Assembly: GCA_022651005.1 (NCBI GenBank)
Contig: JALCQD010000001.1
Coordinates: 434,001 to 498,000 of the forward strand
DNA length: 64,000 nt
Source of the DNA: Bifidobacteriaceae bacterium
Lineage (GTDB): Bacteria; Actinomycetota; Actinomycetes; Actinomycetales; Bifidobacteriaceae
Direction of reading: 5' to 3'
Shown piece after piece: positions 1 to 64,000 of this stretch. A program made the position numbers and the translations under genes. The notes beneath the pieces were generated by a model. It searched no databases, was not told where the DNA came from, and worked only from the letters and a program-made list of their open reading frames with translations. The number at the start of each line of letters is the position of its first letter. The first letter of the stretch is position 1.

Positions 1-2162
1 CCGGCCTGTTCGCCGTAATGTGGTCGGAACACTGCTGCTACAAGTCCTCCACCCCCATTCTCAAGACCTTCCCCACCAAGGGTCCTCGCGTGCTGCAGGG
101 CCCCGGCGAGGGCGCCGGCATCGTGGACATCGGCAACGGCAAGGCCGTGGTGTTCAAGGCGGAAAGCCACAATCATCCCTCTGCCGTGGAGCCCTTTGAG
201 GGCGCGGCAACTGGAGTGGGCGGTATTCTCAGAGACATCTTCTCCATGGGCGCCCGTCCTGTTGCGGTTCTCGATTCGCTGCGCTTCGGCGAGCTCGACG
301 CTGCTCACGCCAAGGACGTGGATCGCAATAAATTCCTGGTCGATCAGGTGGTGGCCGGCATCTCCAGCTACGGCAATTGCATCGGCGTGCCCACGGTGGG
401 CGGCGAAACGGAATTCGATGCGTGCTACGAGGGCAATCCTCTGGTCAATGTGATGTGCGTTGGACTCATCGACGTCAAGGACATCCAGAAGGGCCGTGCC
501 GCGGGTGCCGGCAACTCCATCATGTACGTTGGCGCCACTACGGGCCGCGACGGCATTCACGGCGCCACTTTCGCCTCCGAGGAATTCGGCGAGGGCAATG
601 AAACCCAACGTTCCGCCGTTCAGGTGGGCGATCCCTTCATGGAGAAGCAGCTCGTGGAGGCCTGCCTCGACGTGATCCACAACCACAACGACATCCTCGT
701 GGGCATTCAGGATATGGGCGCCGCGGGTCTGGTGAGCTCCTCCGCCGAGATGGCGTCCAAGGCCGGCACCGGCCTGTACCTTAAGCTCGACGACGTTCCG
801 CAGCGCGAAACCAACATGACTCCCTACGAGATGATGCTCTCCGAGTCCCAGGAACGCATGCTGTTGTGCGTGCGCGCTGGCCACGAAGAGGAAATCACAA
901 AGATCTTCACGGCGTACGGCCTCGATGCGGTCACCATTGGCAAGGTCACCGACGACGGCAAGTACACGCTGGAGCACAAGGGACAGATCGTGGCCGACAT
1001 TCCGGTGCGCGCACTCACCGACGACGCTCCCGAATATCATCTTCCCGACACCGAGCCCGCTCGCCTTGCCGGCCTGCACGCAACGGACGCAAGCGCTGCG
1101 GCACTGCACATCACGAACCCTTCCGAGACTTTCCTGAAGCTGCTTGCAAGCCCCACGATCGCCTCCAAGGAACACATCTGGCACACCTATGATTCGCAGG
1201 TTCTCACGAACACCGTGATTCGCCCTGGCTCAGACGCGGCAGTGATTCGCGTTCGCGACACCGAGACGGCGCTGGCAATGACCACCGACTGCAACGGACG
1301 CTACATCTACCTCGATCCCGAAATCGGCGGAAAAATCGCCGTGGCAGAAGCGGCGAACAACATCGTGGCATCGGGTGCCACCCCGCTGGCCATCACTGAC
1401 TGCCTCAATTACGGCTCTCCCGAGAACCCCGAGGTCATGTACGATCTCAAGCGCTCGGCGGCCGGAATCTCCGAGGCCTGCCGCACCTTCGAGACTCCTG
1501 TCATCTCCGGAAACGTGAGTCTGTACAACGAAACCAGCCACGAAGCCGTGTACCCCACACCCATGATCGGCATGGTGGGCCTCATGGAGCACACGGATCA
1601 CATCACCACTCAGGACTTCACCACGGCCGGTGACGCGGTATATCTGCTTTCCGGCTCCCAAGGCATACGCCCCGACTTCGCCGGGTCCGAAGTGCAAAAA
1701 CTCACCACGGGAAGCATTGGCGGTGTGCTCGCCGACGTCGATCTCGACGACATCAAAAAGACTCAGGACGCACTGCTGACGGCAATCCGCGCTGGTCTGG
1801 TGAATTCCGCACACGACGTGAGCGAGGGCGGCGTGGCGGTCGCACTGGCGGAATCCGCCTTCGGCTTCGACTCGAAGTCCGGGACCGGACGCAACAACCC
1901 ACAAGCCGATGTGCTGGGCGTGGACGTGAATCTCGACATTGACGACCCCCTGCTCTTCGCGGAAACCGTGGGAGCGTTCGTCGTCTCGGTTCCGTCGAGC
2001 AAGGCAGCCGCCTTCGAAGCGGCCGTTCCCGCGGCCACCTCTCTCGGCCGCGTCACCGACGACGGCATGCTCACCATCGCAACGCGCGGTAGCGGCATTC
2101 GCGTGGCCACCATGAGCGCGAAAAAGGTGTGGAAGGAGTCGCTGGCATGCCTGCTGAACTAG
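1..2162 (+). CDS. purL: FGAM synthase subunit PurL (5' partial)
   Basis: Phosphoribosylformylglycinamidine synthase, the ATP-dependent amidation of FGAR to FGAM in de novo purine synthesis, using ammonia supplied by a PurQ/PurS complex. The gene is cut by the window edge; the frame is open from base 3 and runs at once into the WSEHC box (bases 21-35) with the family's catalytic histidine, so only a few tens of N-terminal residues should be missing. The roughly 720 residues present fit the small PurL type (about 750 aa) rather than the 1,300-aa fused enzyme, so purS and purQ are expected upstream. The two repeated AIRS-like halves are recognisable ([18 protein letters not shown] near base 170; TDCNGRY and SGNVSLYNE later). 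The stop codon overlaps the start of purF by 16 bases. Confidence 0.97.
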
Positions 2163-3688
2163 AGGGATTGCACGAGGAGTGCGGCATCTTCGGCGTCTGG
2201 GGGCATCCCGACGCCGCGAGGCTCACCTACTTTGGGCTTCATGCCCTCCAGCATCGAGGTCAGGAGGGCGCCGGCATCGTCGTCAACAACGACGGGGTGC
2301 TCGACGGCTACCGCGGACTGGGCCTTCTCACCCAGGTGTTCAAGCGCGAGGAGACGCTCACCAATCTCGTGGGCAACAAGGCCATCGGTCACGTGCGCTA
2401 CGCCACCTCCGGGAACAGCTCCATCGACAACATCCAACCCTTCCTTTTCAACTTCCATGACGGCCAGTGCGCGCTTGCCCACAACGGCAACCTCACCAAC
2501 TGCCCGAGCATCAAGGAACGACTCGAAAATCAGGGCGCAATCTTCCACTCCAATTCCGACACCGAGGTGCTCATGCACCTCATTCGTCGTTCTGCCGCGA
2601 GTACCTTCGTCGACCGTCTCAAGGACGCCCTTAATCAGGTGCACGGCGGCTTTGCGTACCTGCTCATGACGTCCAATGCCATGATCGGCGCCCTCGATCC
2701 CAACGGCTTCCGGCCGCTGTCCATCGGTCGCATGACCAACGGCGCCTACGTCCTGGCCTCCGAGACCTGCGCGCTGGAAACGGTGGGCGCTGAATTCGTA
2801 CGCGACATCAAGCCGGGCGAAATCGTCATCGTGAACGACGACGGCTATCACATCGAAAGCTATACGAACACCGTGCAGCAGGCCATCTGCTCCATGGAAT
2901 TCATCTACTTCGCCCGTCCCGATTCCAACATCTACGGCGTCAACGTGCACTCTGCCAGGAAGCGCATGGGTAAGAGGCTCGCCGCGGAGTCCCCCGCACC
3001 CCATGCAGACATGGTCATCGGCGTGCCGAATTCCTCCCTCTCTGCCGCCTCCGGCTACGCAGAGGCCAGCGGGCTGCCCAACGAGATGGGCCTCATCAAG
3101 AACCAGTATGTGGCCCGTACATTCATTCAGCCCACTCAGGAGCTGCGCGAACAGGGTGTGCGCATGAAGCTGTCCGCCGTGCGCGGTGTGGTGGCCGGCA
3201 AGAGCGTGGTGATTGTTGACGACTCCATCGTGCGTGGCACTACGTCGCGGCGCATTGTGCGGCTGCTGCGTGAGGCAGGGGCCGCAGAAGTTCACGTGCG
3301 CATCGCCTCGCCGCCGCTGCGCTTCCCCTGCTATTACGGCATCGACATCCAGCGCACCTCGGAACTCATCGCGGCGCACAAAACCGTGGACGAAATCTGC
3401 GACTACCTCGGCGCTGACTCCCTTTCCTTCCTTTCCGTGGATGGTCTTGTGGAATCCGTGGGACTGCACGCAGATGCGCCCTACGGGGGTCTGTGCGTCG
3501 CCTACTTCAACGGCGACTACCCCACGAGCCTGGGCGACTACGAACAGGAATTCCTGGCGTCGCTTTCCCCCGAGGAGCGCGCACGCGTAGCGTCCTTCGC
3601 ACACGATGCCAGCGGGTACAACGGCAACGAATTCACGTATTATCAATCTTCCCCATCTCACTCCGAATCCTCTCACTCCGAAAGGTGA
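2147..3688 (+). CDS. purF: amidophosphoribosyltransferase PurF
   Basis: Glutamine PRPP amidotransferase, first committed step of purine synthesis (PRPP to phosphoribosylamine). I chose ATG 2147 because AAGGAG at 2133-2138 sits 8 bases upstream; a GTG at 2129 would overlap that site. The resulting 513-aa protein has an 11-residue propeptide ahead of Cys12 (CGIFGVWG), the nucleophile exposed after processing in this family. The N-terminal Ntn glutaminase is followed by a phosphoribosyltransferase domain with the PRPP loop [14 protein letters not shown] starting at residue 354. The start lies inside the 3' end of purL and purM follows after 4 bases, so purL-F-M is one tightly packed operon. Confidence 0.97.
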
Positions 3689-3692
3689 TCCC

Positions 3693-4742
3693 ATGCCCTC
3701 CGCATACGATTCAGCAGGCGTCAACATCGAGGCCGGTTACGAGGTGGTCAAGCGCATCGGCTCCCACGTGGCGCGAACGGCACGTCCCGGCGTGATGGGC
3801 GGCATTGGCGGCTTCGGCGGCCTGTTTGACCTCGCGTCGCTGGGATACAAGGAGCCCGTGCTGATTTCGGGAACCGACGGAGTGGGCACCAAGCTCCTCG
3901 TGGCAAAGGCGGCCGGAAAGCACGATACCATCGGCATCGACTGCGTGGCCATGTGCGTCAACGACATCGTGGCCCAGGGCGCGGAACCGCTGTTCTTCCT
4001 TGACTACATCGCGTGCGGAAAGAACGACCCGGCGCTGTTGGAGCAGGTCGTCGCGGGCGTCGCGGACGGCTGCGTGCAGGCGGGGGCGGGGTTGATTGGC
4101 GGCGAAACCGCCGAGATGCCCGGAATGTATGACACCGACGAATACGACCTCGCTGGATTCACGGTGGGAGTCGTGGAGAAAAGCCGGATTATCGACGGCT
4201 CTTCCATTGGCGCCGGAGACGTTCTTATAGGACTTGCCTCTACGGGCGTGCATTCCAACGGATTCTCGCTGGTGAGAAAGGCTCTGTTTGAGGACGGCGG
4301 GCTCACGGTGGAGTCCACGCCTTCCGAACTCGGCGGGAAGAGCGTGGGTGATGTGCTGCTCACTCCCACCGCCATCTACGTCTCCGCGCTCAAGCCGTTG
4401 ATTGCCGAGGGACTGATTCACGGCGTCTCACACATCACCGGCGGCGGATTCATTGAGAATATTCCGCGCATGATGCCCGAGGGGCTGACGGCGTCGGTGC
4501 GTCTCGGTTCGTGGGACGAGTCGGCGATCTTTGGACTCATCGAGCGGTGCGGATCCATCCCGCGTGCCGAAATGTACAACGTGTTTAACATGGGGCTCGG
4601 CATGGTACTGTCGGTTGCCTCCTCGCAGGCCGACCGTGCGCTGAAGCTTCTGTCCGACGCCGGTCAGAAAGCGTGGGCGGTGGGCACTGTGGTTGACAGC
4701 GATGCGGCCAAAGACACCGCGAAGGGCGTGCGGCTGGCGTAA
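3693..4742 (+). CDS. purM: AIR synthetase PurM
   Basis: Phosphoribosylformylglycinamidine cyclo-ligase, ATP-dependent closure of FGAM to aminoimidazole ribotide. The 349-aa length matches the family. The ATP/substrate motif GTDGVGTKL begins at residue 60, and the glycine-rich [11 protein letters not shown] and [13 protein letters not shown] motifs are present. ATG 3693 is preceded by an AAAGGTG ribosome-binding site and lies 4 bases after purF; an upstream ATG in the same frame lies within purF and would add an unrelated sequence. Part of the pur operon. Confidence 0.97.
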
Positions 4743-4797
4743 CGCATAACGATTCGAGTTGTGCGAAAGAGGTGCATGAGTGCGGAAGGACATCATC

Positions 4798-6063
4798 ATG
4801 GGTAAGAAAATTCTCGTCATCGGTGCCGGTGGACGTGAGCACGCGGTTGCGCACGCTCTGGCGCAGTCGCCAAGCGTGGAAACGGTTTTCTGCGCTCCCG
4901 GAAATCCCGGCATGAGCGGCGATGGCATCCACATTGTGGATCTTGCACAGTCGAACCACGCCGCACTCATTTCCTTTGCGCAATCCAATGAAATCGACTG
5001 GGTGTTTGTGGGACCCGAGGTGCCACTTATTGAAGGCATCGTGGACGATTTCGAGGACGCCGGGATCCCCGCTTTCGGCCCCTCCAAGGCCGCCGCGCAG
5101 ATCGAAGGCTCCAAGGACTTCGCCAAGCGACTCATGATGCGGCACAGCATCCCCACAGCCGCCTACCAGACGTTCGATCAGGAAGAATCCGCACAGGCGT
5201 ACGTGCGGTCCCATGGTGCACCCATCGTGGTGAAAGCGGACGGATTGGCGGCCGGCAAGGGCGTCACAGTGGCGTTGACGATTGATGATGCCATGAAGGC
5301 ACTCGACGATATTTTCATTGAAAACCGCTTTGGACAGGCAGGCGCACGAGTGGTGATCGAGGACTTCCTGGAGGGTCAGGAATTCTCTCTCATGAGTTTC
5401 GTGAGAGGCTCCGAAGTGTGGCCCATGCCCATCGCACAGGATCACAAGCGCGCCTACGACGACGACCTCGGACCGAACACCGGCGGCATGGGCGCCTACT
5501 CCCCCGTACCTCAGATCCCTGACTCGATGGTGGCAGAGGCAATTGAGACTATCGTGAAGCCCACGGCACAGGCGATGGTGGACGAAGGATATCCCTTCAC
5601 GGGCGTGCTCTACGCGGGACTCATCGCAACGGCCGACGGGCCAAAGGTGATTGAGTTCAACGCTCGCTTCGGCGACCCCGAGACACAAGTGGTGTTGCCA
5701 CGACTGACCTCCGACTTTGCGGACGGAATCTCCGCGATTCTCTCTGACGGTGATCCCGAGTTCACATGGAATACTTCCGGCGCCACTCTGGGAGTGGTGC
5801 TGGCCTCCGAGGGCTATCCCGATCATGTGGTCAAGGGAGCGATTATCCCAGAGATTCCCAACGGGGATGGTCTTCACACGTACTACGCGGGTGTCGCAAA
5901 TTCGCACGTGGGAATGGTGGCGTCCTCGGGACGCGTGCTGCTGGTGGAGGCGACACGTCCGTCATTGCAAGAGGCGCAAGAAGCGGTGTACGGCCTCATC
6001 GAAGACTTACCGACTGAGGGCATGTTCTACCGTCACGACATCGGTGCGAAGGCGCTGAAGTAA
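4798..6063 (+). CDS. purD: phosphoribosylamine-glycine ligase PurD
   Basis: GAR synthetase, joining phosphoribosylamine and glycine with ATP. The protein opens with the canonical KKILVIGAGGREHA and carries the ATP-grasp core VVKADGLAAGKGV (residues 144-156), DHKRAYDDDLGPNTGGMGA and the metal-binding IEFNARFGDPETQ. I prefer ATG 4798 (421 aa) because the conserved N-terminus begins there and AAGGA precedes it; a GTG at 4780 would add six residues. The 55-base gap from purM has no obvious terminator, so it probably shares the operon. That gap also contains one copy (4757-4766) of a decamer that is repeated in the array at 20831. Confidence 0.97.
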   Translation: MGKKILVIGAGGREHAVAHALAQSPSVETVFCAPGNPGMSGDGIHIVDLAQSNHAALISFAQSNEIDWVFVGPEVPLIEGIVDDFEDAGIPAFGPSKAAAQIEGSKDFAKRLMMRHSIPTAAYQTFDQEESAQAYVRSHGAPIVVKADGLAAGKGVTVALTIDDAMKALDDIFIENRFGQAGARVVIEDFLEGQEFSLMSFVRGSEVWPMPIAQDHKRAYDDDLGPNTGGMGAYSPVPQIPDSMVAEAIETIVKPTAQAMVDEGYPFTGVLYAGLIATADGPKVIEFNARFGDPETQVVLPRLTSDFADGISAILSDGDPEFTWNTSGATLGVVLASEGYPDHVVKGAIIPEIPNGDGLHTYYAGVANSHVGMVASSGRVLLVEATRPSLQEAQEAVYGLIEDLPTEGMFYRHDIGAKALK

Positions 6064-6087
6064 CAGCCGTCTTCGCACTTTCTCGTA

Positions 6088-6120
6088 CGTGTGCGCAGTG
6101 CTTCTTGCGTCGCGCACACG
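6088..6120. terminator. hairpin between convergent purD and purK
   Basis: A 9-bp inverted repeat (CGTGTGCGC at 6088-6096 and GCGCACACG at 6112-6120) with a 15-base loop sits in the 67-base gap between the two convergent genes. There is no strong U-run, so termination in either direction is plausible but not certain. Confidence 0.5.
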
Positions 6121-6130
6121 AGGCTAGAAG

Positions 6131-7285
6131 CTACTTGAGGTCGTCCCAGATTCCGCTGGCATCGGCCTCAGCCGCAAGGGCCACAGGATCCGCTCCCAGC
6201 ACCGTGATGTGCCCCATTTTGCGGTTGTGCTTAGCGTCGGCCTTGCCGTAATCATGGAAATTCCACGTGGGATGCGTCGCGATTGCTGCGCGGGCCGCCT
6301 CCACATGCTGTCCCAAAACGTTGACCATGATCGCAGGGCTCAGGAGTTTCGGCTGCGGCAATGGCCAGCCAGTGATGCCACGGATATGCGCGTCGAACTG
6401 GTCGATGCTGCACGCCTCTATGGTGTAATGGCCGGAGTTATGCGGCCGCGGCGCCAGCTCGTTGACGAGCACAGAACCGTCGCGCAGAACGAACAGCTCA
6501 ATGGCCAAAGTCCCTGCCAGCTTGAATCCGTCGGCGAGGCGCAGTGCCAAGTCCGTCGCCACCTGCGCGGTCTCGTCGCTCATCTCGGCCGGAGCGATCG
6601 TCACGTGCAAAATGTTGTTCTTATGGATGTTGCGCACGATCGGGAACGTCACGTAATTTTTCCCGTCACCCGACACGAGAATCGACGCCTCATACGCGAA
6701 ATCGACAAAGCCTTCGAGGATCGAGGGCGGCACGTCGGAGGGATCCACATGGGTGAGGTCGTCTGCGGAGTGCAGCACCAATTGCCCATGCCCGTCGTAC
6801 CCACCGGTATCTGTCTTCAGAACGGCCGGGTATCCAATCTCATCAAGCGCGGCAGTGAGACCCGCGTAGGACGACACAGCTCGCCACGGTGCCGTGCCAA
6901 TGCCATGCTCGTTGATGAAGGTCTTCTCGTGAATGCGATCCTGCGTCACGCGCAGCAAGTCTGTTCCCTGCGGAATGGCGACTTCATCAGCCACCAGGTC
7001 CAGAGCATCGGCGTCCACATTCTCGAATTCGTATGTCAGTACATCCGAGCGCCGCGCCAACTCCGCAATGGCGTCGCGGTCATCGTACTCTGCTGTGACC
7101 TGGAAATCGGCGACCTGCGCAGTCGGGCAATCCGGAGTGGGATCGAGGACCCCGATGCGAAAGCCCATGTATTTTGCGGACAGTGCCATCATCCGGCCGA
7201 GCTGGCCTCCGCCCACAATGCCAATGACCGACCCCGGCATCAGCTGAGACACTGCGCCATGCGTACTTTCAGACAAGCTGGGCAT
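6131..7285 (-). CDS. purK: N5-carboxyaminoimidazole ribonucleotide synthase PurK
   Basis: ATP-grasp enzyme that carboxylates AIR with bicarbonate to N5-CAIR, working with PurE. The protein (384 aa) has the N-terminal [13 protein letters not shown] nucleotide fold, the ATP-grasp core ([14 protein letters not shown]) and the [14 protein letters not shown] signature. I place the start at ATG 7285, preceded by GAGGAG; it overlaps the purE stop by 17 bases, so the pair is translationally coupled. The frame is open further upstream, but that part lies inside purE and is not conserved. A start at the internal methionine just before GSVIGIVGG is also possible. Confidence 0.94.
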
Positions 7286-7787
7286 TCGACTCCTCAACCT
7301 TCTTCTTGAGATCGTTACGATATTCCTCGAGCGCCTCGGCGAGCGCGTCGTCGGCAATCGACAGGATTGACACGGCGAGCAATCCTGCGTTGACGGCGCC
7401 GGAACGCCCGATCGCCGTTGTCGCCACAGGAATTCCGCCGGGCATCTGCACAATGGAGAGAAGGGAATCAAGCCCGTTGAGCGCGTGAGACTGCACGGGG
7501 ATGCCGATGACCGGCAGCGTTGTCTGCGCCGCCACCATGCCCGGAAGGTGCGCCGCACCACCCGCACCGGCGATGATGACTTTGATGCCCTTGGCGCGCG
7601 CCGTTGAGGCGACTTCTGCCATGAGTTCCGGCGTGCGGTGAGCGCTCACCACCTGCTTGGAATAGGCGACACCGAACTTGTCGAGCATGTCGCATGCGTT
7701 TTTGACGGTGTCCCAATCGCTAGAAGACCCCATGATAACGGCAACGCGAGGGGTTGATTGGGTGGGTTGAGAATCGATAGTTGCCAC
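7269..7787 (-). CDS. purE: N5-CAIR mutase PurE
   Basis: Class I PurE, the mutase converting N5-CAIR to CAIR. The 172-aa protein contains [22 protein letters not shown], the VVSAHRTPE active-site loop with the conserved histidine, and [14 protein letters not shown], all typical of the octameric bacterial enzyme. The start is GTG 7787 with GGAGG upstream. It is the first gene of a two-gene purE-purK operon reading towards the purL-F-M-D operon. The promoter must lie in the 387-base divergent gap with the downstream amino-acid transporter. Confidence 0.96.
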
Positions 7788-7885
7788 AAGTCCTCCAGAG
7801 TCGTGACTGCGAATCTTTCTGCGATTTCAGGGTAGCGCTGCAGTGTGAACATGCGATAAATAATCTTTTGCGGAGCGGTTGGTGT

Positions 7886-7954
7886 GGGAGGTCTCTTCTC
7901 AGACATAAAGACTTGGCCTGAGCGGTCCGGCGCGGATTTGAGAAGAGACCTCCC
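7886..7954. repeat. 16-bp perfect inverted repeat
   Basis: GGGAGGTCTCTTCTCA at 7886-7901 is matched exactly as its reverse complement at 7939-7954, separated by 37 bases. The stem would be very stable on either strand, but there is no U-run. It lies about 100-170 bases upstream of purE and 220-290 bases upstream of the transporter gene. It could be an RNA structure in the purE leader, a terminator remnant or a protein-binding palindrome; its role is unknown. Confidence 0.7.
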
Positions 7955-8086
7955 CTCCCCCGAGCACGGCAAACGCTACATACTTTGAACCGCCTATAAA
8001 TAAATTCGAAGACAGAAGACGTTCATTTTCAGCCATATGAAGAGTCGCTGACTACTGAGTGCATTATTCTTAAGTCACACACGTAC

Positions 8087-8144
8087 CAAGATTCGTTGCA
8101 TTTTCATGCGTGCATGCAGTTGCACGGTATGCTGACGAATCTTG
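8087..8144. promoter_or_regulatory. 10-bp inverted repeat upstream of the binding-protein gene
   Basis: CAAGATTCGT (8087-8096) and its exact reverse complement ACGAATCTTG (8135-8144) flank 38 bases and end 30 bases before the ATG. The position suits either an operator pair spanning the promoter or a leader-RNA stem for the amino-acid importer operon. No ligand or regulator can be named from sequence. Confidence 0.45.
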
Positions 8145-8174
8145 AGCACACATGCCCCTGAGGAGGAGTAGTCA

Positions 8175-9143
8175 ATGACATTCAGCATCAAGACGGCCGT
8201 TAAGCCCGTCGCAGCAGTCGCCGCGGCATGCGCCCTGCTGTTCACGGCAGCGTGCGGCACCAGCTCGCCCACGTCCACGTCCAGTTCTTCGGCATCTGGC
8301 TCTTCATCGAGCCTCGACCTCGACACCGCCGCATACGACAAGCTCGTTGCGGGTGGAGAAAAGGCCGACGACGCCACTATCAGCGCCAACGAATGGGCCA
8401 GCTCGGTCAAGAAGGCCGGCGTCCTGAAGATCGGTGGAACCAAGACTTCCAACCTGTTCAGCCAGCTCAACGAGAAGGATAACAAGATCCGCGGCTTTGA
8501 CGCCGGTCTCGCACAGCTCCTCGCACAGTACATTCTTGGCGACTCCTCCAAGGTCGAGGTCACCCAGGTGGATTCCTCCACCCGTGAGAAGGTTCTGCAG
8601 AACAAGCAGGTCAGCGCTGTCTTCGCAACGTATTCCATCACTCCCGAGCGCGAGAAGGTCATCTCCTTCGCCGGCCCGTATTACACGTCTCATCAGGGCG
8701 TGTTGGTGAGCGCCACCAACTCCGACATCAAGGGTGTTGATAGCCTCGCAGGCAAGAAGGTCGCCACTCAGGCTGGTTCCACTGGCCCCGACGTGCTGAA
8801 GAAGTACGCACCCAAGGCCACCGTTCAGGAATTCCAGACGCATCAGGAGGCCGTGGACGCCCTCAAGCAGGGACGTGTTGACGCCTACGTCACCGATTAC
8901 ACGCTGCTGCTCAACGCCGTGAATCAGGATTCCAAGAACGTCAAGATTGCAGGTAACGCCTTTGGCGACGCGGATCCGTACGGTATCGGTCTGCCCAAGG
9001 GCTCCGATGGCGTGGCTTTCGTCAACGCCTTCCTCAAGAAGGTTGAGGATGAGGGCACATGGTCCAAGCTGTGGAAGCTCACCATCGGCGACCGCACCAA
9101 GACCACCGAGGTCCCCACTGCTCCGGCCATCACCGAAAAATGA
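8175..9143 (+). CDS. glutamate-type amino-acid ABC transporter substrate-binding lipoprotein
   Basis: Extracellular solute-binding protein (SBP family 3) resembling the GluB/GlnH group. The 322-aa protein has a lipoprotein signal with lipobox FTAAC (Cys27), then a Ser/Thr-rich tether, and core motifs such as FDAGLAQLLAQYILGD, SSTREKVLQNKQVSAVFATYSITPERE and the FAGPYYTSHQGVLV hinge region. It leads an operon with two permeases and a GNAT gene. An 11-bp stem-loop follows it, suggesting higher expression of the binding protein than of the permeases. The substrate is inferred as glutamate or a similar polar amino acid. Confidence 0.9.
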   Translation: MTFSIKTAVKPVAAVAAACALLFTAACGTSSPTSTSSSSASGSSSSLDLDTAAYDKLVAGGEKADDATISANEWASSVKKAGVLKIGGTKTSNLFSQLNEKDNKIRGFDAGLAQLLAQYILGDSSKVEVTQVDSSTREKVLQNKQVSAVFATYSITPEREKVISFAGPYYTSHQGVLVSATNSDIKGVDSLAGKKVATQAGSTGPDVLKKYAPKATVQEFQTHQEAVDALKQGRVDAYVTDYTLLLNAVNQDSKNVKIAGNAFGDADPYGIGLPKGSDGVAFVNAFLKKVEDEGTWSKLWKLTIGDRTKTTEVPTAPAITEK

Positions 9144-9208
9144 ACGCTGAGGCCCTGAAAAGGGCAATCGGCAGTAGTACGCAGTAGACTCACCAGAGAG
9201 TGAGTGTG

Positions 9209-9236
9209 GCGAGCTGAGTTCAACGACTCAGCTCGC
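9209..9236 (+). terminator. stem-loop between binding protein and permease
   Basis: A perfect 11-bp stem (9209-9219 and 9226-9236) closes a 6-base loop, followed by a weak T-rich stretch (TTCTGT). Two smaller hairpins precede it (about 9152-9165 and 9188-9205). In binding-protein-dependent importers such structures commonly act as partial terminators or RNA-stabilising elements that favour the first gene. Confidence 0.6.
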
Positions 9237-9296
9237 TTCTGTATCATCAGCTATTGCGGGCAAAACGCAGCATCGCGCATCAACGAAGGAGGTCGT

Positions 9297-9956
9297 GTGA
9301 GCATCGGCTATCTCGTGTCCCATTACGGCACGCAGTTTCTCAGTTCGCTGCTAACAACGTGGCGGCTGACGGCGATTGGCTTCGTCTTCGGCATTCTCCT
9401 CGCCTTGCTGCTGACGATTGTGCGCGTATCCCCCATCAAACCGGCGCGCATGGCCGTTGAGTTCTACGTACAGGTGTTCCGTAATATCCCCGGCCTGTCA
9501 TTGCTGATCTTTATTGTGTATGGCCTGCCTGCGCTGCATATTTTGCTCGATTACGAACCATCGGTGATCACGGCGCTCATCATCATTTGCTCTGCTTTCG
9601 GATGCGAAAACCTCATGACCGGCATCAACACAGTGGGAGTGGGCCAGGTGGAGGCAGCGCGGTCTCTTGGACTTGGGTTCACGTCGATCGTGACGCGCAT
9701 TGTTATTCCTCAGGCGCTGCGATCCGTTGTCCAGCCGATGACGAGCCTTCTTATCGCCGTCATGCTCAGCTCCTCCCTGGCCTCCCAGATTCCTGTGACG
9801 AACCTGGATTTGACCGGCTTGGTTGCCAAGATCAACAACGCTGAGGCGGGCGGCATTCTCACCTTCGCGCTGGCAGCCGTTCTGTACCTCGGAACAGCGC
9901 TGATTATCGCGTCAATTGGCGCCGCTATTGACAGGAAAGTGAGGATTGCACGATGA
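9297..9956 (+). CDS. amino-acid ABC transporter permease (GluC-like)
   Basis: Membrane subunit of the HisMQ/GlnP permease class. The start is GTG 9297, preceded by GAAGGAGG, giving 219 aa; upstream in-frame sequence runs into the stem-loop and is not conserved. Hydrophobic segments fill the protein, and the EAA loop that docks to the ATPase is seen as VEAARSLGLGFTSIVTRIVIPQALR. The stop overlaps the next permease start by 4 bases (ATGA), so the two form a coupled heterodimer pair. Confidence 0.9.
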   Translation: MSIGYLVSHYGTQFLSSLLTTWRLTAIGFVFGILLALLLTIVRVSPIKPARMAVEFYVQVFRNIPGLSLLIFIVYGLPALHILLDYEPSVITALIIICSAFGCENLMTGINTVGVGQVEAARSLGLGFTSIVTRIVIPQALRSVVQPMTSLLIAVMLSSSLASQIPVTNLDLTGLVAKINNAEAGGILTFALAAVLYLGTALIIASIGAAIDRKVRIAR

Positions 9957-10828
9957 CGTCGACAGAACAAAACCACGCACCCTCACCTCGCCGCCACGCA
10001 CGTCGTGTAGCTCCTCCCACCACCCAAGATGCGCTTTTCGAAGTCTCTGGACCCCGCGCCCGCAGATGGATTCATGTCGGAACCGTCATCTCCGTTCTCG
10101 TCATTCTCGGTCTGTTGTATGTGATTTATCAGCAGTTCGCGCTGTCGGGACAGCTTGACGCACAGTACTGGTCGTTCTTCGGCGCCTGGACCACGTGGAC
10201 CTTCATTGGCAGCGGCCTGCTGGGAACGCTGTCCGTAGCCGTCACCGCCGGCATCCTCGCCATTGTTGTTGGCCTGCTTCTCATGAGCGGACGCGTGAGT
10301 TCCTTTGCTCCTCTGCGCTGGCTCAGCACCGCCATTATCGAGGTGGCACGCGGCGTACCGAGTCTGTTGTTCATTTACTTCCTCTTCCTCGTGCTGCCGA
10401 CGTGGGGCATCACCATCAGCACCTACTGGATGATCACTATCCCCATCAGCTTCAACGCCGCGGGCGTCTTGGCGGAAGTCTTCCGCTCCGGCGTCAACGC
10501 CGTGCCGAACGGCCAATCCGAGGCGGCCACCTCTCTCGGCCTCTCACGCGGTCAGGCCTTCCGCAGCGTGATTCTTCCGCAAGCAATCCGCTACGTGATC
10601 CCAACGCTGGTCACACAGCTGGTGGTTGTAGTGAAGGACACAACGTTCGGCTATGTGGTCACCTACCCCGAGATGATGCAGAACGCGAAGGTCCTTATTT
10701 CCAACTACAACTCGCTGGTGCCTGTGTACGTGGTGACGGCAGTGATTTACATCGTCATCAACTACCTGTTGAGCCGTCTGGCGCGCTACATCTCACGCCG
10801 CACCGGTGCTAAGATCGTCGTCTCGTGA
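9953..10828 (+). CDS. amino-acid ABC transporter permease (GluD-like)
   Basis: Second HisMQ-type permease, 291 aa, with an Arg/Pro-rich cytosolic N-terminal tail of about 40 residues before the first membrane segment. The EAA loop reads SEAATSLGLSRGQAFRSVILPQAIRYVIPTL. It starts by a 4-base overlap with the first permease and itself overlaps the following GNAT start by 4 bases. No ATP-binding subunit gene is found in this operon, so an ATPase from elsewhere must energise the transporter. Confidence 0.9.
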   Translation: MTSTEQNHAPSPRRHARRVAPPTTQDALFEVSGPRARRWIHVGTVISVLVILGLLYVIYQQFALSGQLDAQYWSFFGAWTTWTFIGSGLLGTLSVAVTAGILAIVVGLLLMSGRVSSFAPLRWLSTAIIEVARGVPSLLFIYFLFLVLPTWGITISTYWMITIPISFNAAGVLAEVFRSGVNAVPNGQSEAATSLGLSRGQAFRSVILPQAIRYVIPTLVTQLVVVVKDTTFGYVVTYPEMMQNAKVLISNYNSLVPVYVVTAVIYIVINYLLSRLARYISRRTGAKIVVS

Positions 10829-11361
10829 GCTCACCTACCATTGCATCAGATACCACGCCGACCACTCCCCACGCTTCACAACCCACGGTGACCGTTGAGA
10901 ACGGACTCGATCATCTCGATGCCGTTCAAGGTCTCATTGTGGAATACACCCAGCGCCTCGGCCGTGACCTGGGCTTCCAGCACCTCGATGCGGAGCTCGC
11001 AGACCTACCGCTGAAATACGCCGGCGAACACGGCCGCATGCTCATTGCGCTCGTCGATGGTGAAGCTGCCGGATGCGTGGCCTATCATCGCCTCACAGAC
11101 GCTGAATCCGTAGCACACCAGCGAGCAGAGATGAAGCGCTTGTACGTACGCCCGCAGTTCCGTGGACTGCATCTGGGTCATAGGCTCGCGGAAGCGATCA
11201 TTGACACAGCACGGGCCGATGGACACAAGCAAATGGTTCTGGATACCATCGCTCCACTCACAACTGCCATTCATACGTATCACAGCCTTGGCTTTACACA
11301 GATTCCGGCGTACTATCACAATCCCATGAGGGATGTGATCTATCTGGGGTTGGATCTGTAA
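10825..11361 (+). CDS. GNAT-family N-acetyltransferase
   Basis: Acetyl-CoA-dependent acetyltransferase of unknown substrate, 178 aa. The acetyl-CoA-binding segment is visible as KRLYVRPQFRGLHLGHRLAEAIIDTA, followed by YHSLGFTQIPAYYHNP, the usual C-terminal strand-helix. Translation starts at GTG 10825 within the stop of the upstream permease (GTGA), so it is co-translated with the amino-acid importer. The context suggests it modifies an imported amino acid or a toxic analogue of one; that is an inference. Confidence 0.85.
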   Translation: MSSPTIASDTTPTTPHASQPTVTVENGLDHLDAVQGLIVEYTQRLGRDLGFQHLDAELADLPLKYAGEHGRMLIALVDGEAAGCVAYHRLTDAESVAHQRAEMKRLYVRPQFRGLHLGHRLAEAIIDTARADGHKQMVLDTIAPLTTAIHTYHSLGFTQIPAYYHNPMRDVIYLGLDL

Positions 11362-11399
11362 GTAGACACAATCCATCCGAGAAGTGTGAGAGGGGACGC

Positions 11400-14063
11400 A
11401 TGGTGAGATTTTTGCATCGCCATCTTTGTCTCCTTCTCTGTATCGGCCTTTTTCTAGCGCTGTTGTGTGGCGTCGCCGTCAGTGCACAGTTACCTCAGGC
11501 ACACGCCGAGAGCGTCGATTCCTCTCCGCAAATCTCCCAAGTCTCCACAGCCCGCGCCTCTGCAGCTTCTGAGAACACTTCGGCACCTGGGTCTGAGGCC
11601 TCGGAGCTCTTCGACGATTCCATGGTCAACACGTGGGTCTTTACTGGCGGCGCCAACGTGGAAGGCGGATTCTCTCACACTCGCGGCGTTCGCAATTACG
11701 TCAGTCAATTCGAAAACTACATCCGGTGGGCTCTGCCACGGCATAAAACAGATGCAACGCTTCCCTCCATCGCAGTTGTGGCCCAAATGCAGCGCTATGT
11801 CACCAACACCGCAGCAAGCGGGCAGACCCTCCATGCCATCGTCAAAAGCTTTAACGACGTCATCATTCCACTCGGTCCCAAAACCGTTGGGTACATGGTG
11901 GGCACCGAAGATGAGGCCGCAGGCCCCAAGGGCATCTCACAATTTTCGAAAGATTTGAAAAAACTCATCACGAAGGCCACCGATCTGCGCTTCGATGACG
12001 GTTTCATTCTTCTGCAAACCCCTCCAACCCGCGGAGGGGCAGCTGATACGAATGCCGCACTCTACGCGCAGGCAATGCGGAAGGTCGTAGCAACCTACAA
12101 GGGCACAGACGCGTACAACCGCATCGTGTTCGTGGATCATTACAAGGCCACCAAGAAACTTCCCACATTCGTTCGCAACGATGAGGATGCCCAGGGGAAT
12201 CTCAACGCCGCCGGACACCTCGTCATCGCCCGGCAACTCATTGCGGTTCTCAGCAAAACGGCGGGCGTCACCGATTCCTTCACCGCCGACGATATCGACA
12301 TCCAACGCGCCGAAGTGCCAGAGCCCACCATCTATCTCACGAAAACTGCGAAGGTCAGCGCCACTGCGCACGCACTTACAGTGACGCTTCCTGCGGGGCT
12401 CACACCGAACAAATGGCGATATACCCTCAAAATCAACGAAAGTACGGCCCCCGTCGTCGTGGGATCTGACGCCGAGTTCTCCATGAGCGGGAGCATTCAT
12501 TCCGCGAAATTCACCATCGCCAACGTTCCGCGCTCCCATAACTCCGGCGGAGAGGACGCGTGGACGCTGACGCTGCGGTCTGCGGACGGAAAGCGCCAGC
12601 TGAAAACCCTGTACGGGAAACTGGGCGCGGCCGCCAGCACGGGAACGAAAGACACGAGCACCGTGACAACCGCGAAGATATCACCCATCGCAGCGCTCAA
12701 GAAGAAATTTGCCGCCGGCACGCCACTCACCTGGCTGTTCATGGGAGACTCCATCACACACGGCGAGGAATACACAAAAGGCCACGACTCGATTTCCCAA
12801 ACCGTGGATAAGTATCTCAAGGGGGTTCTCGGACGCACGCACGACGTGGTCATTAACACGGCCGTCGCCTCCACCACCACAAAGCAGACGCTCGAGAATA
12901 TCAATCAGCGTCTGCGCGCCTATTCTCCCGACGTGGTCTCCGTCATGCTCGGAACGAATGACTCCGTGGTGCCCTCGATGACACCGGCGCGCTACACGCA
13001 TAATCTCACGCAGATCGTGGCCGACATTCGCAAAGACAATCCGCATGCACTGATCATCTTGCGGACTCCCACACCCGGTTCCCGGTCAAAAGTAGTGGCA
13101 CCCTACGTCGCCGCGATGAAGCGAGTGGCGGCGCGCGATGCCTCTCTGCTTCTCATTGACCAATATTCGCAATGGCAGAAGTTGAGCCGCACCTACCCGT
13201 GGCTTCTCGAAGAACCCACCGACCTTGGGTCCGGCGGCACCGGCGTGGACCAGATTCTCATGGGCAACAAGCTGCACCCCGGGTACAACGGGCAGCTGGT
13301 GATGACGCGGCAGTTCCTCAAGAAACTGGGCCTATGGACCCCCGACACGGACGAAGCGAACATCGTGTACGAGACGGCGATCTCGCAGGAGAAGACCACG
13401 TCGTCACTTGGAAATTCACTGGAGATCAGCGTTCCGAAGAACACCAGCAGCTCCGCGTCGGGGACGCATACCGCGGTGACCGCAGCGACGGGAGGAACCG
13501 CAACGCTTTCTGTTGATTGCTCCTCACTGCGCGACGTGACCGCGTCAACGGCCGAAGGGAAGGTTTTCGGGGAGACACTCGGAACGATAACCGTCAGCGC
13601 CACCTCCGCCACTACCGGAGTGACGCGCAGAGCGACCGCCTCCGCTGCCGATGCGCACATCGTCATTACCGGACTTGCCACTGGCGAGAAATACACGGTG
13701 GCAGCGTCGAGCTATGCAACATCGCGCGCGGCACACGTAGACTTCCCCAGGTACGCCGTCGAAACGACGTCAACGTGGGCGGCAGCGCATCGCAAAGCCG
13801 TCATCGCACACAACGACGCTGCTCTCAAAAGGCAGGGAGAAAACGGGGACGCGAACTCTCCGGGAGCTGCCCACACCAAGATTCCTGCCGCGACCGTTGG
13901 AGCCAGCGCCACCATGTTGTGGATTTCACAACGCGCATGGAAAATCGTGCCTCTCATCGTGGCCGTGCTTGCTGCCGGAGCGATCGTGATGGTGTTACCG
14001 GGAAGGGCAAAGAAGGAGCGCACGCCCGATACTCACTCCCCGTCCGAGCGTCGCATACAATAG
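11400..14063 (+). CDS. large secreted, C-terminally anchored SGNH/GDSL-family hydrolase-like protein
   Basis: An 887-aa surface protein. It has an N-terminal signal peptide (hydrophobic residues about 9-28, then AHA), a C-terminal membrane segment (IVPLIVAVLAAGAIVMVL) and a basic tail. Two SGNH-like halves are visible. The first, from Trp79, has a degenerate block (FTGGANVEGG) and a late GNLNAAGH. The second has FMGDSITHG with candidate nucleophile Ser451, MLGTNDS at residues 517-522 and LHPGYNG with His626. The residue three before that histidine is Asn623, where the usual acid is Asp. A Ser/Thr/Ala-rich region follows. Likely role: extracellular esterase or O-acetyl esterase on glycans; the substrate is unknown. 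The start has GAGGGGAC upstream. Confidence 0.8.
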   Translation: MVRFLHRHLCLLLCIGLFLALLCGVAVSAQLPQAHAESVDSSPQISQVSTARASAASENTSAPGSEASELFDDSMVNTWVFTGGANVEGGFSHTRGVRNYVSQFENYIRWALPRHKTDATLPSIAVVAQMQRYVTNTAASGQTLHAIVKSFNDVIIPLGPKTVGYMVGTEDEAAGPKGISQFSKDLKKLITKATDLRFDDGFILLQTPPTRGGAADTNAALYAQAMRKVVATYKGTDAYNRIVFVDHYKATKKLPTFVRNDEDAQGNLNAAGHLVIARQLIAVLSKTAGVTDSFTADDIDIQRAEVPEPTIYLTKTAKVSATAHALTVTLPAGLTPNKWRYTLKINESTAPVVVGSDAEFSMSGSIHSAKFTIANVPRSHNSGGEDAWTLTLRSADGKRQLKTLYGKLGAAASTGTKDTSTVTTAKISPIAALKKKFAAGTPLTWLFMGDSITHGEEYTKGHDSISQTVDKYLKGVLGRTHDVVINTAVASTTTKQTLENINQRLRAYSPDVVSVMLGTNDSVVPSMTPARYTHNLTQIVADIRKDNPHALIILRTPTPGSRSKVVAPYVAAMKRVAARDASLLLIDQYSQWQKLSRTYPWLLEEPTDLGSGGTGVDQILMGNKLHPGYNGQLVMTRQFLKKLGLWTPDTDEANIVYETAISQEKTTSSLGNSLEISVPKNTSSSASGTHTAVTAATGGTATLSVDCSSLRDVTASTAEGKVFGETLGTITVSATSATTGVTRRATASAADAHIVITGLATGEKYTVAASSYATSRAAHVDFPRYAVETTSTWAAAHRKAVIAHNDAALKRQGENGDANSPGAAHTKIPAATVGASATMLWISQRAWKIVPLIVAVLAAGAIVMVLPGRAKKERTPDTHSPSERRIQ

Positions 14064-14071
14064 TGGGGTGC

Positions 14072-14144
14072 GCCCCGGTAGCTCAGAGGATAGAGCAGCT
14101 GACTTCTAATCTGCGTGTCGCCGGTTCGATTCCGGCTCGGGGCA
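14072..14144 (+). tRNA. tRNA-Arg (anticodon UCU)
   Basis: A 73-base cloverleaf can be drawn by eye. The acceptor stem is GCCCCGG with TCGGGGC (one G-U pair). The D-arm is GCTC/GAGC, the anticodon loop is CTTCTAA with anticodon TCT at 14105-14107, and the T-arm is GCCGG-TTCGATT-CCGGC. The discriminator is A14144. CCA is not encoded. It reads AGA codons. It starts 9 bases after the SGNH gene stop. Confidence 0.96.
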
Positions 14145-14219
14145 CTTATCTTCTTCACTTCCGCGCAGGGCAGAGAAAAACAGCACCGCTCGTCCGCCCA
14201 CACGCTCACAATAAAAACC

Positions 14220-15122
14220 ATGACAGAAGAAGAGACTCCCATCACCCCCGCAGGCGTCGCGCTCAAGCTCGGCCAGCACCTCTCCACAACTGACGGCTGG
14301 GCAGGCCTCGTGCAGCAGGCAAAGGCCGCTGGCAACACTTCCTTCGCGTTCTTTCCCCGTTCCCCGTATGGCCGCGAATCCAAAAAGCTGAAAACGCAGG
14401 ATCCGACGCCACTCGTAGAGGCCCAGCGTGATCTCGGTTGGGGACCGCTCGTGGTCCACGCGCCGTACGTCTACAACCTTGCCGGCAAGGATGCAAGCAA
14501 ACGGACCTTCGCCATCACCAGCATGCAGGATGACGCGCAGTTGCTCTCAACCGCAGTGCCCGACGGCCACCAGATCTACTTCAACTTCCATCCCGGCAGC
14601 CATGTGGGTCAAGGAATCGACACGGGCATCGAATTGATTGCCGAGGGCCTCACGCAAGTGTTCGAAAAAACACCTAGCAACGTCACAATTCTGCTGGAGA
14701 CCATGGCAGGCAAGGGAACCGAAGTCGGTTCTCGATTCGAGGAGCTGGCGGAGATCATCGCGCGTCTCGAGGCTGCCGGAGTCTCCGGCCCTGGAGCACC
14801 CGGCATCGGCGTCACGCTGGACACCTGCCACGTGTACGACGGCGGCTACGACGTAAAGCAAAACCTCACGGGAGTGCTAGCCGAGTTCGACGCCACCGTG
14901 GGCCTCAACCGTCTCAAGGCCATTCATATCAACGATTCAAAGTTCGGATTTGAGTCGCACAAGGACCGTCACGCTCCCATCGGTCTCGGCGAACTCGGTG
15001 TTGATTTCTTCCGGGAGGTAGTCAACAATCCCACGCTCAAGAAACTACCGATGATTCTCGAAACACCACCACGTGACGACGACGTGGACGAAGTGGCGCT
15101 GTTGCGCGGGCTGGCGGAATAA
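14220..15122 (+). CDS. nfo: endonuclease IV (AP endonuclease, deoxyribonuclease IV)
   Basis: Base-excision repair enzyme that cleaves at abasic sites and removes 3' blocking groups, using a trinuclear zinc site in a TIM barrel. The 300-aa protein contains LVVHAPYVYNLA, NFHPGSHVGQG, ILLETMAGKG, TLDTCHVYDGGYD, HINDSKFGFESHKDRHAPIG and ILETP, which carry the family's zinc-binding His/Glu/Asp residues. ATG 14220 lacks a clear Shine-Dalgarno sequence. Upstream in-frame codons overlap the tRNA and were rejected. The stop lies within an 8-base tandem repeat. Confidence 0.94.
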   Translation: MTEEETPITPAGVALKLGQHLSTTDGWAGLVQQAKAAGNTSFAFFPRSPYGRESKKLKTQDPTPLVEAQRDLGWGPLVVHAPYVYNLAGKDASKRTFAITSMQDDAQLLSTAVPDGHQIYFNFHPGSHVGQGIDTGIELIAEGLTQVFEKTPSNVTILLETMAGKGTEVGSRFEELAEIIARLEAAGVSGPGAPGIGVTLDTCHVYDGGYDVKQNLTGVLAEFDATVGLNRLKAIHINDSKFGFESHKDRHAPIGLGELGVDFFREVVNNPTLKKLPMILETPPRDDDVDEVALLRGLAE

Positions 15123-15148
15123 GCGAATAAGCGAATAAGCGAATAAGC
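15117..15148 (+). repeat. four tandem copies of an 8-base unit
   Basis: GAATAAGC is repeated four times in perfect tandem across the stop codon of the nfo gene. The first copy supplies the last Glu codon and the TAA stop, so copy-number change would not alter the protein. Confidence 0.9.
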
Positions 15149-15158
15149 AGGAATAGCA

Positions 15159-15202
15159 AAGGGCGTCTTCCGGATTTCTCCACAGAACCGAAAGACGCCC
15201 TT
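15159..15202. terminator. 11-bp stem-loop between convergent genes
   Basis: AAGGGCGTCTT (15159-15169) pairs exactly with AAGACGCCCTT (15192-15202) across a 22-base loop. It lies between nfo and the leftward DUF4862-like gene. A second imperfect inverted repeat (GATTCCC at 15215-15221 with GGGAATC at 15261-15267) lies closer to the DUF4862 stop. Both may end transcription from the two sides. Confidence 0.55.
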
Positions 15203-15272
15203 CGAGCACACCGTGATTCCCGCGCCAACGCGGCGTTCTTACGCACTTACCCGCGTTGTTGGGAATCGGACC

Positions 15273-16313
15273 CTATAGCAACGTGAGGTGTGCACGCAAC
15301 TCCGCCAACACCTCCTCTTTGTCAAAAGAGGGAGGACTCTGCACCTTGAGGCCGATAAGAACGTTCGGAACCGCCGCACACTCTGCGAGCGCTGCTTCGC
15401 GTGCTGACTGGTCGAGCAACGTCGTCATCACCTCAGATGTTGGAGAATCAGCACTCTCCGGAATAACGAAAGGCGTGTGTGTATCGGCCCATGCTGATCC
15501 ATACACAGTCTCGTGATCCGCCGTACCAGAGAAGAACACAGATCCCAGCAGACCCGCACGTGACACTTTGCGAATGTGCTCGATGGCGAGTTCCGCGGAG
15601 TGCCCCTCAAGTGCGGAGCGCCCCCAATTGATGGCGATGTCGACACTCGTCGCGGCAGCAGAGGAAGAATCTCTTATCTCCTGTGCTATCTCAAGCTCGG
15701 CGTCGAGCGGCAGTAATCCTTTCTGCGGCGCCTTGCCAAAAGCAGAGTCGCAGTGCTCCAGCAAAAGACGCGCTCCGGACCAGTCCCATGACGCAATCTC
15801 AGATACAGAATCCCCATAGCATTGCGCTGCAAAGTGCACCGTCGACGTGGGGTCGTAATCCGGAGAGAACGCCGCCATCATGGGATGTGGTGCCGACTGA
15901 ATCTCGACGGCCGCAACGCGACCCGCGCCAGCGCCATCATTGACTCGAGCCACCACGTCACGCACATGCCGCAGGTCCCGTAGTGCGGCCTTGCGTCCCT
16001 CTGCGGAGTCCGAGGCCAATCCATACGTGTTGCCGCTTGCCGCCGCCTTCGCCATGGTTCCGGCAACCATCGTGATGACGTGCGAACCGCCGCGTTCCAT
16101 GAGCGCAATCGCCCCGTCCTCATCGGGGAGAAAGTCACTTTGATACCACGGCAGCTCGAGCCCTGTCACGCCAGGAAGACGGAGGACATCCTGCAAATAG
16201 TTCTCCTGTGCTTCCCAATTCCCCTTGAGAGGCCGGGGAGTGGCGGCATAGGCACCTACCACCACTCCCCCCACGTTTGATCCCGACGGGGCGGACACCG
16301 TTGCTGCAGACAT
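15273..16313 (-). CDS. DUF4862-like protein of a sialic-acid-type cluster
   Basis: A 346-aa cytosolic protein that I assign to DUF4862 from overall sequence character (GVVVGAYAATP at the N-terminus, GLELPWYQ, EIQSAPHPM, VDIAINWGRSA, VFFSGTADH). The alternating strand-helix pattern and scattered conserved His/Glu/Asp would fit a sugar-isomerase-like TIM barrel, but that is an inference. Its start codon shares one base with the stop of the NanA-like aldolase gene (TGATG), so the two are co-translated. The context with a NanT-like transporter suggests a step in handling an imported sialic acid or a related sugar acid. No function is established to my knowledge. Confidence 0.75.
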   Translation of the reverse strand: MSAATVSAPSGSNVGGVVVGAYAATPRPLKGNWEAQENYLQDVLRLPGVTGLELPWYQSDFLPDEDGAIALMERGGSHVITMVAGTMAKAAASGNTYGLASDSAEGRKAALRDLRHVRDVVARVNDGAGAGRVAAVEIQSAPHPMMAAFSPDYDPTSTVHFAAQCYGDSVSEIASWDWSGARLLLEHCDSAFGKAPQKGLLPLDAELEIAQEIRDSSSAAATSVDIAINWGRSALEGHSAELAIEHIRKVSRAGLLGSVFFSGTADHETVYGSAWADTHTPFVIPESADSPTSEVMTTLLDQSAREAALAECAAVPNVLIGLKVQSPPSFDKEEVLAELRAHLTLL

Positions 16314-17239
16314 CAGCGCACCGGCTTGAGTCCCGCGTCCACCAGATGCTGACGAATGATGTCGGATTCCGCATCATTGAGCGGCAGCATAGGCGCGCAC
16401 GTCGTCGGATGATCGATAACGCCGAGTTGATACAGCGCCATCTTGAAGGAACCCAGTGCCCCGGCGGTGAAACCGATGCGGCTCAGGTCCGCCACGTTGA
16501 CGATTTCGAACAACTTGATGAGGCGCTCCTGCTCCTTGCGAGCGGTTTCCCAGTCACCGGCTTCAGCTGCCTTCTGAATGGTCACGTAGCCGTAGGGATC
16601 CACATTGCCAATGCCGGGAACAATGCCAGTTCCGCCCAGCTCCAGCGCGAGGTCAGCGAAGACCTCAGAGCCCGTGAGCATGCCGATACCAGAATCGCCA
16701 ACGGTTTCGAGGGCTGTACGGAAGTACATGATGTCGCCGCCGGAATCCTTGAGTGCGCTGATGGTGCCCTCGTGAGCAAGAACATCGAGGCTCTCCATTG
16801 GGATGCCCACCTGGGTTGCCGAGGGAATGTTGTAGGCAATCACGGGAACCGACACAGCCTTGGCGAGCGCGCGGTAGTGCTCGATGATCTCGGCCGGGTT
16901 CGGCGCGATGTAGAACGGCGGAGTCGCCACAATGGCCTTGGCACCGAGCGCAACAGCACGCTTAGCATGATCGATCATGCGCAGCGTACCGGTATCGATG
17001 ACGCCTGCGAGAACAGGCACCCTGCCCGCAGCGGCGTCAACGGCGGCGCGCACCACATCGTCGCGCAGGCGATCACTCAGCAGCGCCACCTCACTTGTGG
17101 AACCACACACGAACAAGCCACTGACGCCAGCGTCGACGAGCCTGTCAACAAGGCGCTTGTACGATGCGGTATCAACCTCGCCTGCTTCCGTGAGCGGGGT
17201 CACCAGCGGTGGGATAACACCAGAAAGTTGATGTGCCAT
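16313..17239 (-). CDS. DHDPS/N-acetylneuraminate lyase family aldolase (NanA-like)
   Basis: Class I aldolase of the DapA/NanA family, 308 aa, cleaving or forming a 2-keto acid through a Schiff base. Visible active-site elements are GSTSE (Ser47-Thr48 bind the keto-acid carboxylate), Tyr136 in IAYNIP and the Schiff-base Lys164 in ALKDSGGD. These positions are close to those of E. coli N-acetylneuraminate lyase (Tyr137, Lys165). The start ATG 17239 has AGGAGG upstream. Its place directly after a NanT-like symporter gene favours sialic-acid or sugar-acid cleavage over lysine synthesis, but the exact substrate cannot be read from sequence. Confidence 0.85.
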   Translation of the reverse strand: MAHQLSGVIPPLVTPLTEAGEVDTASYKRLVDRLVDAGVSGLFVCGSTSEVALLSDRLRDDVVRAAVDAAAGRVPVLAGVIDTGTLRMIDHAKRAVALGAKAIVATPPFYIAPNPAEIIEHYRALAKAVSVPVIAYNIPSATQVGIPMESLDVLAHEGTISALKDSGGDIMYFRTALETVGDSGIGMLTGSEVFADLALELGGTGIVPGIGNVDPYGYVTIQKAAEAGDWETARKEQERLIKLFEIVNVADLSRIGFTAGALGSFKMALYQLGVIDHPTTCAPMLPLNDAESDIIRQHLVDAGLKPVR

Positions 17240-17312
17240 TTTATTTTCCTCCTATTGATTCACATTCATTGAAACTTCACGTTGTTGTTGAGTACTGTGG
17301 AAAAATGTCGTC

Positions 17313-18797
17313 TCACACTGCGGATTGCGCCGCTTGCGACTGTGCTTTCGCTGCCTCTTTCGCACTGAATTCGGCGAGCACCGGAATCTCTGGATCACCC
17401 TGCGGCAGTACTGCATGGCCCACGCGAGCGGCGATGTTGAAGCCCACGAGAATGACCATCACCACGGTGAACGAGGACGACAGCACCAACAGCGCCGTTC
17501 CGAGGTTTCCGATAGTGGTGGAGAGATAGGTGCCAATCAGCGGCGAGATGGCGCCGCCCAGAGCGCCCACGTTGTAGGTGAAGCCGAGGCCGGCAGCGCG
17601 AAGTCGCGTCGGGAAGTGGTCGCCCACATACTTCGGCAGGAGGCCCGAGATTCCCTGGCTGGTGAACTGGAGCACGAACAGCAGGATGGCCAGCAGGAAC
17701 ATGTTGCCGCCGCCGATGAGGAACACCGGGAACACAAGCACCAGGGAGACCAGCAGACCAACGACGTAGGCCTTGCGGGTTCCCAACTTGTCTCCCAGCA
17801 TGCCGGAGCACACGGAGCCGAGCGCGTAGCCCAGGCCTGCCCATGCCAATACCGCGGACACCTGGCCGGCATCGTAGCCGAGGTCGGTCTTGAGATACGT
17901 TGGCAACAGGGACTGGATGGGCCACGAGTACAGAAAGGCGGCGCACACGGTCACCATGAGCATCACAAGCATGGGCCACACGCGGCGTTCGAGCTGGAAT
18001 GCGAAGCCGATGAAGCCCGCAAGCGCCACGAGTGCGTAGAGCCACGTAAGGCCTCCGGCATTAGCGGTGAAGATCATCACGAGGCAGAAGGAGATGACGA
18101 CGCACAGCGCAATATTGGGCCAGCGCATCTTGCCCTTGAACAGGATGTCGAACGTGGTGGCAACAGGCTCTTTGGCGCTGTCCACCTTCTCGGACCATTC
18201 TTTTGCCTCAGGCAGAGTGCGACGCATGACGAGCGTGAGGAGAACTGGAATGACGCCGATGTAGAACAGCCAGCGCCAGCCGAAGCTGGGGACGATGACG
18301 ACGTAGAGCAAGCTCGTGGCGATGACGCCCACCGGGTAGGCGCTCAGCAGGGCGCCGGATGCGCGGTTGCGCAGACGCTTGGGCCACGACTCCATGACGT
18401 AAGTAGCGGAAGAACCATACTCGCCCGCCATTCCCAGGCCGACAATGGCACGGAAGATGAACAACGACCAGTAGCTCCACGCGAAACCGCACAGAAGGCT
18501 TCCCACCGAGAAACAGACGATGGAAATCATCATTGCGGGCTTGCGGCCGAAGCGGTCACCGAGCGCACCGAGGATGAGGCCGCCCAGCCACCGGGAAACG
18601 AAGGCCGCGCTCACCAAGGTTGACGCGACAATCAGAGAAAGCTGGAATTCTTGCGCGACTTCCGTCAACACAAGTGTGATCAAGATGAAATCAAAGCCAT
18701 CGAGGAAGTATCCGAGCCATGCTGCCCAGAAGCCCTTCCAGTCGGCGCTTGTTAAATGTTCGTGCGCCGAGACTTCGCTTTGCGGCGTTGTTGCCAT
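17313..18797 (-). CDS. nanT: NanT-like MFS sialic-acid:proton symporter
   Basis: A 494-aa major facilitator protein with 12-14 predicted membrane segments. Its sequence follows E. coli NanT closely in several blocks: AAWLGYFLDGFDFILITLVLTEV, RWLGGLILGALGDRFGRKPAM, GLGMAGEYGSSATYV and SWPIQSLLPTYLKTDLGY. It is the first gene of the leftward nanT-aldolase-DUF4862 cluster, starting at ATG 18797 with GAGGAG upstream. A FadR-type regulator reads away from it across a 243-base gap. The mannosamine-pathway genes (nanK, nanE, nagA, nagB) are not in the window. Confidence 0.88.
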   Translation of the reverse strand: MATTPQSEVSAHEHLTSADWKGFWAAWLGYFLDGFDFILITLVLTEVAQEFQLSLIVASTLVSAAFVSRWLGGLILGALGDRFGRKPAMMISIVCFSVGSLLCGFAWSYWSLFIFRAIVGLGMAGEYGSSATYVMESWPKRLRNRASGALLSAYPVGVIATSLLYVVIVPSFGWRWLFYIGVIPVLLTLVMRRTLPEAKEWSEKVDSAKEPVATTFDILFKGKMRWPNIALCVVISFCLVMIFTANAGGLTWLYALVALAGFIGFAFQLERRVWPMLVMLMVTVCAAFLYSWPIQSLLPTYLKTDLGYDAGQVSAVLAWAGLGYALGSVCSGMLGDKLGTRKAYVVGLLVSLVLVFPVFLIGGGNMFLLAILLFVLQFTSQGISGLLPKYVGDHFPTRLRAAGLGFTYNVGALGGAISPLIGTYLSTTIGNLGTALLVLSSSFTVVMVILVGFNIAARVGHAVLPQGDPEIPVLAEFSAKEAAKAQSQAAQSAV

Positions 18798-19040
18798 AAC
18801 GGTCTCCTCTTCATTGAGTGACTATTTTCAGGACTTCCCACGTAGGACGTCCCATGTCTGTTACAAGATATCATCAGCTTTCCAACGACGCAAGCTTCCT
18901 GCTTTTATCACGTCCACAAGCCCATAATTTCCTTGAAAAACACGGCGTTTCTCCCCATTCTCAACTTTTCGTGATCCTCAAGCGCAACACGACATCCCTG
19001 CCGGGTAGACTTTCACTCAGTTACGTATCGAAAGGATGTC

Positions 19041-19805
19041 ATGACCCGCAAAAAGACATCGTCCACCGCGCTCGATGAGGCCACTCTTCTCTCCCTCCTC
19101 GGAGATGCCCCTCAGCCTCTGCGCACCAGCAAGCAGGATCAAATTCGATACGCCATACAAAAGTACATTCTCGATCATGAATTGCAGCCGGGCGACACAC
19201 TGCCGAGCGAAACCGAGCTATGCAAGGAACTCGGCGTGGGGCGCAACGCCCTTCGTGAGGCTATGAAGGCACTCGAGGCGGTCGACATCGTCGAAATCCG
19301 CCATGGCTTCGGCACCTACGTGGGCAGCCGCAATCTCAAGGTGGTGGAAGACGGCCTCACCTTCCGCTCCGCACAGTCAGCAAACGACGATTTCTCGGAA
19401 CTCCGCAACATCCTCGAAGTGCGCGAAGCCCTGGAGGCGGGCCTCAGCGAGGATCTCGTCGACGCCATGACAGACGCCGACATCGACAAACTTGAAAAAA
19501 TCGTGGACCAGATGGAGAAAAAAGCAGCCAAGGGAACTCTGTTCCCCGAGCTCGACGCCAAATTCCACAGCACCATGTACGCAACGCTGGATAATGGTCT
19601 GGTCACAGAACTCATCGGGGTGTTCTGGCGAGTGTTCACAAAATTCGATCCGCTGCTGGACGGCCCGCAGTACACAGCCGCCACCGCCGCCGGATGGCAC
19701 AGGTCAATCGTCAACGCACTGCGCCACCACGACGCCACGGAACTCGCCCAGGCGATCCGGTACCACTTCTCAGGTATTCGCGGACGCCTCGACTCGAAGC
19801 ACTGA
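19041..19805 (+). CDS. FadR-subfamily GntR regulator, divergent from the nanT cluster
   Basis: A 254-aa transcription factor. The winged helix is at about residues 30-95 (LQPGDTLPSETELCKELGVGRNALREAMKALEAVDIVEIRHGFGTYV), followed by an all-helical FCD effector domain with the metal/ligand His residues (AKFHSTMY, GWHRSIVNALRHHD). GAAAGGATG precedes the ATG. Its position, divergent from nanT, suggests it is the local sugar-acid-responsive repressor (a NanR analogue). I could not define a convincing operator in the 243-base gap. Confidence 0.9.
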   Translation: MTRKKTSSTALDEATLLSLLGDAPQPLRTSKQDQIRYAIQKYILDHELQPGDTLPSETELCKELGVGRNALREAMKALEAVDIVEIRHGFGTYVGSRNLKVVEDGLTFRSAQSANDDFSELRNILEVREALEAGLSEDLVDAMTDADIDKLEKIVDQMEKKAAKGTLFPELDAKFHSTMYATLDNGLVTELIGVFWRVFTKFDPLLDGPQYTAATAAGWHRSIVNALRHHDATELAQAIRYHFSGIRGRLDSKH

Positions 19806-19810
19806 CAGCC

Positions 19811-20287
19811 TCACACAACCTTGCGTTCCCACGCATCCTCGCTAATGCCTTCGGCAAGAATCTGCTTGCACCATTCCTTGGCGCTGAACAGGCTGTGATC
19901 GCGATAGTTGCCGCAGCTATAAATGTCCGTTGCGGGCACCTCGCCTTCCTTCACATCGTTGACGATGATCTCAAGCGATTCTTTAAGCGCCACAGCAATA
20001 TCGCGTGTAGTGTGCTCACCCCAGGTGAGAAGATGGAATCCAGTGCGGCAGCCGAATGGTGAACAATCGATGTATCCCGGAATGCGCTCGCGCAGCAGCC
20101 CCGCCAAAAGATGCTCGATGGTGTGGAGGCCGGCAGTGGGAATGGCATTCGTGTTGGGCTGAACGAGACGGATGTCGTAATTGGAAATCTTGTCTCCGGC
20201 AGGTCCCTCCTCCACAGTGATAAAGCGCACGTATGGCGCCTTGACCTTGGTGTGATCCAGCTGGAAGCTTTCGACCGTTGCGGGCAT
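19811..20287 (-). CDS. luxS: S-ribosylhomocysteine lyase LuxS
   Basis: Metalloenzyme that splits S-ribosylhomocysteine to homocysteine and DPD, the precursor of AI-2, thereby closing the activated methyl cycle. The 158-aa protein has the signature HTIEH (His55, Glu58, His59), GC80RTGF with the reactive cysteine, and metal-ligand Cys125 in [12 protein letters not shown] 20287 has AAAGGA upstream; a longer in-frame extension towards 20713 lies antisense to the next gene. The homocysteine made here can feed the metB/CBS pair at 34-36 kb. Confidence 0.97.
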
Positions 20288-20447
20288 AGCGGATTCCTTT
20301 CGGGGATGATTCTTCGCAAACCTTGCGTACTCGTAGCGTACCGCGGTGTGGACGCGAGGCACACTGTCAGCTTTGACGCATAAGATGGAAGCACGTGATT
20401 CTTTAGAAAGTGAGGCTCGCGGCCTCGCACAAACGGAAGGTGGACAC

Positions 20448-20726
20448 ATGGCAAACGCAATTGTTCTGATTGACGTGGCATCCGATCGCATCAATGAGGC
20501 GGCACAGGAAATCGTCAACATTGAGGGCGTCTCCGCCGTGTATTCCGTAGCAGGGGACGTCGATCTCGTAGCCGTGGTCTCCACCAAGAGCTCCGATGAT
20601 CTCGCCACCATCATTCCCGGAAAGATTGCCAAGGTCGATGGCATCATGAGCACGCATACGCTCATGGCATTCCGCGAATATTCCGCAAAGCAGCTCGACG
20701 AGGCGTTCAACATCGGTCTGGATTAA
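20448..20726 (+). CDS. stand-alone Lrp/AsnC ligand-binding (RAM) domain protein
   Basis: A 92-aa protein made of a single RAM domain ([43 protein letters not shown]) without the DNA-binding half of Lrp. Such stand-alone domains form dimers and octamers that bind amino acids. ATG 20448 has AAGGTGG upstream; the conserved fold begins exactly there. It reads away from luxS across a 160-base gap and is followed by a strong terminator, so it is monocistronic. The physiological ligand is unknown. Confidence 0.9.
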
Positions 20727-20752
20727 TCCCGTCGATATTCCCGTCTAGCGGT

Positions 20753-20766
20753 GCTAGCGCGCTAGC
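20753..20766. repeat. 14-bp perfect palindrome
   Basis: GCTAGCGCGCTAGC lies between the RAM gene stop and its terminator. It may be an extra 3' stem or a protein site; nothing more can be said. Confidence 0.7.
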
Positions 20767-20768
20767 GT

Positions 20769-20807
20769 AAAAGACCTCCTCCTTCGTAATGAAGCGGGAG
20801 GTCTTTT
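20769..20807 (+). terminator. rho-independent terminator
   Basis: AAAAGACCTCC (20769-20779) pairs exactly with GGAGGTCTTTT (20797-20807) across a 17-base loop and ends in a T-run. It terminates the RAM-domain gene; the A-rich left arm makes it potentially bidirectional. Confidence 0.88.
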
Positions 20808-20830
20808 CATAGACCTAGGTACGTCTCCCC

Positions 20831-20991
20831 AGTTGTGCGATTGGAACCAGGGTTGTGCGATTGGGGTTGGAGTCGTGCGACGACCGGCCGAGTTGTGCGA
20901 TTGAGAAATCGTGCCATAGGCGAGTCACAACTCTCAAAGCCGTCGCACAACTCCAACCCCAATCGCACAACTCAGGAAGCGTCGCACAACT
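20831..20991. repeat. nested inverted-repeat array of eight ~10-bp sites with 20-bp phasing
   Basis: Four direct copies of a decamer close to AGTTGTGCGA start at 20831, 20851, 20871 and 20891, exactly 20 bp apart. Four inverted copies (core CGCACAACT) start at 20924 (variant GTCACAACT), 20944, 20964 and 20983. The middle part is a 31-bp inverted repeat (20852-20882 with 20941-20971) carrying a single mismatch. The array lies between the terminator of the RAM gene and the dnaG stop, at a convergent junction. The 20-bp spacing equals about two helical turns, so all sites of one half face the same side of the duplex. I do not recognise it as a named repeat family. Confidence 0.9.
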
Positions 20992-21059
20992 TCTGAGATA
21001 TCGGCGTTTCAGGGACAGAAGCGGGGAGAGAAATAGAGATAAATACAGATAAACGCGCG

Positions 21060-23303
21060 TCAGCCCCTGTGCGACGCCTCGAAGATTTGGGCGCGGATGC
21101 TCTTGCGCTCTGCCTCGAGCTTGGTAATGGTCTCCAGCAGCTTGATCTTCACGTTCGGGTCACCCGCTGAATTCATTTGGTGATGAATCGCGCTGATGCG
21201 TCGCATCAAAGATCCGTCGCGCAACTTCGCCATCAACTCCGCCACATATTGCACCGCAGCATCGGATACAACGACCGAGCGAACACTCTCTCCCTGACCG
21301 GAACCAGCACCGAAACCGGAACCAGTACCAGCACCAGCACCAGATCCATTACCTGATTGACTCTGGAAACCGGACCGTGCACCATTCTGAACTGCGCCCT
21401 GCCCGTTGGAACCATATTGTCCGTTCTGGCTGCCGCCGAATCGAGGAGCGTTGCCGCCGGGACCACTGCCAGATCCAACGCCTGGACCACCGGCCGCGCC
21501 CCCATTGTCCTCTCCCGGCAAGGGAAGGGGCAGAACGGCGAGCTCGTCGATCACCGGTTCAAGCAGTGGCCCCGCCGCCTTACTGAGCGTATGCAACCAC
21601 TCTCCTGCGGGAACTGATTTCTCCGGCAGCCCTCCCGCCACAGTGATGGCCTGATACAGCGATTTGAACACGGGAATCGCGAAGCTCATCTCGTCGAGGC
21701 TGGCGAACATGTCACGGTTGATGGCGCCGGGAATCTGAATGATGGCGCCCATGAGCTGCTGTTCCGTGATGAACACGGAATCGTCGACGTGATAGTACCC
21801 CTGCTGGGCCGCGCCGCGCCGCTGTGCAACGAGTCTCTCCCGGGAACGCGCACCAGGCGTCGAGGCCTCGTTGCGTTCGAGCTGATACGCAAAATTCTGA
21901 TTGTTGCGGCGTCGCGGGGCATACGCATCCTCGTCTCGAACACCGAGCCGTCGGCGAGCCGATGCCACCTCCGAGTTCATCTGCTGCAGACTGATGCCGA
22001 TGGTGCGCGCCGCCTTCTGCGCGTACATGCCCACCAGGGAACGGTCTCGAATCTGGGCAATCACCGGTGCCACAGCCTTCATGGCACCCACCTGACCCGT
22101 GGTGTACTGGGTGTCGAAGGCGGCGATGGCCGTGTCGATCACAAAGTCATACAAAGGCTTTGCACCCTCGATGAGCTTCTGTACCGCCACATCCCCGTGC
22201 TTGATGCGCAAATCGCAGGGATCGAGTCCATCCTGTGCTACCGCCACGAAGGTCTGGGTAAGGAACGTTCCGTCGAGACCAAAAGCGTGGATGGCGGCCT
22301 TCTGCCCTGCCGCGTCGCCATCGAAGGTGAACACCACTCGGGAACCTTTCACCGGTCCAATCAGCTGAACGGCGCCGAGTGAATCGTCGGAAATGAGACG
22401 GCGCACGATCTTGGCATGCTCGAGCCCGAAGGCCGTTCCACAAGTCGCCACTGCAGTATCTATACCGGCAAGATGGCACGCCATGACGTCGGTATATCCC
22501 TCCACAATCACCACTTGGCGCTTGGATACGATGGCTTTCTTCGCCAAATCGATGCCATACAGCACTTGGTTCTTGTGGTACAGGGTGGTATCGGGGGTGT
22601 TGATGTACTTGGCGGCGATCGCATCGTCGTCATACAGCTTGCGCGCGCCGAATCCGATGGTGCGACCAGTGGAGTCACGAATGGGCCACGTGGCGCGACC
22701 TCTGAAGTAGTCATAGGCGCCGCGCTGCCCCATGCGGGCGAGACCGGCGTCCGTCATCTCCTTCTGAGTGAAGCCGAGAGACGCCAGGTGGCGCACCAGG
22801 TTATCCCATCCCTGAGGGGCATAGCCGCAGCCGAAACGGGCAGATTGAGCTTTGGTGAAGGTGCGCCCTCCCAGCAGTTTGCGGGCGGGCAACGCCTCCT
22901 TGGTCATCAGCTGCTCGACGAAGAACTTCTGAGCCTCCTCGTTGGCCTGCAGCAAACGCGAGCGCGTGGAGCCGCTGCGCTGCTGTGAATCCGGGGTGTT
23001 CTCGTAGTGCAGTTCGATGCCGTACTTATCGGCCAAGATCTCGACAGCCTCGGCGAATCCCACGGACTCCGATTGTTCGACGTAGCCGAAGATATCGCCA
23101 CCCAAGCCGCAGCCGAAGCAATGCCACGCACCGAGCGAGGGGCGGACGGAGAAGCTTGGGGTCTTCTCGTCGTGGAAGGGGCACAACCCCATGAAAGTAC
23201 CGGATCCCGCCGGCTTCAGCGTCACCGAATCCGACACGATATCGTAAAGGTCAGCAGAGGCACGGACCTTCTCGACGTCCTCTTTTTTTATTCTTCCGAC
23301 CAT
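21060..23303 (-). CDS. dnaG: DNA primase DnaG
   Basis: Synthesises RNA primers at the replication fork. The 747-aa protein has a CHC2 zinc ribbon (Cys41, His44, Cys62, Cys65), a TOPRIM core (EGYTDVMAC at about residue 268, and FDGDAAGQKA at about 325) and a C-terminal helicase-interaction domain. It is longer than the roughly 600-640 aa typical of the family because of a Gly/Ser/Asn/Gln-rich low-complexity insert at about residues 598-673, inside the C-terminal region. The ATG at 23303 lacks a strong ribosome-binding site. The DHA2 exporter and dgt genes lie upstream on the same strand; dgt next to dnaG is a common actinobacterial arrangement. Confidence 0.96.
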   Translation of the reverse strand: MVGRIKKEDVEKVRASADLYDIVSDSVTLKPAGSGTFMGLCPFHDEKTPSFSVRPSLGAWHCFGCGLGGDIFGYVEQSESVGFAEAVEILADKYGIELHYENTPDSQQRSGSTRSRLLQANEEAQKFFVEQLMTKEALPARKLLGGRTFTKAQSARFGCGYAPQGWDNLVRHLASLGFTQKEMTDAGLARMGQRGAYDYFRGRATWPIRDSTGRTIGFGARKLYDDDAIAAKYINTPDTTLYHKNQVLYGIDLAKKAIVSKRQVVIVEGYTDVMACHLAGIDTAVATCGTAFGLEHAKIVRRLISDDSLGAVQLIGPVKGSRVVFTFDGDAAGQKAAIHAFGLDGTFLTQTFVAVAQDGLDPCDLRIKHGDVAVQKLIEGAKPLYDFVIDTAIAAFDTQYTTGQVGAMKAVAPVIAQIRDRSLVGMYAQKAARTIGISLQQMNSEVASARRRLGVRDEDAYAPRRRNNQNFAYQLERNEASTPGARSRERLVAQRRGAAQQGYYHVDDSVFITEQQLMGAIIQIPGAINRDMFASLDEMSFAIPVFKSLYQAITVAGGLPEKSVPAGEWLHTLSKAAGPLLEPVIDELAVLPLPLPGEDNGGAAGGPGVGSGSGPGGNAPRFGGSQNGQYGSNGQGAVQNGARSGFQSQSGNGSGAGAGTGSGFGAGSGQGESVRSVVVSDAAVQYVAELMAKLRDGSLMRRISAIHHQMNSAGDPNVKIKLLETITKLEAERKSIRAQIFEASHRG

Positions 23304-23354
23304 GGTCTTTAGGTTACCGTTCGCAGGTGACGGCGCGTGCAGCTGCGGGAGAAA

Positions 23355-24869
23355 TCAGCTCTCTGCCGTCTCGCTGCGTCCATGACGCAGGGCGCGTTGC
23401 TCGCGCCACAGCTCGTGGAGGTTCACAGCGAGCGCTGCAAGCATGAGCACCAGGCACAAGAGCATGATGTTGTGCAGTCCGGAATACATGATGGAGCGCA
23501 TCCTTGGCAGCAGCGCTTGGGGAAGGCTCGCGTTGCTGGCCGCGTCGGAAAGCTTGTTCATCATTTTCATGGTGATGGTGCCATTTGCACCACCGTCGGC
23601 CGCGCTCTGGGCGATGCCGCGATGCAACGCGGAATTCAGAACCAGCCCGAAGACCGCTGCCGTCAGCGTCTGACTCAGCATGCGGACGAGGAAGGAGGAC
23701 GAGGTGGCGACGGGGACGTCGAGACGGCTGGCATCCTGCTGCACCTTGACCTGCAGCTCGCTGAAGCACACGCCGTTGCCGAAGCCTTCAAACACAGCGG
23801 CGAGCAACAGCACCCAGTACGGAGTGTGGGGCCCGGCGAGAACCATGATGGCGAAGGTCACCACGAGCGCCATGATGCTAAAAAGAAGCACCTGCTGGGG
23901 CGAAAATCTCTTGCGCAGACTCGCCACGGAGCCGGCGCCCCCGAAGTTGGTGAAAGATCCGGGAATCTGAGTCGCGCCACCCACCAATGCGCTTGTTCCC
24001 AGCAGCGCCTGAGCCCACATAGGCGCATAGACGATGAATCCGATGAAGGATCCCCAGATGAGTGCGAAGAGCACGAAGTCCACCATGAGGTCGCGGTTGC
24101 GAAAAAGCCGCCCAGGAATGATGGGGTCTGCGGCGCGCGCCTCCACGGGCAGCATCGCCACGAGGCACACCACGGCCACAGCCATGAGCCCACCCACCAG
24201 CAAGGCGCTCTGCTCGCCGATGAGTTCGATGCCCCCAAGCAGCGCAATAAGCCCAACGGTGAGCAGAGAGGCGCCGAGATAATCGATGCGCGTCACAGCC
24301 CGCTTCACGCGTTGTTCCTTGAAAAACACCTGCACGAGAACGGCCGAGACCAAGCCGATGGGAACATTGATGTAGAACACCCAATGCCAGCTCCACGCGT
24401 CCACAATGGCGCCGCCCACCAGCGGGCCAATGATGGTGGCGGCACTGTACGACGCCGTCACAAAACCAAGCACTTTCATGCGCTTGCGCGGGTCTTCGTA
24501 CAGCTGCGCATAGATGATGTAAGGCAGCGAGATCATCCCGCCGTTGCCGATGCCAGCAACTGCTCGCGACACAATCAACGACACCATATTCGGCGCCAAC
24601 CCCTGCAGCAGTGAGCCGAGAACGAACAGCACCGCGGCAATCTGATACGTACGCCGGTTACCGATGCGCTCTCCCATCTTGGACCACAGCGGCGTCGACA
24701 CGGCCGTCGCCAGCAGGAACACGGCCACGATCCATCCCATGAGTTCCAGGCCATGCAGGTCGGCGATGATCGCGGGAAGGGCCGTATTCACAATGGTGCT
24801 GTCGAGCCCCGCCATCGCGTTCGAGAGGAGCAGCGCGAAGGTGACGATGAGAACATTTCGTTTGGACAC
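23355..24869 (-). CDS. DHA2-type MFS drug/multidrug exporter
   Basis: Proton antiporter of the 14-segment DHA2 group, 504 aa. Diagnostic stretches are LDSTIVNTALPAIIADLHG in the first helix (motif D), WSKMGERIGNRRTYQ (motif A) and GGAIVDAWSWHWVFYINVPIG (antiporter motif C). It sits between dgt and dnaG on the same strand, 51 bases upstream of dnaG. The substrate is unknown; a general toxic-compound exporter is the safest reading. Confidence 0.9.
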   Translation of the reverse strand: MSKRNVLIVTFALLLSNAMAGLDSTIVNTALPAIIADLHGLELMGWIVAVFLLATAVSTPLWSKMGERIGNRRTYQIAAVLFVLGSLLQGLAPNMVSLIVSRAVAGIGNGGMISLPYIIYAQLYEDPRKRMKVLGFVTASYSAATIIGPLVGGAIVDAWSWHWVFYINVPIGLVSAVLVQVFFKEQRVKRAVTRIDYLGASLLTVGLIALLGGIELIGEQSALLVGGLMAVAVVCLVAMLPVEARAADPIIPGRLFRNRDLMVDFVLFALIWGSFIGFIVYAPMWAQALLGTSALVGGATQIPGSFTNFGGAGSVASLRKRFSPQQVLLFSIMALVVTFAIMVLAGPHTPYWVLLLAAVFEGFGNGVCFSELQVKVQQDASRLDVPVATSSSFLVRMLSQTLTAAVFGLVLNSALHRGIAQSAADGGANGTITMKMMNKLSDAASNASLPQALLPRMRSIMYSGLHNIMLLCLVLMLAALAVNLHELWREQRALRHGRSETAES

Positions 24870-25003
24870 GACGGATTACTTCGCTTTCACGCTACTCAAA
24901 AGAATCACAAGGCTCAGAAATCAGCACGAGGAAACACGGGGACAGTCATAACTTACGCTCAGGAATTTACATGCGCCGTACCGTCCCAGGATCCTCTCGG
25001 ATG

Positions 25004-26287
25004 TCAACACAGTATGGAATGCAGGGCGAGGGCGGAACCGTCTGTGAGGCTCGCCACCTGATCGATGGCCACCCGAAGCCGTTCCTCGTAGCTGACCGCC
25101 TCATCCCAATCTTCGATGAACTGCGTCTCGAGCGCGTCCGACGGCTTGGGATCGTTGCTCATCATCACTTCGACGAGGTCGGTGACAATTTTCAGCTGCT
25201 CGTCATGGAAGGGCTGCTTTTCGTTCGGTGCCATCACAAAGTACACGGAGATTCCCTTGAGCGCCACGATTTCATAGGAGGTCTCCTCCGGGATCACGAG
25301 GGACGCTGAATAGCGAGTGAGAGGGCCGGCACCGTACTGCGCGCGCGTTGCGCGTTCCACAGATCCGGCAAAGCGCCCGATGAGCGCGGACGTCATGTTT
25401 TTCAGCGTTGCCAGCGAGCGCCGCGTTCCCGTGAAGCGATCGGGGAACAGATGGGAGTCGCGCAGCCTCGTGAAGGCGGCCTCGAGTAGGTCGGGATTCC
25501 ACTTCTGCCCGTACCACTCGCGTGCCTTGGCGACGATACCGGCAATGATTTTGGGATCGCGCAGCGTGATGGGGTCGAAGGAACCTCCCACGATGGCATC
25601 CTCCACGTCGTGAACGCTGTAGGCGATGTCGTCACTCAAGTCCATGACCTGGCACTCCATCGGAGTGGTCCATTCGGGAGCGTTCGCGCGGAGCCAGGCG
25701 AAGACTGGGACGTCATCGGGGTACACGCCAAACTTCACCGTGCGCTCCCCCTTGGGATGCTCGGCGGCACGGTTGAGGGTCCACGGGTATTTCACCGAGG
25801 CGTCGAGCGCCGCACGGGTGAGGTTCACACCCGCGGAGGTGCCATCGTCAAAAAAGACCTTCGGCTCAAGTCGGGTCAACAGGCGCAGCGTCTGGGCGTT
25901 GCCCTCGAATCCGCCAATATCCTTTGCTATTTCAGCGAGAGCGCGCTCTCCGTTGTGGCCGAACGGCGGGTGCCCGAGGTCGTGGGCGAGGCAGGCGCAG
26001 TCAACGACGTCGGGATCGCAGCCCAGAAGCGCTCCGATTTGGCGGCCGATTTGAGCCACCTCAAGCGTGTGCGTCAAACGAGTCCGCGCGAAATCATCGG
26101 TTCCTGCCACCAGAATCTGAGTCTTAGCTCCAAGACGACGCAGCGCGGAGGAGTGCACGAGGCGGGCGCGATCGCGCTCAAAGGCAGTGCGATCACGCGA
26201 CTTTGGCGGTTCCTGAACCCACCGCTCCTCGTCCGAGGGAGTGTATCCCTCTGCCAGCAGACGGTCGCCGAAGTCGCTCAACGTCAT
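25004..26287 (-). CDS. dgt: deoxyguanosinetriphosphate triphosphohydrolase-like protein Dgt
   Basis: HD-superfamily dNTP triphosphohydrolase, cleaving dNTPs to deoxynucleosides and tripolyphosphate; role in nucleotide-pool control. The 427-aa protein carries RTRLTHTLEVAQIGRQIG and the HD pair in CLAHDLGHPPFGHNGE, and a third metal-site element in MDLSDDIAYSVHDVEDA. I place the start at ATG 26287, with GAGGAGG 5-6 bases upstream; a GTG at 26293 would overlap the ribosome-binding site. Confidence 0.94.
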   Translation of the reverse strand: MTLSDFGDRLLAEGYTPSDEERWVQEPPKSRDRTAFERDRARLVHSSALRRLGAKTQILVAGTDDFARTRLTHTLEVAQIGRQIGALLGCDPDVVDCACLAHDLGHPPFGHNGERALAEIAKDIGGFEGNAQTLRLLTRLEPKVFFDDGTSAGVNLTRAALDASVKYPWTLNRAAEHPKGERTVKFGVYPDDVPVFAWLRANAPEWTTPMECQVMDLSDDIAYSVHDVEDAIVGGSFDPITLRDPKIIAGIVAKAREWYGQKWNPDLLEAAFTRLRDSHLFPDRFTGTRRSLATLKNMTSALIGRFAGSVERATRAQYGAGPLTRYSASLVIPEETSYEIVALKGISVYFVMAPNEKQPFHDEQLKIVTDLVEVMMSNDPKPSDALETQFIEDWDEAVSYEERLRVAIDQVASLTDGSALALHSILC

Positions 26288-26380
26288 GTGCACCTCCTCA
26301 ATTCTGTGTCTATTCTACGAATGAGGAGGGATAAGAACCGCCATTTTCCGCCGTTCGAAAGAAAGGAACTCTTCGCGTCT

Positions 26381-27763
26381 CTACGAGAGAATCGAGTCGG
26401 AATCGAGCATCAACTGGTCGGCGGCCGATAACGTCTGCGCAGCATGGAGATACAACCTAGGAATCCTGTTGCGCAGGCACGTGAAAATCTCGTAGCTGAT
26501 GGTGCCGGCGGCCTTGGCCCAATCGTCGGCGGTGGGCTCCGCAAAGCCCGATTCCGCGCCACGGCCTGGACCGAAAAGCTCAACAGTATCTCCCTCGGAA
26601 ATTCCGAGATCGCGCGCAAAACCACCCAAGTCCATGACGAACTGATCCATGCACACACGGCCCGACACGTGGACAATGCGCGGTCCCTGCGTCGTCATCA
26701 CGCGCACCGGTCCGCCCAGATGCACTGCGGCCGGCCCTCCTGCCCCCAGCTCGTTCGCACCCGAAGCCGAACGATGAATGCCATCCGCGTAACCCACGGG
26801 AACATCCGCGGTGCTCGTGGCCGTCGGTGTCAGGTAAGTACGGCCGTAGGAGATTCCATGATGAGCCTCCACGTCCTTGACCGTAGCCAGCTGAGCTTGC
26901 AGAGTCATGGCGGGCTGCAAATCAAAATCTGCGGCTACTCCCATCGAGGGATCGGGCTCGTAGCCATACAGTGCAACACCGGGGCGAGTGAGCTCATAAT
27001 GAATCTCGGGTCGAGAGAGCGTGGCGGCGGTATTTGCCAGATGCCGTATCTGTGGCGGCAATCCCGCCTTCTCCATGCGCGAGACGAACTGTTCGAACAC
27101 CCTCACCTGCGCATCGGTCGCGGCAACAAAATCGGGAACCTTGGGCATGTCTGCCACCGCGAGGTGACTCCAAACTCCCACCACCTCAAGTGCACCATCG
27201 CTCACGTGAGCCTTCAGCGCTGTCAACGCGTCGTCAAAGGCCTCGGGCGTAAAACCGTTGCGGCCGAAACCGGTATCCACCTTGACATGCACGCGGGCGG
27301 GCTGGCCGAGCTTTGTGGCCGCCGCCGCAATCGCCTCAATCCCCTCAAAGGAGCCCACAGAAATATCAATATGCAGGGAAATCAGGTCGTCGAAGGGAGC
27401 TGCGGCGCCGTTGTACATCCACGTGAGAATATGAGCTCGGTCCACGCCGATGCCCGCTCGACGCAGAGCAAGCGCCTCGCGTGGTTGCGCGGTTCCCAGC
27501 CACGTGGCGCCGCCGGCAAGCGCCGCGAGCGCGGCAGGCACGAGGCCGTGTCCGTAGGCGTCGGCCTTGACGACTCCCATCACCTGAGTGGGTGCGTGGC
27601 CCGAATGAGATCCAGCCACCACCTGCGTCAGATGCTCCATATTCGCCTTCAACGCGGCGAGATCCACAATTGCCTGAGCCGGGTAGTCGCGCTGTGCTCG
27701 CGCATAATTCGCTTGCCCTGTCGCAGAAGTGATGTCCCATGATTGTGTCGCGCTCAATGTCAT
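26381..27763 (-). CDS. alr: alanine racemase
   Basis: PLP enzyme making D-alanine for peptidoglycan. The 460-aa protein has the cofactor lysine (Lys66 in GVVKADAYGHG) near the N-terminus of the TIM barrel, HVKVDTGFGRNGF, and the C-terminal beta domain with GRVCMDQFVMDLG, the strand bearing the second-site dimer residues. It is longer than typical (about 370 aa), with extra residues at the N-terminus and an extended tail. ATG 27763 has GGGGAG upstream. It lies divergent to the amino-acid permease. Confidence 0.94.
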   Translation of the reverse strand: MTLSATQSWDITSATGQANYARAQRDYPAQAIVDLAALKANMEHLTQVVAGSHSGHAPTQVMGVVKADAYGHGLVPAALAALAGGATWLGTAQPREALALRRAGIGVDRAHILTWMYNGAAAPFDDLISLHIDISVGSFEGIEAIAAAATKLGQPARVHVKVDTGFGRNGFTPEAFDDALTALKAHVSDGALEVVGVWSHLAVADMPKVPDFVAATDAQVRVFEQFVSRMEKAGLPPQIRHLANTAATLSRPEIHYELTRPGVALYGYEPDPSMGVAADFDLQPAMTLQAQLATVKDVEAHHGISYGRTYLTPTATSTADVPVGYADGIHRSASGANELGAGGPAAVHLGGPVRVMTTQGPRIVHVSGRVCMDQFVMDLGGFARDLGISEGDTVELFGPGRGAESGFAEPTADDWAKAAGTISYEIFTCLRNRIPRLYLHAAQTLSAADQLMLDSDSILS

Positions 27764-27910
27764 GCTCCCCAGTCTTACGCTCCCCTCAATCGTTCGTCTC
27801 TCTCCGAAAGGAACTTCCCACAACTTCCCACACATCGAGAACAAACGTCTCATGTTAACGTGCGCACAGTATTCTGTGACATACCCCAACCAACCCCGGA
27901 GGTATTCGAA

Positions 27911-29404
27911 GTGGATCTGTTCCGCAAAAAAAGCGTCAAGGACGCCATCGCTGAATCAACTCCGCTGCGCCGCACCATGCGCACGGTGGATCTCACACTG
28001 CTGGGTATCGGCGCCATTATTGGTACCGGCATCTTCGTGCTCACCGGCAAGGGTGCACTCACCGCCGGTCCGGCGCTGTCCCTGGCCTTCCTCCTCGCCG
28101 CCATCTGCTGCGGTTTTGCGGGCCTGTGCTACGCGGAATTCGCCTCCATGGTGCCTGTATCGGGATCTGCTTACTCGTACTCCTATATTGCGTTCGGCGA
28201 GCTCATCGCCTTTGTCATCGGATGGGATCTCATCCTCGAGTACGCGCTGCAGGCGGCCACCGTGAGCGCGGGCTGGTCCGGGTATTTCGTCAAACTCCTC
28301 GAGGGCTTCGGCATCAACTTCCCTGTGGAGCTCACGGCCGCCTACGGCACCACGCCCGGCGTCACCACGTATTTCAACCTGCCCGGCTTCATCATCGTGC
28401 TGGTCATCACATGGATTCTGTCCATCGGCATCAATCAGACCAAGAAGACCAACGACATCATGGTCATTGTGAAGATCGCCATCATTCTGCTCTTCATCGT
28501 CTGCGTGGTCTGGTACGTCAAGCCCTCCAATTGGAAACCCTTCTCCCCCTACGGCTGGTACTCCTTCAAGGCCGGCTCCACCACGCCCATGGGCATCATC
28601 CCCGCAGCGTCCATCGTGTTCTTCAGCTTCATCGGCTTTGACGCCGTCTCCTCGTCAGCGGAAGAGACCATCGAGCCCAACAAGACACTGCCCCGCGGCA
28701 TTCTGTGGTCGCTCGGCATCTCTACCGTGCTCTACATCGTGATGACGCTCATCATGACTGGCGTCGTCCCCTTCAAGGAATTCGCCAACTTCATCAACGC
28801 CCCGGTGGCAGGAGTCATCGAAAAGACCGGTATGAATTGGCTCGCGCTCATCGTCGATTTCGGCGCCATCCTCGGCATGACAACGGTGATTTTGGTTCAG
28901 CTTTACGGCCAATCCCGCATCTCCTACGCCATGAGCCGCGACGGTCTGTTCCCCAAGTTCTTTGGTGAGGTGCATCCAAAGTTCCGCACACCGTGGAAGG
29001 GAACGTGGTTCTTCGGCCTGCTCACCGCGGTCGCGGGTGGTTTCATCAACATCAACATCCTGTTCGAGCTGGTGAACATCGGAACCCTGTCGGCTTTCAT
29101 CATCGTGTCGGCGGGCGTCATTTGGATGCGTCACACACAGCCGGAAGCTCATCGTGGCTTCCGCGCCCCCGGTGTTCCCGTGACGCCGCTTATTTCGATC
29201 GTGTTCTGCTTCGTCCTCATCGCAGGCCTCAACTGGGAGACCTGGGTGCGCTTCGCAGTGTGGTTTGCGCTCGGTCTAGTGGTGTATTTCGCCTACTCGC
29301 GCAGGCACTCGAAGCTGGGAATGGTGGGCTCGGGAGATGACTCCGTCCAGGCGGGATTAGGCGGTTCCGATTCCGACGCCAGCGAGCTCAAGCCGGTTCT
29401 CTAG
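27911..29404 (+). CDS. APC-family (cationic) amino-acid permease
   Basis: A 497-aa secondary transporter with 12 or more hydrophobic segments. The helix-1 signature LLGIGAIIGTGIFVLTGKGA and FSFIGFDAVSSSAEETIEPNKTLPRGI (helix 6-loop) place it in the CAT/YfnA branch. GTG 27911 is preceded by GGAGG 8 bases upstream and begins VDLFRKKSVKDA, a typical start of the family. Upstream in-frame codons cover the alr promoter region and look non-coding. The last four bases (CTAG) are shared with the stop codon of the convergent GntR gene. Confidence 0.92.
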   Translation: MDLFRKKSVKDAIAESTPLRRTMRTVDLTLLGIGAIIGTGIFVLTGKGALTAGPALSLAFLLAAICCGFAGLCYAEFASMVPVSGSAYSYSYIAFGELIAFVIGWDLILEYALQAATVSAGWSGYFVKLLEGFGINFPVELTAAYGTTPGVTTYFNLPGFIIVLVITWILSIGINQTKKTNDIMVIVKIAIILLFIVCVVWYVKPSNWKPFSPYGWYSFKAGSTTPMGIIPAASIVFFSFIGFDAVSSSAEETIEPNKTLPRGILWSLGISTVLYIVMTLIMTGVVPFKEFANFINAPVAGVIEKTGMNWLALIVDFGAILGMTTVILVQLYGQSRISYAMSRDGLFPKFFGEVHPKFRTPWKGTWFFGLLTAVAGGFININILFELVNIGTLSAFIIVSAGVIWMRHTQPEAHRGFRAPGVPVTPLISIVFCFVLIAGLNWETWVRFAVWFALGLVVYFAYSRRHSKLGMVGSGDDSVQAGLGGSDSDASELKPVL

Positions 29405-30165
29405 GCGGCGTCCGCGAGCGCGTCCGCCACTTCCTCCACGATGAGTCGCATGGAGGCGCGTGCCTCTTCCGGGTCTCCCTTCCACACACCGTGTGCCGCC
29501 GCGATATGTGCGGCCATGGCCTCTGGGCGTGGGGCGCTCGGGTACATTCCCAGCTCGACGCGACCCTTGAGAATGGTGGAAATCGTATCGGAGAGGGCGG
29601 CGAAAAGCTCGTTGCCGGAATTCTTCAGCAGAAGTGAGTGGAACCGAATATCCAACTCGTGGAAGTGAGCGAGATCCCCCTTATCGGCTGCCTGCTTCAT
29701 TTCATCTGCCAGAAGCGGCATCATGGCACGCACGTCAAGCTTTGCATTCTTGGCGGCAAGCCCTGCGGCCACCGGTTCCACCGCCTGCCGTAACTGCGTA
29801 AGAGACAAGAGTTGTGCCTTGCGTCGACGAGAGCTGAGCTTCCACTTGATCACCTGCGAATCAAGCGACGACCACTCGGAGACCTTCTGGGCGATGAGTC
29901 CCACCCTGCGACGCACTTCCACCACGTGCATGGATTCAAGCGTCTTGGCGGATTCGCGCGCAACGGTGCGCGATACTCCGAAGCGATCCTGAATCCCCTC
30001 GAGAGTAACAGCCGAACCCGGCTTCCATCGTCCGTCGAGAATATCGACCGCGAGAGCACGAGAAATGGCGCGATTCATGGGTTCCTTTGCATTGAACACC
30101 ACCGTTGCCGCAGCCACATCCTTTTGTAGCGAGTCATCCTGTGAGCCCGTTTCTCGTGGCTGCAT
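29401..30165 (-). CDS. FadR-subfamily GntR regulator, probably of gluconate genes
   Basis: A 254-aa regulator with a GntR winged helix (GSAVTLEGIQDRFGVSRTVARESAKTLESMHVVEVRRRVG, about residues 50-95) and an FCD domain containing the ligand-site DIRFHSLLLKNSGNELFAAL and AHIAAAHGVWKGD. A near-perfect palindrome 24 bases upstream of its start is probably its own operator. The nearby gntK-gntP-gnd genes on the other strand are the likely targets. The start at ATG 30165 has only a weak ribosome-binding site. Confidence 0.88.
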   Translation of the reverse strand: MQPRETGSQDDSLQKDVAAATVVFNAKEPMNRAISRALAVDILDGRWKPGSAVTLEGIQDRFGVSRTVARESAKTLESMHVVEVRRRVGLIAQKVSEWSSLDSQVIKWKLSSRRRKAQLLSLTQLRQAVEPVAAGLAAKNAKLDVRAMMPLLADEMKQAADKGDLAHFHELDIRFHSLLLKNSGNELFAALSDTISTILKGRVELGMYPSAPRPEAMAAHIAAAHGVWKGDPEEARASMRLIVEEVADALADAA

Positions 30166-30188
30166 CGTTCCATCCCGTCATCGTCATT

Positions 30189-30209
30189 TCATATGAAAAT
30201 TTCATATGA
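30189..30209. promoter_or_regulatory. 21-bp palindromic operator upstream of the GntR gene
   Basis: TCATATGAAA (30189-30198), one central base, then TTTCATATGA (30200-30209): a perfect 10-1-10 inverted repeat placed in the promoter of the regulator gene. Its form and position fit an autoregulatory GntR/FadR operator. Confidence 0.65.
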
Positions 30210-30271
30210 CTATTTCATTCACTGGTAACAGGATATCTCATGGCTTCCACACCATGACGAGAGACGAGACT

Positions 30272-30994
30272 TCAGCGCGAGCGCTGGTCTCCTCCCACCT
30301 CTGCGATGCCTTCATAGAATTGCTGCCTGCCCATGCGATCTAAATCCGTGAGCACCACCAAATGGTGACCGCGCACGTCCAGCGCTTGGGGCTCCACGCA
30401 CAGCGTTGCCGCACGGTCCTCCAGGAAGCGGATATCGGCATCGGCGTCAGGGGTTCGTACTGCGGGATCCACGTCGGCGTCATCGTCGGCGTCAGGTGTG
30501 AGCGATGGATCCTCCACCTGATTCGAGATTGAAAAATCGTAGATAAAAACGCGCTGTGGCAACTGATCCGAAGATCCCGCAGGAACCGAAATATATTCGT
30601 ACGCAGCAAGGTCGCCATAGGAGCGGTCAATTTTCAGATAGTTGCTGATGATGCCATCTTCGGCCGCATCGAACGGAGGCTAATCCCATGCAATATCGAT
30701 CCCGAGTCGCTCCGCCTCCTGCTGAGCCGTCTCCCCTGATTCTGCCGTGCCATTTACCGCGAGACGCTGCAGGCCGAGCCCCGGAACGAAGCGGGCGTCC
30801 AATCGCCTTGCGAGCTGAGAGAGCTTTTTGACGGAGTCTTGCCTCAGCGCCAGCACCGCGTATAGCCACCGACCGTGTTTCACCGCAGAGGAACGGCCAC
30901 GAGCCGACACGAGCCAGATGACAATAGCGAGAAGCACGACGACGCCCACGGCGATCAGCACGAGAGATTCCCACGACAACAGTGGAGACTGCAT
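30272..30994 (-). pseudogene. membrane-anchored protein of unknown family split by an in-frame amber codon
   Basis: From ATG 30994 (AAGGAGG upstream) a 104-residue reading frame starts with a membrane anchor (LVLIAVGVVVLLAIVIWLV, about residues 11-29) and a basic cytosolic segment, then stops at TAG 30682-30680. The same frame stays open for another 135 codons to a TGA at 30272 and reads as ordinary protein (NYLKIDRSYGDLAAYEYISVP, RVFIYDFSISNQVEDP, HHLVVLTDLDRMGRQQFYEG). This implies one gene of about 240 codons with a nonsense mutation. An Asp/Ala/Pro-rich stretch lies in the second part. I do not recognise the family. It sits between the gluconate regulator and gntK. Confidence 0.75.
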
Positions 30995-31113
30995 CGGAAC
31001 CTCCTTCAGCGATATTGAGCACGAAGAGTCACGCACATTGGCGCATCATCAGTCCTCAGGATATCCCTTGACTCTAACGTGAGGCACCTCTCATTATTCG
31101 TAGTACTTTTAGT

Positions 31114-31143
31114 TTGACAAATATGTTTATTGACTTGTACTCT
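31114..31143 (+). promoter_or_regulatory. putative sigma-70-type promoter of gntK
   Basis: TTGACA at 31114-31119 and TACTCT at 31138-31143 are separated by 18 bases in an AT-rich patch, about 50 bases ahead of the gntK start. The region is notably AT-rich compared with its surroundings. Confidence 0.5.
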
Positions 31144-31190
31144 TTTCTTAGACAAAAACGACAAAGCCGTCGAGTAAACAAGGAGCAATA

Positions 31191-31730
31191 ATGAGTATTC
31201 ACGTCGTAGTGATGGGTGTTGCAGGATCAGGAAAATCAACGGTGGCGGAAGCCATTCGCGATCGTCTGGGGTACTTCATGGCCGAGGGCGACGATTTCCA
31301 TCCCCAAGCAAACATCGAAAAGATGTCACACGGCATTCCCCTGACCGACGAGGACCGCTGGCCCTGGCTGCGCGTCATCAACAGCTGGATGGTGGCACGC
31401 GAGGCTCTCGGCGAGAACACCGTGGTGTCAAGCTCTGCCCTCAAGAGGTCCTACCGCGATGTGTTGAGCGAAAACGTGGACGTGTTCTTCCTTCATCTTT
31501 CAGGCTCTCAGGAACTCATCCAGTCGCGCCTGTCGGCACGCAAGGGCCACTTCATGCCGCCCGCGCTGCTGCCAAGCCAGTTCGCTGATCTTGAACCTCT
31601 CTCCCCCGACGAAAACGGAGTTGCCATCTCCATCGAAGGCGATATGGAAGAGATGACGGACCGCGCAGTCGAGGCCGTTCGCGTCTACGCAGAGAAAGTC
31701 TTCGCCCAGCAAGAGCAAGAGAAGAAGTAA
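31191..31730 (+). CDS. gntK: gluconokinase
   Basis: Phosphorylates D-gluconate to 6-phosphogluconate with ATP. The 179-aa protein has the P-loop GVAGSGKST at residues 9-17 and the family pattern AEGDDFHPQANIEKMSHGIPLTDEDRWPWL, SSSALKRSYRDVL and ARKGHFMPPALLPSQFADLEPL. It opens the gntK-gntP-gnd cluster, which together imports, phosphorylates and oxidatively decarboxylates gluconate. The start ATG follows AAGGAGCAATA. Confidence 0.95.
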   Translation: MSIHVVVMGVAGSGKSTVAEAIRDRLGYFMAEGDDFHPQANIEKMSHGIPLTDEDRWPWLRVINSWMVAREALGENTVVSSSALKRSYRDVLSENVDVFFLHLSGSQELIQSRLSARKGHFMPPALLPSQFADLEPLSPDENGVAISIEGDMEEMTDRAVEAVRVYAEKVFAQQEQEKK

Positions 31731-31858
31731 GCAGTAAGTCTGTTCGTCACCGGATCGCAGCCGATCCGCCCGCGCTTCCAGCGCCTCACGCAGTACAAGC
31801 GAAATAACGAGTATCCACCGCGTCGGCACCCGGCGCGCATCACACCAAAGAAGGCACG

Positions 31859-33211
31859 ATGAACCTCATCCTCGCTGCAGTTTTGGGCATTGCAGTCATT
31901 GTTCTGCTCATTGTCTGGCTCAAAGTCCACCCATTCCTCGCCCTGCTCCTCGGCTCGGCAACCACCGCCGTCGTGGCAGGCGTCCCTTATATGCAAATGC
32001 TCGACAGCTTCGCCAAGGGAGTCGGCGCCACCATCGGCACCAACACCGCAAGCTCGGTCGGCATCCTCATTGTGTTGGGCGGCGTCATAGGAACGCTCCT
32101 GATGAAAACGGGAGGCGCCGACGTCATCGTCGACACCATCACCTCGAAGACGAGCGCCAAGGTTCTGCCGTGGGCCATGGCCGCCGTCGCCTTCATCATC
32201 GGCATCCCGATGTTCTTCGAAATCGGCGTCGTCATCCTCATCCCTGTCGTCATGATGATCGCAAAGCGCTCCAAGCAGCCTGTGGTCCTCCTCGGCATTC
32301 CTGCTCTTGCAGGCCTGTCTGCGCTCCACGCTTTCGTCCCCCCGCACCCCGGTCCACTCGCCGCCATCAGCAACATCGGCGGCGCCAACGTCGGTCTGGT
32401 TCTGGGTCTCGGCCTCCTCGTCGCCATCCCCTCCGTCGTCATTGCCGGTCCGTTCCTGGGTCACTACATGGCAAAGTGGGTTCCAATTACGGCCGACCAA
32501 ATCAAGATTCTCGACGCCGACAAGGGCTCCGAAGCACTCGAAAAGAAGCCATCCTTCGGCAATGCCATCTCCGTGATCCTCCTGCCGGTGGTTCTCATGC
32601 TGCTGGCAACCGTGGTGGAACTTCTGGGCTACAACAAGGCGGGAGTTGGCATGTTCATCTCCTTCCTCGGCACCCCGCTCATCGCCCTCCTCGTGACGCT
32701 CATCGTGGGCATCTTCTCGCTCGGCGTGGCACAGGGTCACAAGGGCTCGGAAATCAACGGCATCTTCGGCAAGGCCATCGAATCCGTGGGCGGCATTCTG
32801 CTCATCGTGGCAGCCGGCGGCGGCTTCAAGCAGACGCTGGTTGATTCCGGAATCGACAAGGTCATTGCCTCGGGCATCTCCGACGCCAACATGAACCCGC
32901 TGTTCGCGGCGTGGCTCGTAGCGGTCCTCATCCGCCTGGCAACCGGTTCCGCAACAGTGGCAACCGTGACAGCCTCGGGACTGGTGGCACCTCTCGCCGC
33001 TGGCATGAGCCCCGCGCATCTCGCACTCATGGTGCTGGCCATCGGCGCCGGCTCCATCTTCCTCTCCCACGTCAACGACGCCGGCTTCTGGCTGGTGAAA
33101 GAATACTTCGGTATGACCGTGAAGCAGACCTTCATGACCTGGTCTCTCATGGAAACCGTGCTCTCCGTCGTGGGATTCGTCCTCGTCTTCCTGCTCTCGT
33201 TGGTGTTGTAA
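31859..33211 (+). CDS. gntP: gluconate:proton symporter GntP family
   Basis: A 450-aa inner-membrane transporter with at least a dozen hydrophobic segments. Family markers are LKVHPFLALLLGSA, PMFFEIGVVILIPVV, HAFVPPHPGPLAAISNIGGANVG and LSHVNDAGFWLVKEYFGMTVKQTF. It follows gntK after 128 bases with no obvious terminator and precedes gnd, so its substrate is almost certainly gluconate. Confidence 0.95.
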   Translation: MNLILAAVLGIAVIVLLIVWLKVHPFLALLLGSATTAVVAGVPYMQMLDSFAKGVGATIGTNTASSVGILIVLGGVIGTLLMKTGGADVIVDTITSKTSAKVLPWAMAAVAFIIGIPMFFEIGVVILIPVVMMIAKRSKQPVVLLGIPALAGLSALHAFVPPHPGPLAAISNIGGANVGLVLGLGLLVAIPSVVIAGPFLGHYMAKWVPITADQIKILDADKGSEALEKKPSFGNAISVILLPVVLMLLATVVELLGYNKAGVGMFISFLGTPLIALLVTLIVGIFSLGVAQGHKGSEINGIFGKAIESVGGILLIVAAGGGFKQTLVDSGIDKVIASGISDANMNPLFAAWLVAVLIRLATGSATVATVTASGLVAPLAAGMSPAHLALMVLAIGAGSIFLSHVNDAGFWLVKEYFGMTVKQTFMTWSLMETVLSVVGFVLVFLLSLVL

Positions 33212-33269
33212 GGAACAGTTGCAAGAAACACCGCACCCTATAAGAGCACTTTTCTGAAAGGAATACATC

Positions 33270-34151
33270 ATGAAGATCGGAATGATTGGCCTGGGCCGCA
33301 TGGGCGGCAACATGGCAACACGCCTGCGCAACGGCGGACACACGGTTGTGGGCTACGACCGTTCGCCAGAATCGGAACGCGACGTCGACAGCCTCGAGGC
33401 TCTTGTCTCAGCTCTCGACGGTGAAACCCCACGCGTCGTATGGGTAATGGTCCCCGCCGGCACTCCGACCGCTGCCACCATCGCCTCACTGGCAACCCTG
33501 CTGGATGATGGAGACATCGTCATCGATGGCGGCAACTCCAAGTACACCGACGACGCGCGCTCCGCGGAAGTGCTGGCAGCTCACGGCGTTCACTTCGTGG
33601 ACGTCGGCGTCTCAGGTGGCGTCTGGGGCATCACGAACGGCTATGCTCTCATGGCAGGCGGCGACGCCGCTGACTTCGAGACCATTCGGCCAATTCTCGA
33701 GACGCTCAAACCCGAAGGCGACTCCGGACTCGTTCTCGCGGGCGGTGTGGGAGCCGGGCACTTTGCCAAGATGGTGCACAACGGCATCGAATACGGCATG
33801 ATGCAGGCCTTTGGAGAGGGATTCAGTACTCTCACAGCGAGCGACATCATTGACAACCCCGCAGCCGTTCTTGACTCCTGGCGCGAGGGATCCGTCATCA
33901 AGTCGTGGCTGTTGGATCTCCTGTCGGATTCACTCAAAAAGGATCCCGAGCTCGAGAGCTACCCGCCGGTTGCCGATGAATCCGGCGAAGCCAAGTGGAT
34001 GGTGGAGGCAGCGCTGGAACTCGGCGTCCCCGTGCCCGCAACCGTGGCATCGCTCTTCGCGCGTCAGGTGTCCCGTGGCAACGGAGACGACACCCTGCGC
34101 GCCGTGACCGCCATGCGAGCCCAGTTCGGAGGCCACGTCACCAAGGCGTGA
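33270..34151 (+). CDS. gnd: 6-phosphogluconate dehydrogenase, NAD-type (YqeC/GndA-like)
   Basis: Oxidative decarboxylation of 6-phosphogluconate to ribulose-5-phosphate. At 293 aa it is the short, typically NAD-preferring form, not the 470-aa NADP enzyme. Seen are the Rossmann start MKIGMIGLGRMGGNMA, VIDGGNSKYTDD, the substrate-site DVGVSGGVWG and the catalytic-lysine segment GAGHFAKMVHNGIEYG. GAAAGGAATACATC precedes the ATG. It closes the gluconate cluster and is followed by a strong terminator. Ribulose-5-phosphate would enter the pentose part of the bifid shunt. Confidence 0.94.
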   Translation: MKIGMIGLGRMGGNMATRLRNGGHTVVGYDRSPESERDVDSLEALVSALDGETPRVVWVMVPAGTPTAATIASLATLLDDGDIVIDGGNSKYTDDARSAEVLAAHGVHFVDVGVSGGVWGITNGYALMAGGDAADFETIRPILETLKPEGDSGLVLAGGVGAGHFAKMVHNGIEYGMMQAFGEGFSTLTASDIIDNPAAVLDSWREGSVIKSWLLDLLSDSLKKDPELESYPPVADESGEAKWMVEAALELGVPVPATVASLFARQVSRGNGDDTLRAVTAMRAQFGGHVTKA

Positions 34152-34176
34152 TCCTCACTGCTCACACCAGAGAACA

Positions 34177-34224
34177 AAAGGTGGCCGGCTGTCATCCACA
34201 ACGGGATGACAGCCGGCCACCTTT
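34177..34224. terminator. strong bidirectional terminator between gnd and metB
   Basis: A perfect 21-bp stem (34177-34197 with 34204-34224) and a 6-base loop, flanked by A-rich sequence on the left and T-rich on the right. It separates the rightward gluconate operon from the leftward transsulfuration genes. Confidence 0.9.
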
Positions 34225-34267
34225 ATTTTCGAAATACGGTTCGATAAAGCGCGATAACCCGCTCCGA

Positions 34268-35449
34268 CTACTTCACCTTCGCAAATGCCTGGTCGAGATC
34301 CGCAATGAGGTCATCAACATTCTCGATGCCCACGGAGAGACGCACGAGATTGCTCGGCACCGCGAGCGCCGTGCCCGCGACGGACGAATGCGTCATGGCG
34401 GCGGGGTGCTCAATGAGCGACTCCACCCCACCGAGCGATTCAGCGAGCGTGAAGAGCTGCGTTGCTCCTACGAAATCCTTCGCCGCCTGCTCTCCTGCCT
34501 TCAGCTGTGCGGAGACAACGCCTCCGAAGCCACCATGCATCTGACGAGCGGCAATGTCGTGGTCCTCATCAGATTCGAGACCCGGGTAATACACGCGCTC
34601 AATGTTCGGATTCTCTTCGAGGTAGCGGGCCACGGCGAGCGCGTTGGCGCTGTGACGCTGCACGCGCACGTCAAGTGTCTTCAGGCCTCGGATGGCAAGC
34701 CAGGAGTCAAAGGGGCCGGGAACAGCACCTGCTGCGTTCTGCAGGAAGGCGAGCTGCTCGTAGGCCTCGTCGTCGTTGGTGACGACGGCGCCGCCCACGG
34801 TGTCGGAGTGACCTCCGATGTACTTGGTGGTGGAGTACGCCACGAGATCGGCACCCTCATCGAGCGGGTGCTGAAGCGCTGGTGAGGCGAAGGTGTTGTC
34901 CACCACTACCTTGGTGCCGTGGGCGTGAGCCGCTGCGGCCGTGAACGCGATGTCGGTGATGCGCAGCAGCGGATTGCTCGGGGTTTCCACCCAGATGTAG
35001 GTGTAGGGCTTGCCGTTCGAGGAGTTTCCTCGGTCGAGAGCCTCTGTCACCGCCGCCTGATCAGTGATGTCGATGACGTCCACCGTGATGCCCCACGGCG
35101 CAAACACCTGGTGCATGAGGCGGTAGGTGCCGCCATACACGTCGTTGCCCAACAGCACGGAGTCGCCAGGAGTCAGGGTGGAGCGCAGCAACACGTCGAT
35201 GGCGGCAAGGCCGGAGGAGAACGACAGCGCGTGCTTTCCCCCTTCGACTGCGGCCAGCTGCGTGTCGAAGGCATCGCGCGTGGGATTGCCGGAGCGCGAA
35301 TACTCGTAGCCGTTGCGGCGCCCGCCCACGCCGTCTTGCTTGAAAGTGGAGGTTTGGAACAGCGGAACTACAACGGCCCCGGTTGTCGGGTCAGGTTCCT
35401 GCCCTGCATGGATGGCGGCGGTAGCGATAGCGCGTTGTGAATCAGTCAT
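34268..35449 (-). CDS. metB: cystathionine gamma-synthase/lyase (MetB-type PLP enzyme)
   Basis: A 393-aa Cys/Met-metabolism PLP enzyme. PLP is held by Lys209 in YSTTKYIGGHSD; other markers are YSRSGNPTRDAF, YGGTYRLMHQVF, WVETPSNPLLRITDI and SLGGVESLIEHPAAMTH. ATG 35449 has AAAGGA 7 bases upstream and begins TDSQRAIATAAIHAGQEP. It is 49 bases downstream of the cystathionine beta-synthase-like gene, so the pair can run transsulfuration. Synthase and lyase cannot be separated by eye; the context with a beta-synthase would fit either direction. Confidence 0.88.
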   Translation of the reverse strand: MTDSQRAIATAAIHAGQEPDPTTGAVVVPLFQTSTFKQDGVGGRRNGYEYSRSGNPTRDAFDTQLAAVEGGKHALSFSSGLAAIDVLLRSTLTPGDSVLLGNDVYGGTYRLMHQVFAPWGITVDVIDITDQAAVTEALDRGNSSNGKPYTYIWVETPSNPLLRITDIAFTAAAAHAHGTKVVVDNTFASPALQHPLDEGADLVAYSTTKYIGGHSDTVGGAVVTNDDEAYEQLAFLQNAAGAVPGPFDSWLAIRGLKTLDVRVQRHSANALAVARYLEENPNIERVYYPGLESDEDHDIAARQMHGGFGGVVSAQLKAGEQAAKDFVGATQLFTLAESLGGVESLIEHPAAMTHSSVAGTALAVPSNLVRLSVGIENVDDLIADLDQAFAKVK

Positions 35450-35498
35450 TTTGTTGTCCTTTTCTGTAATTTCGAAGTATGTGTGTGGTATTAAATCG

Positions 35499-36530
35499 TT
35501 ATGCCGCAACGTCCACGGCATGCGGCGTCGCCAGATAGGGCGTGAGATCGAGATCGTTATTGTCGACATCGAAGCCGTGCGAGCTCATCCAGTCATCATT
35601 GAAAATCTTGGAAAGGTAGCCTCGCCCTCCGTCTGGCAGCAGGATCACCATGAGCGCGTCGGCGGGGAGATCGCGCGCGGCCACAAGTCCAGCCGCCACT
35701 GCCATGCCGGAGGATCCACCAACGAGGAGGCCCTCAGTGGCGGCCAGCTTGCGCGTCATGGCGAAGGCGTCGGCGTCACTGACCTGAATGACCTGATCAA
35801 CGACGCTGCGGTCGTAGGCCTTGGGGAAGAAGTCCTCTCCCACGCCTTCCACCAGATAGGGGTGAACGTTTTCCTGGCCACCCGAGTAAATGGATCCTTC
35901 TGGATCGGCACCGATCACCGTGACGGCACCGGCCGAGGCTTCCTTGAGGAAGCGACCGGTACCCGAAATGGTGCCGCCCGTGCCAACGCCCGCAACGAAG
36001 TGCGTGACGCGATTGTCGGTGTCGTCCCAGATCTCGGGGCCCGTAGTGCGGTAGTGGCTTTCGGGGCCGTTCATGTTGGAATACTGGTTGGGTTTGTACG
36101 CGCCGGGAATTTCGGCGGCGAGGCGATCGGACACCGAATAGTACGACCGTGGATCGGAGGGCTCGACGTTCGTCGGCGCGACGACGACCTGCGCGCCATA
36201 GGCTCTCAACACTGCGCGCTTGGATTCCGACACCTTGTCTGGGACCACGAAAATGGTGCGGTAGCCACGCTGCTGGGCCACGAGGGCGAGGCCCACGCCC
36301 GTGTTGCCGCTCGTGGGTTCCACAATGGTGCCGCCGGGTGCGAGCTCGCCTGAGCGCTCGGCCGCATCGATGATGCGTACCGCGATGCGATCCTTGGAGG
36401 ATCCGCCGGGATTGAAATATTCCGCTTTGACGGCCACTGTAGCCGCGATGCCCGCTTCCGCCGTGACGTGGTTGAGCTGAATGAGCGGCGTGCGGCCGAT
36501 GGTGGAGATGATGTTGCGCGCGATTCTCAT
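35499..36530 (-). CDS. cystathionine beta-synthase/cysteine synthase (PLP beta-family)
   Basis: A 343-aa fold-type II PLP enzyme. The cofactor lysine is Lys46 in NPGGSSKDR, and the phosphate-binding loop is VAGVGTGGTISGTG. The stretch SDRLAAEIPGAYKPNQYSN followed by HYRTTGPEIW resembles cystathionine beta-synthases more than CysK, but the C-terminal regulatory CBS pair is absent. ATG 36530 begins MRIARNIISTIGRTPLI, the canonical start. It is the first gene of the leftward pair with metB. A short palindrome lies 83 bases upstream. Confidence 0.87.
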   Translation of the reverse strand: MRIARNIISTIGRTPLIQLNHVTAEAGIAATVAVKAEYFNPGGSSKDRIAVRIIDAAERSGELAPGGTIVEPTSGNTGVGLALVAQQRGYRTIFVVPDKVSESKRAVLRAYGAQVVVAPTNVEPSDPRSYYSVSDRLAAEIPGAYKPNQYSNMNGPESHYRTTGPEIWDDTDNRVTHFVAGVGTGGTISGTGRFLKEASAGAVTVIGADPEGSIYSGGQENVHPYLVEGVGEDFFPKAYDRSVVDQVIQVSDADAFAMTRKLAATEGLLVGGSSGMAVAAGLVAARDLPADALMVILLPDGGRGYLSKIFNDDWMSSHGFDVDNNDLDLTPYLATPHAVDVAA

Positions 36531-36612
36531 GATGTTCCGTTTCTGATGATGTGCTGAAATCGAATATCGCAACGGAATTAAGATGCACAGAATACTGAAA
36601 ATTACGACGAGA

Positions 36613-36627
36613 TGGTAAGAGTTACCA
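36613..36627. promoter_or_regulatory. 15-bp palindrome upstream of the cystathionine synthase operon
   Basis: TGGTAAGAGTTACCA is a 6-3-6 inverted repeat about 83-97 bases before the start codon of the first transsulfuration gene. The wider stem (GAGA...TCTC) could also form a hairpin. It is a candidate operator for sulfur regulation; no regulator gene is adjacent. No SAM riboswitch is recognisable in the 268-base leader region. Confidence 0.45.
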
Positions 36628-36798
36628 AGGTCTCATGACTGAAGATGAAATAAAACATTCTCTCGACGCAACCATGTGCAGAGCATAATTCACGTCGCGT
36701 GTGTGCGGCGTGATCAGCGACAACAACATGGGAATGCGTGCATGTGAGTGAGTGTAGCACCACAAAGTGTCGGCGTGTTGTACATGGGCCAAAACCCG

Positions 36799-37617
36799 CT
36801 ACAACGACGCGGCGGCAATGAGATGCTTGGTGTAGTCGCATCCCGGGTGCGCAAGAATCTGCGCGGTGCTGCCTGATTCCACCACGCGTCCCTCGTGCAC
36901 CACGAGGACGCGATCCGCAATGTGCTGCACCACCCCGAGATCGTGCGACACAATGATCGTCGCCATCTCGTGTCCCTCGGAATTTGCTCCGGAGTGCAGT
37001 GTCTTCAACATATCGATCACCATGAGACGCGTCGGCATATCAATGGCGCTCATGGGCTCGTCCGCCAGCAGCACGGCAGGACGGTTCACCACTGCGCGGG
37101 CGAAGGCCGCACGCTGCATCTGCCCGCCAGAGAGATCGGCGGGGAAACGATCCAGATACACGTCCGGATTGAGATCCACTGCGCGCAGACCCGCGCAGAC
37201 AGCGTCGAATTTGCGAGCGGGCTCCCAGTCAGGATGCTGCAGGTCCAAGGGCTCTCGGATGGAGCGCTCAATGGTCCAGCGGGGGTCGAAGGACGTCGCT
37301 GGATTCTGGAAGATGACTCCCGATGAGGCGCGCAGACTCGTTCGCACTGCGCGCTCCGACAGGGGGCTCCCCCGAAACATCACCTCGCCGCGCGTCGGCG
37401 GCGTCAGCCCGAGCAAAATGCGTGTCAACGTGGTCTTGCCCGACCCGGAATCCCCAATGACCGCAAGCGTCTCATCGGGGAAAACCTCCACTGACGCCTC
37501 GGCGAGCGCGGTTGTAACACTTGAACGCCCGAGAAGCCGCTGAGAACGACGGCGGTACACCTTGGAGACGTCCCGCATCGCCAGCACTGGCTGGGAGGGA
37601 GAGGCTTCATTCGTCAC
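36799..37617 (-). CDS. oligopeptide/nickel-type ABC transporter ATP-binding protein (OppF-like)
   Basis: A 272-aa ATPase with Walker A GDSGSGKTT (residues 55-63), signature LSGGQMQR, Walker B VLLADEPMSAID and the H-loop SHD. The C-terminus ends soon after the H-loop, without the long OppF tail. It starts in a 4-base overlap with the upstream OppD-like gene. Last gene of a five-gene operon (binding protein, two permeases, two ATPases). Confidence 0.9.
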   Translation of the reverse strand: MTNEASPSQPVLAMRDVSKVYRRRSQRLLGRSSVTTALAEASVEVFPDETLAVIGDSGSGKTTLTRILLGLTPPTRGEVMFRGSPLSERAVRTSLRASSGVIFQNPATSFDPRWTIERSIREPLDLQHPDWEPARKFDAVCAGLRAVDLNPDVYLDRFPADLSGGQMQRAAFARAVVNRPAVLLADEPMSAIDMPTRLMVIDMLKTLHSGANSEGHEMATIIVSHDLGVVQHIADRVLVVHEGRVVESGSTAQILAHPGCDYTKHLIAAASL

Positions 37618-38522
37618 AGTTGACCTCCCTCATGAGAGCGCGGAGGCACCGGCATCTGATCTGCATTTTGCGCGGAGAAGCTGAGACGGCGTGCGGCCTC
37701 CACAAGTCGCGCGCCCGCCGCAGAACGTGGGTGTGCGAGGAGTTCATGCGTCTCCCCCGATTCCACGATGGATGATCCCACGTTGGACGATCCCACGTTG
37801 GATGATCCCACGTTGGACGATCCTGCGGTGGACGATCCTGCGCGCGCGGATTCCGGAGCGGCTCCCAGTACATAACAGCGCTGCGCCACGCGCGCCAGCA
37901 CGGAAAAGTCATGCGTGATGAACAGCAACGACGCGCCCGCGTCATCGACGAGAGAACTCAGCAGATGCGTTATCTGCACCTGCGTCATAGCGTCCAGCGC
38001 CGTGGTGGGCTCATCAGCAATGATGAGGCGCGGAGAGGTGATGAGCGCACAGGCGATGGCCGCGCGCTGCGCCTGGCCGCCACTCAGCTCGTGCGGATAC
38101 GCCGTGGCTAGACGCGGTTCAAGCCCCACCTTTTCAAGCATGGCCTCCACCCTGCTGCGACGCTCTGCACTGCCCAGTGAATAATGTCGCTTCAACGGTG
38201 CAGCGATCTGCGTCCCCACTGGCACCACGGGATTCAGGGACGCCAACGGATCCTGGAACACAAAACCAACGGACCGGCCGCGAATATCGGCAAACTGATG
38301 CGGGCTTAGTCCCACGAGCTCTTGCCCATCGAGGAGGGCTGAACCGCGCACAGTCACGTTCGACGGCATGAGCCCCATGACACTCGTGGCCAGCATCGAC
38401 TTGCCGGATCCGGAGGCGCCGATCAACCCCACACGCTCGTGATCTCCCACGGTAAGGGACACGGACGTAAGAATCGGCGCACCTGAGGCCGCGACGCTGA
38501 CATTCGAAATCTCAAGACTCAT
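37614..38522 (-). CDS. oligopeptide-type ABC transporter ATP-binding protein (OppD-like) with an internal pentapeptide repeat
   Basis: A 302-aa ATPase: Walker A GASGSGKS (residues 35-42), LSGGQ (146-150), Walker B IIADEP (167-172) and switch His204. Between the H-loop and the C-terminal GETHELLAHP, residues about 233-254 consist of tandem GSSNV-type units encoded by 15-base repeats. The normal OppD tail, with its iron-sulfur-like Cys cluster, is absent. ATG 38522 has AGGAGG upstream and overlaps the OppC stop by 4 bases. A much longer open frame upstream is out of frame with OppC and not real. Confidence 0.9.
   Translation of the reverse strand: MSLEISNVSVAASGAPILTSVSLTVGDHERVGLIGASGSGKSMLATSVMGLMPSNVTVRGSALLDGQELVGLSPHQFADIRGRSVGFVFQDPLASLNPVVPVGTQIAAPLKRHYSLGSAERRSRVEAMLEKVGLEPRLATAYPHELSGGQAQRAAIACALITSPRLIIADEPTTALDAMTQVQITHLLSSLVDDAGASLLFITHDFSVLARVAQRCYVLGAAPESARAGSSTAGSSNVGSSNVGSSNVGSSIVESGETHELLAHPRSAAGARLVEAARRLSFSAQNADQMPVPPRSHEGGQL
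37771..37830. repeat. 15-base tandem repeat inside the OppD-like gene
   Basis: Four units of 15 bases (consensus GAYGATCCCACGTTG) at 37771, 37786, 37801 and 37816, the last with two changes, plus partial units on both sides. Being a multiple of three, gains or losses keep the frame and change only the number of GSSNV pentapeptides. Confidence 0.92.
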
Positions 38523-39544
38523 AAGCGCACCTCCTCTTCCATGACAGCCTCGTCCGAAGCAGCTGCATCCGTGGCAGCCTCGCCTGCAGGCTTCCTGCCC
38601 GCAGTCACCTTGCCCGCGGCGTGAGGCCTGGCGCTGCCTCGCGCTCGCAACCCGGAATTCACCACGGGGTCGACGGCCGCCCGCAGGCAATCGCCAAAGA
38701 CGTTCAAGGCCACCACCACGAGCGTTATCAACGCACCCGGCCACACAACGGTGAGAGGAAAAATGCTGATGAAGGACGCAGAGCTCGACAGGGACGCTCC
38801 CCACGAAGCCGTGCCTGCCGGGACTCCAATGCCTAGATACGTCAGCCCCGCCTCGGCGAGGATGGCAGTTCCCGCGCAAATCGACAGCTGCACAGAGAAC
38901 ACCGGGATGAGGTTCGGCAGCACGTGCGCTCGGAAAATATGCCACCGCGAGCTGCCCGCCGCCCGTGACGCCTCCGAGTACCGGGCATTCGCTGCGAGAC
39001 TTGCCGCCGGCTTGGCGATGCGCGCCAGATTGAGCCCGTACGACAAGCCACAGGAGACAATCACCACGAGCAGTGACGCACCGAGCGGCACCGCGAGAAT
39101 GAGAGCGATCAGCACAATGGGAATGGACAGCAGCGTATCGGTGATGACGACGGCGATCTCGGACACGAGCCCTGAGCGCGCCAATGAAAACGATACGAAA
39201 AGCACTCCGATGAGGGCGGCAAGAAGACAGGTGGCCACCACAATCTGCAATTCCGTTCCCGAGCCGGCCATGAGCCAGCTGAGCATGTCGCGTCCCGTGC
39301 CGTCCGTTCCCATAGGGTGCGCGGGTGTGGGGGAAGCCCACGTGTTGTAGCCATCGGATTGACTCAAGGGCTGAGGCGTCCAGAAAACAGCGAGAAGGCA
39401 CACAAAGATCCACGCAGCGAGAACGAGAAGCGAAAACTTGCCCTCGCCCCGGCGCCATATGAACCCAAAGGTCGCGCGCACAGAGGCAATCGCAGAGGCA
39501 CCGGCGGAGGCACAATGAGCGCGCCAAGGAGTCACAGATGTCAT
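38519..39544 (-). CDS. oligopeptide-type ABC transporter permease (OppC-like)
   Basis: A 341-aa permease. The N-terminal OppC-type region is followed by HPMGTDGTGRDMLS, the usual OppC hallmark, and the EAA loop is SEASRAAGSSRWHIFRAHVLPNLIPV. A C-terminal hydrophilic tail of about 50 residues rich in Ala, Glu and Arg is unusual. Both ends overlap neighbours by 4 bases (OppB upstream, OppD downstream), so the operon is fully coupled. Confidence 0.91.
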   Translation of the reverse strand: MTSVTPWRAHCASAGASAIASVRATFGFIWRRGEGKFSLLVLAAWIFVCLLAVFWTPQPLSQSDGYNTWASPTPAHPMGTDGTGRDMLSWLMAGSGTELQIVVATCLLAALIGVLFVSFSLARSGLVSEIAVVITDTLLSIPIVLIALILAVPLGASLLVVIVSCGLSYGLNLARIAKPAASLAANARYSEASRAAGSSRWHIFRAHVLPNLIPVFSVQLSICAGTAILAEAGLTYLGIGVPAGTASWGASLSSSASFISIFPLTVVWPGALITLVVVALNVFGDCLRAAVDPVVNSGLRARGSARPHAAGKVTAGRKPAGEAATDAAASDEAVMEEEVRL

Positions 39545-40521
39545 TGCACACCCCCTTCCAGGCTCGCTCCCGCGCGCAGCCGGGGATCCGCTATACGATG
39601 CGCAATGTCTGTCACAAGCCCCACGGCAAGGAAGAAGGCTGCTAACAACATCAGCTCCGACTGCACCTTGATGAGGTCACGGTTACCCACGTCGCTCACC
39701 AGCATGGAGGCGAGGCCGGGCAACGAGAAGAGATTCTCGATCACAAGAACGCCGGTCACCATCTGCGCAAAGGACAGCCCCGTTACGGAAATCAGCTCTG
39801 GCAGCACAATGCGTAGGCCCGTGGTGCGAATCGCGCGCGCCCTCGTGGAACCCGCCGCCATCGCCATGGTGACGTACCCGGATTCCGCCACACCGTCGAG
39901 TGCGGACTGCGTGTATCTCATCATCTGCGCACCACTGATGATTCCCACCGACAGCGCCGGAAGTATCAACGAGGAGAACGCCTGCCCAGGCGAACCCCAC
40001 CCGTTGTCGGGGAAGCCCTGTGCCGGGAAGATCCCCACGAGTCCCACTCCTTGGCCGAAGACCATGATGAGCAGAAGTCCGCCCCACAGCGCCGGTACGG
40101 CACCTGCGGCCAGCGACACGTAGCGCAGCACGGAATGCAGTCCGCCAGTGCGTCTGGTGGCGCCCACAACGCCAAGCGGCACCCCAATGATCAGGGACAG
40201 AATCAATCCAAAAATAATCAACGGCAGCGTCACTTGCGCGCGGCCCCACGTCTCTGCCATGGTGGAACGTCCCGTGAGCATCGAAATGCCGAGATTGCCG
40301 TGCGCCATATCTGACATCCACGCCGCGTACTGAGCAGGGTAACTGCGGTCGAGCCCCATTTGGGCAGACAGCGCCGCCACTCGCTCGGGCGTGGAATTCG
40401 TACCGGCCATCACGGCCGCCACGTTACCGGGGAGAATACGAAGACACGCAAACACAACGACAGACAGCAGCGCGAGGGCGACGACAAAGAGCACGAGCCT
40501 GCGCACCACAAACTTGAGCAT
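39541..40521 (-). CDS. oligopeptide-type ABC transporter permease (OppB-like)
   Basis: A 326-aa permease beginning LKFVVRRLVLFVVALALLSVVVF, with the conserved LPGNVAA and LGLDRSYPAQY-type periplasmic segment, GVPLGVVGA, and the EAA loop TMAMAAGSTRARAIRTTGLR. It follows the substrate-binding protein gene after 43 bases and overlaps OppC by 4 bases. Confidence 0.91.
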   Translation of the reverse strand: MLKFVVRRLVLFVVALALLSVVVFACLRILPGNVAAVMAGTNSTPERVAALSAQMGLDRSYPAQYAAWMSDMAHGNLGISMLTGRSTMAETWGRAQVTLPLIIFGLILSLIIGVPLGVVGATRRTGGLHSVLRYVSLAAGAVPALWGGLLLIMVFGQGVGLVGIFPAQGFPDNGWGSPGQAFSSLILPALSVGIISGAQMMRYTQSALDGVAESGYVTMAMAAGSTRARAIRTTGLRIVLPELISVTGLSFAQMVTGVLVIENLFSLPGLASMLVSDVGNRDLIKVQSELMLLAAFFLAVGLVTDIAHRIADPRLRAGASLEGGVQ

Positions 40522-40564
40522 GAGTCACTTCCGTCAATCGCGTCGTTGTTTTACCGGCTCGAGC

Positions 40565-42256
40565 TTACTTCTTATAGCTCACCGCCGCCAATGGCAGGCG
40601 TGACTGATTGAGGTTCATGGGGAATCCGCTCACACCCTTGTCGTAGGCAGTGGTGACGCGGTAGTTGAGCAGCCAGTCGGCGGCGGCGTCTTGCGATACC
40701 TTGCGCGCGGCCTGCTTGAGATAGTCGGCCTGCTGATCGGCGTCCGTGGCGGCCAGCGACTTCGCGTAGAGGCTCTGGACCTCCTTGGAGTCGTATCCGT
40801 AGTAATACGTGGGATCGGCCCACTGATAGAAGTCGTGGCTCTCGTTGTGATCTACCAGGGAGAGGTCGTAATCGTGGTTGGTGTAGACGTCCTGAAGCCA
40901 CGAGGAGAACTCGACCACCTTCACGGTGAGGTCTATGTTGATCTTCGCCAGCTGCGACTTGAGCTGTTCTCCGAATTCGGTGCCATAGGTGTTGGCATAT
41001 TCAAGAGTGAGCTTCAGGGGCTTTTCCTTTGTGTAGCCGGCATCCTTCATGAGTGCCGTTGCCTTGGACACGTTGTAGGGGTAGAGGCTCGTGAGATCCT
41101 CGTAGCCGGGATCGAGTGAGGGAATAGGGCCGCCGAGAGTTGCGTCCACGCCACCGCGGGAGGCGATGATCTCCTTGTGATTGATGGCATACCGAATAGC
41201 TTGGCGGATTTTGATGTTGTTCAGCGGCGTCTTCTTGTTGTTCATGCCGAGAACGTACTTGTCGGTGTCGTCACCCTGTCCCACAACAAAGCGACTGTCC
41301 TTTTCGAGACTGGTGGCCATTTTCGCGTTCATGACAGGAGCGAGCACCTGCACGCTGCCGGCCTTGAAGGCGTTGAGAGCGGCGTTGTCGTCGGCGTAGT
41401 AGTGCAGCGTGACGGTTGGGATGGTGGCCTTTTTGCTGCCCCAGTATGTTGGGTTCTTGGCCAGGACCACCGACGTGTTCTCCTTGAAGGACTTCAGCAG
41501 ATAAGGGCCGGAGCCGATGGCCTCGGTTTTGGCATCGTAGCTGGCGTGTTGGTCGAAGATCAGACCCGGACGTCCCGACAGCGCCCATAGCAGATCCGAG
41601 TAGGGCGCGGTGAGCGTGATGGTGACAGTGCTCGCGTCGGTTGCGGTGATCTTGCTGATATTGCGCAGCTGGTCGTAGCTGGCGTATTTCTTGGAAAGAA
41701 GTTGATTGAGCGACCACACCACATCGGCAGAGGTGAGGGCGTCACCGTTGGAGAAGGCCATGTTCTCGTTGAGGTGGAAGGTGTAGGTCTTTGCGTCCTT
41801 GGACACCTCCCAGCTCTTTGCCAAGCCCGCTGTGACCTTGTTGTTGGTGTCGCGGCCCACGAGCGGCTCGTACACGTTGTCGATGAGTACCTGATCGAGC
41901 GCAGAACCTGATTGGTTGCGGATGTCCATATTCGTGGGCGCCAATTTCAGGCCGATGGTGAGTGACTGCTGCTCGGAGCCGCCAGCCGCGCTGGTATCGG
42001 ACGCCGAATGCGAACGCACTGCCCATACGACGCCGATAACGACGGCGATTACCGCAACGATGGCGATGATGATCCATGCTGTTTTCCTGCCACCACCATT
42101 GCCCTTCCCTCCGGTGGACGGGCGTCGCTTCGCACTCAGAGAGGCATCGGTGCTTCCGGATGCGGCCGCATTATTCGATTCCATCGGCGACGTGGAAGAT
42201 CCTGCGCGGTTGGCTGGTGCTTGTGAGGTGACGGACTCGTCGTTGGTACGTGACAT
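40565..42256 (-). CDS. peptide-type substrate-binding protein (SBP family 5) with an N-terminal membrane anchor
   Basis: A 563-aa extracellular binding protein. The mature part shows the family-5 pattern (YEPLVGRDTNNKVTAGLAKSWEVSKDAKTYTFHL, GSGPYLLKSF, YALNHK-like RYAINHKEII). Instead of a lipobox it has a polar, Ser/Asn/Gly-rich cytosolic tail of about 58 residues, a membrane helix at residues 60-80, then RSHSASDTSAAGG. It should therefore be held by a transmembrane anchor. First gene of the leftward Opp-like operon. The ribosome-binding site is weak. Confidence 0.9.
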   Translation of the reverse strand: MSRTNDESVTSQAPANRAGSSTSPMESNNAAASGSTDASLSAKRRPSTGGKGNGGGRKTAWIIIAIVAVIAVVIGVVWAVRSHSASDTSAAGGSEQQSLTIGLKLAPTNMDIRNQSGSALDQVLIDNVYEPLVGRDTNNKVTAGLAKSWEVSKDAKTYTFHLNENMAFSNGDALTSADVVWSLNQLLSKKYASYDQLRNISKITATDASTVTITLTAPYSDLLWALSGRPGLIFDQHASYDAKTEAIGSGPYLLKSFKENTSVVLAKNPTYWGSKKATIPTVTLHYYADDNAALNAFKAGSVQVLAPVMNAKMATSLEKDSRFVVGQGDDTDKYVLGMNNKKTPLNNIKIRQAIRYAINHKEIIASRGGVDATLGGPIPSLDPGYEDLTSLYPYNVSKATALMKDAGYTKEKPLKLTLEYANTYGTEFGEQLKSQLAKINIDLTVKVVEFSSWLQDVYTNHDYDLSLVDHNESHDFYQWADPTYYYGYDSKEVQSLYAKSLAATDADQQADYLKQAARKVSQDAAADWLLNYRVTTAYDKGVSGFPMNLNQSRLPLAAVSYKK

Positions 42257-42314
42257 CTGTCGGCTTTCTTCTCTAGACGCTCTGTGACGCGTGCGGCGCG
42301 TACACGGTGGTGAC

Positions 42315-42376
42315 GTCTCGATAATAGACGAGACTCATCCGCACGTCACTGTCGATGGATACAAGAATATCCATCG
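42315..42376. promoter_or_regulatory. paired inverted repeats in the opp/coaX divergent gap
   Basis: Two palindromes lie close together: GTCTCG/CGAGAC (42315-42320, 42329-42334) and the 9-bp CGATGGATA/TATCCATCG (42353-42361, 42368-42376). They lie 59-120 bases upstream of the binding-protein start, in the promoter zone of the peptide importer. A single GTTGTGCGA, the core of the array at 20831, follows at 42379. They may be operators; the regulator is unknown. Confidence 0.5.
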
Positions 42377-42452
42377 TTTGTTGTGCGAAATGCGCTACCG
42401 GCGAATGCTCAACGCTCTCTGTACAGAAAACCTTCTGTGAAATAGCGACGTG

Positions 42453-42465
42453 CCGATAGTATCGG
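42453..42465. promoter_or_regulatory. 13-bp palindrome ahead of coaX
   Basis: CCGATAGTATCGG is a 6-1-6 inverted repeat about 47-59 bases before the coaX start codon, where an operator or promoter would be expected. Confidence 0.4.
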
Positions 42466-42511
42466 TATGTTCGTATACGCGCTCTCTCACGAGCGCATGA
42501 AGGAGAAGGCA

Positions 42512-43300
42512 ATGTTGCTGGCCATCGACATCGGAAACACCACTATCGGCATCGCATTCATGAACGGCTCCACCGTGACACGTGCCTTCCGTCTCATGAC
42601 AACGAATCAGCGCACCAGTGACGAGTTCGCCGTCATGCTCACCACCTTCATCTCTCAAGCGGGAATCGCGGCAGACGGTTTCGATCAGGCGATCGTCTCC
42701 TCTGTGGTCCCAGCGCTCACGAGCCGTGTCACCGATGCCATCGCACAGGTGACCGGAACCGTGGCTCATGTTGTGAGTCCGCGTCACGCGGAGGATTACG
42801 GAGTGCGCCTTGACGTTGCGGAACCCATGAGCGTGGGCGCCGACATCCTCGTCGACTGCGTAGGAGCACATGCGTTCTATGACGGTCCCACGCTCGTGGT
42901 GGATTGCGGCACCGCCACCAAGTACATTTACGTCGACGAATCCGGCGTGTTCTCTCGCCTCGCCATCGGCGTCGGCTTCGACGCCGGAACCCACGCCCTC
43001 ACCGATCGCACGGCTAAGCTTCCTCAGATAGAGCTCACAGACCCGGGCACCGTGCTGGGAACCACAACCCTCTCCGCCATGCAGGCCGGGCTTTACTACG
43101 GCTTCCTCGGCGGGATCGACTTCACACTGCGGCACTTCATCGAAGAGCTGGAAGCTCTGGGAGAAGGCCGTCCACGCATCATCACAACCGGCGGTTTGGG
43201 TGGCGTCTTCACCCCTGCGCTCGATCTCGTGGACGCCTATGACCCCGACCTGCTCTACAAGGGTCTTGGCGTCATCGGCGAACACGCGAAAAACGTCTAG
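42512..43300 (+). CDS. coaX: type III pantothenate kinase
   Basis: First step of coenzyme A synthesis, phosphorylating pantothenate. The 262-aa protein has the ASKHA-fold phosphate loop DIGNTT (residues 6-11), SSVVPALT, VGADILVDCVGAHAFY and the second phosphate motif VVDCGTATKYIYVD, then ITTGGLGGVF near the C-terminus. ATG 42512 is chosen because AAGGAG precedes it by about 7 bases and the family starts with MLLAIDIGNT; an ATG at 42467 would add 15 unrelated residues. Confidence 0.95.
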   Translation: MLLAIDIGNTTIGIAFMNGSTVTRAFRLMTTNQRTSDEFAVMLTTFISQAGIAADGFDQAIVSSVVPALTSRVTDAIAQVTGTVAHVVSPRHAEDYGVRLDVAEPMSVGADILVDCVGAHAFYDGPTLVVDCGTATKYIYVDESGVFSRLAIGVGFDAGTHALTDRTAKLPQIELTDPGTVLGTTTLSAMQAGLYYGFLGGIDFTLRHFIEELEALGEGRPRIITTGGLGGVFTPALDLVDAYDPDLLYKGLGVIGEHAKNV

Positions 43301-43351
43301 AGTGAGAGTGGATTTCATCATTCGAGCAACTATGCAACCGGGAGGCGCAGC

Positions 43352-43804
43352 GTGACACGGACATCGCCGAAGACGCCCACTGCGACGCCAGCGCGGCGCG
43401 CCACACCTCGTCGCACCACCCGGCAGCGCACCATCATCTCGGCTCTGCTGAAGAATCTCGACGAATTCGTCACCGCCCAACGCGTTCATGAACTGCTCAC
43501 TGAGCAGGGTTCCCACGTAGGCATCGCCACCGTGTATCGCAATCTTCAGACCATGGCGGCCGATGGCGCGGTGGATGTATTGCACATAGACGGAGAGGCA
43601 CTGTACCGAGACTGCGATGTGCAAAAGCATCATCATCACATCGTGTGCCGCGAATGCGGCAAGGCTGTGGAGATTGAGATTCCGGGCTTTGAGCAGTGGG
43701 TGCGCACGCACGCGAACCGTCAGGGCTTCACCGACGTCGAGCACACCGTGGAAATCTTCGGACTGTGTCCCGAGTGTTCTGCAAAGGCCGGACACTCAGA
43801 ATAG
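43352..43804 (+). CDS. Fur-family metalloregulator, probably Zur
   Basis: A 150-aa Fur/Zur repressor with a basic Thr/Arg/Pro-rich N-terminus, winged helix TAQRVHELLTEQGSHVGIATVYRNLQTMAADGAV, the metal motif KHHHHIVCRECG and a second CPECS pair for structural zinc. It starts at GTG 43352 with GGGAGG upstream. The zinc-type binding-protein gene lies convergent just downstream and has an exact Fur/Zur box in its promoter, which favours zinc over iron as the signal. Confidence 0.9.
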   Translation: MTRTSPKTPTATPARRATPRRTTRQRTIISALLKNLDEFVTAQRVHELLTEQGSHVGIATVYRNLQTMAADGAVDVLHIDGEALYRDCDVQKHHHHIVCRECGKAVEIEIPGFEQWVRTHANRQGFTDVEHTVEIFGLCPECSAKAGHSE

Positions 43805-43838
43805 GTGCGGCGTGCAATAGAAGTCAGCGCTTCGGCAC

Positions 43839-44753
43839 TTACTTCACAGCCGCGTCAACACTTTTGACAAGGCTTGTGACCCATGTCGTCAGATCCTTCT
43901 CCTTCGACGGCATCGATTCCGTGAGATGCACAATGGGCACCTTTGACTTCTTCGCGGTGGAGACAATGAGGCTCGATGTTGAATTCATCTCTTGATCGTT
44001 GACGATGAGCATCTTGATGGAGCCGCTCTCCAGCTTCTTCTGGAACGTGCGGATGTCCCCCGGCGCCGGCTCAGAATCGTTTTCTGTGGCCTGCACATAT
44101 CCGGAGGGGGTGGCATCCTTCAAGCCCAGATCCTCCGCGAGATAATGCGCCACCGATTCCGTTGCGGCATAGGAGATTCCCTGAGTCTTCGACTTTGCCT
44201 CTGCGATGGTCTTCTCGAGTGCGTTCTCCTTCTTCAACCACGCCTCGTATCTGCCGGCAAAGTAGGAAGAATCGTCGGGCGCCGCCTTCTGCAGCTGCGT
44301 GAGATATGCCTTGGCCGCTGCCTTGCGCGCCGCGGCGGAGAACCACACATGCGGGTTGGCGCCGGAGGCAATACCCGCCGTTGTCGCTGCATTGACGACC
44401 ACTGCGTCCGGGGCGTTCTGCGTGGCCTTGGTGGCCCACGAATCGTACCCCGCGCCGTTCACGAGAACTATCTGTGCCTTGGAGATCTTGACGATATCCG
44501 AGGGCTGCGGTTCAAAATCGTGCGCCTCAACGTTTTGGTTTGCGAGAATCGACGTGACGGTTGCCTTGGAACCACCGATATCACTCGCCACGGATTTCCA
44601 TTGGTTGATGCTGACGACAACGTTCACCGTGCCATCTGCAGCGCTACGTGCCGACGACGTTCCGCACCCGACAGTCACCGCCATCATTGCCACTGCGCCC
44701 ACTACAGCCGCTACGCGCGCTGCAATCTTGTGGAATCCACTGGTATTCCTCAT
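43839..44753 (-). CDS. zinc/manganese-type ABC transporter substrate-binding lipoprotein (ZnuA family)
   Basis: A 304-aa cluster A-I metal-binding protein. The lipobox ends at Cys30 (VTVGC). Metal-ligand segments seen are VEAHDFEPQPSD and ANPHVWFS. The third site reads ATESVAHYLAEDLGL rather than the common HPAFGY form. No His-rich loop is present. The C-terminal half (EPAPGDIRTFQKKLESGSIKMLIVNDQ, HLTESMPS) is typical of the ZnuA subgroup. No cognate permease or ATPase lies beside it in this window. A 7-1-7 Fur/Zur box lies about 91-105 bases upstream of the start. Confidence 0.88.
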   Translation of the reverse strand: MRNTSGFHKIAARVAAVVGAVAMMAVTVGCGTSSARSAADGTVNVVVSINQWKSVASDIGGSKATVTSILANQNVEAHDFEPQPSDIVKISKAQIVLVNGAGYDSWATKATQNAPDAVVVNAATTAGIASGANPHVWFSAAARKAAAKAYLTQLQKAAPDDSSYFAGRYEAWLKKENALEKTIAEAKSKTQGISYAATESVAHYLAEDLGLKDATPSGYVQATENDSEPAPGDIRTFQKKLESGSIKMLIVNDQEMNSTSSLIVSTAKKSKVPIVHLTESMPSKEKDLTTWVTSLVKSVDAAVK

Positions 44754-44843
44754 AATTCCTCATCTACCATGCCATGCATGTTTTTCAGTGAGGTACCGCT
44801 CTCCGACGAGCCGTGTTGCCCTCGAATTCCATAGTACACATAA

Positions 44844-44858
44844 TGATAATCATTATCA
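44844..44858. promoter_or_regulatory. Fur/Zur box (7-1-7) upstream of the zinc lipoprotein gene
   Basis: TGATAATCATTATCA is a perfect 7-1-7 inverted repeat identical to the minimal Fur-family consensus. It lies between the zinc-binding-protein start and the end of the pseudouridine synthase gene. The neighbouring Fur-family gene is the obvious candidate to bind it. Confidence 0.85.
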
Positions 44859-44892
44859 AAACGGCGAACGTAAACCAACATCCCTGCGAACG

Positions 44893-45618
44893 TTACGCGG
44901 GTATCTGCGATTCGAACTTCCAGTGAGCCCCGGTAATGGGATCGTCCATCTCAAGGGTCCGCGCCACAAGATGCAGAGGCGAGCTGAAGTCGTCGTACGC
45001 CCGATCCACCACTTGCGGATACAGGTCGTCACCCTTGATGGGGAGCCCAAGGCTGTTCATATGAACGCGAAGCTGATGCGTTTTCCCCGTTTTGGGATGC
45101 AAACGATACACCTGATACCCCGGAAAATCGGCTGCCGCAGCCTGGTTCTCCGAGATCTCAATACGGGTCTCCGCGTTGGGAATCCCCTCAGCCTCATACG
45201 CTTGGAAAACGCTGCGCTCCTTGACGATGCGCGATTTCTTGACGAGCGGGAACGCGAGCGCCTCCTGACCGGGAACGTTTTCATCCGGAATCGGTGCCAG
45301 GCACTCATACGTCTTTGAGACCTCGCGATTCTGGAACTTCATCTGATAGGCACCGCGATCGTTGACGTGCTTGACGAAAAGAATCACTCCGGCCGTTGCC
45401 CGGTCGAGGCGATGCGCCGGAATGATCTCGTCGTTATGAAACTCCTCTCGCAGTCGCATGAGCGCAGAGCTGCGGTACCACATGCCCCGTGGGGTCGTGG
45501 CCAAAAAATGCGGCTTGTCGATGACGATGACGCGCGCATTCTCGAAAAGAATTTCCGCGCGAAACGGTATGTCCGGTTCGTCGGTGACGTACCTGTGGTG
45601 AGTGTTACGCTGCGTCAT
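44893..45618 (-). CDS. RluA-family pseudouridine synthase
   Basis: RNA uridine-to-pseudouridine isomerase, 241 aa. The catalytic aspartate is Asp72 in HRLDRATAGV; YRLHPKTGKTHQLRVHM is the conserved basic segment. There is no N-terminal S4 domain, so it resembles the shorter RluA/RluC-type enzymes; the RNA target is unknown. The start overlaps the stop of the NAD(P)HX dehydratase gene by 4 bases (ATGA), so the two are co-translated. Confidence 0.92.
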   Translation of the reverse strand: MTQRNTHHRYVTDEPDIPFRAEILFENARVIVIDKPHFLATTPRGMWYRSSALMRLREEFHNDEIIPAHRLDRATAGVILFVKHVNDRGAYQMKFQNREVSKTYECLAPIPDENVPGQEALAFPLVKKSRIVKERSVFQAYEAEGIPNAETRIEISENQAAAADFPGYQVYRLHPKTGKTHQLRVHMNSLGLPIKGDDLYPQVVDRAYDDFSSPLHLVARTLEMDDPITGAHWKFESQIPA

Positions 45619-46664
45619 TGCGCTGTCTGAGCCCCCGCAGCCTCGCTCGCCGAACGGAACCCAATCGACGCCGCCGCGGATGACGCCTTCCTCATGGCCA
45701 ACAACGCCCCAATGACCACTGGGAGCGTCCGTACAATGTCTCCCGCCACAATCGGCTGGCCAGGAACGTGCGACGTGAGCATCACCGACATGGCATCTTG
45801 CGGATCCTCGTCGCTTCCGGTCGTCGCCGATGCGAGGCCTGCCGCATATCCGTGCAGCACCACCGAGAGCGCCGCCGCCTCAGCGAGCGACACAGCGCCA
45901 CCATCAATCTGAGACGACAGCTGCGCCACCACGGTCCCCATGATGCCCGCGAGAACGTCGCCCGTCCCCGCCGTTGCGAGCCAATGAGTGGGCGCTGCAA
46001 CAACAAGCGGTTCCTGGGTGCTCCCCGCAGGCACAATCACCGTGCGTGCGCCCTTGAGCACCACCGTGCACCCAAGAATGTCCCGCGCGCGCTGCGCCCA
46101 CATGAGGCGCGAGTCGTCGCTGGCATCAACGTCCGAGTGCGAAATCTTTGAATACCCGCTCTGCGCGAGAACTTTGGCAAGCTCACCGCTGTGCGGAGTC
46201 ACCACAAAACGGCTGCGGTCCGAGGAATCCTTCTGAGCGATGCGCGCGAACTCGAGAAGAGCCCCTGCGTCAACGATGCGATACGCGGGATCGTCAGAAC
46301 CTCCCCGGGAGAGAAAACCCGATTTTTCGGGGTCACCGCTCAGCAGAGCCTCAATGGCGTCGTAGCGCGGATCCGATTCCGAAATATCCGCCATGCCGGA
46401 ACCGATAACCCATGCGTTCGCCGAACCGGCTCCCATAACCGTTTCGGGACGGCACGCCAGCACCAAATCCTCGCATCGGCGTGGACCAACATACCGCACG
46501 TATCCCGCGCCCGTGCGGGCGGCGCCACCGACGCCCAGCACCGCAGCGCCCGGGTATTGATTCGAACCGGTGATCAATCCCACCACTCCACGCGTGTATT
46601 TAGAATCCTGTGCTCCAGCCGGGCTTAACAGCGTACTCGCCGCACGCAATCCGAACTCTTGCAT
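45615..46664 (-). CDS. nnrD: ADP-dependent (S)-NAD(P)H-hydrate dehydratase
   Basis: Repairs hydrated NAD(P)H. The 349-aa ribokinase-fold protein shows YPGAAVLGVGGAARTGAGYVRYVG, VVTPHSGELAKVL, VVLKGARTVI and the catalytic anion-hole ATAGTGDVLAGIMG. The NnrE epimerase domain found fused in many bacteria is absent, so this is the stand-alone form. It lies downstream of glmS on the same strand and upstream of the coupled pseudouridine synthase. Confidence 0.92.
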   Translation of the reverse strand: MQEFGLRAASTLLSPAGAQDSKYTRGVVGLITGSNQYPGAAVLGVGGAARTGAGYVRYVGPRRCEDLVLACRPETVMGAGSANAWVIGSGMADISESDPRYDAIEALLSGDPEKSGFLSRGGSDDPAYRIVDAGALLEFARIAQKDSSDRSRFVVTPHSGELAKVLAQSGYSKISHSDVDASDDSRLMWAQRARDILGCTVVLKGARTVIVPAGSTQEPLVVAAPTHWLATAGTGDVLAGIMGTVVAQLSSQIDGGAVSLAEAAALSVVLHGYAAGLASATTGSDEDPQDAMSVMLTSHVPGQPIVAGDIVRTLPVVIGALLAMRKASSAAASIGFRSASEAAGAQTAQ

Positions 46665-46736
46665 CGCAAGCCTCCATCCCCGACACCGCTGCTGACTCCA
46701 CTGTACGCGGTTGTGCGTGGCAGACGAATCTCGCCT

Positions 46737-48626
46737 CTACTCCACCGTCACGGACTTGGCGAGGTTGCGCGGCTTGTCCACGTCCAGCTTCTTGAGCTCT
46801 GCGGTATCCATAGCAAACAGCTGCAGCGGCACCACATCGACCAGCGGACTCATCAGCGTGGGGCACTTGGGTCGCCAGAACACCACGTCGGCGTATTGCT
46901 CCACATCGGGGTCGTCCTCCTCGGCAACGGCCACGGTGAACGCGCCACGAGCCTTGACCTCCTGAATGTTGGAGATGATCTTGTCATGCAGAATGTTGCG
47001 GCCTCGCGAGCTGGGAACGATGACGACTACTGGCTCGCCTTCTTCCACCAGCGCGATGGGACCATGCTTGAGCTCGCCTGCGGCGAAGCCTTCTGTGAAG
47101 GTGTATGCGATTTCCTTGAGCTTGAGCGCTCCCTCGAGTGCCACGGGATAGCCCACGTGCCGGCCCAGGAAGAGGAAGGAATGAGCGTTGATGAGCTTTT
47201 CGGCGGCCTTATGGATGCTGTCCGCCTGATTGTCGAGCACCCACTGGATCTTCTCGGGCATGGCGCGCAGATCCCGCAGAATCCCCTGGATCTCGTCGCG
47301 GTACATGGTTCCCTTGACCTGGGCCAGATAGAGGCCGAGGAGGTAGGCGGCAGTTATCTGGGCCACGAAGGCCTTGGTGGAGGCCACGGCGATTTCCGGG
47401 CCTGCGTGCGTGTAGAGCACGGCGTCGGACTCGCGAGGAATGGTGGCACCCTGCGTATTGCAGATGGCCAGCACTCGGGATCCCTGCTCGCGAGCGTGCC
47501 GCAGCGCCATGAGCGTGTCCATGGTCTCGCCGGATTGCGAGATGGCGACGACGAGTGTGCGCGAGGTGAGAATAGGGTCGCGATAGCGGAATTCGTGCGC
47601 GAGTTCCACCTCCACGGGGATGCGCACCCAGTGCTCGATGGCATACTTCGCCACGAAGCCAGCGTAGGACGCCGTTCCGCAGGCGATGACGATGATCTTG
47701 TCGATGCTGCGGAACACGTCCTCCTCGATGTGCACTTCGTCGAGATTGAGCGAACCGTCGCGATCGAAACGCCCCAGCAGCGTCTGCGCCACGGCCTCGG
47801 GATCCTCGTGAATCTCCTTGTCCATGAAGCTGGGCCATCCGCCCTTTTCTGCTGCCGAAGCGTCCCAGTCAACGGTGAAATGCTTGGGATCGGTCACCAC
47901 AGTGCCGTCGAAATTGGTGATGGTGACGCGGCCTCCGCAAATTTCCACCGCCTCGTCCTGACCGAGCTCAATGGCTTCCTTCGTGTACGCCACGAATGCC
48001 GCGACGTCAGAGCCGAGGAAGCTTTCGTCCTTGCCGAGCCCCACCACAAGGGGAGAATCGTGACGGGCGCCCACCACGATGTCGGGCTGACGCACGTCCA
48101 CGGCGAGGATTGTGAATGCGCCGGTGAGCATGCGTGCCATGCGGCGCACGGCCTCGAAGAGATTGGGGGTGCCGGTTTCAGCGATGATTTCGTTGGTGAT
48201 TTTGCCGAGCAGTTTGGCGGCCACTTCGGTATCCGTGGCGGAGACGAAGGTGTAGCCCTCGGACTGCAGATCGAACTTGAGCGCGGCGGCATTCTCGATA
48301 ATGCCATTGTGGATGATGGCGACCTTGCCATCCTGGCTCACGTGGGGGTGCGCATTGATGTCGGAGGGCTCGCCGTTGGTGGCCCAACGCGTGTGACCGA
48401 TGCCCACCTGCGCCGGGGGAAGCGGCGCACGCTTCAGCTCTTTTTCGAGGTTGGAGAGGCGCCCGGACTTCTTTTTCCATGCCACTTGGCTCATGCCCGG
48501 ATTGACGAGCGCGACGCCCGCCGAATCATAGCCTCGATATTCGAGACGACGCAGTCCTTGAAGGCACACTTCGAGAGGCTTGGTGGAAACGCTGATCTGA
48601 CCTGAATATCCGATGATTCCGCACAT
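46737..48626 (-). CDS. glmS: glucosamine-6-phosphate synthase
   Basis: Converts fructose-6-phosphate and glutamine to glucosamine-6-phosphate for wall synthesis. The 629-aa protein begins MCGIIGY with the nucleophile Cys2 of the N-terminal glutaminase, carries two SIS isomerase domains (CGTASYAGFVAKY; SQSGETMDTL; FLGRHVGYP) and ends in the conserved DKPRNLAKSVTVE. The start has a weak ribosome-binding site. No glmS ribozyme core is recognisable in the 80-base upstream gap. Confidence 0.97.
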   Translation of the reverse strand: MCGIIGYSGQISVSTKPLEVCLQGLRRLEYRGYDSAGVALVNPGMSQVAWKKKSGRLSNLEKELKRAPLPPAQVGIGHTRWATNGEPSDINAHPHVSQDGKVAIIHNGIIENAAALKFDLQSEGYTFVSATDTEVAAKLLGKITNEIIAETGTPNLFEAVRRMARMLTGAFTILAVDVRQPDIVVGARHDSPLVVGLGKDESFLGSDVAAFVAYTKEAIELGQDEAVEICGGRVTITNFDGTVVTDPKHFTVDWDASAAEKGGWPSFMDKEIHEDPEAVAQTLLGRFDRDGSLNLDEVHIEEDVFRSIDKIIVIACGTASYAGFVAKYAIEHWVRIPVEVELAHEFRYRDPILTSRTLVVAISQSGETMDTLMALRHAREQGSRVLAICNTQGATIPRESDAVLYTHAGPEIAVASTKAFVAQITAAYLLGLYLAQVKGTMYRDEIQGILRDLRAMPEKIQWVLDNQADSIHKAAEKLINAHSFLFLGRHVGYPVALEGALKLKEIAYTFTEGFAAGELKHGPIALVEEGEPVVVIVPSSRGRNILHDKIISNIQEVKARGAFTVAVAEEDDPDVEQYADVVFWRPKCPTLMSPLVDVVPLQLFAMDTAELKKLDVDKPRNLAKSVTVE

Positions 48627-48706
48627 AGCTCACCAGTGTATGTGACTTATTCGGTCTCAGCCGCAAGCAGGAATGACGCTCTTCGGATTCTCCACACCCA
48701 ACCCAC

Positions 48707-49500
<794 letters not shown>

Positions 49501-49504
<4 letters not shown>

Positions 49505-50415
49505 GCGTTCAGCCCCACCCAATTCGTCTGATTAACTTTGTCGACTTCGTTCTTCAGATCTCCCGACGTCTTGCCAGGGAAGTGCGGATCAACCTCAACG
49601 GCCGCAATGGCGCGCTGTTCGAAGCCCTTTCCGAAGTACTTCTCCAAACGCGACTGCACGATCATGAGAATCGTGGTAATAACCAGGTACCAGATGCACG
49701 CCACCAGCAGCAGCGGAATCGGCTTGTAAATACGGTTGGCAATGGCGTTCGTGGCGAACTGAAGGTCCAAGGTGAACGGCACGGCAAGCACCAGCGAAGT
49801 GGTCTTGAGCATGCCAATGGTCTCATTGCCCACAGGCGGCACGATGATGCGCATGGCCTGCGGCAACACAATACGCCGCATGATCAGCCCGCGACGCATA
49901 CCCAACGCCTGCGCGGCCTCACCTTGCCCGGGATCCACTGCCTCAAGTCCCGCACGCACGATCTCCGCCAGATACGCGGATTCGTTGAGCGCCAGACCGA
50001 GAATGGCGGCAACAGTTGCGGTCATCACGGTCTGGGAATCAACGGACCAGAATTCCACACTCGTGAACGGAATGCCAAGGCTCAGGCGAGGAATGAGCAC
50101 AGAGAAGAGACCCCAGAACACCAGCTGCGTATACACAGGAGTGCCACGGAAGAACCAGATCCAGAACCAGCTCACCCCACGAAGGACCACGTTCGTGGAG
50201 CTCCGCATCACCGCCAGCACCACGGCGAGAATCGTCGCGATGATCATGGAGGCGACAGTAAGAATGAGGGTCCAGCCGATGCCGTTGAGCACGTTCTCAT
50301 TAAATAGGTACTTCCACACCACGTTCCATTCAAAACGCGGATTGGTCACCAGGCCCTGCACCAGCATGAGAGCAAGCAACGCCACAATGATGCCCGCCAC
50401 CACGGGGGGCAACAC
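49501..50415 (-). CDS. polar amino-acid ABC transporter permease (N-terminus frameshifted)
   Basis: A HisMQ-type permease of at least 304 aa with EAA loop [30 protein letters not shown] and a hydrophilic C-terminal tail. The in-frame start available is GTG 50415, which has no ribosome-binding site. A well-placed ATG at 50485 with GGTGGGAG upstream opens in another frame and encodes the expected N-terminal tail. The two frames join if one C is removed from the six-C run (G at 50404-50409 on the plus strand). The gene is probably frameshifted, phase-variable or carries a sequence error; the rest is intact. Confidence 0.88.
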
Positions 50416-50485
50416 GGCGTACTGGCAGCGCGTCGATCCGATTCGGAATGTCGACTTGAGGCTGTTTCTTCTTGCCCAATGCCAT
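50404..50485 (-). other. out-of-frame N-terminal leader of the permease, with six-C tract
   Basis: From ATG 50485 the frame reads [27 protein letters not shown], a hydrophilic tail of the kind (NRIDA-PVR) found before the first helix of such permeases, and then leaves the permease frame at the C-run 50409-50404. Removing one C gives continuous [19 protein letters not shown]. Confidence 0.75.
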
Positions 50486-50594
50486 TGCTCCCACCCATTC
50501 TTTGGCCGTTGAATTTTAAGACTGCCGTGCGCCGGTCATTCTACCGCACGGACTGTAGGAGCGGGAAATACTCAGACAGAATTTCATATGCGAA

Positions 50595-50624
50595 GGCGGG
50601 TCACGTCTCAGAACGTGACCCGCC
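50595..50624. terminator. 12-bp stem-loop between binding protein and permease
   Basis: GGCGGGTCACGT (50595-50606) pairs exactly with ACGTGACCCGCC (50613-50624) around a 6-base loop, just after the binding-protein stop. It mirrors the stem-loop at 9209-9236 in the other importer and probably favours expression of the binding protein. There is no U-run. Confidence 0.6.
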
Positions 50625-50647
50625 CACATGTGTACTGCAATACAGAC

Positions 50648-51601
50648 TTACTCCACGCTCGGGTTGATGACCGGCTTGTCGATGGCGCCAGACTCAATGC
50701 CCCACTTCTGCATGATGCGGTCGTACGTGCCATCCTTGATGAGCTCCTCGAGCGCCAGCTTCACGGCCTGTGCGGTCTGAGTGTCACCCTTCTTCACTGC
50801 GATGGCCTGCGGCGTCACATCGACGTCCTTGCCCAGCGTCTGCAGTTCGTCACCGGTCTGCTTGATGGCGTAGTTGGTCACAGGGGTGTCCGCATAGAAC
50901 ACGGCGGCCTTGCCTGAGACGACGGCGGTGGTGACGTCGGTCTGCTGATCGTAGGAGAGCACTTCCATCTTTGCCTTGCCGGCCTTCTCGCATTCCTTGG
51001 CCTTGGCGTTGATGTCTACTTCCTCCGTGGAACCCGTCTGAACGGCAACCTTGACGCCGCACAGATTGGAGAGGTCCACCTTCTTGGGGTTGCCCTTCTG
51101 CACCGCGTACGTCATGCCAGCCTGGAAGTACGTGACGAAGTCAACGGCCTCTTCGCGCTCCTTGCTCACGGTGAGCGCGGAAATGCCGAGATCGTACTTG
51201 GAACCGACGGACGGAATAATGGTGTCGAGCGTTGAGGTGACGACCTTGGGCTTCAGGCCAAAGACCGCGGCAAGCGCCTTGGTGAGGTCGATGTCGTAGC
51301 CCACAGGGGTCTTGCCGTCGGCATCGATGAAGGCGTCGGGAGCGTACGTGGTGTCGGCACCGTTGAGGAGGATGCCATCTTTGGTGATGGAATCCGGCAG
51401 CATGGCGGCGATTTTCTCGTTCTTCTTGATTCCCGAGACGTCGAACTTCTGCAGATCAGACGTGGACCCTGAGCTCGAGGAGCTTGAGTCCGACGATGAA
51501 GACGACGAGCTCGCCTCATCCGTCGTGCCGCAGGCCGCGAGCGAAACCGCCGCCGCGAGCGCCACAACCGCTGCTAGTGCTTTTGTGCGAAGCGCCGTCA
51601 T
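50648..51601 (-). CDS. polar amino-acid ABC transporter substrate-binding lipoprotein
   Basis: A 317-aa SBP family 3 protein. The lipobox LAAC ends at Cys24, followed by a poly-serine linker. The core shows FIDADGKTPVGYDIDLTKALAAVFGL, SKYDLGISALTVSKEREEAVDFVTYF and KVAVQTGSTEE. First gene of the leftward operon with the frameshifted permease and the ATPase. The substrate is most likely a polar amino acid such as glutamine, glutamate or arginine. Confidence 0.92.
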   Translation of the reverse strand: MTALRTKALAAVVALAAAVSLAACGTTDEASSSSSSSDSSSSSSGSTSDLQKFDVSGIKKNEKIAAMLPDSITKDGILLNGADTTYAPDAFIDADGKTPVGYDIDLTKALAAVFGLKPKVVTSTLDTIIPSVGSKYDLGISALTVSKEREEAVDFVTYFQAGMTYAVQKGNPKKVDLSNLCGVKVAVQTGSTEEVDINAKAKECEKAGKAKMEVLSYDQQTDVTTAVVSGKAAVFYADTPVTNYAIKQTGDELQTLGKDVDVTPQAIAVKKGDTQTAQAVKLALEELIKDGTYDRIMQKWGIESGAIDKPVINPSVE

Positions 51602-51740
51602 ATGTGTTCTCCTTTACCGCAAAAATCAATGGCTCTCAATGAATACGTTCCCGAGAGTAAGAGCGTTGCGTCACGAAAGCATTACAGCGCCCAGATAGTG
51701 GAGAGAATCCAGCCGGAATGGTCGTTCAGTCCGCTCTGCG

Positions 51741-52217
51741 TTAGCCCCGCAGATTCTTGAGGCGCATGGCACGCTGGGCATCGCGCTTGTCTTGCGCCTC
51801 GCGCAGGGACTGACGCTTGTCATATTCTCGCTTGCCTCGAGCCAATGCGATGGACACCTTGACGCGGCCGTCCTTGAAATACAAGCTCAACGGCACAATG
51901 GTGTAGCCCTTTGCCTCGGTTTGGCGAGAGAGTTTGCCAATCTGCTGCTTGTGCAGCAGGAGCTTGCGCTTGCGTTTGGGAGCGTGGTTGGTCCACGTTC
52001 CATTGAGATATTCGGGAATATTGGCGTTCTCGAGCCACATCTCGCCATATTTATCGATGGAGACGAAGGCCTCCACCAGCGAGGCGCGTCCCTCGCGCAG
52101 GGACTTCACTTCCGTGCCAGACAACACGAGCCCTGCCTCGAGTTGATCCTCAATTTCGTAATCGTGGCGCGCGCGGCGATTATTCGCGATGACGCTCGTA
52201 CCCGTTTCCTTGGCCAT
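51741..52217 (-). CDS. smpB: SsrA-binding protein SmpB
   Basis: Partner of tmRNA in rescue of stalled ribosomes. The 158-aa protein contains the OB-fold [35 protein letters not shown], the [19 protein letters not shown] basic tail and [21 protein letters not shown]-like strands. I chose ATG 52217 (MAKETG); a start four codons earlier is possible. It follows the ftsE-ftsX-CHAP genes as in other bifidobacteria. The tmRNA gene itself is not seen nearby. Confidence 0.96.
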
Positions 52218-52363
52218 ATCACAATCCATTCCGCCCGAGCGTTCCCAGCTACAGGCCTCTCTGTGTCTGGTCTCATTATGCGCCTACCCCACGGAACGGC
52301 CGCTCACATTCAGCTGGCGAGAAACGAAAGGCTCTGAGCGTACCGAGAAGGTCCGCTCGCTGC

Positions 52364-53929
52364 TCAGTTGTGGATGTACCAGTAGGCGTGCACGTTGCTC
52401 ACCGTCTGGTAGTACACGGTGCCGTGCATGCTGGCGCCGCAATTGGAGGTGAGGATGGTGCCGTTTGCGTTGACGCGCTCCACGATGGCCACGTGTCCGT
52501 ACACGGGATTCGAGCCGTTCTGACCGGGCAGATACGACACGATGGCACCGACACTCGGCGTGTGGTTCACGGTGTAGCCCAGCCGCATGGCCGAACTCCA
52601 CCACTGGCCACCATTGCCGAAGTACGACCCCACCGGAAGCCCCAACTGATGGCGTCGGATGTAAGCCCACCACGTGCACTGCGAGAACGGATAGGCGTTA
52701 CCGACGTCGCCCGTCGCATGCCCCACGCGGCCCGATGAACCCGAGGACGTCGAACGCCGCGTCGTAGTGGATCCCGACGACCGAGAACTGGACGAAGACG
52801 ATGTCGAACGACGCGTCGTGGTAGAACTTGACGACCGGGAACTGGACGAGGACTTTGACGCCGCACGCAATCTTCCCTGTTGCTGCGCAGCGAGAGCCGC
52901 TGCCTTCCTCGCAGCAGCTGCCTGCTGAGCCGCGTACTGCTTGTTATAGGAATCAACCTGAGACTCAACCACAAGGCTGGCGGCCGCTTCCTTGGCCGCC
53001 GATGTCTTCAACTGTGACTCCTGAGCCGTCAACGCCGTGCGCTGCTTCGTGCCCTCGTCGCGGAGGGACTCCAGCTTGTCATTCTTTGCCTGGGCATCAC
53101 TCGCCGCCTGCTGAGCCGCAGCCGATTCCGCATCGGCCGCCGACTTCAGTTGCGCAATCTGCGTCTCGATGGCCGCAAGTCTCTGCTCACGATTCTTCGA
53201 CGTGCTCAAATCCTGAGCCGAGCTGTTCGCGTCCTCGGCCTCGGAGCGTGACACTGCCGAACTGGACTGCATGGTGTTGACGAAGTCCGACGCATCCTTT
53301 GACCCAACCACCATCGACATGGTGTCTGACGCCGAGGAGCCGTGCATGCTGGTGCGCGCCACCTCAGCAACTGCAGCGTGGGCGTCGTCGTAATCCTTGC
53401 CCGTCGCCTTGATCTGGGCCTGCAAATCCGTCTTGTCTTTTTGCGCCGCGCTCAGACGTTCCGCTGCGGAATCCGCCGCATCCTGCGCATCCGCCGAAGC
53501 CGCGTTCGCGCTCGTCACCGCTTCCTGAGCCGCAGGAATCTGATTGTTCGTCAGATCGTCCAACTCGAGAATCTGCTTCTGCAGTGACGCGCTCACTCCA
53601 GACAGCTGCGACTTCAGATTTGCCACGCGCGCCCTTGACGCCGCCGCCTTCGAGCGCGCCGCCAACAACTGCGAATACGTCACCGCCTGCGCCGGCTGAG
53701 CCACCATGCTCACCGACAACGCACCGACGGACAGTATGGCAGCCGCAACAAGTGCGCCCCGCTGCAGCACTGTGAGACGCCTGCTCGCATGCCCTTCGGA
53801 GCTAGAGGCAGCGTTCATCACGTCGCGAACGTCGCGGAACGCATGGAAATTCCACGCCTTCCGGAAGGCCGCAAACCGCGGACGATACTCAAAATGAGCC
53901 TCGGGAGTTGTGAGAATCTGCTCTGACAT
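52364..53929 (-). CDS. secreted coiled-coil CHAP-domain peptidoglycan hydrolase (FtsEX partner)
   Basis: A 521-aa wall hydrolase. It has a cytosolic N-terminal tail of about 50 residues, a signal/anchor helix (VLQRGALVAAAILSVGALSVSMV, ending AQA), a long Ala/Gln/Lys-rich coiled coil (about residues 85-350), a Ser/Thr/Arg-rich linker with a 54-base tandem repeat, and a C-terminal CHAP domain with catalytic Cys418 (FSQCTWWAY) and His in YGHVAIVE. The coiled-coil-plus-CHAP plan and position after ftsX fit a PcsB-like hydrolase activated by FtsEX. ATG 53929 begins MSEQIL; a longer in-frame extension is unlikely. Confidence 0.9.
   Translation of the reverse strand: MSEQILTTPEAHFEYRPRFAAFRKAWNFHAFRDVRDVMNAASSSEGHASRRLTVLQRGALVAAAILSVGALSVSMVAQPAQAVTYSQLLAARSKAAASRARVANLKSQLSGVSASLQKQILELDDLTNNQIPAAQEAVTSANAASADAQDAADSAAERLSAAQKDKTDLQAQIKATGKDYDDAHAAVAEVARTSMHGSSASDTMSMVVGSKDASDFVNTMQSSSAVSRSEAEDANSSAQDLSTSKNREQRLAAIETQIAQLKSAADAESAAAQQAASDAQAKNDKLESLRDEGTKQRTALTAQESQLKTSAAKEAAASLVVESQVDSYNKQYAAQQAAAARKAAALAAQQQGRLRAASKSSSSSRSSSSTTTRRSTSSSSSSRSSGSTTTRRSTSSGSSGRVGHATGDVGNAYPFSQCTWWAYIRRHQLGLPVGSYFGNGGQWWSSAMRLGYTVNHTPSVGAIVSYLPGQNGSNPVYGHVAIVERVNANGTILTSNCGASMHGTVYYQTVSNVHAYWYIHN
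52746..52853. repeat. two tandem 54-base units in the CHAP hydrolase linker
   Basis: Units at 52746-52799 and 52800-52853 match closely and encode the repeated SSRSS-STTTRRSTSS linker. The unit length is a multiple of three, so the frame is kept. Confidence 0.85.
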
Positions 53930-54047
53930 ACATGACCTCGTTTCATCTCTCTGGATCATCGCCGGATACCACCAGGGATTTTCCATGCTAGGGGAATCCC
54001 GCGCTCCCCTCAAGCGAAAGTTTTATGGACTTTGGCTGGACGCGCCC

Positions 54048-54971
54048 TTAGGCCTTGAGATAGCGCCGTAGCGAAATCACGGAGGCAAGCACCGACAGCA
54101 GCACAGCTCCACCCACTAAGAGAGGCGACAGCAACCACACGGTTCCGGAGTCGACGAAGGAAATCCACGTGATGGAGTGCGCGAGCCAACCAGTCACGAA
54201 AGTATTGACCACCACGAAGAGCGTTCCCACCGCCAGCGCCGAGCCGATGATGGCGGCTATGACACCCTCGAGAATGAAGGGCAAGCGGATGGTCCAGTTC
54301 GACGCGCCCACAAGACGCATGATCTCCGTCTCGTTCTTGCGCGATGCCGCCGACATGCGAATGGTGGTGCCCGTCAGCAAGATGGCCACGAGCACCATGA
54401 CCGCGGCGAGCACCACGGTGACGGCCGTAGCCCGATTGAGCACGGTAAACACGGGCTCGAAGATCTGGCGCTGATCCACCACCTCCTCGACGCCCTTGCG
54501 GCCCGAAAGCACCTCGGCCACAGCCTGATACTTGGTGGGGTTCTTGAGCTTCAGACGCAGAGTGTCTTGCATGTCATCGGCAGTGAGGGTACGGCCTTGA
54601 TAGACGCCACCCGGATACTGCTTGAGGAAAGTGTTCTTGTAGAACTCGGCTTTGGACACATACGTGATGTTCGACACGGAATCCGACAGCTGGGAATGAA
54701 TCGTGTTTTCGATGGAGGCAATCTCACTCTGAGTGGGCGACTTGCCCTCCGCGCACGACGCGGCCTGGGACGTGCCGTCCGGGCAGAGCCACACCACCAC
54801 TTCCACCTTGTCGTACCACTCCGTTTGAGCACGCTGGATCTGTGCCTGCATGAGCGCGGAAGCGCCGATGAACACAAAGGAGATGAAGGTCACCAAGGTG
54901 ACGGAAAGAATCATGGAGAGGTTGCGCCTGAGGCTAGTCCAAGTCTCCGAGAGAACGAAGCGAAGTCTCAT
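54048..54971 (-). CDS. ftsX: cell-division permease-like protein FtsX
   Basis: Membrane half of the FtsEX complex, which relays ATP hydrolysis to wall hydrolases at the septum. The 307-aa protein has a first helix (LSMILSVTLVTFISFVFIGASAL), a large extracellular loop with two Cys residues (WLCPDG, SCAEGK) and three C-terminal helices; RLVGASNWTIRLPFILEGVIAAIIG is typical. It overlaps ftsE by 4 bases. The CHAP hydrolase downstream is its likely target. Confidence 0.95.
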   Translation of the reverse strand: MRLRFVLSETWTSLRRNLSMILSVTLVTFISFVFIGASALMQAQIQRAQTEWYDKVEVVVWLCPDGTSQAASCAEGKSPTQSEIASIENTIHSQLSDSVSNITYVSKAEFYKNTFLKQYPGGVYQGRTLTADDMQDTLRLKLKNPTKYQAVAEVLSGRKGVEEVVDQRQIFEPVFTVLNRATAVTVVLAAVMVLVAILLTGTTIRMSAASRKNETEIMRLVGASNWTIRLPFILEGVIAAIIGSALAVGTLFVVVNTFVTGWLAHSITWISFVDSGTVWLLSPLLVGGAVLLSVLASVISLRRYLKA

Positions 54972-56125
54972 CGTGACTCTCCCTTCTGATCGTGGCCCTC
55001 AGGTGCCTTTGTTGACGGCTTCGGTGCGGGCGGCGGAGCGGGAAGGGAAGACGGCCGTTTCCCCTTCGTGGCTTTCTGCGGCGCAGCAGCGTCGGTACCG
55101 GTGGCGGGCTGTCCCTCTGTGCGCGGTGCCGCGTGTGATGCAGCGGCGTGCGGCGCGGTGGCCGCAATGTCAGATGCCGCGATGCCCTTGCCCCACGTCA
55201 GGGTGTCTTCCACGGGAGAGAAGGTCTCCCCATAGCGGCCCGTGCGGCCATTGTGTACGGTTTTGGCGAGACGGCGCAGACCCTCATCCTGAGATTGCAC
55301 AGCGGGAGACGTCCGCGGGGACTCACCGGAACGATTGGCGGCGGCGAACGTTTCACGAACGCTCCTCGATTTTTCATTGTCCTTCATCGAGCCGCCGCGA
55401 GCCTGCATCTCGACCTCAGCGTCGGGATAGTAGCGCGCGGAGTCGTAGGAGCCCGACTTTTCGTCGCGCACGACCTTGCCCTCATGCAGCTCCACAACTC
55501 GCTTGCGCATGGAGTTGACGATCTCTTCGTTATGAGTTGCCATGAGAATGGTGGTTCCCGTGCGATTGATGGCGTCGAGAACCTCCATGATGCCCACCGA
55601 GGTGGTGGGATCGAGATTTCCTGTGGGCTCGTCGGCGAGCAGAATCTGCGGGTGATTCGCATAGGCGCGGGCGATGGCAACGCGCTGCGCCTCGCCTCCG
55701 GAGAGCTCGTGCGGATAACGATTTTCCTTGCCCGTGAGCCCTACGGTATCGAGCACCTGCGGCACCACGGACTTCACCGTGGAATGTTTGGCGCCGATGA
55801 CCTCCAGACCAAAGGCGACGTTCTGCCACACGGTCTTGTTGGGAAGCAACTTGTAGTCCTGGAACACGAAGCCGATGGTTCGGCGGTATCGGGGAACCAA
55901 GCGTGAGGGCAGGCGACGAAGATCGTTGCCGGCAACGTGAACCTCGCCGTCACTGGCCTCCTCCTCCCGCAACAGGAGACTCAGCAGGGTTGTCTTTCCG
56001 GAGCCGGAAGACCCCACGAGGAACACGAAGTCTCCCCGCTCAATGTCCAAGTTCACAGAATCCAAGGCGGGACGTGCCCCTTGCTGATAAATCTTGGTCA
56101 CCGACTTCAACGAAATCATCGCCAT
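54968..56125 (-). CDS. ftsE: cell-division ATP-binding protein FtsE with a long C-terminal extension
   Basis: ATPase of FtsEX. The core (about 225 residues) has Walker A GSSGSGKTT, Q-loop FVFQDYKLLPNKTVWQN, LSGGEAQR, Walker B ILLADEPTGNLD and H-loop THNEE. It is followed by about 160 residues not found in the standard 220-230-aa FtsE: charged, then Ala/Thr/Pro/Lys-rich and apparently disordered (PSSLPAPPPAPKPSTKAPEG). The start ATG 56125 is canonical (AMISLKSVTKIY). It lies downstream of prfB. Confidence 0.95.
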   Translation of the reverse strand: MAMISLKSVTKIYQQGARPALDSVNLDIERGDFVFLVGSSGSGKTTLLSLLLREEEASDGEVHVAGNDLRRLPSRLVPRYRRTIGFVFQDYKLLPNKTVWQNVAFGLEVIGAKHSTVKSVVPQVLDTVGLTGKENRYPHELSGGEAQRVAIARAYANHPQILLADEPTGNLDPTTSVGIMEVLDAINRTGTTILMATHNEEIVNSMRKRVVELHEGKVVRDEKSGSYDSARYYPDAEVEMQARGGSMKDNEKSRSVRETFAAANRSGESPRTSPAVQSQDEGLRRLAKTVHNGRTGRYGETFSPVEDTLTWGKGIAASDIAATAPHAAASHAAPRTEGQPATGTDAAAPQKATKGKRPSSLPAPPPAPKPSTKAPEGHDQKGESR

Positions 56126-56173
56126 GACTGTCTCTCTTCCGCGGTGCGTGCAGCTGCTTACTGTCGCTTCTCG

Positions 56174-57313
56174 TTACTCGTTCTTCTCTTCTGCTTCGAG
56201 CTTTTGCTGCTGATGGCGCCACCGAATACCCGCGTCGATGAATCCATCGATGTCCCCATCGAACACATTCTGTGTTTGCGAAGTCTCATAACCGGTGCGC
56301 AGATCCTTCACCATCTGATACGGGTGCAGCACATAGGAGCGCATCTGGTCTCCCCAGCTGGCCTTGATATCTCCGGCGAGCTCCTTCTTACGCTTGGCCT
56401 CTTCCTCGTGACGCATCACAAGAAGACGCGACTGAAGCACTGCGAGCGCGGCGGCCCTGTTCTGGATCTGGGAACGCTCGTCCTGCATTGTGACCACGAG
56501 TCCGGTGGGAAGGTGGGTCATGCGCACCGCGGAATACGTGGTGTTGACACCCTGACCTCCCGGGCCTGAACTCATGTACGTATCCACGCGGATATCCGAG
56601 TCGGGAATGTCGATGTGATCGGTGGCCTCCACGAGGGGGATAACCTCGACGGCGGCGAAGCTCGTCTGGCGCCGACCCTGATTATCGAAGGGAGAGATGC
56701 GCACGAGACGGTGCGTTCCGCCCTCGACGCTCAGTTTTCCGTATGCGTAAGGTTCATTGACCTGGAAGGTGGCGGACTTAATGCCGGCCTCTTCCGCGTA
56801 GGAAGTGTCGAGCACCTTGGTCTTGTAGCCGTGTCGCTCGGCCCAGCGCAAGTACATGCGCAGCAGCATCTGCGCCCAATCGGCGGCATCGACGCCACCA
56901 GCACCGGAGCGAATGGTAACAACGGCCTGACGCTCGTCGTATTCTCCATCGAGCAAAGTGTTGATCTCGAGATCGGCCAAGTCCTTGGAGATCTTCCCGA
57001 TCTCCGTGTCCGCCTCGCTCAGGGTGTCCGCGTCATCTTCCTCAGCACCCAGCTCGTGCAACATTTCGACGTCGTCGATGCGCTGGCCCATCTCGTCCAC
57101 ACGACGCAACTGCGCCTGCGCGCTCGAGAGCCTGGAGGTGACCTTTTGTGCGTTCTCCTGGTCGTCCCACAGGCCCGGAGCACTCGCCTCCTTTTCAAGG
57201 TCGGCTATTTTCGCACGCAGCTTCTCGGGTTCCACGGCACCCGAAATAGTGGCGAACGTCTCCTTGATTGCGGAAAGTTCTTGGGAAAAATCGATGTCTG
57301 ACACAATGCCCAC
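56174..57313 (-). CDS. prfB: peptide chain release factor 2
   Basis: Terminates translation at UAA/UGA. The 379-aa protein has the stop-codon-reading SPF motif ([12 protein letters not shown]) and the peptidyl-transferase GGQ motif ([12 protein letters not shown]). The frame is continuous; no UGA-containing programmed frameshift site is present. The start at 57313 is GTG; another GTG at 57304, with AGGGTGGG closer to proper spacing, would give [10 protein letters not shown] and may be the true start. Confidence 0.96.
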
Positions 57314-57405
57314 CCTACGGAATCTAATTGGAAATACGTTGATTCACAGGGCTTTCGCCCAAGCCCTGCACATTTTTTGAGATGATAAAAGAGCTTGTAA
57401 GGACG

Positions 57406-57549
57406 TCAAAAAGTAACGCCGGACAGTGCCGGGACGATGAAGCCGACACCCATCGACAGCGCGGCAACAATAGCGATGATTCTCGCAATGGTACGACGCC
57501 GGGCTTTCTTTCGATCGCTTTCGTTATCATAAGGACGCATAGGAAGCAT
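57406..57549 (-). CDS. small single-pass membrane protein
   Basis: A 47-residue hypothetical protein: a polar, strongly basic N-terminus ([12 protein letters not shown]) followed by one hydrophobic helix ([22 protein letters not shown]) and a short tail. ATG 57549 or 57540 could start it; neither has a good ribosome-binding site, which lowers confidence. It lies between prfB and the divergent dapD. Function unknown. Confidence 0.55.
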
Positions 57550-57584
57550 CGTACCGCGAACAGCGGAGGGAACGGGGTTGTGTG

Positions 57585-58595
57585 ATGACTCAGTCACGAA
57601 AAGCATGGGGTTGGGGACTTTCAAGCATTGACGAAGAGGGCGCCACTCTCGATGTGTGGTATCCGAGTCTGCACCTGGGAGACGCACCCGAACCAGCGCT
57701 CAGGCCCGCGCATGGCTTTGACGCGCTGCTTCATGAGACGGCCGATGCTCGCGGAGTGCGGAGGGTTGCGCAATTCGTGGAATCCGATCTGGATGCGGAC
57801 ATCACCAGCACCGCCGACGCCTATCTCAAGCTGCACTTGCTGAGCATGCGTCTGGCCGCCCCCAATACTCTCAACCTGGAGGGCATTTTCGCGGCACTCA
57901 CCAACGTGGTGTGGACCAATTACGGCCCCTTCGCCGTCGATAATTTCGCCGAGCGCAAACTCGCTGTGATGGGAGCCGCACGCACAGCTGCCACGGGTCC
58001 CGCAGCCGGCGCACCTTCGGCTCCGGTAACCGACGTCACCGTGCTCTCCGTCGACAAGTTCCCCCGCATGGTCGACTACGTCTTGCCCACGGGAGTACGC
58101 ATCGGCAACGCCGACCGCATTCGCTTGGGTGCTCACCTTGCCGAGGGAACCACCGTGATGCACGAGGGCTTCGTCAATTTCAATGCGGGAACGCTCGGTA
58201 CCTCCATGATTGAGGGCCGCGTTTCGCAGGGCGTGGTCGTTGGTAACAACTCGGACATCGGCGGCGGCGCCTCCATCATGGGAACGCTGTCGGGTGGCGG
58301 CAAGCTGCGCAACTCGATTGGCGAGCATTCTCTGCTGGGTGCAAATGCCGGCATCGGCATCTCACTGGGCAACAACTGCGTGGTGGAGGCAGGGCTCTAC
58401 GTGACGGCCGGCACCAAAGTGACCCTGTACAACAAGGAAAAAGTGGCTGCAGGCATTCCACTCGACGTGGTCAAGGGCGCAGAGCTCAGCGGCAAGGACA
58501 ACATCATGTTCATCCGAAACTCCGTCACCGGCACCATTGAGGCACGCACCCGGAAGCACGGCATCGAACTCAACGCCACACTGCACAAAAACTGA
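57585..58595 (+). CDS. dapD: 2,3,4,5-tetrahydropyridine-2,6-dicarboxylate N-succinyltransferase DapD
   Basis: Succinyl-CoA-dependent step of lysine/diaminopimelate synthesis. The 336-aa protein has an N-terminal helical domain and a left-handed beta-helix of hexapeptide repeats ([34 protein letters not shown], then [20 protein letters not shown]), with the actinobacterial DapD character. ATG 57585 and the adjacent GTG 57582 are both possible, with CGGAGGG upstream. The aminotransferase gene follows after 37 bases, consistent with a dapD-dapC pair. Confidence 0.93.
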
Positions 58596-58632
58596 CGTTT
58601 CCCACACCTCTGTATCTCAAGAAACCAGGACC

Positions 58633-59850
58633 ATGTCCACCACCTTTGATCTCTCCGCACACATCACTCCGGAGACTGCTGAACTCAAGCCGTCCCTCAT
58701 CCGAGCGTTCAATCAGGAGATCTCTTCCATCCCCGGAATCCTCAAACTCACCCTGGGCGAGCCTGATTTCGACACCCCTCAGAGCATCCGTGATGCCGCC
58801 ACCGCAAGTCTCAAGGCCGGCCACACTCATTACGGGCCCTCGGCTGGAACACCCGCTCTGCGCGCTGCCATCAGCGCCTTTCTCCTGCGCCGCAGAGGCC
58901 TCTCCTACCCCGCCGACGACATTGTGGTGAGCGAGGGCGCCGGCGAGGCGTTGTCCGCCGTCCTCACGGCCTTCCTCGGGGCGGGTGGCTTCATGCTCTA
59001 CCCGAGCCCCGCGTTCTACATCTATCGCTCGCTCGCGCTGCTCAATGGCTCAACCCCCGTGGCGCTTGATACCTCTGACACCAACTACGTCCTCGCGCCC
59101 GCAACATTGCGAGCCGCTCTCGAAAAGCTCGATGGCGCACCGGCCGTGCTCGTGCTCAACTCCCCCAACAATCCCACGGGAACGGCACTCACTGCCGAAC
59201 AGCTACAGGCCTTGGCGGAAGTCATCCGCGACTACAACGTGCTCGTGGTGAGCGACGACGTCTACGCCGATCTGTGCTTCGATGCGCCCTTCCACTCCAT
59301 CGCGGAATATCTGCCAGATCGCACCATTATCGTGGACTCCACGTCGAAGTCCTTCGCCATGACGGGATGGCGCATCGGCTACTTCACCGGTCCGCACGAC
59401 ATGGTGGCGGCAGCGGCAAAAGTGCATCAGGTGCATGTGGTCTCCCCCGCCACCTTCAGCATGGACGCGGCCACCGTGGCCTACGAAAGCTGCGATGCCG
59501 ACATCGACGCAATGGCCGCCGAATATCGCCGGCGCCGGGATTACTTCGGTGCCGCCATGCGGAATCTCGGGTATGAGACCACGAACCCTGCCGGAGCGTT
59601 TTATCTTTACGTTCGCATTCCGGACGATTTCGTAGGAACGGCCATGGAATATGCCCGCGCGATGGCACGCGAGGCCAAGGTGGCCTGCGTGCCCGGTGAC
59701 GCTTTTGAGGAAATCACCGGACCTGACGCTTCTCCCTCCCCAAGCCGTCACGTTCGCTTCAGCTACGCTGCCGATATGGAAACGCTCCACGAAGCGGTGC
59801 GCAGACTCGAGGAGTGGAGGAAGCCTCTCAGTGAGACGTCCGCGCAATGA
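58633..59850 (+). CDS. class I/II PLP aminotransferase (candidate DapC or aromatic/alanine-type)
   Basis: A 405-aa fold-type I aminotransferase with SEGAGEALSAVL, NSPNNPTGTAL, SDDVYADLCF and the cofactor Lys239 in STSKSFAMTGWRIGYF. It starts at ATG 58633, preceded by a weak AGGA. Sitting directly behind dapD it could be the succinyldiaminopimelate aminotransferase, but its sequence also fits broad aspartate/aromatic aminotransferases. Its 3' end overlaps the convergent metI gene by 23 bases. Confidence 0.87.
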   Translation: MSTTFDLSAHITPETAELKPSLIRAFNQEISSIPGILKLTLGEPDFDTPQSIRDAATASLKAGHTHYGPSAGTPALRAAISAFLLRRRGLSYPADDIVVSEGAGEALSAVLTAFLGAGGFMLYPSPAFYIYRSLALLNGSTPVALDTSDTNYVLAPATLRAALEKLDGAPAVLVLNSPNNPTGTALTAEQLQALAEVIRDYNVLVVSDDVYADLCFDAPFHSIAEYLPDRTIIVDSTSKSFAMTGWRIGYFTGPHDMVAAAAKVHQVHVVSPATFSMDAATVAYESCDADIDAMAAEYRRRRDYFGAAMRNLGYETTNPAGAFYLYVRIPDDFVGTAMEYARAMAREAKVACVPGDAFEEITGPDASPSPSRHVRFSYAADMETLHEAVRRLEEWRKPLSETSAQ

Positions 59851-60505
59851 CGAGCTTGCCCGCAGTCTCCGCAATATAGATGAACACGAGATACACCAGC
59901 ACCACGGCGATTGACGCGTCTATCATGTAGCGCTGGAAGCCGTAGCGAATGGCGAAGTCTCCGAGTCCACCGCCTCCCACAACACCAATCACGGCGGTCA
60001 TGGAGAGCAGATTCACGATAGTGATGGACGTAACTTTTGCTATCTGGGCGATGGATTCACGCAGATAGACACGCCACACAATCTGCGGCTTGCTCAATCC
60101 CATGGAGACTGCGGCCTCCACGAGCCCTGGATCAACACCGAGAAGCGCAGACTCCATCTGACGCGAGAAAAATGGCGTGATGCCCACGATGAGCGGAAAA
60201 ATGGCGCCTTTGAGACCGATGGCCGTTCCCATCACAATGCGGGTGAAGGGAATCATGGTGGTGGCCAGGATGATGAACGGAATCGAACGGAACAAGTTGA
60301 TGAGCTTGTCGAAGAACTGATACACCGCCGTGTTCTCACTGAGGCCGCCGGGTTTCGTGGTGGTGAGGATCACAGCGAACACAAGGCTGAGCACAAAGGA
60401 CACGAGACCCACGATGCCCACCATTATCAGCGTTTCCACGGTGCAGTCATAGAACTCATCCATGCGAACGGACACGTCCGGGAAGAGAGTGCTGAGGAAG
60501 TTCAT
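59828..60505 (-). CDS. metI: methionine ABC transporter permease MetI
   Basis: A 225-aa permease of the MetI family: ETLIMVGIVGLVSFVLSLVFAVIL, SIPFIILATTMIPFTRIVMGTAIG, EAA-type loop VEAAVSMGLSKPQIVWRVYLRESIAQI and GVVGGGGLGDFAIRYG. It overlaps metN by 4 bases upstream and the convergent aminotransferase gene by 23 bases at its 3' end. Confidence 0.95.
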   Translation of the reverse strand: MNFLSTLFPDVSVRMDEFYDCTVETLIMVGIVGLVSFVLSLVFAVILTTTKPGGLSENTAVYQFFDKLINLFRSIPFIILATTMIPFTRIVMGTAIGLKGAIFPLIVGITPFFSRQMESALLGVDPGLVEAAVSMGLSKPQIVWRVYLRESIAQIAKVTSITIVNLLSMTAVIGVVGGGGLGDFAIRYGFQRYMIDASIAVVLVYLVFIYIAETAGKLVIARTSH

Positions 60506-61575
60506 GCGCGCGAGGCCTCCAATACTTCGACGTTGACGGATCTGGACCGGAAGTAGCCTATGACCTTCTCCCGCGTCTCTGCAGATCCCTTGATGACGGC
60601 AATGATGCCTCCCAGCGGCCGAGAACCGATTTGGGAGACCTCGGCGAAGCGGATGTCTATGTCCACATCGAACTGGCGCGACGCCGTGGAGATGAGGGAT
60701 TCCGATACGTTCTGATCCACGTACTGCATCTTGATGAGCGTCTCGTCGCTTGCGAGCTCAGTTGCCGTGTTTTCCCCTTGCCCAAGCGCAGAGGTATTGG
60801 CAATGAACTGTTTAGTGAGGTCCGCCTGTGGATTGGCGAATACCGAGTACACGTCGTTCTCTTCCACAACAGTGCCATGCTCCAGCACGGCGACGCGGTT
60901 GCAGATCTCCTTGATGACTTGCATCTGGTGAGCGATGACGACAATGGTGATTCCCAGCTTTGCCTGAAGATTCTTCAGCAGTGCGAGAATCGCCTCAGTG
61001 GTGAGTGGATCGAGTGCGCTCGTCGCCTCGTCGGACAAAAGGATATCCGGATTATTGGCGAGTGCACGTGCGATGGCGACGCGCTGCTTCTGCCCTCCAC
61101 TGAGCTCAGCTGGAAACTTATCAGAGTGTTCCGAAAGTTCCACCAGATCAAGCAGCTCCGCAACGCGCTGCGCACGCTCCTGCTTGGAGAGACCGGAATT
61201 TCGCAATGGGAATTCCACATTGCCGGCCACCGTGCGAGACGGCATGAGGTTGAAGTTCTGGAAGATCATGCCGATGCGGGTACGCAGGCCGCGCAGCTCC
61301 TTGGGACGTAACTCCCCGATCTCCTTGCCTTCCACTCGCACGCTGCCGCCACTCACGCTTTCGATGCCGTTGATGGTGCGCACAAGTGTCGATTTCCCGG
61401 CGCCCGAGAGACCGATGATGCCATAGATGTCGCCTTCGTGGATGGCGAGAGTGACGCCATCCAAGGCCTTGCGCCCCTCGCCATCGACGTCGTAGACCTT
61501 CGAAACGTTGTCAAATTCAATGATTGTTGCGGGGGAACTCGTGCCCACACTTGCCGTGCTCTCTGGTGCTGTCAT
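60502..61575 (-). CDS. metN: methionine ABC transporter ATP-binding protein MetN
   Basis: A 357-aa ATPase with Walker A GLSGAGKST, Q-loop MIFQNFNLMPSRTV, LSGGQKQR, Walker B ILLSDEATSALD and H-loop AHQM. The C-terminal part from about residue 275 is a NIL (ACT-like) domain, which in this family binds methionine and feedback-inhibits transport. Its start codon shares one base with the stop of the DUF1684 gene. Confidence 0.95.
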   Translation of the reverse strand: MTAPESTASVGTSSPATIIEFDNVSKVYDVDGEGRKALDGVTLAIHEGDIYGIIGLSGAGKSTLVRTINGIESVSGGSVRVEGKEIGELRPKELRGLRTRIGMIFQNFNLMPSRTVAGNVEFPLRNSGLSKQERAQRVAELLDLVELSEHSDKFPAELSGGQKQRVAIARALANNPDILLSDEATSALDPLTTEAILALLKNLQAKLGITIVVIAHQMQVIKEICNRVAVLEHGTVVEENDVYSVFANPQADLTKQFIANTSALGQGENTATELASDETLIKMQYVDQNVSESLISTASRQFDVDIDIRFAEVSQIGSRPLGGIIAVIKGSAETREKVIGYFRSRSVNVEVLEASRA

Positions 61576-62537
61576 CAGTCGTGAACCTTCTTCTCACCCG
61601 CGCGAATGGCGAAGGGCAGCTGGTTGCTGGCAGGAGCGAAGGGGCAGGTGCAGTAATCGGAGTAGGCACACGGAAGGTTCCAGGATCTATTGAAATCGAT
61701 GTACGTGACGCGTTCCGGGTGTGTGGTGTCAAATGTCAGAGCTCGCACACCACCGTAAGTTTCCTTGCCTGAGGTGGCGTCGCGGAAGAGAACAAAGCCC
61801 ATGCCCTCCGTGTCGGTGCGGTTGTCAAGGTACACGGTCTCTCCGGCATCGTTTGTGCCAAGGAGCCCGGAGTCGTCGTTGTGACCTTGGAATACCGCCA
61901 GGCGATACTGCGCCGAGGCAATGGTGAAGTAGAGCCATCCAATGGTGGTCTCGTCGTGTGAAAGGGTTCCAACCGAGGCGCCCACTTCGGAGGTCTCCCA
62001 CTGATTGGAGGGAACATAGCGGGCAGGAAACACCCATTTCTGATCCGGCTCGAATGTGGGAATCCCCGTGAATGTGGTGCGGTTCTCGGAGTGAGGATTG
62101 CGCACCCGCACCGCATATTGCCGCGAGTCGCCGATGCGCTTAATCAGTTGGGCCCTCACATCACCGAAATCAAAGTCTTCCACGTTGTAGTCGCCGGTTT
62201 CCGGGATATCAAGCGTAAAGGGTTCCGTGAGAGCGATTTCTTTGTTCGTCACTTCGTGCACACCGTCGGGAACATACGTCACTTTTGTGCCCTCTTGGAG
62301 AAAGTATCCCGGGAAATCGGGAATCTCATGCTTTTCTCCGTCAGCGAGCCAGTCGATGCTGGCCAGCGACAACCATCCGTGGGGAGCGGACAGAACGCTT
62401 TCGCGGTCGTCGTGCCAGCGATGGAATTCCTCCTCAAAGTCGTGCGCAGGCTGCGCCGTAATCTGCTGATAGGTGGCGGAAGCCGCTTCTCGCTTCATGC
62501 CTTGCTTGAGATGATTGATGACGATGTCGCGGACCAT
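61575..62537 (-). CDS. DUF1684 protein within the methionine importer operon
   Basis: A 320-aa protein with DUF1684 features: WHDDRESVLSAPHGWLSLASIDWL, GDVRAQLIKRIGDSRQYAVRVRNP and the C-terminal FNRSWNLPCAYSDYCTCPFAPASNQLPFAIRAGEKK with three Cys. No signal peptide, so cytosolic. ATG 62537 has AGGAGA upstream; a GTG at 62603 within the previous stop (GTGA) could add 22 residues. Function is not established; the family is often found in catabolic contexts. Co-translated with metN. Confidence 0.85.
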   Translation of the reverse strand: MVRDIVINHLKQGMKREAASATYQQITAQPAHDFEEEFHRWHDDRESVLSAPHGWLSLASIDWLADGEKHEIPDFPGYFLQEGTKVTYVPDGVHEVTNKEIALTEPFTLDIPETGDYNVEDFDFGDVRAQLIKRIGDSRQYAVRVRNPHSENRTTFTGIPTFEPDQKWVFPARYVPSNQWETSEVGASVGTLSHDETTIGWLYFTIASAQYRLAVFQGHNDDSGLLGTNDAGETVYLDNRTDTEGMGFVLFRDATSGKETYGGVRALTFDTTHPERVTYIDFNRSWNLPCAYSDYCTCPFAPASNQLPFAIRAGEKKVHD

Positions 62538-62599
62538 TGGTGTCTCCTGTGTCGTAATTGTTGGTGAAGTATGTGTATCTGTGCTGAATCGTGCGGTGC

Positions 62600-63328
62600 T
62601 CACAAGGCGAGCGCAGCTCCTGCTGGGGTCTGCGGATACGGTATAAAATCGCCGATCGTGGCTGGTTGGTCGATGAGTGACTTCTCCATGTAGACCTTGT
62701 CATACCAGGTGCTGAACTTGTAGCCGCAACCGTACTGGCGTCCCACCACGCTGAAACCAATGGCGGAATGAAAACGCGGGGAGGTGCGCGGCAGATGAGG
62801 GTCAGATCCGCTGTCCTCGGTCGCGCCGAAATCGGCCACGCCTTCTCTTCCAGCGCCCGCACGGCGAAAGGCGCCGGGCGTGAAACCTGTAAAGTCAGCG
62901 CGCAAATCAGCGAGCGCATCGTCCTGCGCACACGTGATGTAGGCGAAGAGCTTGGCCACGTTCTGCTGGACCAATCTCTCCTCCAGCGCTGCGTAGAGTG
63001 CGCGTCCGATGCCGTGGCCGCGAACTTCTCGGTCAAGATAAATCGAGCTAAGCGCCGATACCAGGAAAGCTGGCCGGCCTGAAAGCGCCTCGCCGAAGAT
63101 GTATCCGACGACTCGGCCATTATCTGCACCAGCCTTCGCACCGTCGACCGCCACGAGGAACGGGTACTCTCGCTGTACCGCGGCTATTCTCCTGCGGAAT
63201 TCGTCACCTTCGGGTGCCGCGCTCTCGAAGTTGATGGCCGTCTCCTCCGCGTAATAGCGGTAGTAGTCGGCAATCTGGTCGGCGTCGGCGGGCCGGGCGT
63301 CACGGATAGTCACTGTAGCGTTCATCAT
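62600..63328 (-). CDS. phosphinothricin-acetyltransferase-like GNAT enzyme
   Basis: A 242-aa GNAT of the PAT/MddA branch: IRDARPADADQIADYYRYYAEETAINFESAAP, acetyl-CoA segment IYLDREVRGHGIGRALYAALEERL, and C-terminal FHSAIGFSVVGRQYGCGYKFSTWYDKVYMEKSL. About 50 residues (ADLRADFTGFTPGAF... to PRTSP) are inserted before the C-terminal motif, making it longer than the usual 170-190 aa. It lies between metQ and the DUF1684 gene in the methionine importer operon. PAT-like enzymes acetylate methionine sulfone/sulfoximine, which fits the context; that is an inference. Confidence 0.86.
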   Translation of the reverse strand: MMNATVTIRDARPADADQIADYYRYYAEETAINFESAAPEGDEFRRRIAAVQREYPFLVAVDGAKAGADNGRVVGYIFGEALSGRPAFLVSALSSIYLDREVRGHGIGRALYAALEERLVQQNVAKLFAYITCAQDDALADLRADFTGFTPGAFRRAGAGREGVADFGATEDSGSDPHLPRTSPRFHSAIGFSVVGRQYGCGYKFSTWYDKVYMEKSLIDQPATIGDFIPYPQTPAGAALAL

Positions 63329-63345
63329 TCCTCCTGTTCCTCTGC

Positions 63346-64000
63346 TCAGTAGTCGAAGGCCACTTCGTAGGCCGTGCTGAAGTTTTTGGAGAAAACTTGT
63401 GCCACTTTCTTGGTGCGGTAGGCGCTCAAGATCTTCTTATAAACGGGGTTATTTTTATCCTCTGTCCGCGCCACGAGGGTATTGACCCATTGATGGTCCT
63501 TGCCGTTGATATCGAGCTTCGGATCGAAGACGGCATCCTTCTTGGGATCGAGGCCGTGATCCATGGCGGAGTAGCCATTAGTGACGCCGACGGCATAGTC
63601 GTCGAGGAGGTTGGGGATCTCGTTGGCATCCACTTCCTCAATGTCATAGTGATGGGGATTTGATGTGATTTCCTTCGTGGTGGGGTAATTCTCACCCTTT
63701 TGCGTCGTCGTCCCAATGAGACCCGCTTCTTGCAGAATGAGCAAGGCGCGCCCTCCATTGGCTGGGTTGTTCGGAATGGCGATTTTCGCGCCGTCGGGAA
63801 GATCCTTCACGGACTTGTACTGCTTGGAATAGATGTCGAAGCGGGAGATGTAGAGGTCACCGATGGCAGTGAGGGCGTAATGCTTCTCGGCAACCTGCGC
63901 AGCGAGGAAGTTGTGGCTTTGGAAGGCGTTGAGATCGAGGTCGCCACTCACCGTCGCCTGATTCGCCAGACCAGAACCTCCCTGGAACTGCGTGGTGACC
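63346..64000 (-). CDS. metQ: methionine ABC transporter substrate-binding lipoprotein MetQ (N-terminus outside the window)
   Basis: The C-terminal about 218 residues of a NlpA/MetQ-family protein; the start lies beyond base 64000. Typical segments are GDLDLNAFQSHNFL, YSKQYKSVKDLPDGAKIAIPNNPANGGRALLILQEAGLI and VGVTNGYSAMDHGLDPKKDAVF. It is the first visible gene of the metQ-GNAT-DUF1684-metN-metI operon, 17 bases upstream of the GNAT gene. Confidence 0.95.
   Translation of the reverse strand, partial: VTTQFQGGSGLANQATVSGDLDLNAFQSHNFLAAQVAEKHYALTAIGDLYISRFDIYSKQYKSVKDLPDGAKIAIPNNPANGGRALLILQEAGLIGTTTQKGENYPTTKEITSNPHHYDIEEVDANEIPNLLDDYAVGVTNGYSAMDHGLDPKKDAVFDPKLDINGKDHQWVNTLVARTEDKNNPVYKKILSAYRTKKVAQVFSKNFSTAYEVAFDY

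What the first reader, a model, noticed from the sequence alone, without database searches (positions are those of the whole stretch)
20831..20991. Eight-site, 20-bp-phased inverted array at a convergent gene junction
Four decamers near AGTTGTGCGA start at 20831, 20851, 20871 and 20891; four inverted copies start at 20924, 20944, 20964 and 20983. Spacing is 20 bp (one 19), about two helical turns, so the sites of each half line up on one face of the DNA. The centre forms a 31-bp inverted repeat with one mismatch whose intervening decamer spacers are also mirrored. This is too ordered for a simple terminator and unlike CRISPR. It could be an array for an oligomeric DNA-binding protein (nucleoid or chromosome-domain marker), a BIME/REP-like 3' element, or a mobile palindromic unit.
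Basis: seen in the sequence. Interest (0 to 1): 0.85.

Follow-up and report, generated by a model that had tools for sequence, protein, structure and literature searches.

The report
Repeat arrays paired with a nuclease
The ordered block of repeats at this gene junction is one of about a dozen copies in the genome, two of which bracket a gene for a DNA-cutting-type protein, and other actinobacteria have the same protein family bracketed by their own private repeats, which suggests an undescribed partnership between selfish-looking repeats and a nuclease.

Summary
In detail: 20-bp-phased decamers on the left, inverted copies on the right, and a 31-nt stem with one mismatch. It is not a single copy. 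The genome holds 12 such elements (E1-E12), all downstream of gene ends, none between divergent genes. A sister species has at least five with the same architecture but another motif; two lie at the same junctions (dnaG-lrp, nusB-carA) in the same orientation. The repeats have therefore changed in concert within each genome. Two elements, E1 and E2, bracket a lone gene for an AbiEi-like/DUF559 (Vsr-type, PD-(D/E)XK) nuclease. In 9 of 11 such genes from several actinobacteria, both flanks carry the same gene-specific palindrome or ~20-bp-phased array, against 1 of 143 control genes, itself flanked by elements. Four plasmid-borne repeat types tested recur 10-20 times, each confined to one strain; solo copies sit mostly at convergent 3' ends. 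No Y1/RAYT transposase was found in the genus, so these are not REPINs. Best reading: the window element is a solo copy of a nuclease-associated repeat family, working like REP/RAYT but with a homing-like nuclease partner. The association is shown; binding, cutting and conversion are inferred. No published description was found.

The parts
20831..20991 (.). whole element E5 (solo copy)
   Evidence: R1 model E 4e-27
20831..20840 (+). left unit 1, AGTTGTGCGA
20851..20860 (+). left unit 2, GGTTGTGCGA
20871..20880 (+). left unit 3, AGTCGTGCGA
20891..20900 (+). left unit 4 (innermost), AGTTGTGCGA, followed by the centre motif GATTGAGAAATC
20901..20922 (.). asymmetric centre, 22 nt between the innermost 9-mers; innermost start-to-start spacing of 31 bp is kept wherever both innermost units are recognisable
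20923..20932 (-). right unit 1 (degenerate)
20943..20952 (-). right unit 2
20963..20972 (-). right unit 3
20982..20991 (-). right unit 4 (19-bp step)
20769..20807 (.). separate terminator-like hairpin AAAAGACCTCC..GGAGGTCTTTT between the lrp-like gene and the element
   Evidence: I4
20448..20726 (+). lrp/AsnC-type small protein, left neighbour
   Evidence: gene name from sequence recognition
21060..23303 (-). dnaG (primase), right neighbour
   Evidence: gene name from sequence recognition

Best explanation
The element is a solo, non-coding copy of a dispersed repeat family tied to one nuclease gene. In this genome two copies, E1 and E2 (contig C1, about 188.5 and 189.7 kb), bracket a 294-codon gene (C1:188800-189684) for a protein with an AbiEi-like N-terminal part and a Vsr/DUF559-type PD-(D/E)XK nuclease part. 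Shown: the architecture, the copy number, the 3'-end location, concerted change between species, and the recurrent bracketing of this protein family by private repeats in other actinobacteria. Inferred: the protein binds the 20-bp-phased units, nicks or cuts at or near element copies, and repair from another copy (within or between elements) converts and multiplies units. That would homogenise the motif in each genome and let elements persist in the harmless gaps after gene ends. It works like REP/RAYT or a homing endonuclease, with a different enzyme.
For: Family: 12 elements in the own genome; units in one 20-bp phase with a constant centre. Location: always after a gene end, convergent or tandem, never divergent. 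Sister species G001: five elements with motif GAATCGTGCCCTCATT, two at the same junctions (dnaG-lrp, nusB-carA) with the same centre orientation; the two junctions examined in G002 are empty. Arms of one element match each other better than arms of different elements (permutation p 1e-4), at shifts of 0, 20 or 40, as expected from copying of units. Nuclease: E1-gene-E2. Related genes were found by protein similarity without regard to flanks; with L058, 8 of 10 share a repeat on both flanks at score 16 or more, against 1 of 143 controls, Fisher p 6e-11. A gene tested after the idea was formed gave the highest score, 63, with a 13-unit array at mostly 19-22 bp. G001's nuclease at the same gmk-ilvD site is flanked by other units at 20-bp spacing plus an inverted copy. 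Repeats are dispersed and private: 20, 10, 12 and 11 places; 8 of 11 Tsukamurella solo copies convergent, 0 divergent. Nuclease-like residues invariant; profile hits 3hrl and weakly a mobile-intron nuclease, AbiEi models for 7 of 9, DUF559/MTES_1575.
Against: No binding, cleavage or movement was shown. In G001 the nuclease that was found has a different repeat (GGTTGCGATGAATT) from the dispersed ATCGTG elements; a cognate for the latter was not seen (assembly 76% complete). Nonomuraea L211 shows no shared repeat and L064 only a short one. Pfam scores lie mostly at or below the curated cut-offs, and the window genome's own protein matched no AbiEi model. The sample is 11 genes from a few genomes; four come from one Tsukamurella strain. 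No target-site duplication was seen by eye for the window copy.
Confidence: 0.62

Rival explanations
1. The repeats are 3'-end RNA elements: long hairpins that act as bidirectional terminators or mRNA stabilisers between convergent genes.
For: All lie after gene ends; almost all fold better than shuffles, z about -1 to -13.
Against: The lrp-like gene has its own terminator-like hairpin before the element, although none was seen on the dnaG side. The best pairing register differs between elements by 20 or 40 nt, so no single fold is kept. No stem followed by a T run is found in the stretch. The same repeats lie upstream of the nuclease genes and can be mostly direct arrays. No Rfam family reaches threshold.
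Confidence: 0.13
2. The arrays are binding sites of an oligomerising chromosomal protein (nucleoid or domain marker) unrelated to the nuclease.
For: Regular 20-bp phase and constant centre; motif conserved while spacers vary.
Against: Only 12 copies. The motif changes between sister species at the same sites. A third member of the genus shows none in its assembly. It does not explain the nuclease bracketing seen across actinobacteria.
Confidence: 0.1
3. The repeats are operators: the AbiEi-like N-terminal part binds them to control its own gene, and dispersed copies are decoys or regulated sites.
For: AbiEi models match most of the proteins; repeats lie upstream of the nuclease genes.
Against: Copies also lie downstream of the nuclease genes, and solo copies sit at 3' ends of unrelated genes, a poor place for operators.
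Confidence: 0.1
4. They are REPIN or MITE copies mobilised by a conventional transposase.
For: Dispersed inverted units, in multiple copies at 3' ends.
Against: No Y1 transposase in any of the three genus genomes while the control search rings in E. coli. Element edges decay gradually with no clear duplication. Orthologous sites are old, yet the motif differs.
Confidence: 0.05

Closest known systems
REP/REPIN with RAYT (REPtrons)
   Same: Dispersed inverted repeats, intergenic, genome-specific families, each tied to a single-copy enzyme gene flanked by the same repeats (PMC3116915, PMC3733652).
   Different: The enzyme is a Vsr/DUF559-type nuclease, not a Y1 tyrosine transposase; units are about 20-bp phased arrays or palindromes without a recognised GTAG/CGTC tag.
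EDxHD/Vsr-type homing endonucleases (e.g. the mobile-intron protein of PDB 3r3p)
   Same: Distantly similar nuclease part; a nuclease gene linked to its own recognised DNA is the homing logic (homing logic from general knowledge).
   Different: No intron or intein; many dispersed non-coding copies instead of one target gene.
AbiE/type IV toxin-antitoxin antitoxin AbiEi
   Same: Most of the proteins match AbiEi models.
   Different: No toxin partner recognised next to the gene; fused nuclease part; repeats on both sides and dispersed.
Foldback elements with sub-repeated arms (Drosophila FB; from memory)
   Same: Inverted arms built of short tandem sub-repeats.
   Different: Bacterial, about 120-210 bp, linked to a nuclease; resemblance only.
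GGGACAG(N)15TGTCCC motif pair of Bifidobacterium animalis (PMC5217627)
   Same: Intergenic inverted pair in a bifidobacterium, 21 copies, mostly nearer 3' ends.
   Different: Not examined here; may be another class.

Membership tests
REP/REPIN-RAYT | Y1 (HUH) tyrosine transposase of the RAYT type in the genome | tested here: not met
   PF01797: 0 of 3 genus genomes; control rings in E. coli (assemblies 76-96% complete)
REP/REPIN-RAYT | dispersed, extragenic, inverted-pair repeats in many copies | tested here: met
   12 elements, all intergenic
REP/REPIN-RAYT | enzyme gene flanked by the same repeats | tested here: met
   E1-nuclease-E2, but the enzyme belongs to another superfamily
CRISPR | identical direct repeats with unique spacers next to cas genes | tested here: not met
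   inverted halves, spacers shared within and between elements, dnaG/lrp neighbours
Intrinsic terminator | G+C-rich stem directly followed by a T run | tested here: not met
   no terminator-like site found in 20401-21400 by the scan
MITE | sharp ends with target-site duplication | tested here: inconclusive
   no duplication seen by eye at E5 and outer units decay; no formal test; empty junctions in G002 are not cleanly alignable
DUF559/Vsr-type PD-(D/E)XK nucleases | conserved D..EYDG..H catalytic-type residues | tested here: met
   invariant E187, D218, Y230, G232, H235, Q241, D245 across 9 proteins; Pfam scores near or below cut-off; profile hit 3hrl
Catalogued RNA family (Rfam) | match above gathering score | tested here: not met
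   only microRNA-precursor and one sRNA model far below threshold

The most novel reading that the evidence does not exclude
A class of selfish system widespread in actinobacteria: AbiEi-DUF559 nucleases that each recognise a private palindrome or ~20-bp-phased array bracketing their own gene, and that spread and homogenise dispersed copies at gene ends by cut-and-repair conversion, so that nuclease and repeat change specificity together.
Probability: 0.45. Interest if true: 0.92.

Novelty: new variant of a known kind. Interest (0 to 1): 0.8.

Why it matters
DUF559-type proteins are found in actinobacteria without a known role, and many short palindromic repeats have no known mover. A rule that each such nuclease sits between two copies of its own private, dispersed repeat gives both a testable partner. 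It would be a second, independently evolved solution to the REP/RAYT arrangement, a natural set of matched nuclease-target pairs, and a way to explain concerted evolution of short repeats in bacteria.

Tried and rejected
CRISPR, terminator, Rfam RNA, Y1-driven REPIN: tested and not met. Phage or plasmid origin of the element: no real match. The exact pair pattern in named GTDB genomes gave only scattered, unrelated matches. Models R1/R2 found no convincing elements outside G000 and G001 (the weak single hits look unrelated). A strict in-register hairpin as the conserved thing was rejected: registers shift by 20 or 40. Viral loci of the nuclease could not be gathered. Structure prediction was not tried because the nuclease loci are not of the kinds that tool admits.

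Full report
OBSERVATION. The junction between an lrp/AsnC-like gene (ends 20726, +) and dnaG (ends 21060, -) holds four left units at 20831, 20851, 20871, 20891 and inverted units at 20923 (degenerate), 20943, 20963, 20982. The stem is 31 nt with one mismatch.

IT IS A FAMILY. The pattern GTTGTGCGA-N11-GTTGTGCGA with up to three mismatches hits 47 times in the 2.16-Mb genome, against 1 for the reversed pattern. A sequence model of ten elements recovers 12 clusters with E below 1e-12: contig C1 188.5, 189.7, 195.8, 240.5 and 454.8 kb (the window's own), C2 166.3, 571.5, 635.5, C3 130.8, C4 78.5, 91.3, 113.1. Plus-strand units share one phase modulo 20, minus-strand units another, and the innermost start-to-start spacing is 31 bp wherever both innermost units are recognisable. 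Of about 95 units scored, 56 successive spacings are exactly 20; most other values are stray matches of the loose scan. The centre is asymmetric (GATTGGGAAATCA or GGAAAATGGC), so elements have an orientation.

PLACE. Every element lies in an intergenic space after at least one gene end: convergent pairs (for example lrp/dnaG, a DUF349-type gene/ribH, GtrA-type/MFS) or tandem pairs (nusB/carA, gdhA/helicase, typA), never between divergent starts (gene names from sequence recognition and a simple hexamer gene caller, not curated annotation).

SISTER SPECIES. Genome G001 of the same genus has at least five elements with the same inverted, phased layout and the same centre, but the unit GAATCGTGCCCTCATTCYC and mostly 19-bp steps. 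Two of them lie at the same junctions as two of this genome's elements, dnaG-lrp and nusB-carA, with the centre pointing the same way. G002, the third genome of the genus, has short junctions without elements at both places, and neither model finds elements there. So sites look inherited while the motif was rewritten genome-wide: concerted evolution.

UNITS MOVE WITHIN ELEMENTS. Spacers of the left arm match the right arm of the same element better than right arms of other elements (permutation p 1e-4), with the best register shifted by 0, 20 or 40 nt. A fixed RNA hairpin would not shift; copying of whole units would. Folding energies are low (z about -1 to -13), as inverted arrays must give.

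THE NUCLEASE. E1 and E2 bracket one gene, C1:188800-189684. Its protein has a weak Pfam match to the Vsr-type REase family MTES_1575. Relatives found by tblastn in this genome, in G001 and on actinobacterial plasmid records were then examined. Several are annotated DUF559, the group also matches AbiEi models (7 of 9, not this genome's own), and an alignment profile matches PDB 3hrl (E 1e-4) and, weakly, a mobile-intron nuclease. Thirteen columns are invariant, including the D..(E)Y(D)G..H type of active site.

FLANK TEST. For each gene I took 350 bases on each side and scored the best shared ungapped repeat, direct or inverted. Scores were 28, 11, 27, 44, 30, 42, 16, 25, 11 and 22 for ten nuclease genes; 143 other genes had mean 9.5, maximum 16 (Fisher p 6e-11 at a cut of 16). 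The one control that reached 16, an ABC permease in G001, is itself flanked by G001-type elements. Apart from the first gene these were chosen by protein similarity alone. An eleventh gene, fetched after the idea was formed, scored 63; it has 13 GGGGGA units downstream at mostly 19-22-bp steps and five upstream. Of the two low scorers, one (L064, this genome's paralog) still has TCGCACTCGATG-type palindromes on both sides and one (Nonomuraea, L211) has none. G001's nuclease at the gmk-ilvD site, the same site as E1-gene-E2, is only about 35% identical to this genome's and is flanked by GGTTGCGATGAATT units at 20-bp steps plus an inverted copy on each side.

DISPERSAL. Four cognate repeats tested on the plasmid collection recur at 20 places in 8 records, 10 places in 1, 12 places in 9 and 11 places in 2; each set is confined to records of one organism, as far as the records show one strain each. 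Eleven Tsukamurella solo copies looked at in context: 8 convergent, 3 tandem, 0 divergent, often filling the whole gap between two stop codons. This is the same placement as the window's element.

MECHANISM. Shown: association, private motif per nuclease, dispersal, 3'-end placement, concerted change, conserved nuclease residues. Inferred: the nuclease binds its unit, breaks DNA at copies, and repair copies units between and within elements. Insertion survives where it does little harm, after gene ends. The weak point is G001, whose dispersed elements do not match the repeat of the one nuclease seen there.

KNOWN WORK. REPINs with RAYTs are the nearest analogue (PMC3116915, PMC3733652), but no Y1 transposase was found in the genus. 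Literature searches for DUF559, MTES_1575 or AbiEi with palindromes or dispersed repeats found no description of this association; the library holds only open-licence papers, so absence there is not proof of novelty.

Noticed in passing
L064:8615-9484 (own genome C4:186114-186983): A second DUF559-like gene, about 35% identical to the E1/E2 one, with its own different palindrome (TCGCACTCGATG..) on both sides.
   Followed up: partly
L224:3277-3640 (Tsukamurella): Tandem array of 13 GGGGGA units at mostly 19-22-bp steps right after a DUF559-like gene annotated hypothetical.
   Followed up: partly
L157, around 3200-4700 (G001): An ABC permease gene in G001 is flanked on both sides by G001-type elements, so G001 has at least one more copy than listed.
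   Followed up: no
L071:4532-7494 (own genome C4, next to E12): Two adjacent similar genes for secreted HNH-type (DUF1524-like, by eye) proteins beside element E12.
   Followed up: no
L209, about 3012-3544 (G002): Weak tblastn traces of the nuclease near gmk in G002, possibly a decayed copy.
   Followed up: no
L022/L023 (Elusimicrobiota MAG contig ends): Multiple GTTGTGCGA pairs at 30-bp steps at contig ends, looks like a tandem array, probably unrelated.
   Followed up: no
Bifidobacterium animalis, PMC5217627: Published unexplained intergenic inverted motif GGGACAG(N)15TGTCCC with 3' bias; might belong to the same class.
   Followed up: no
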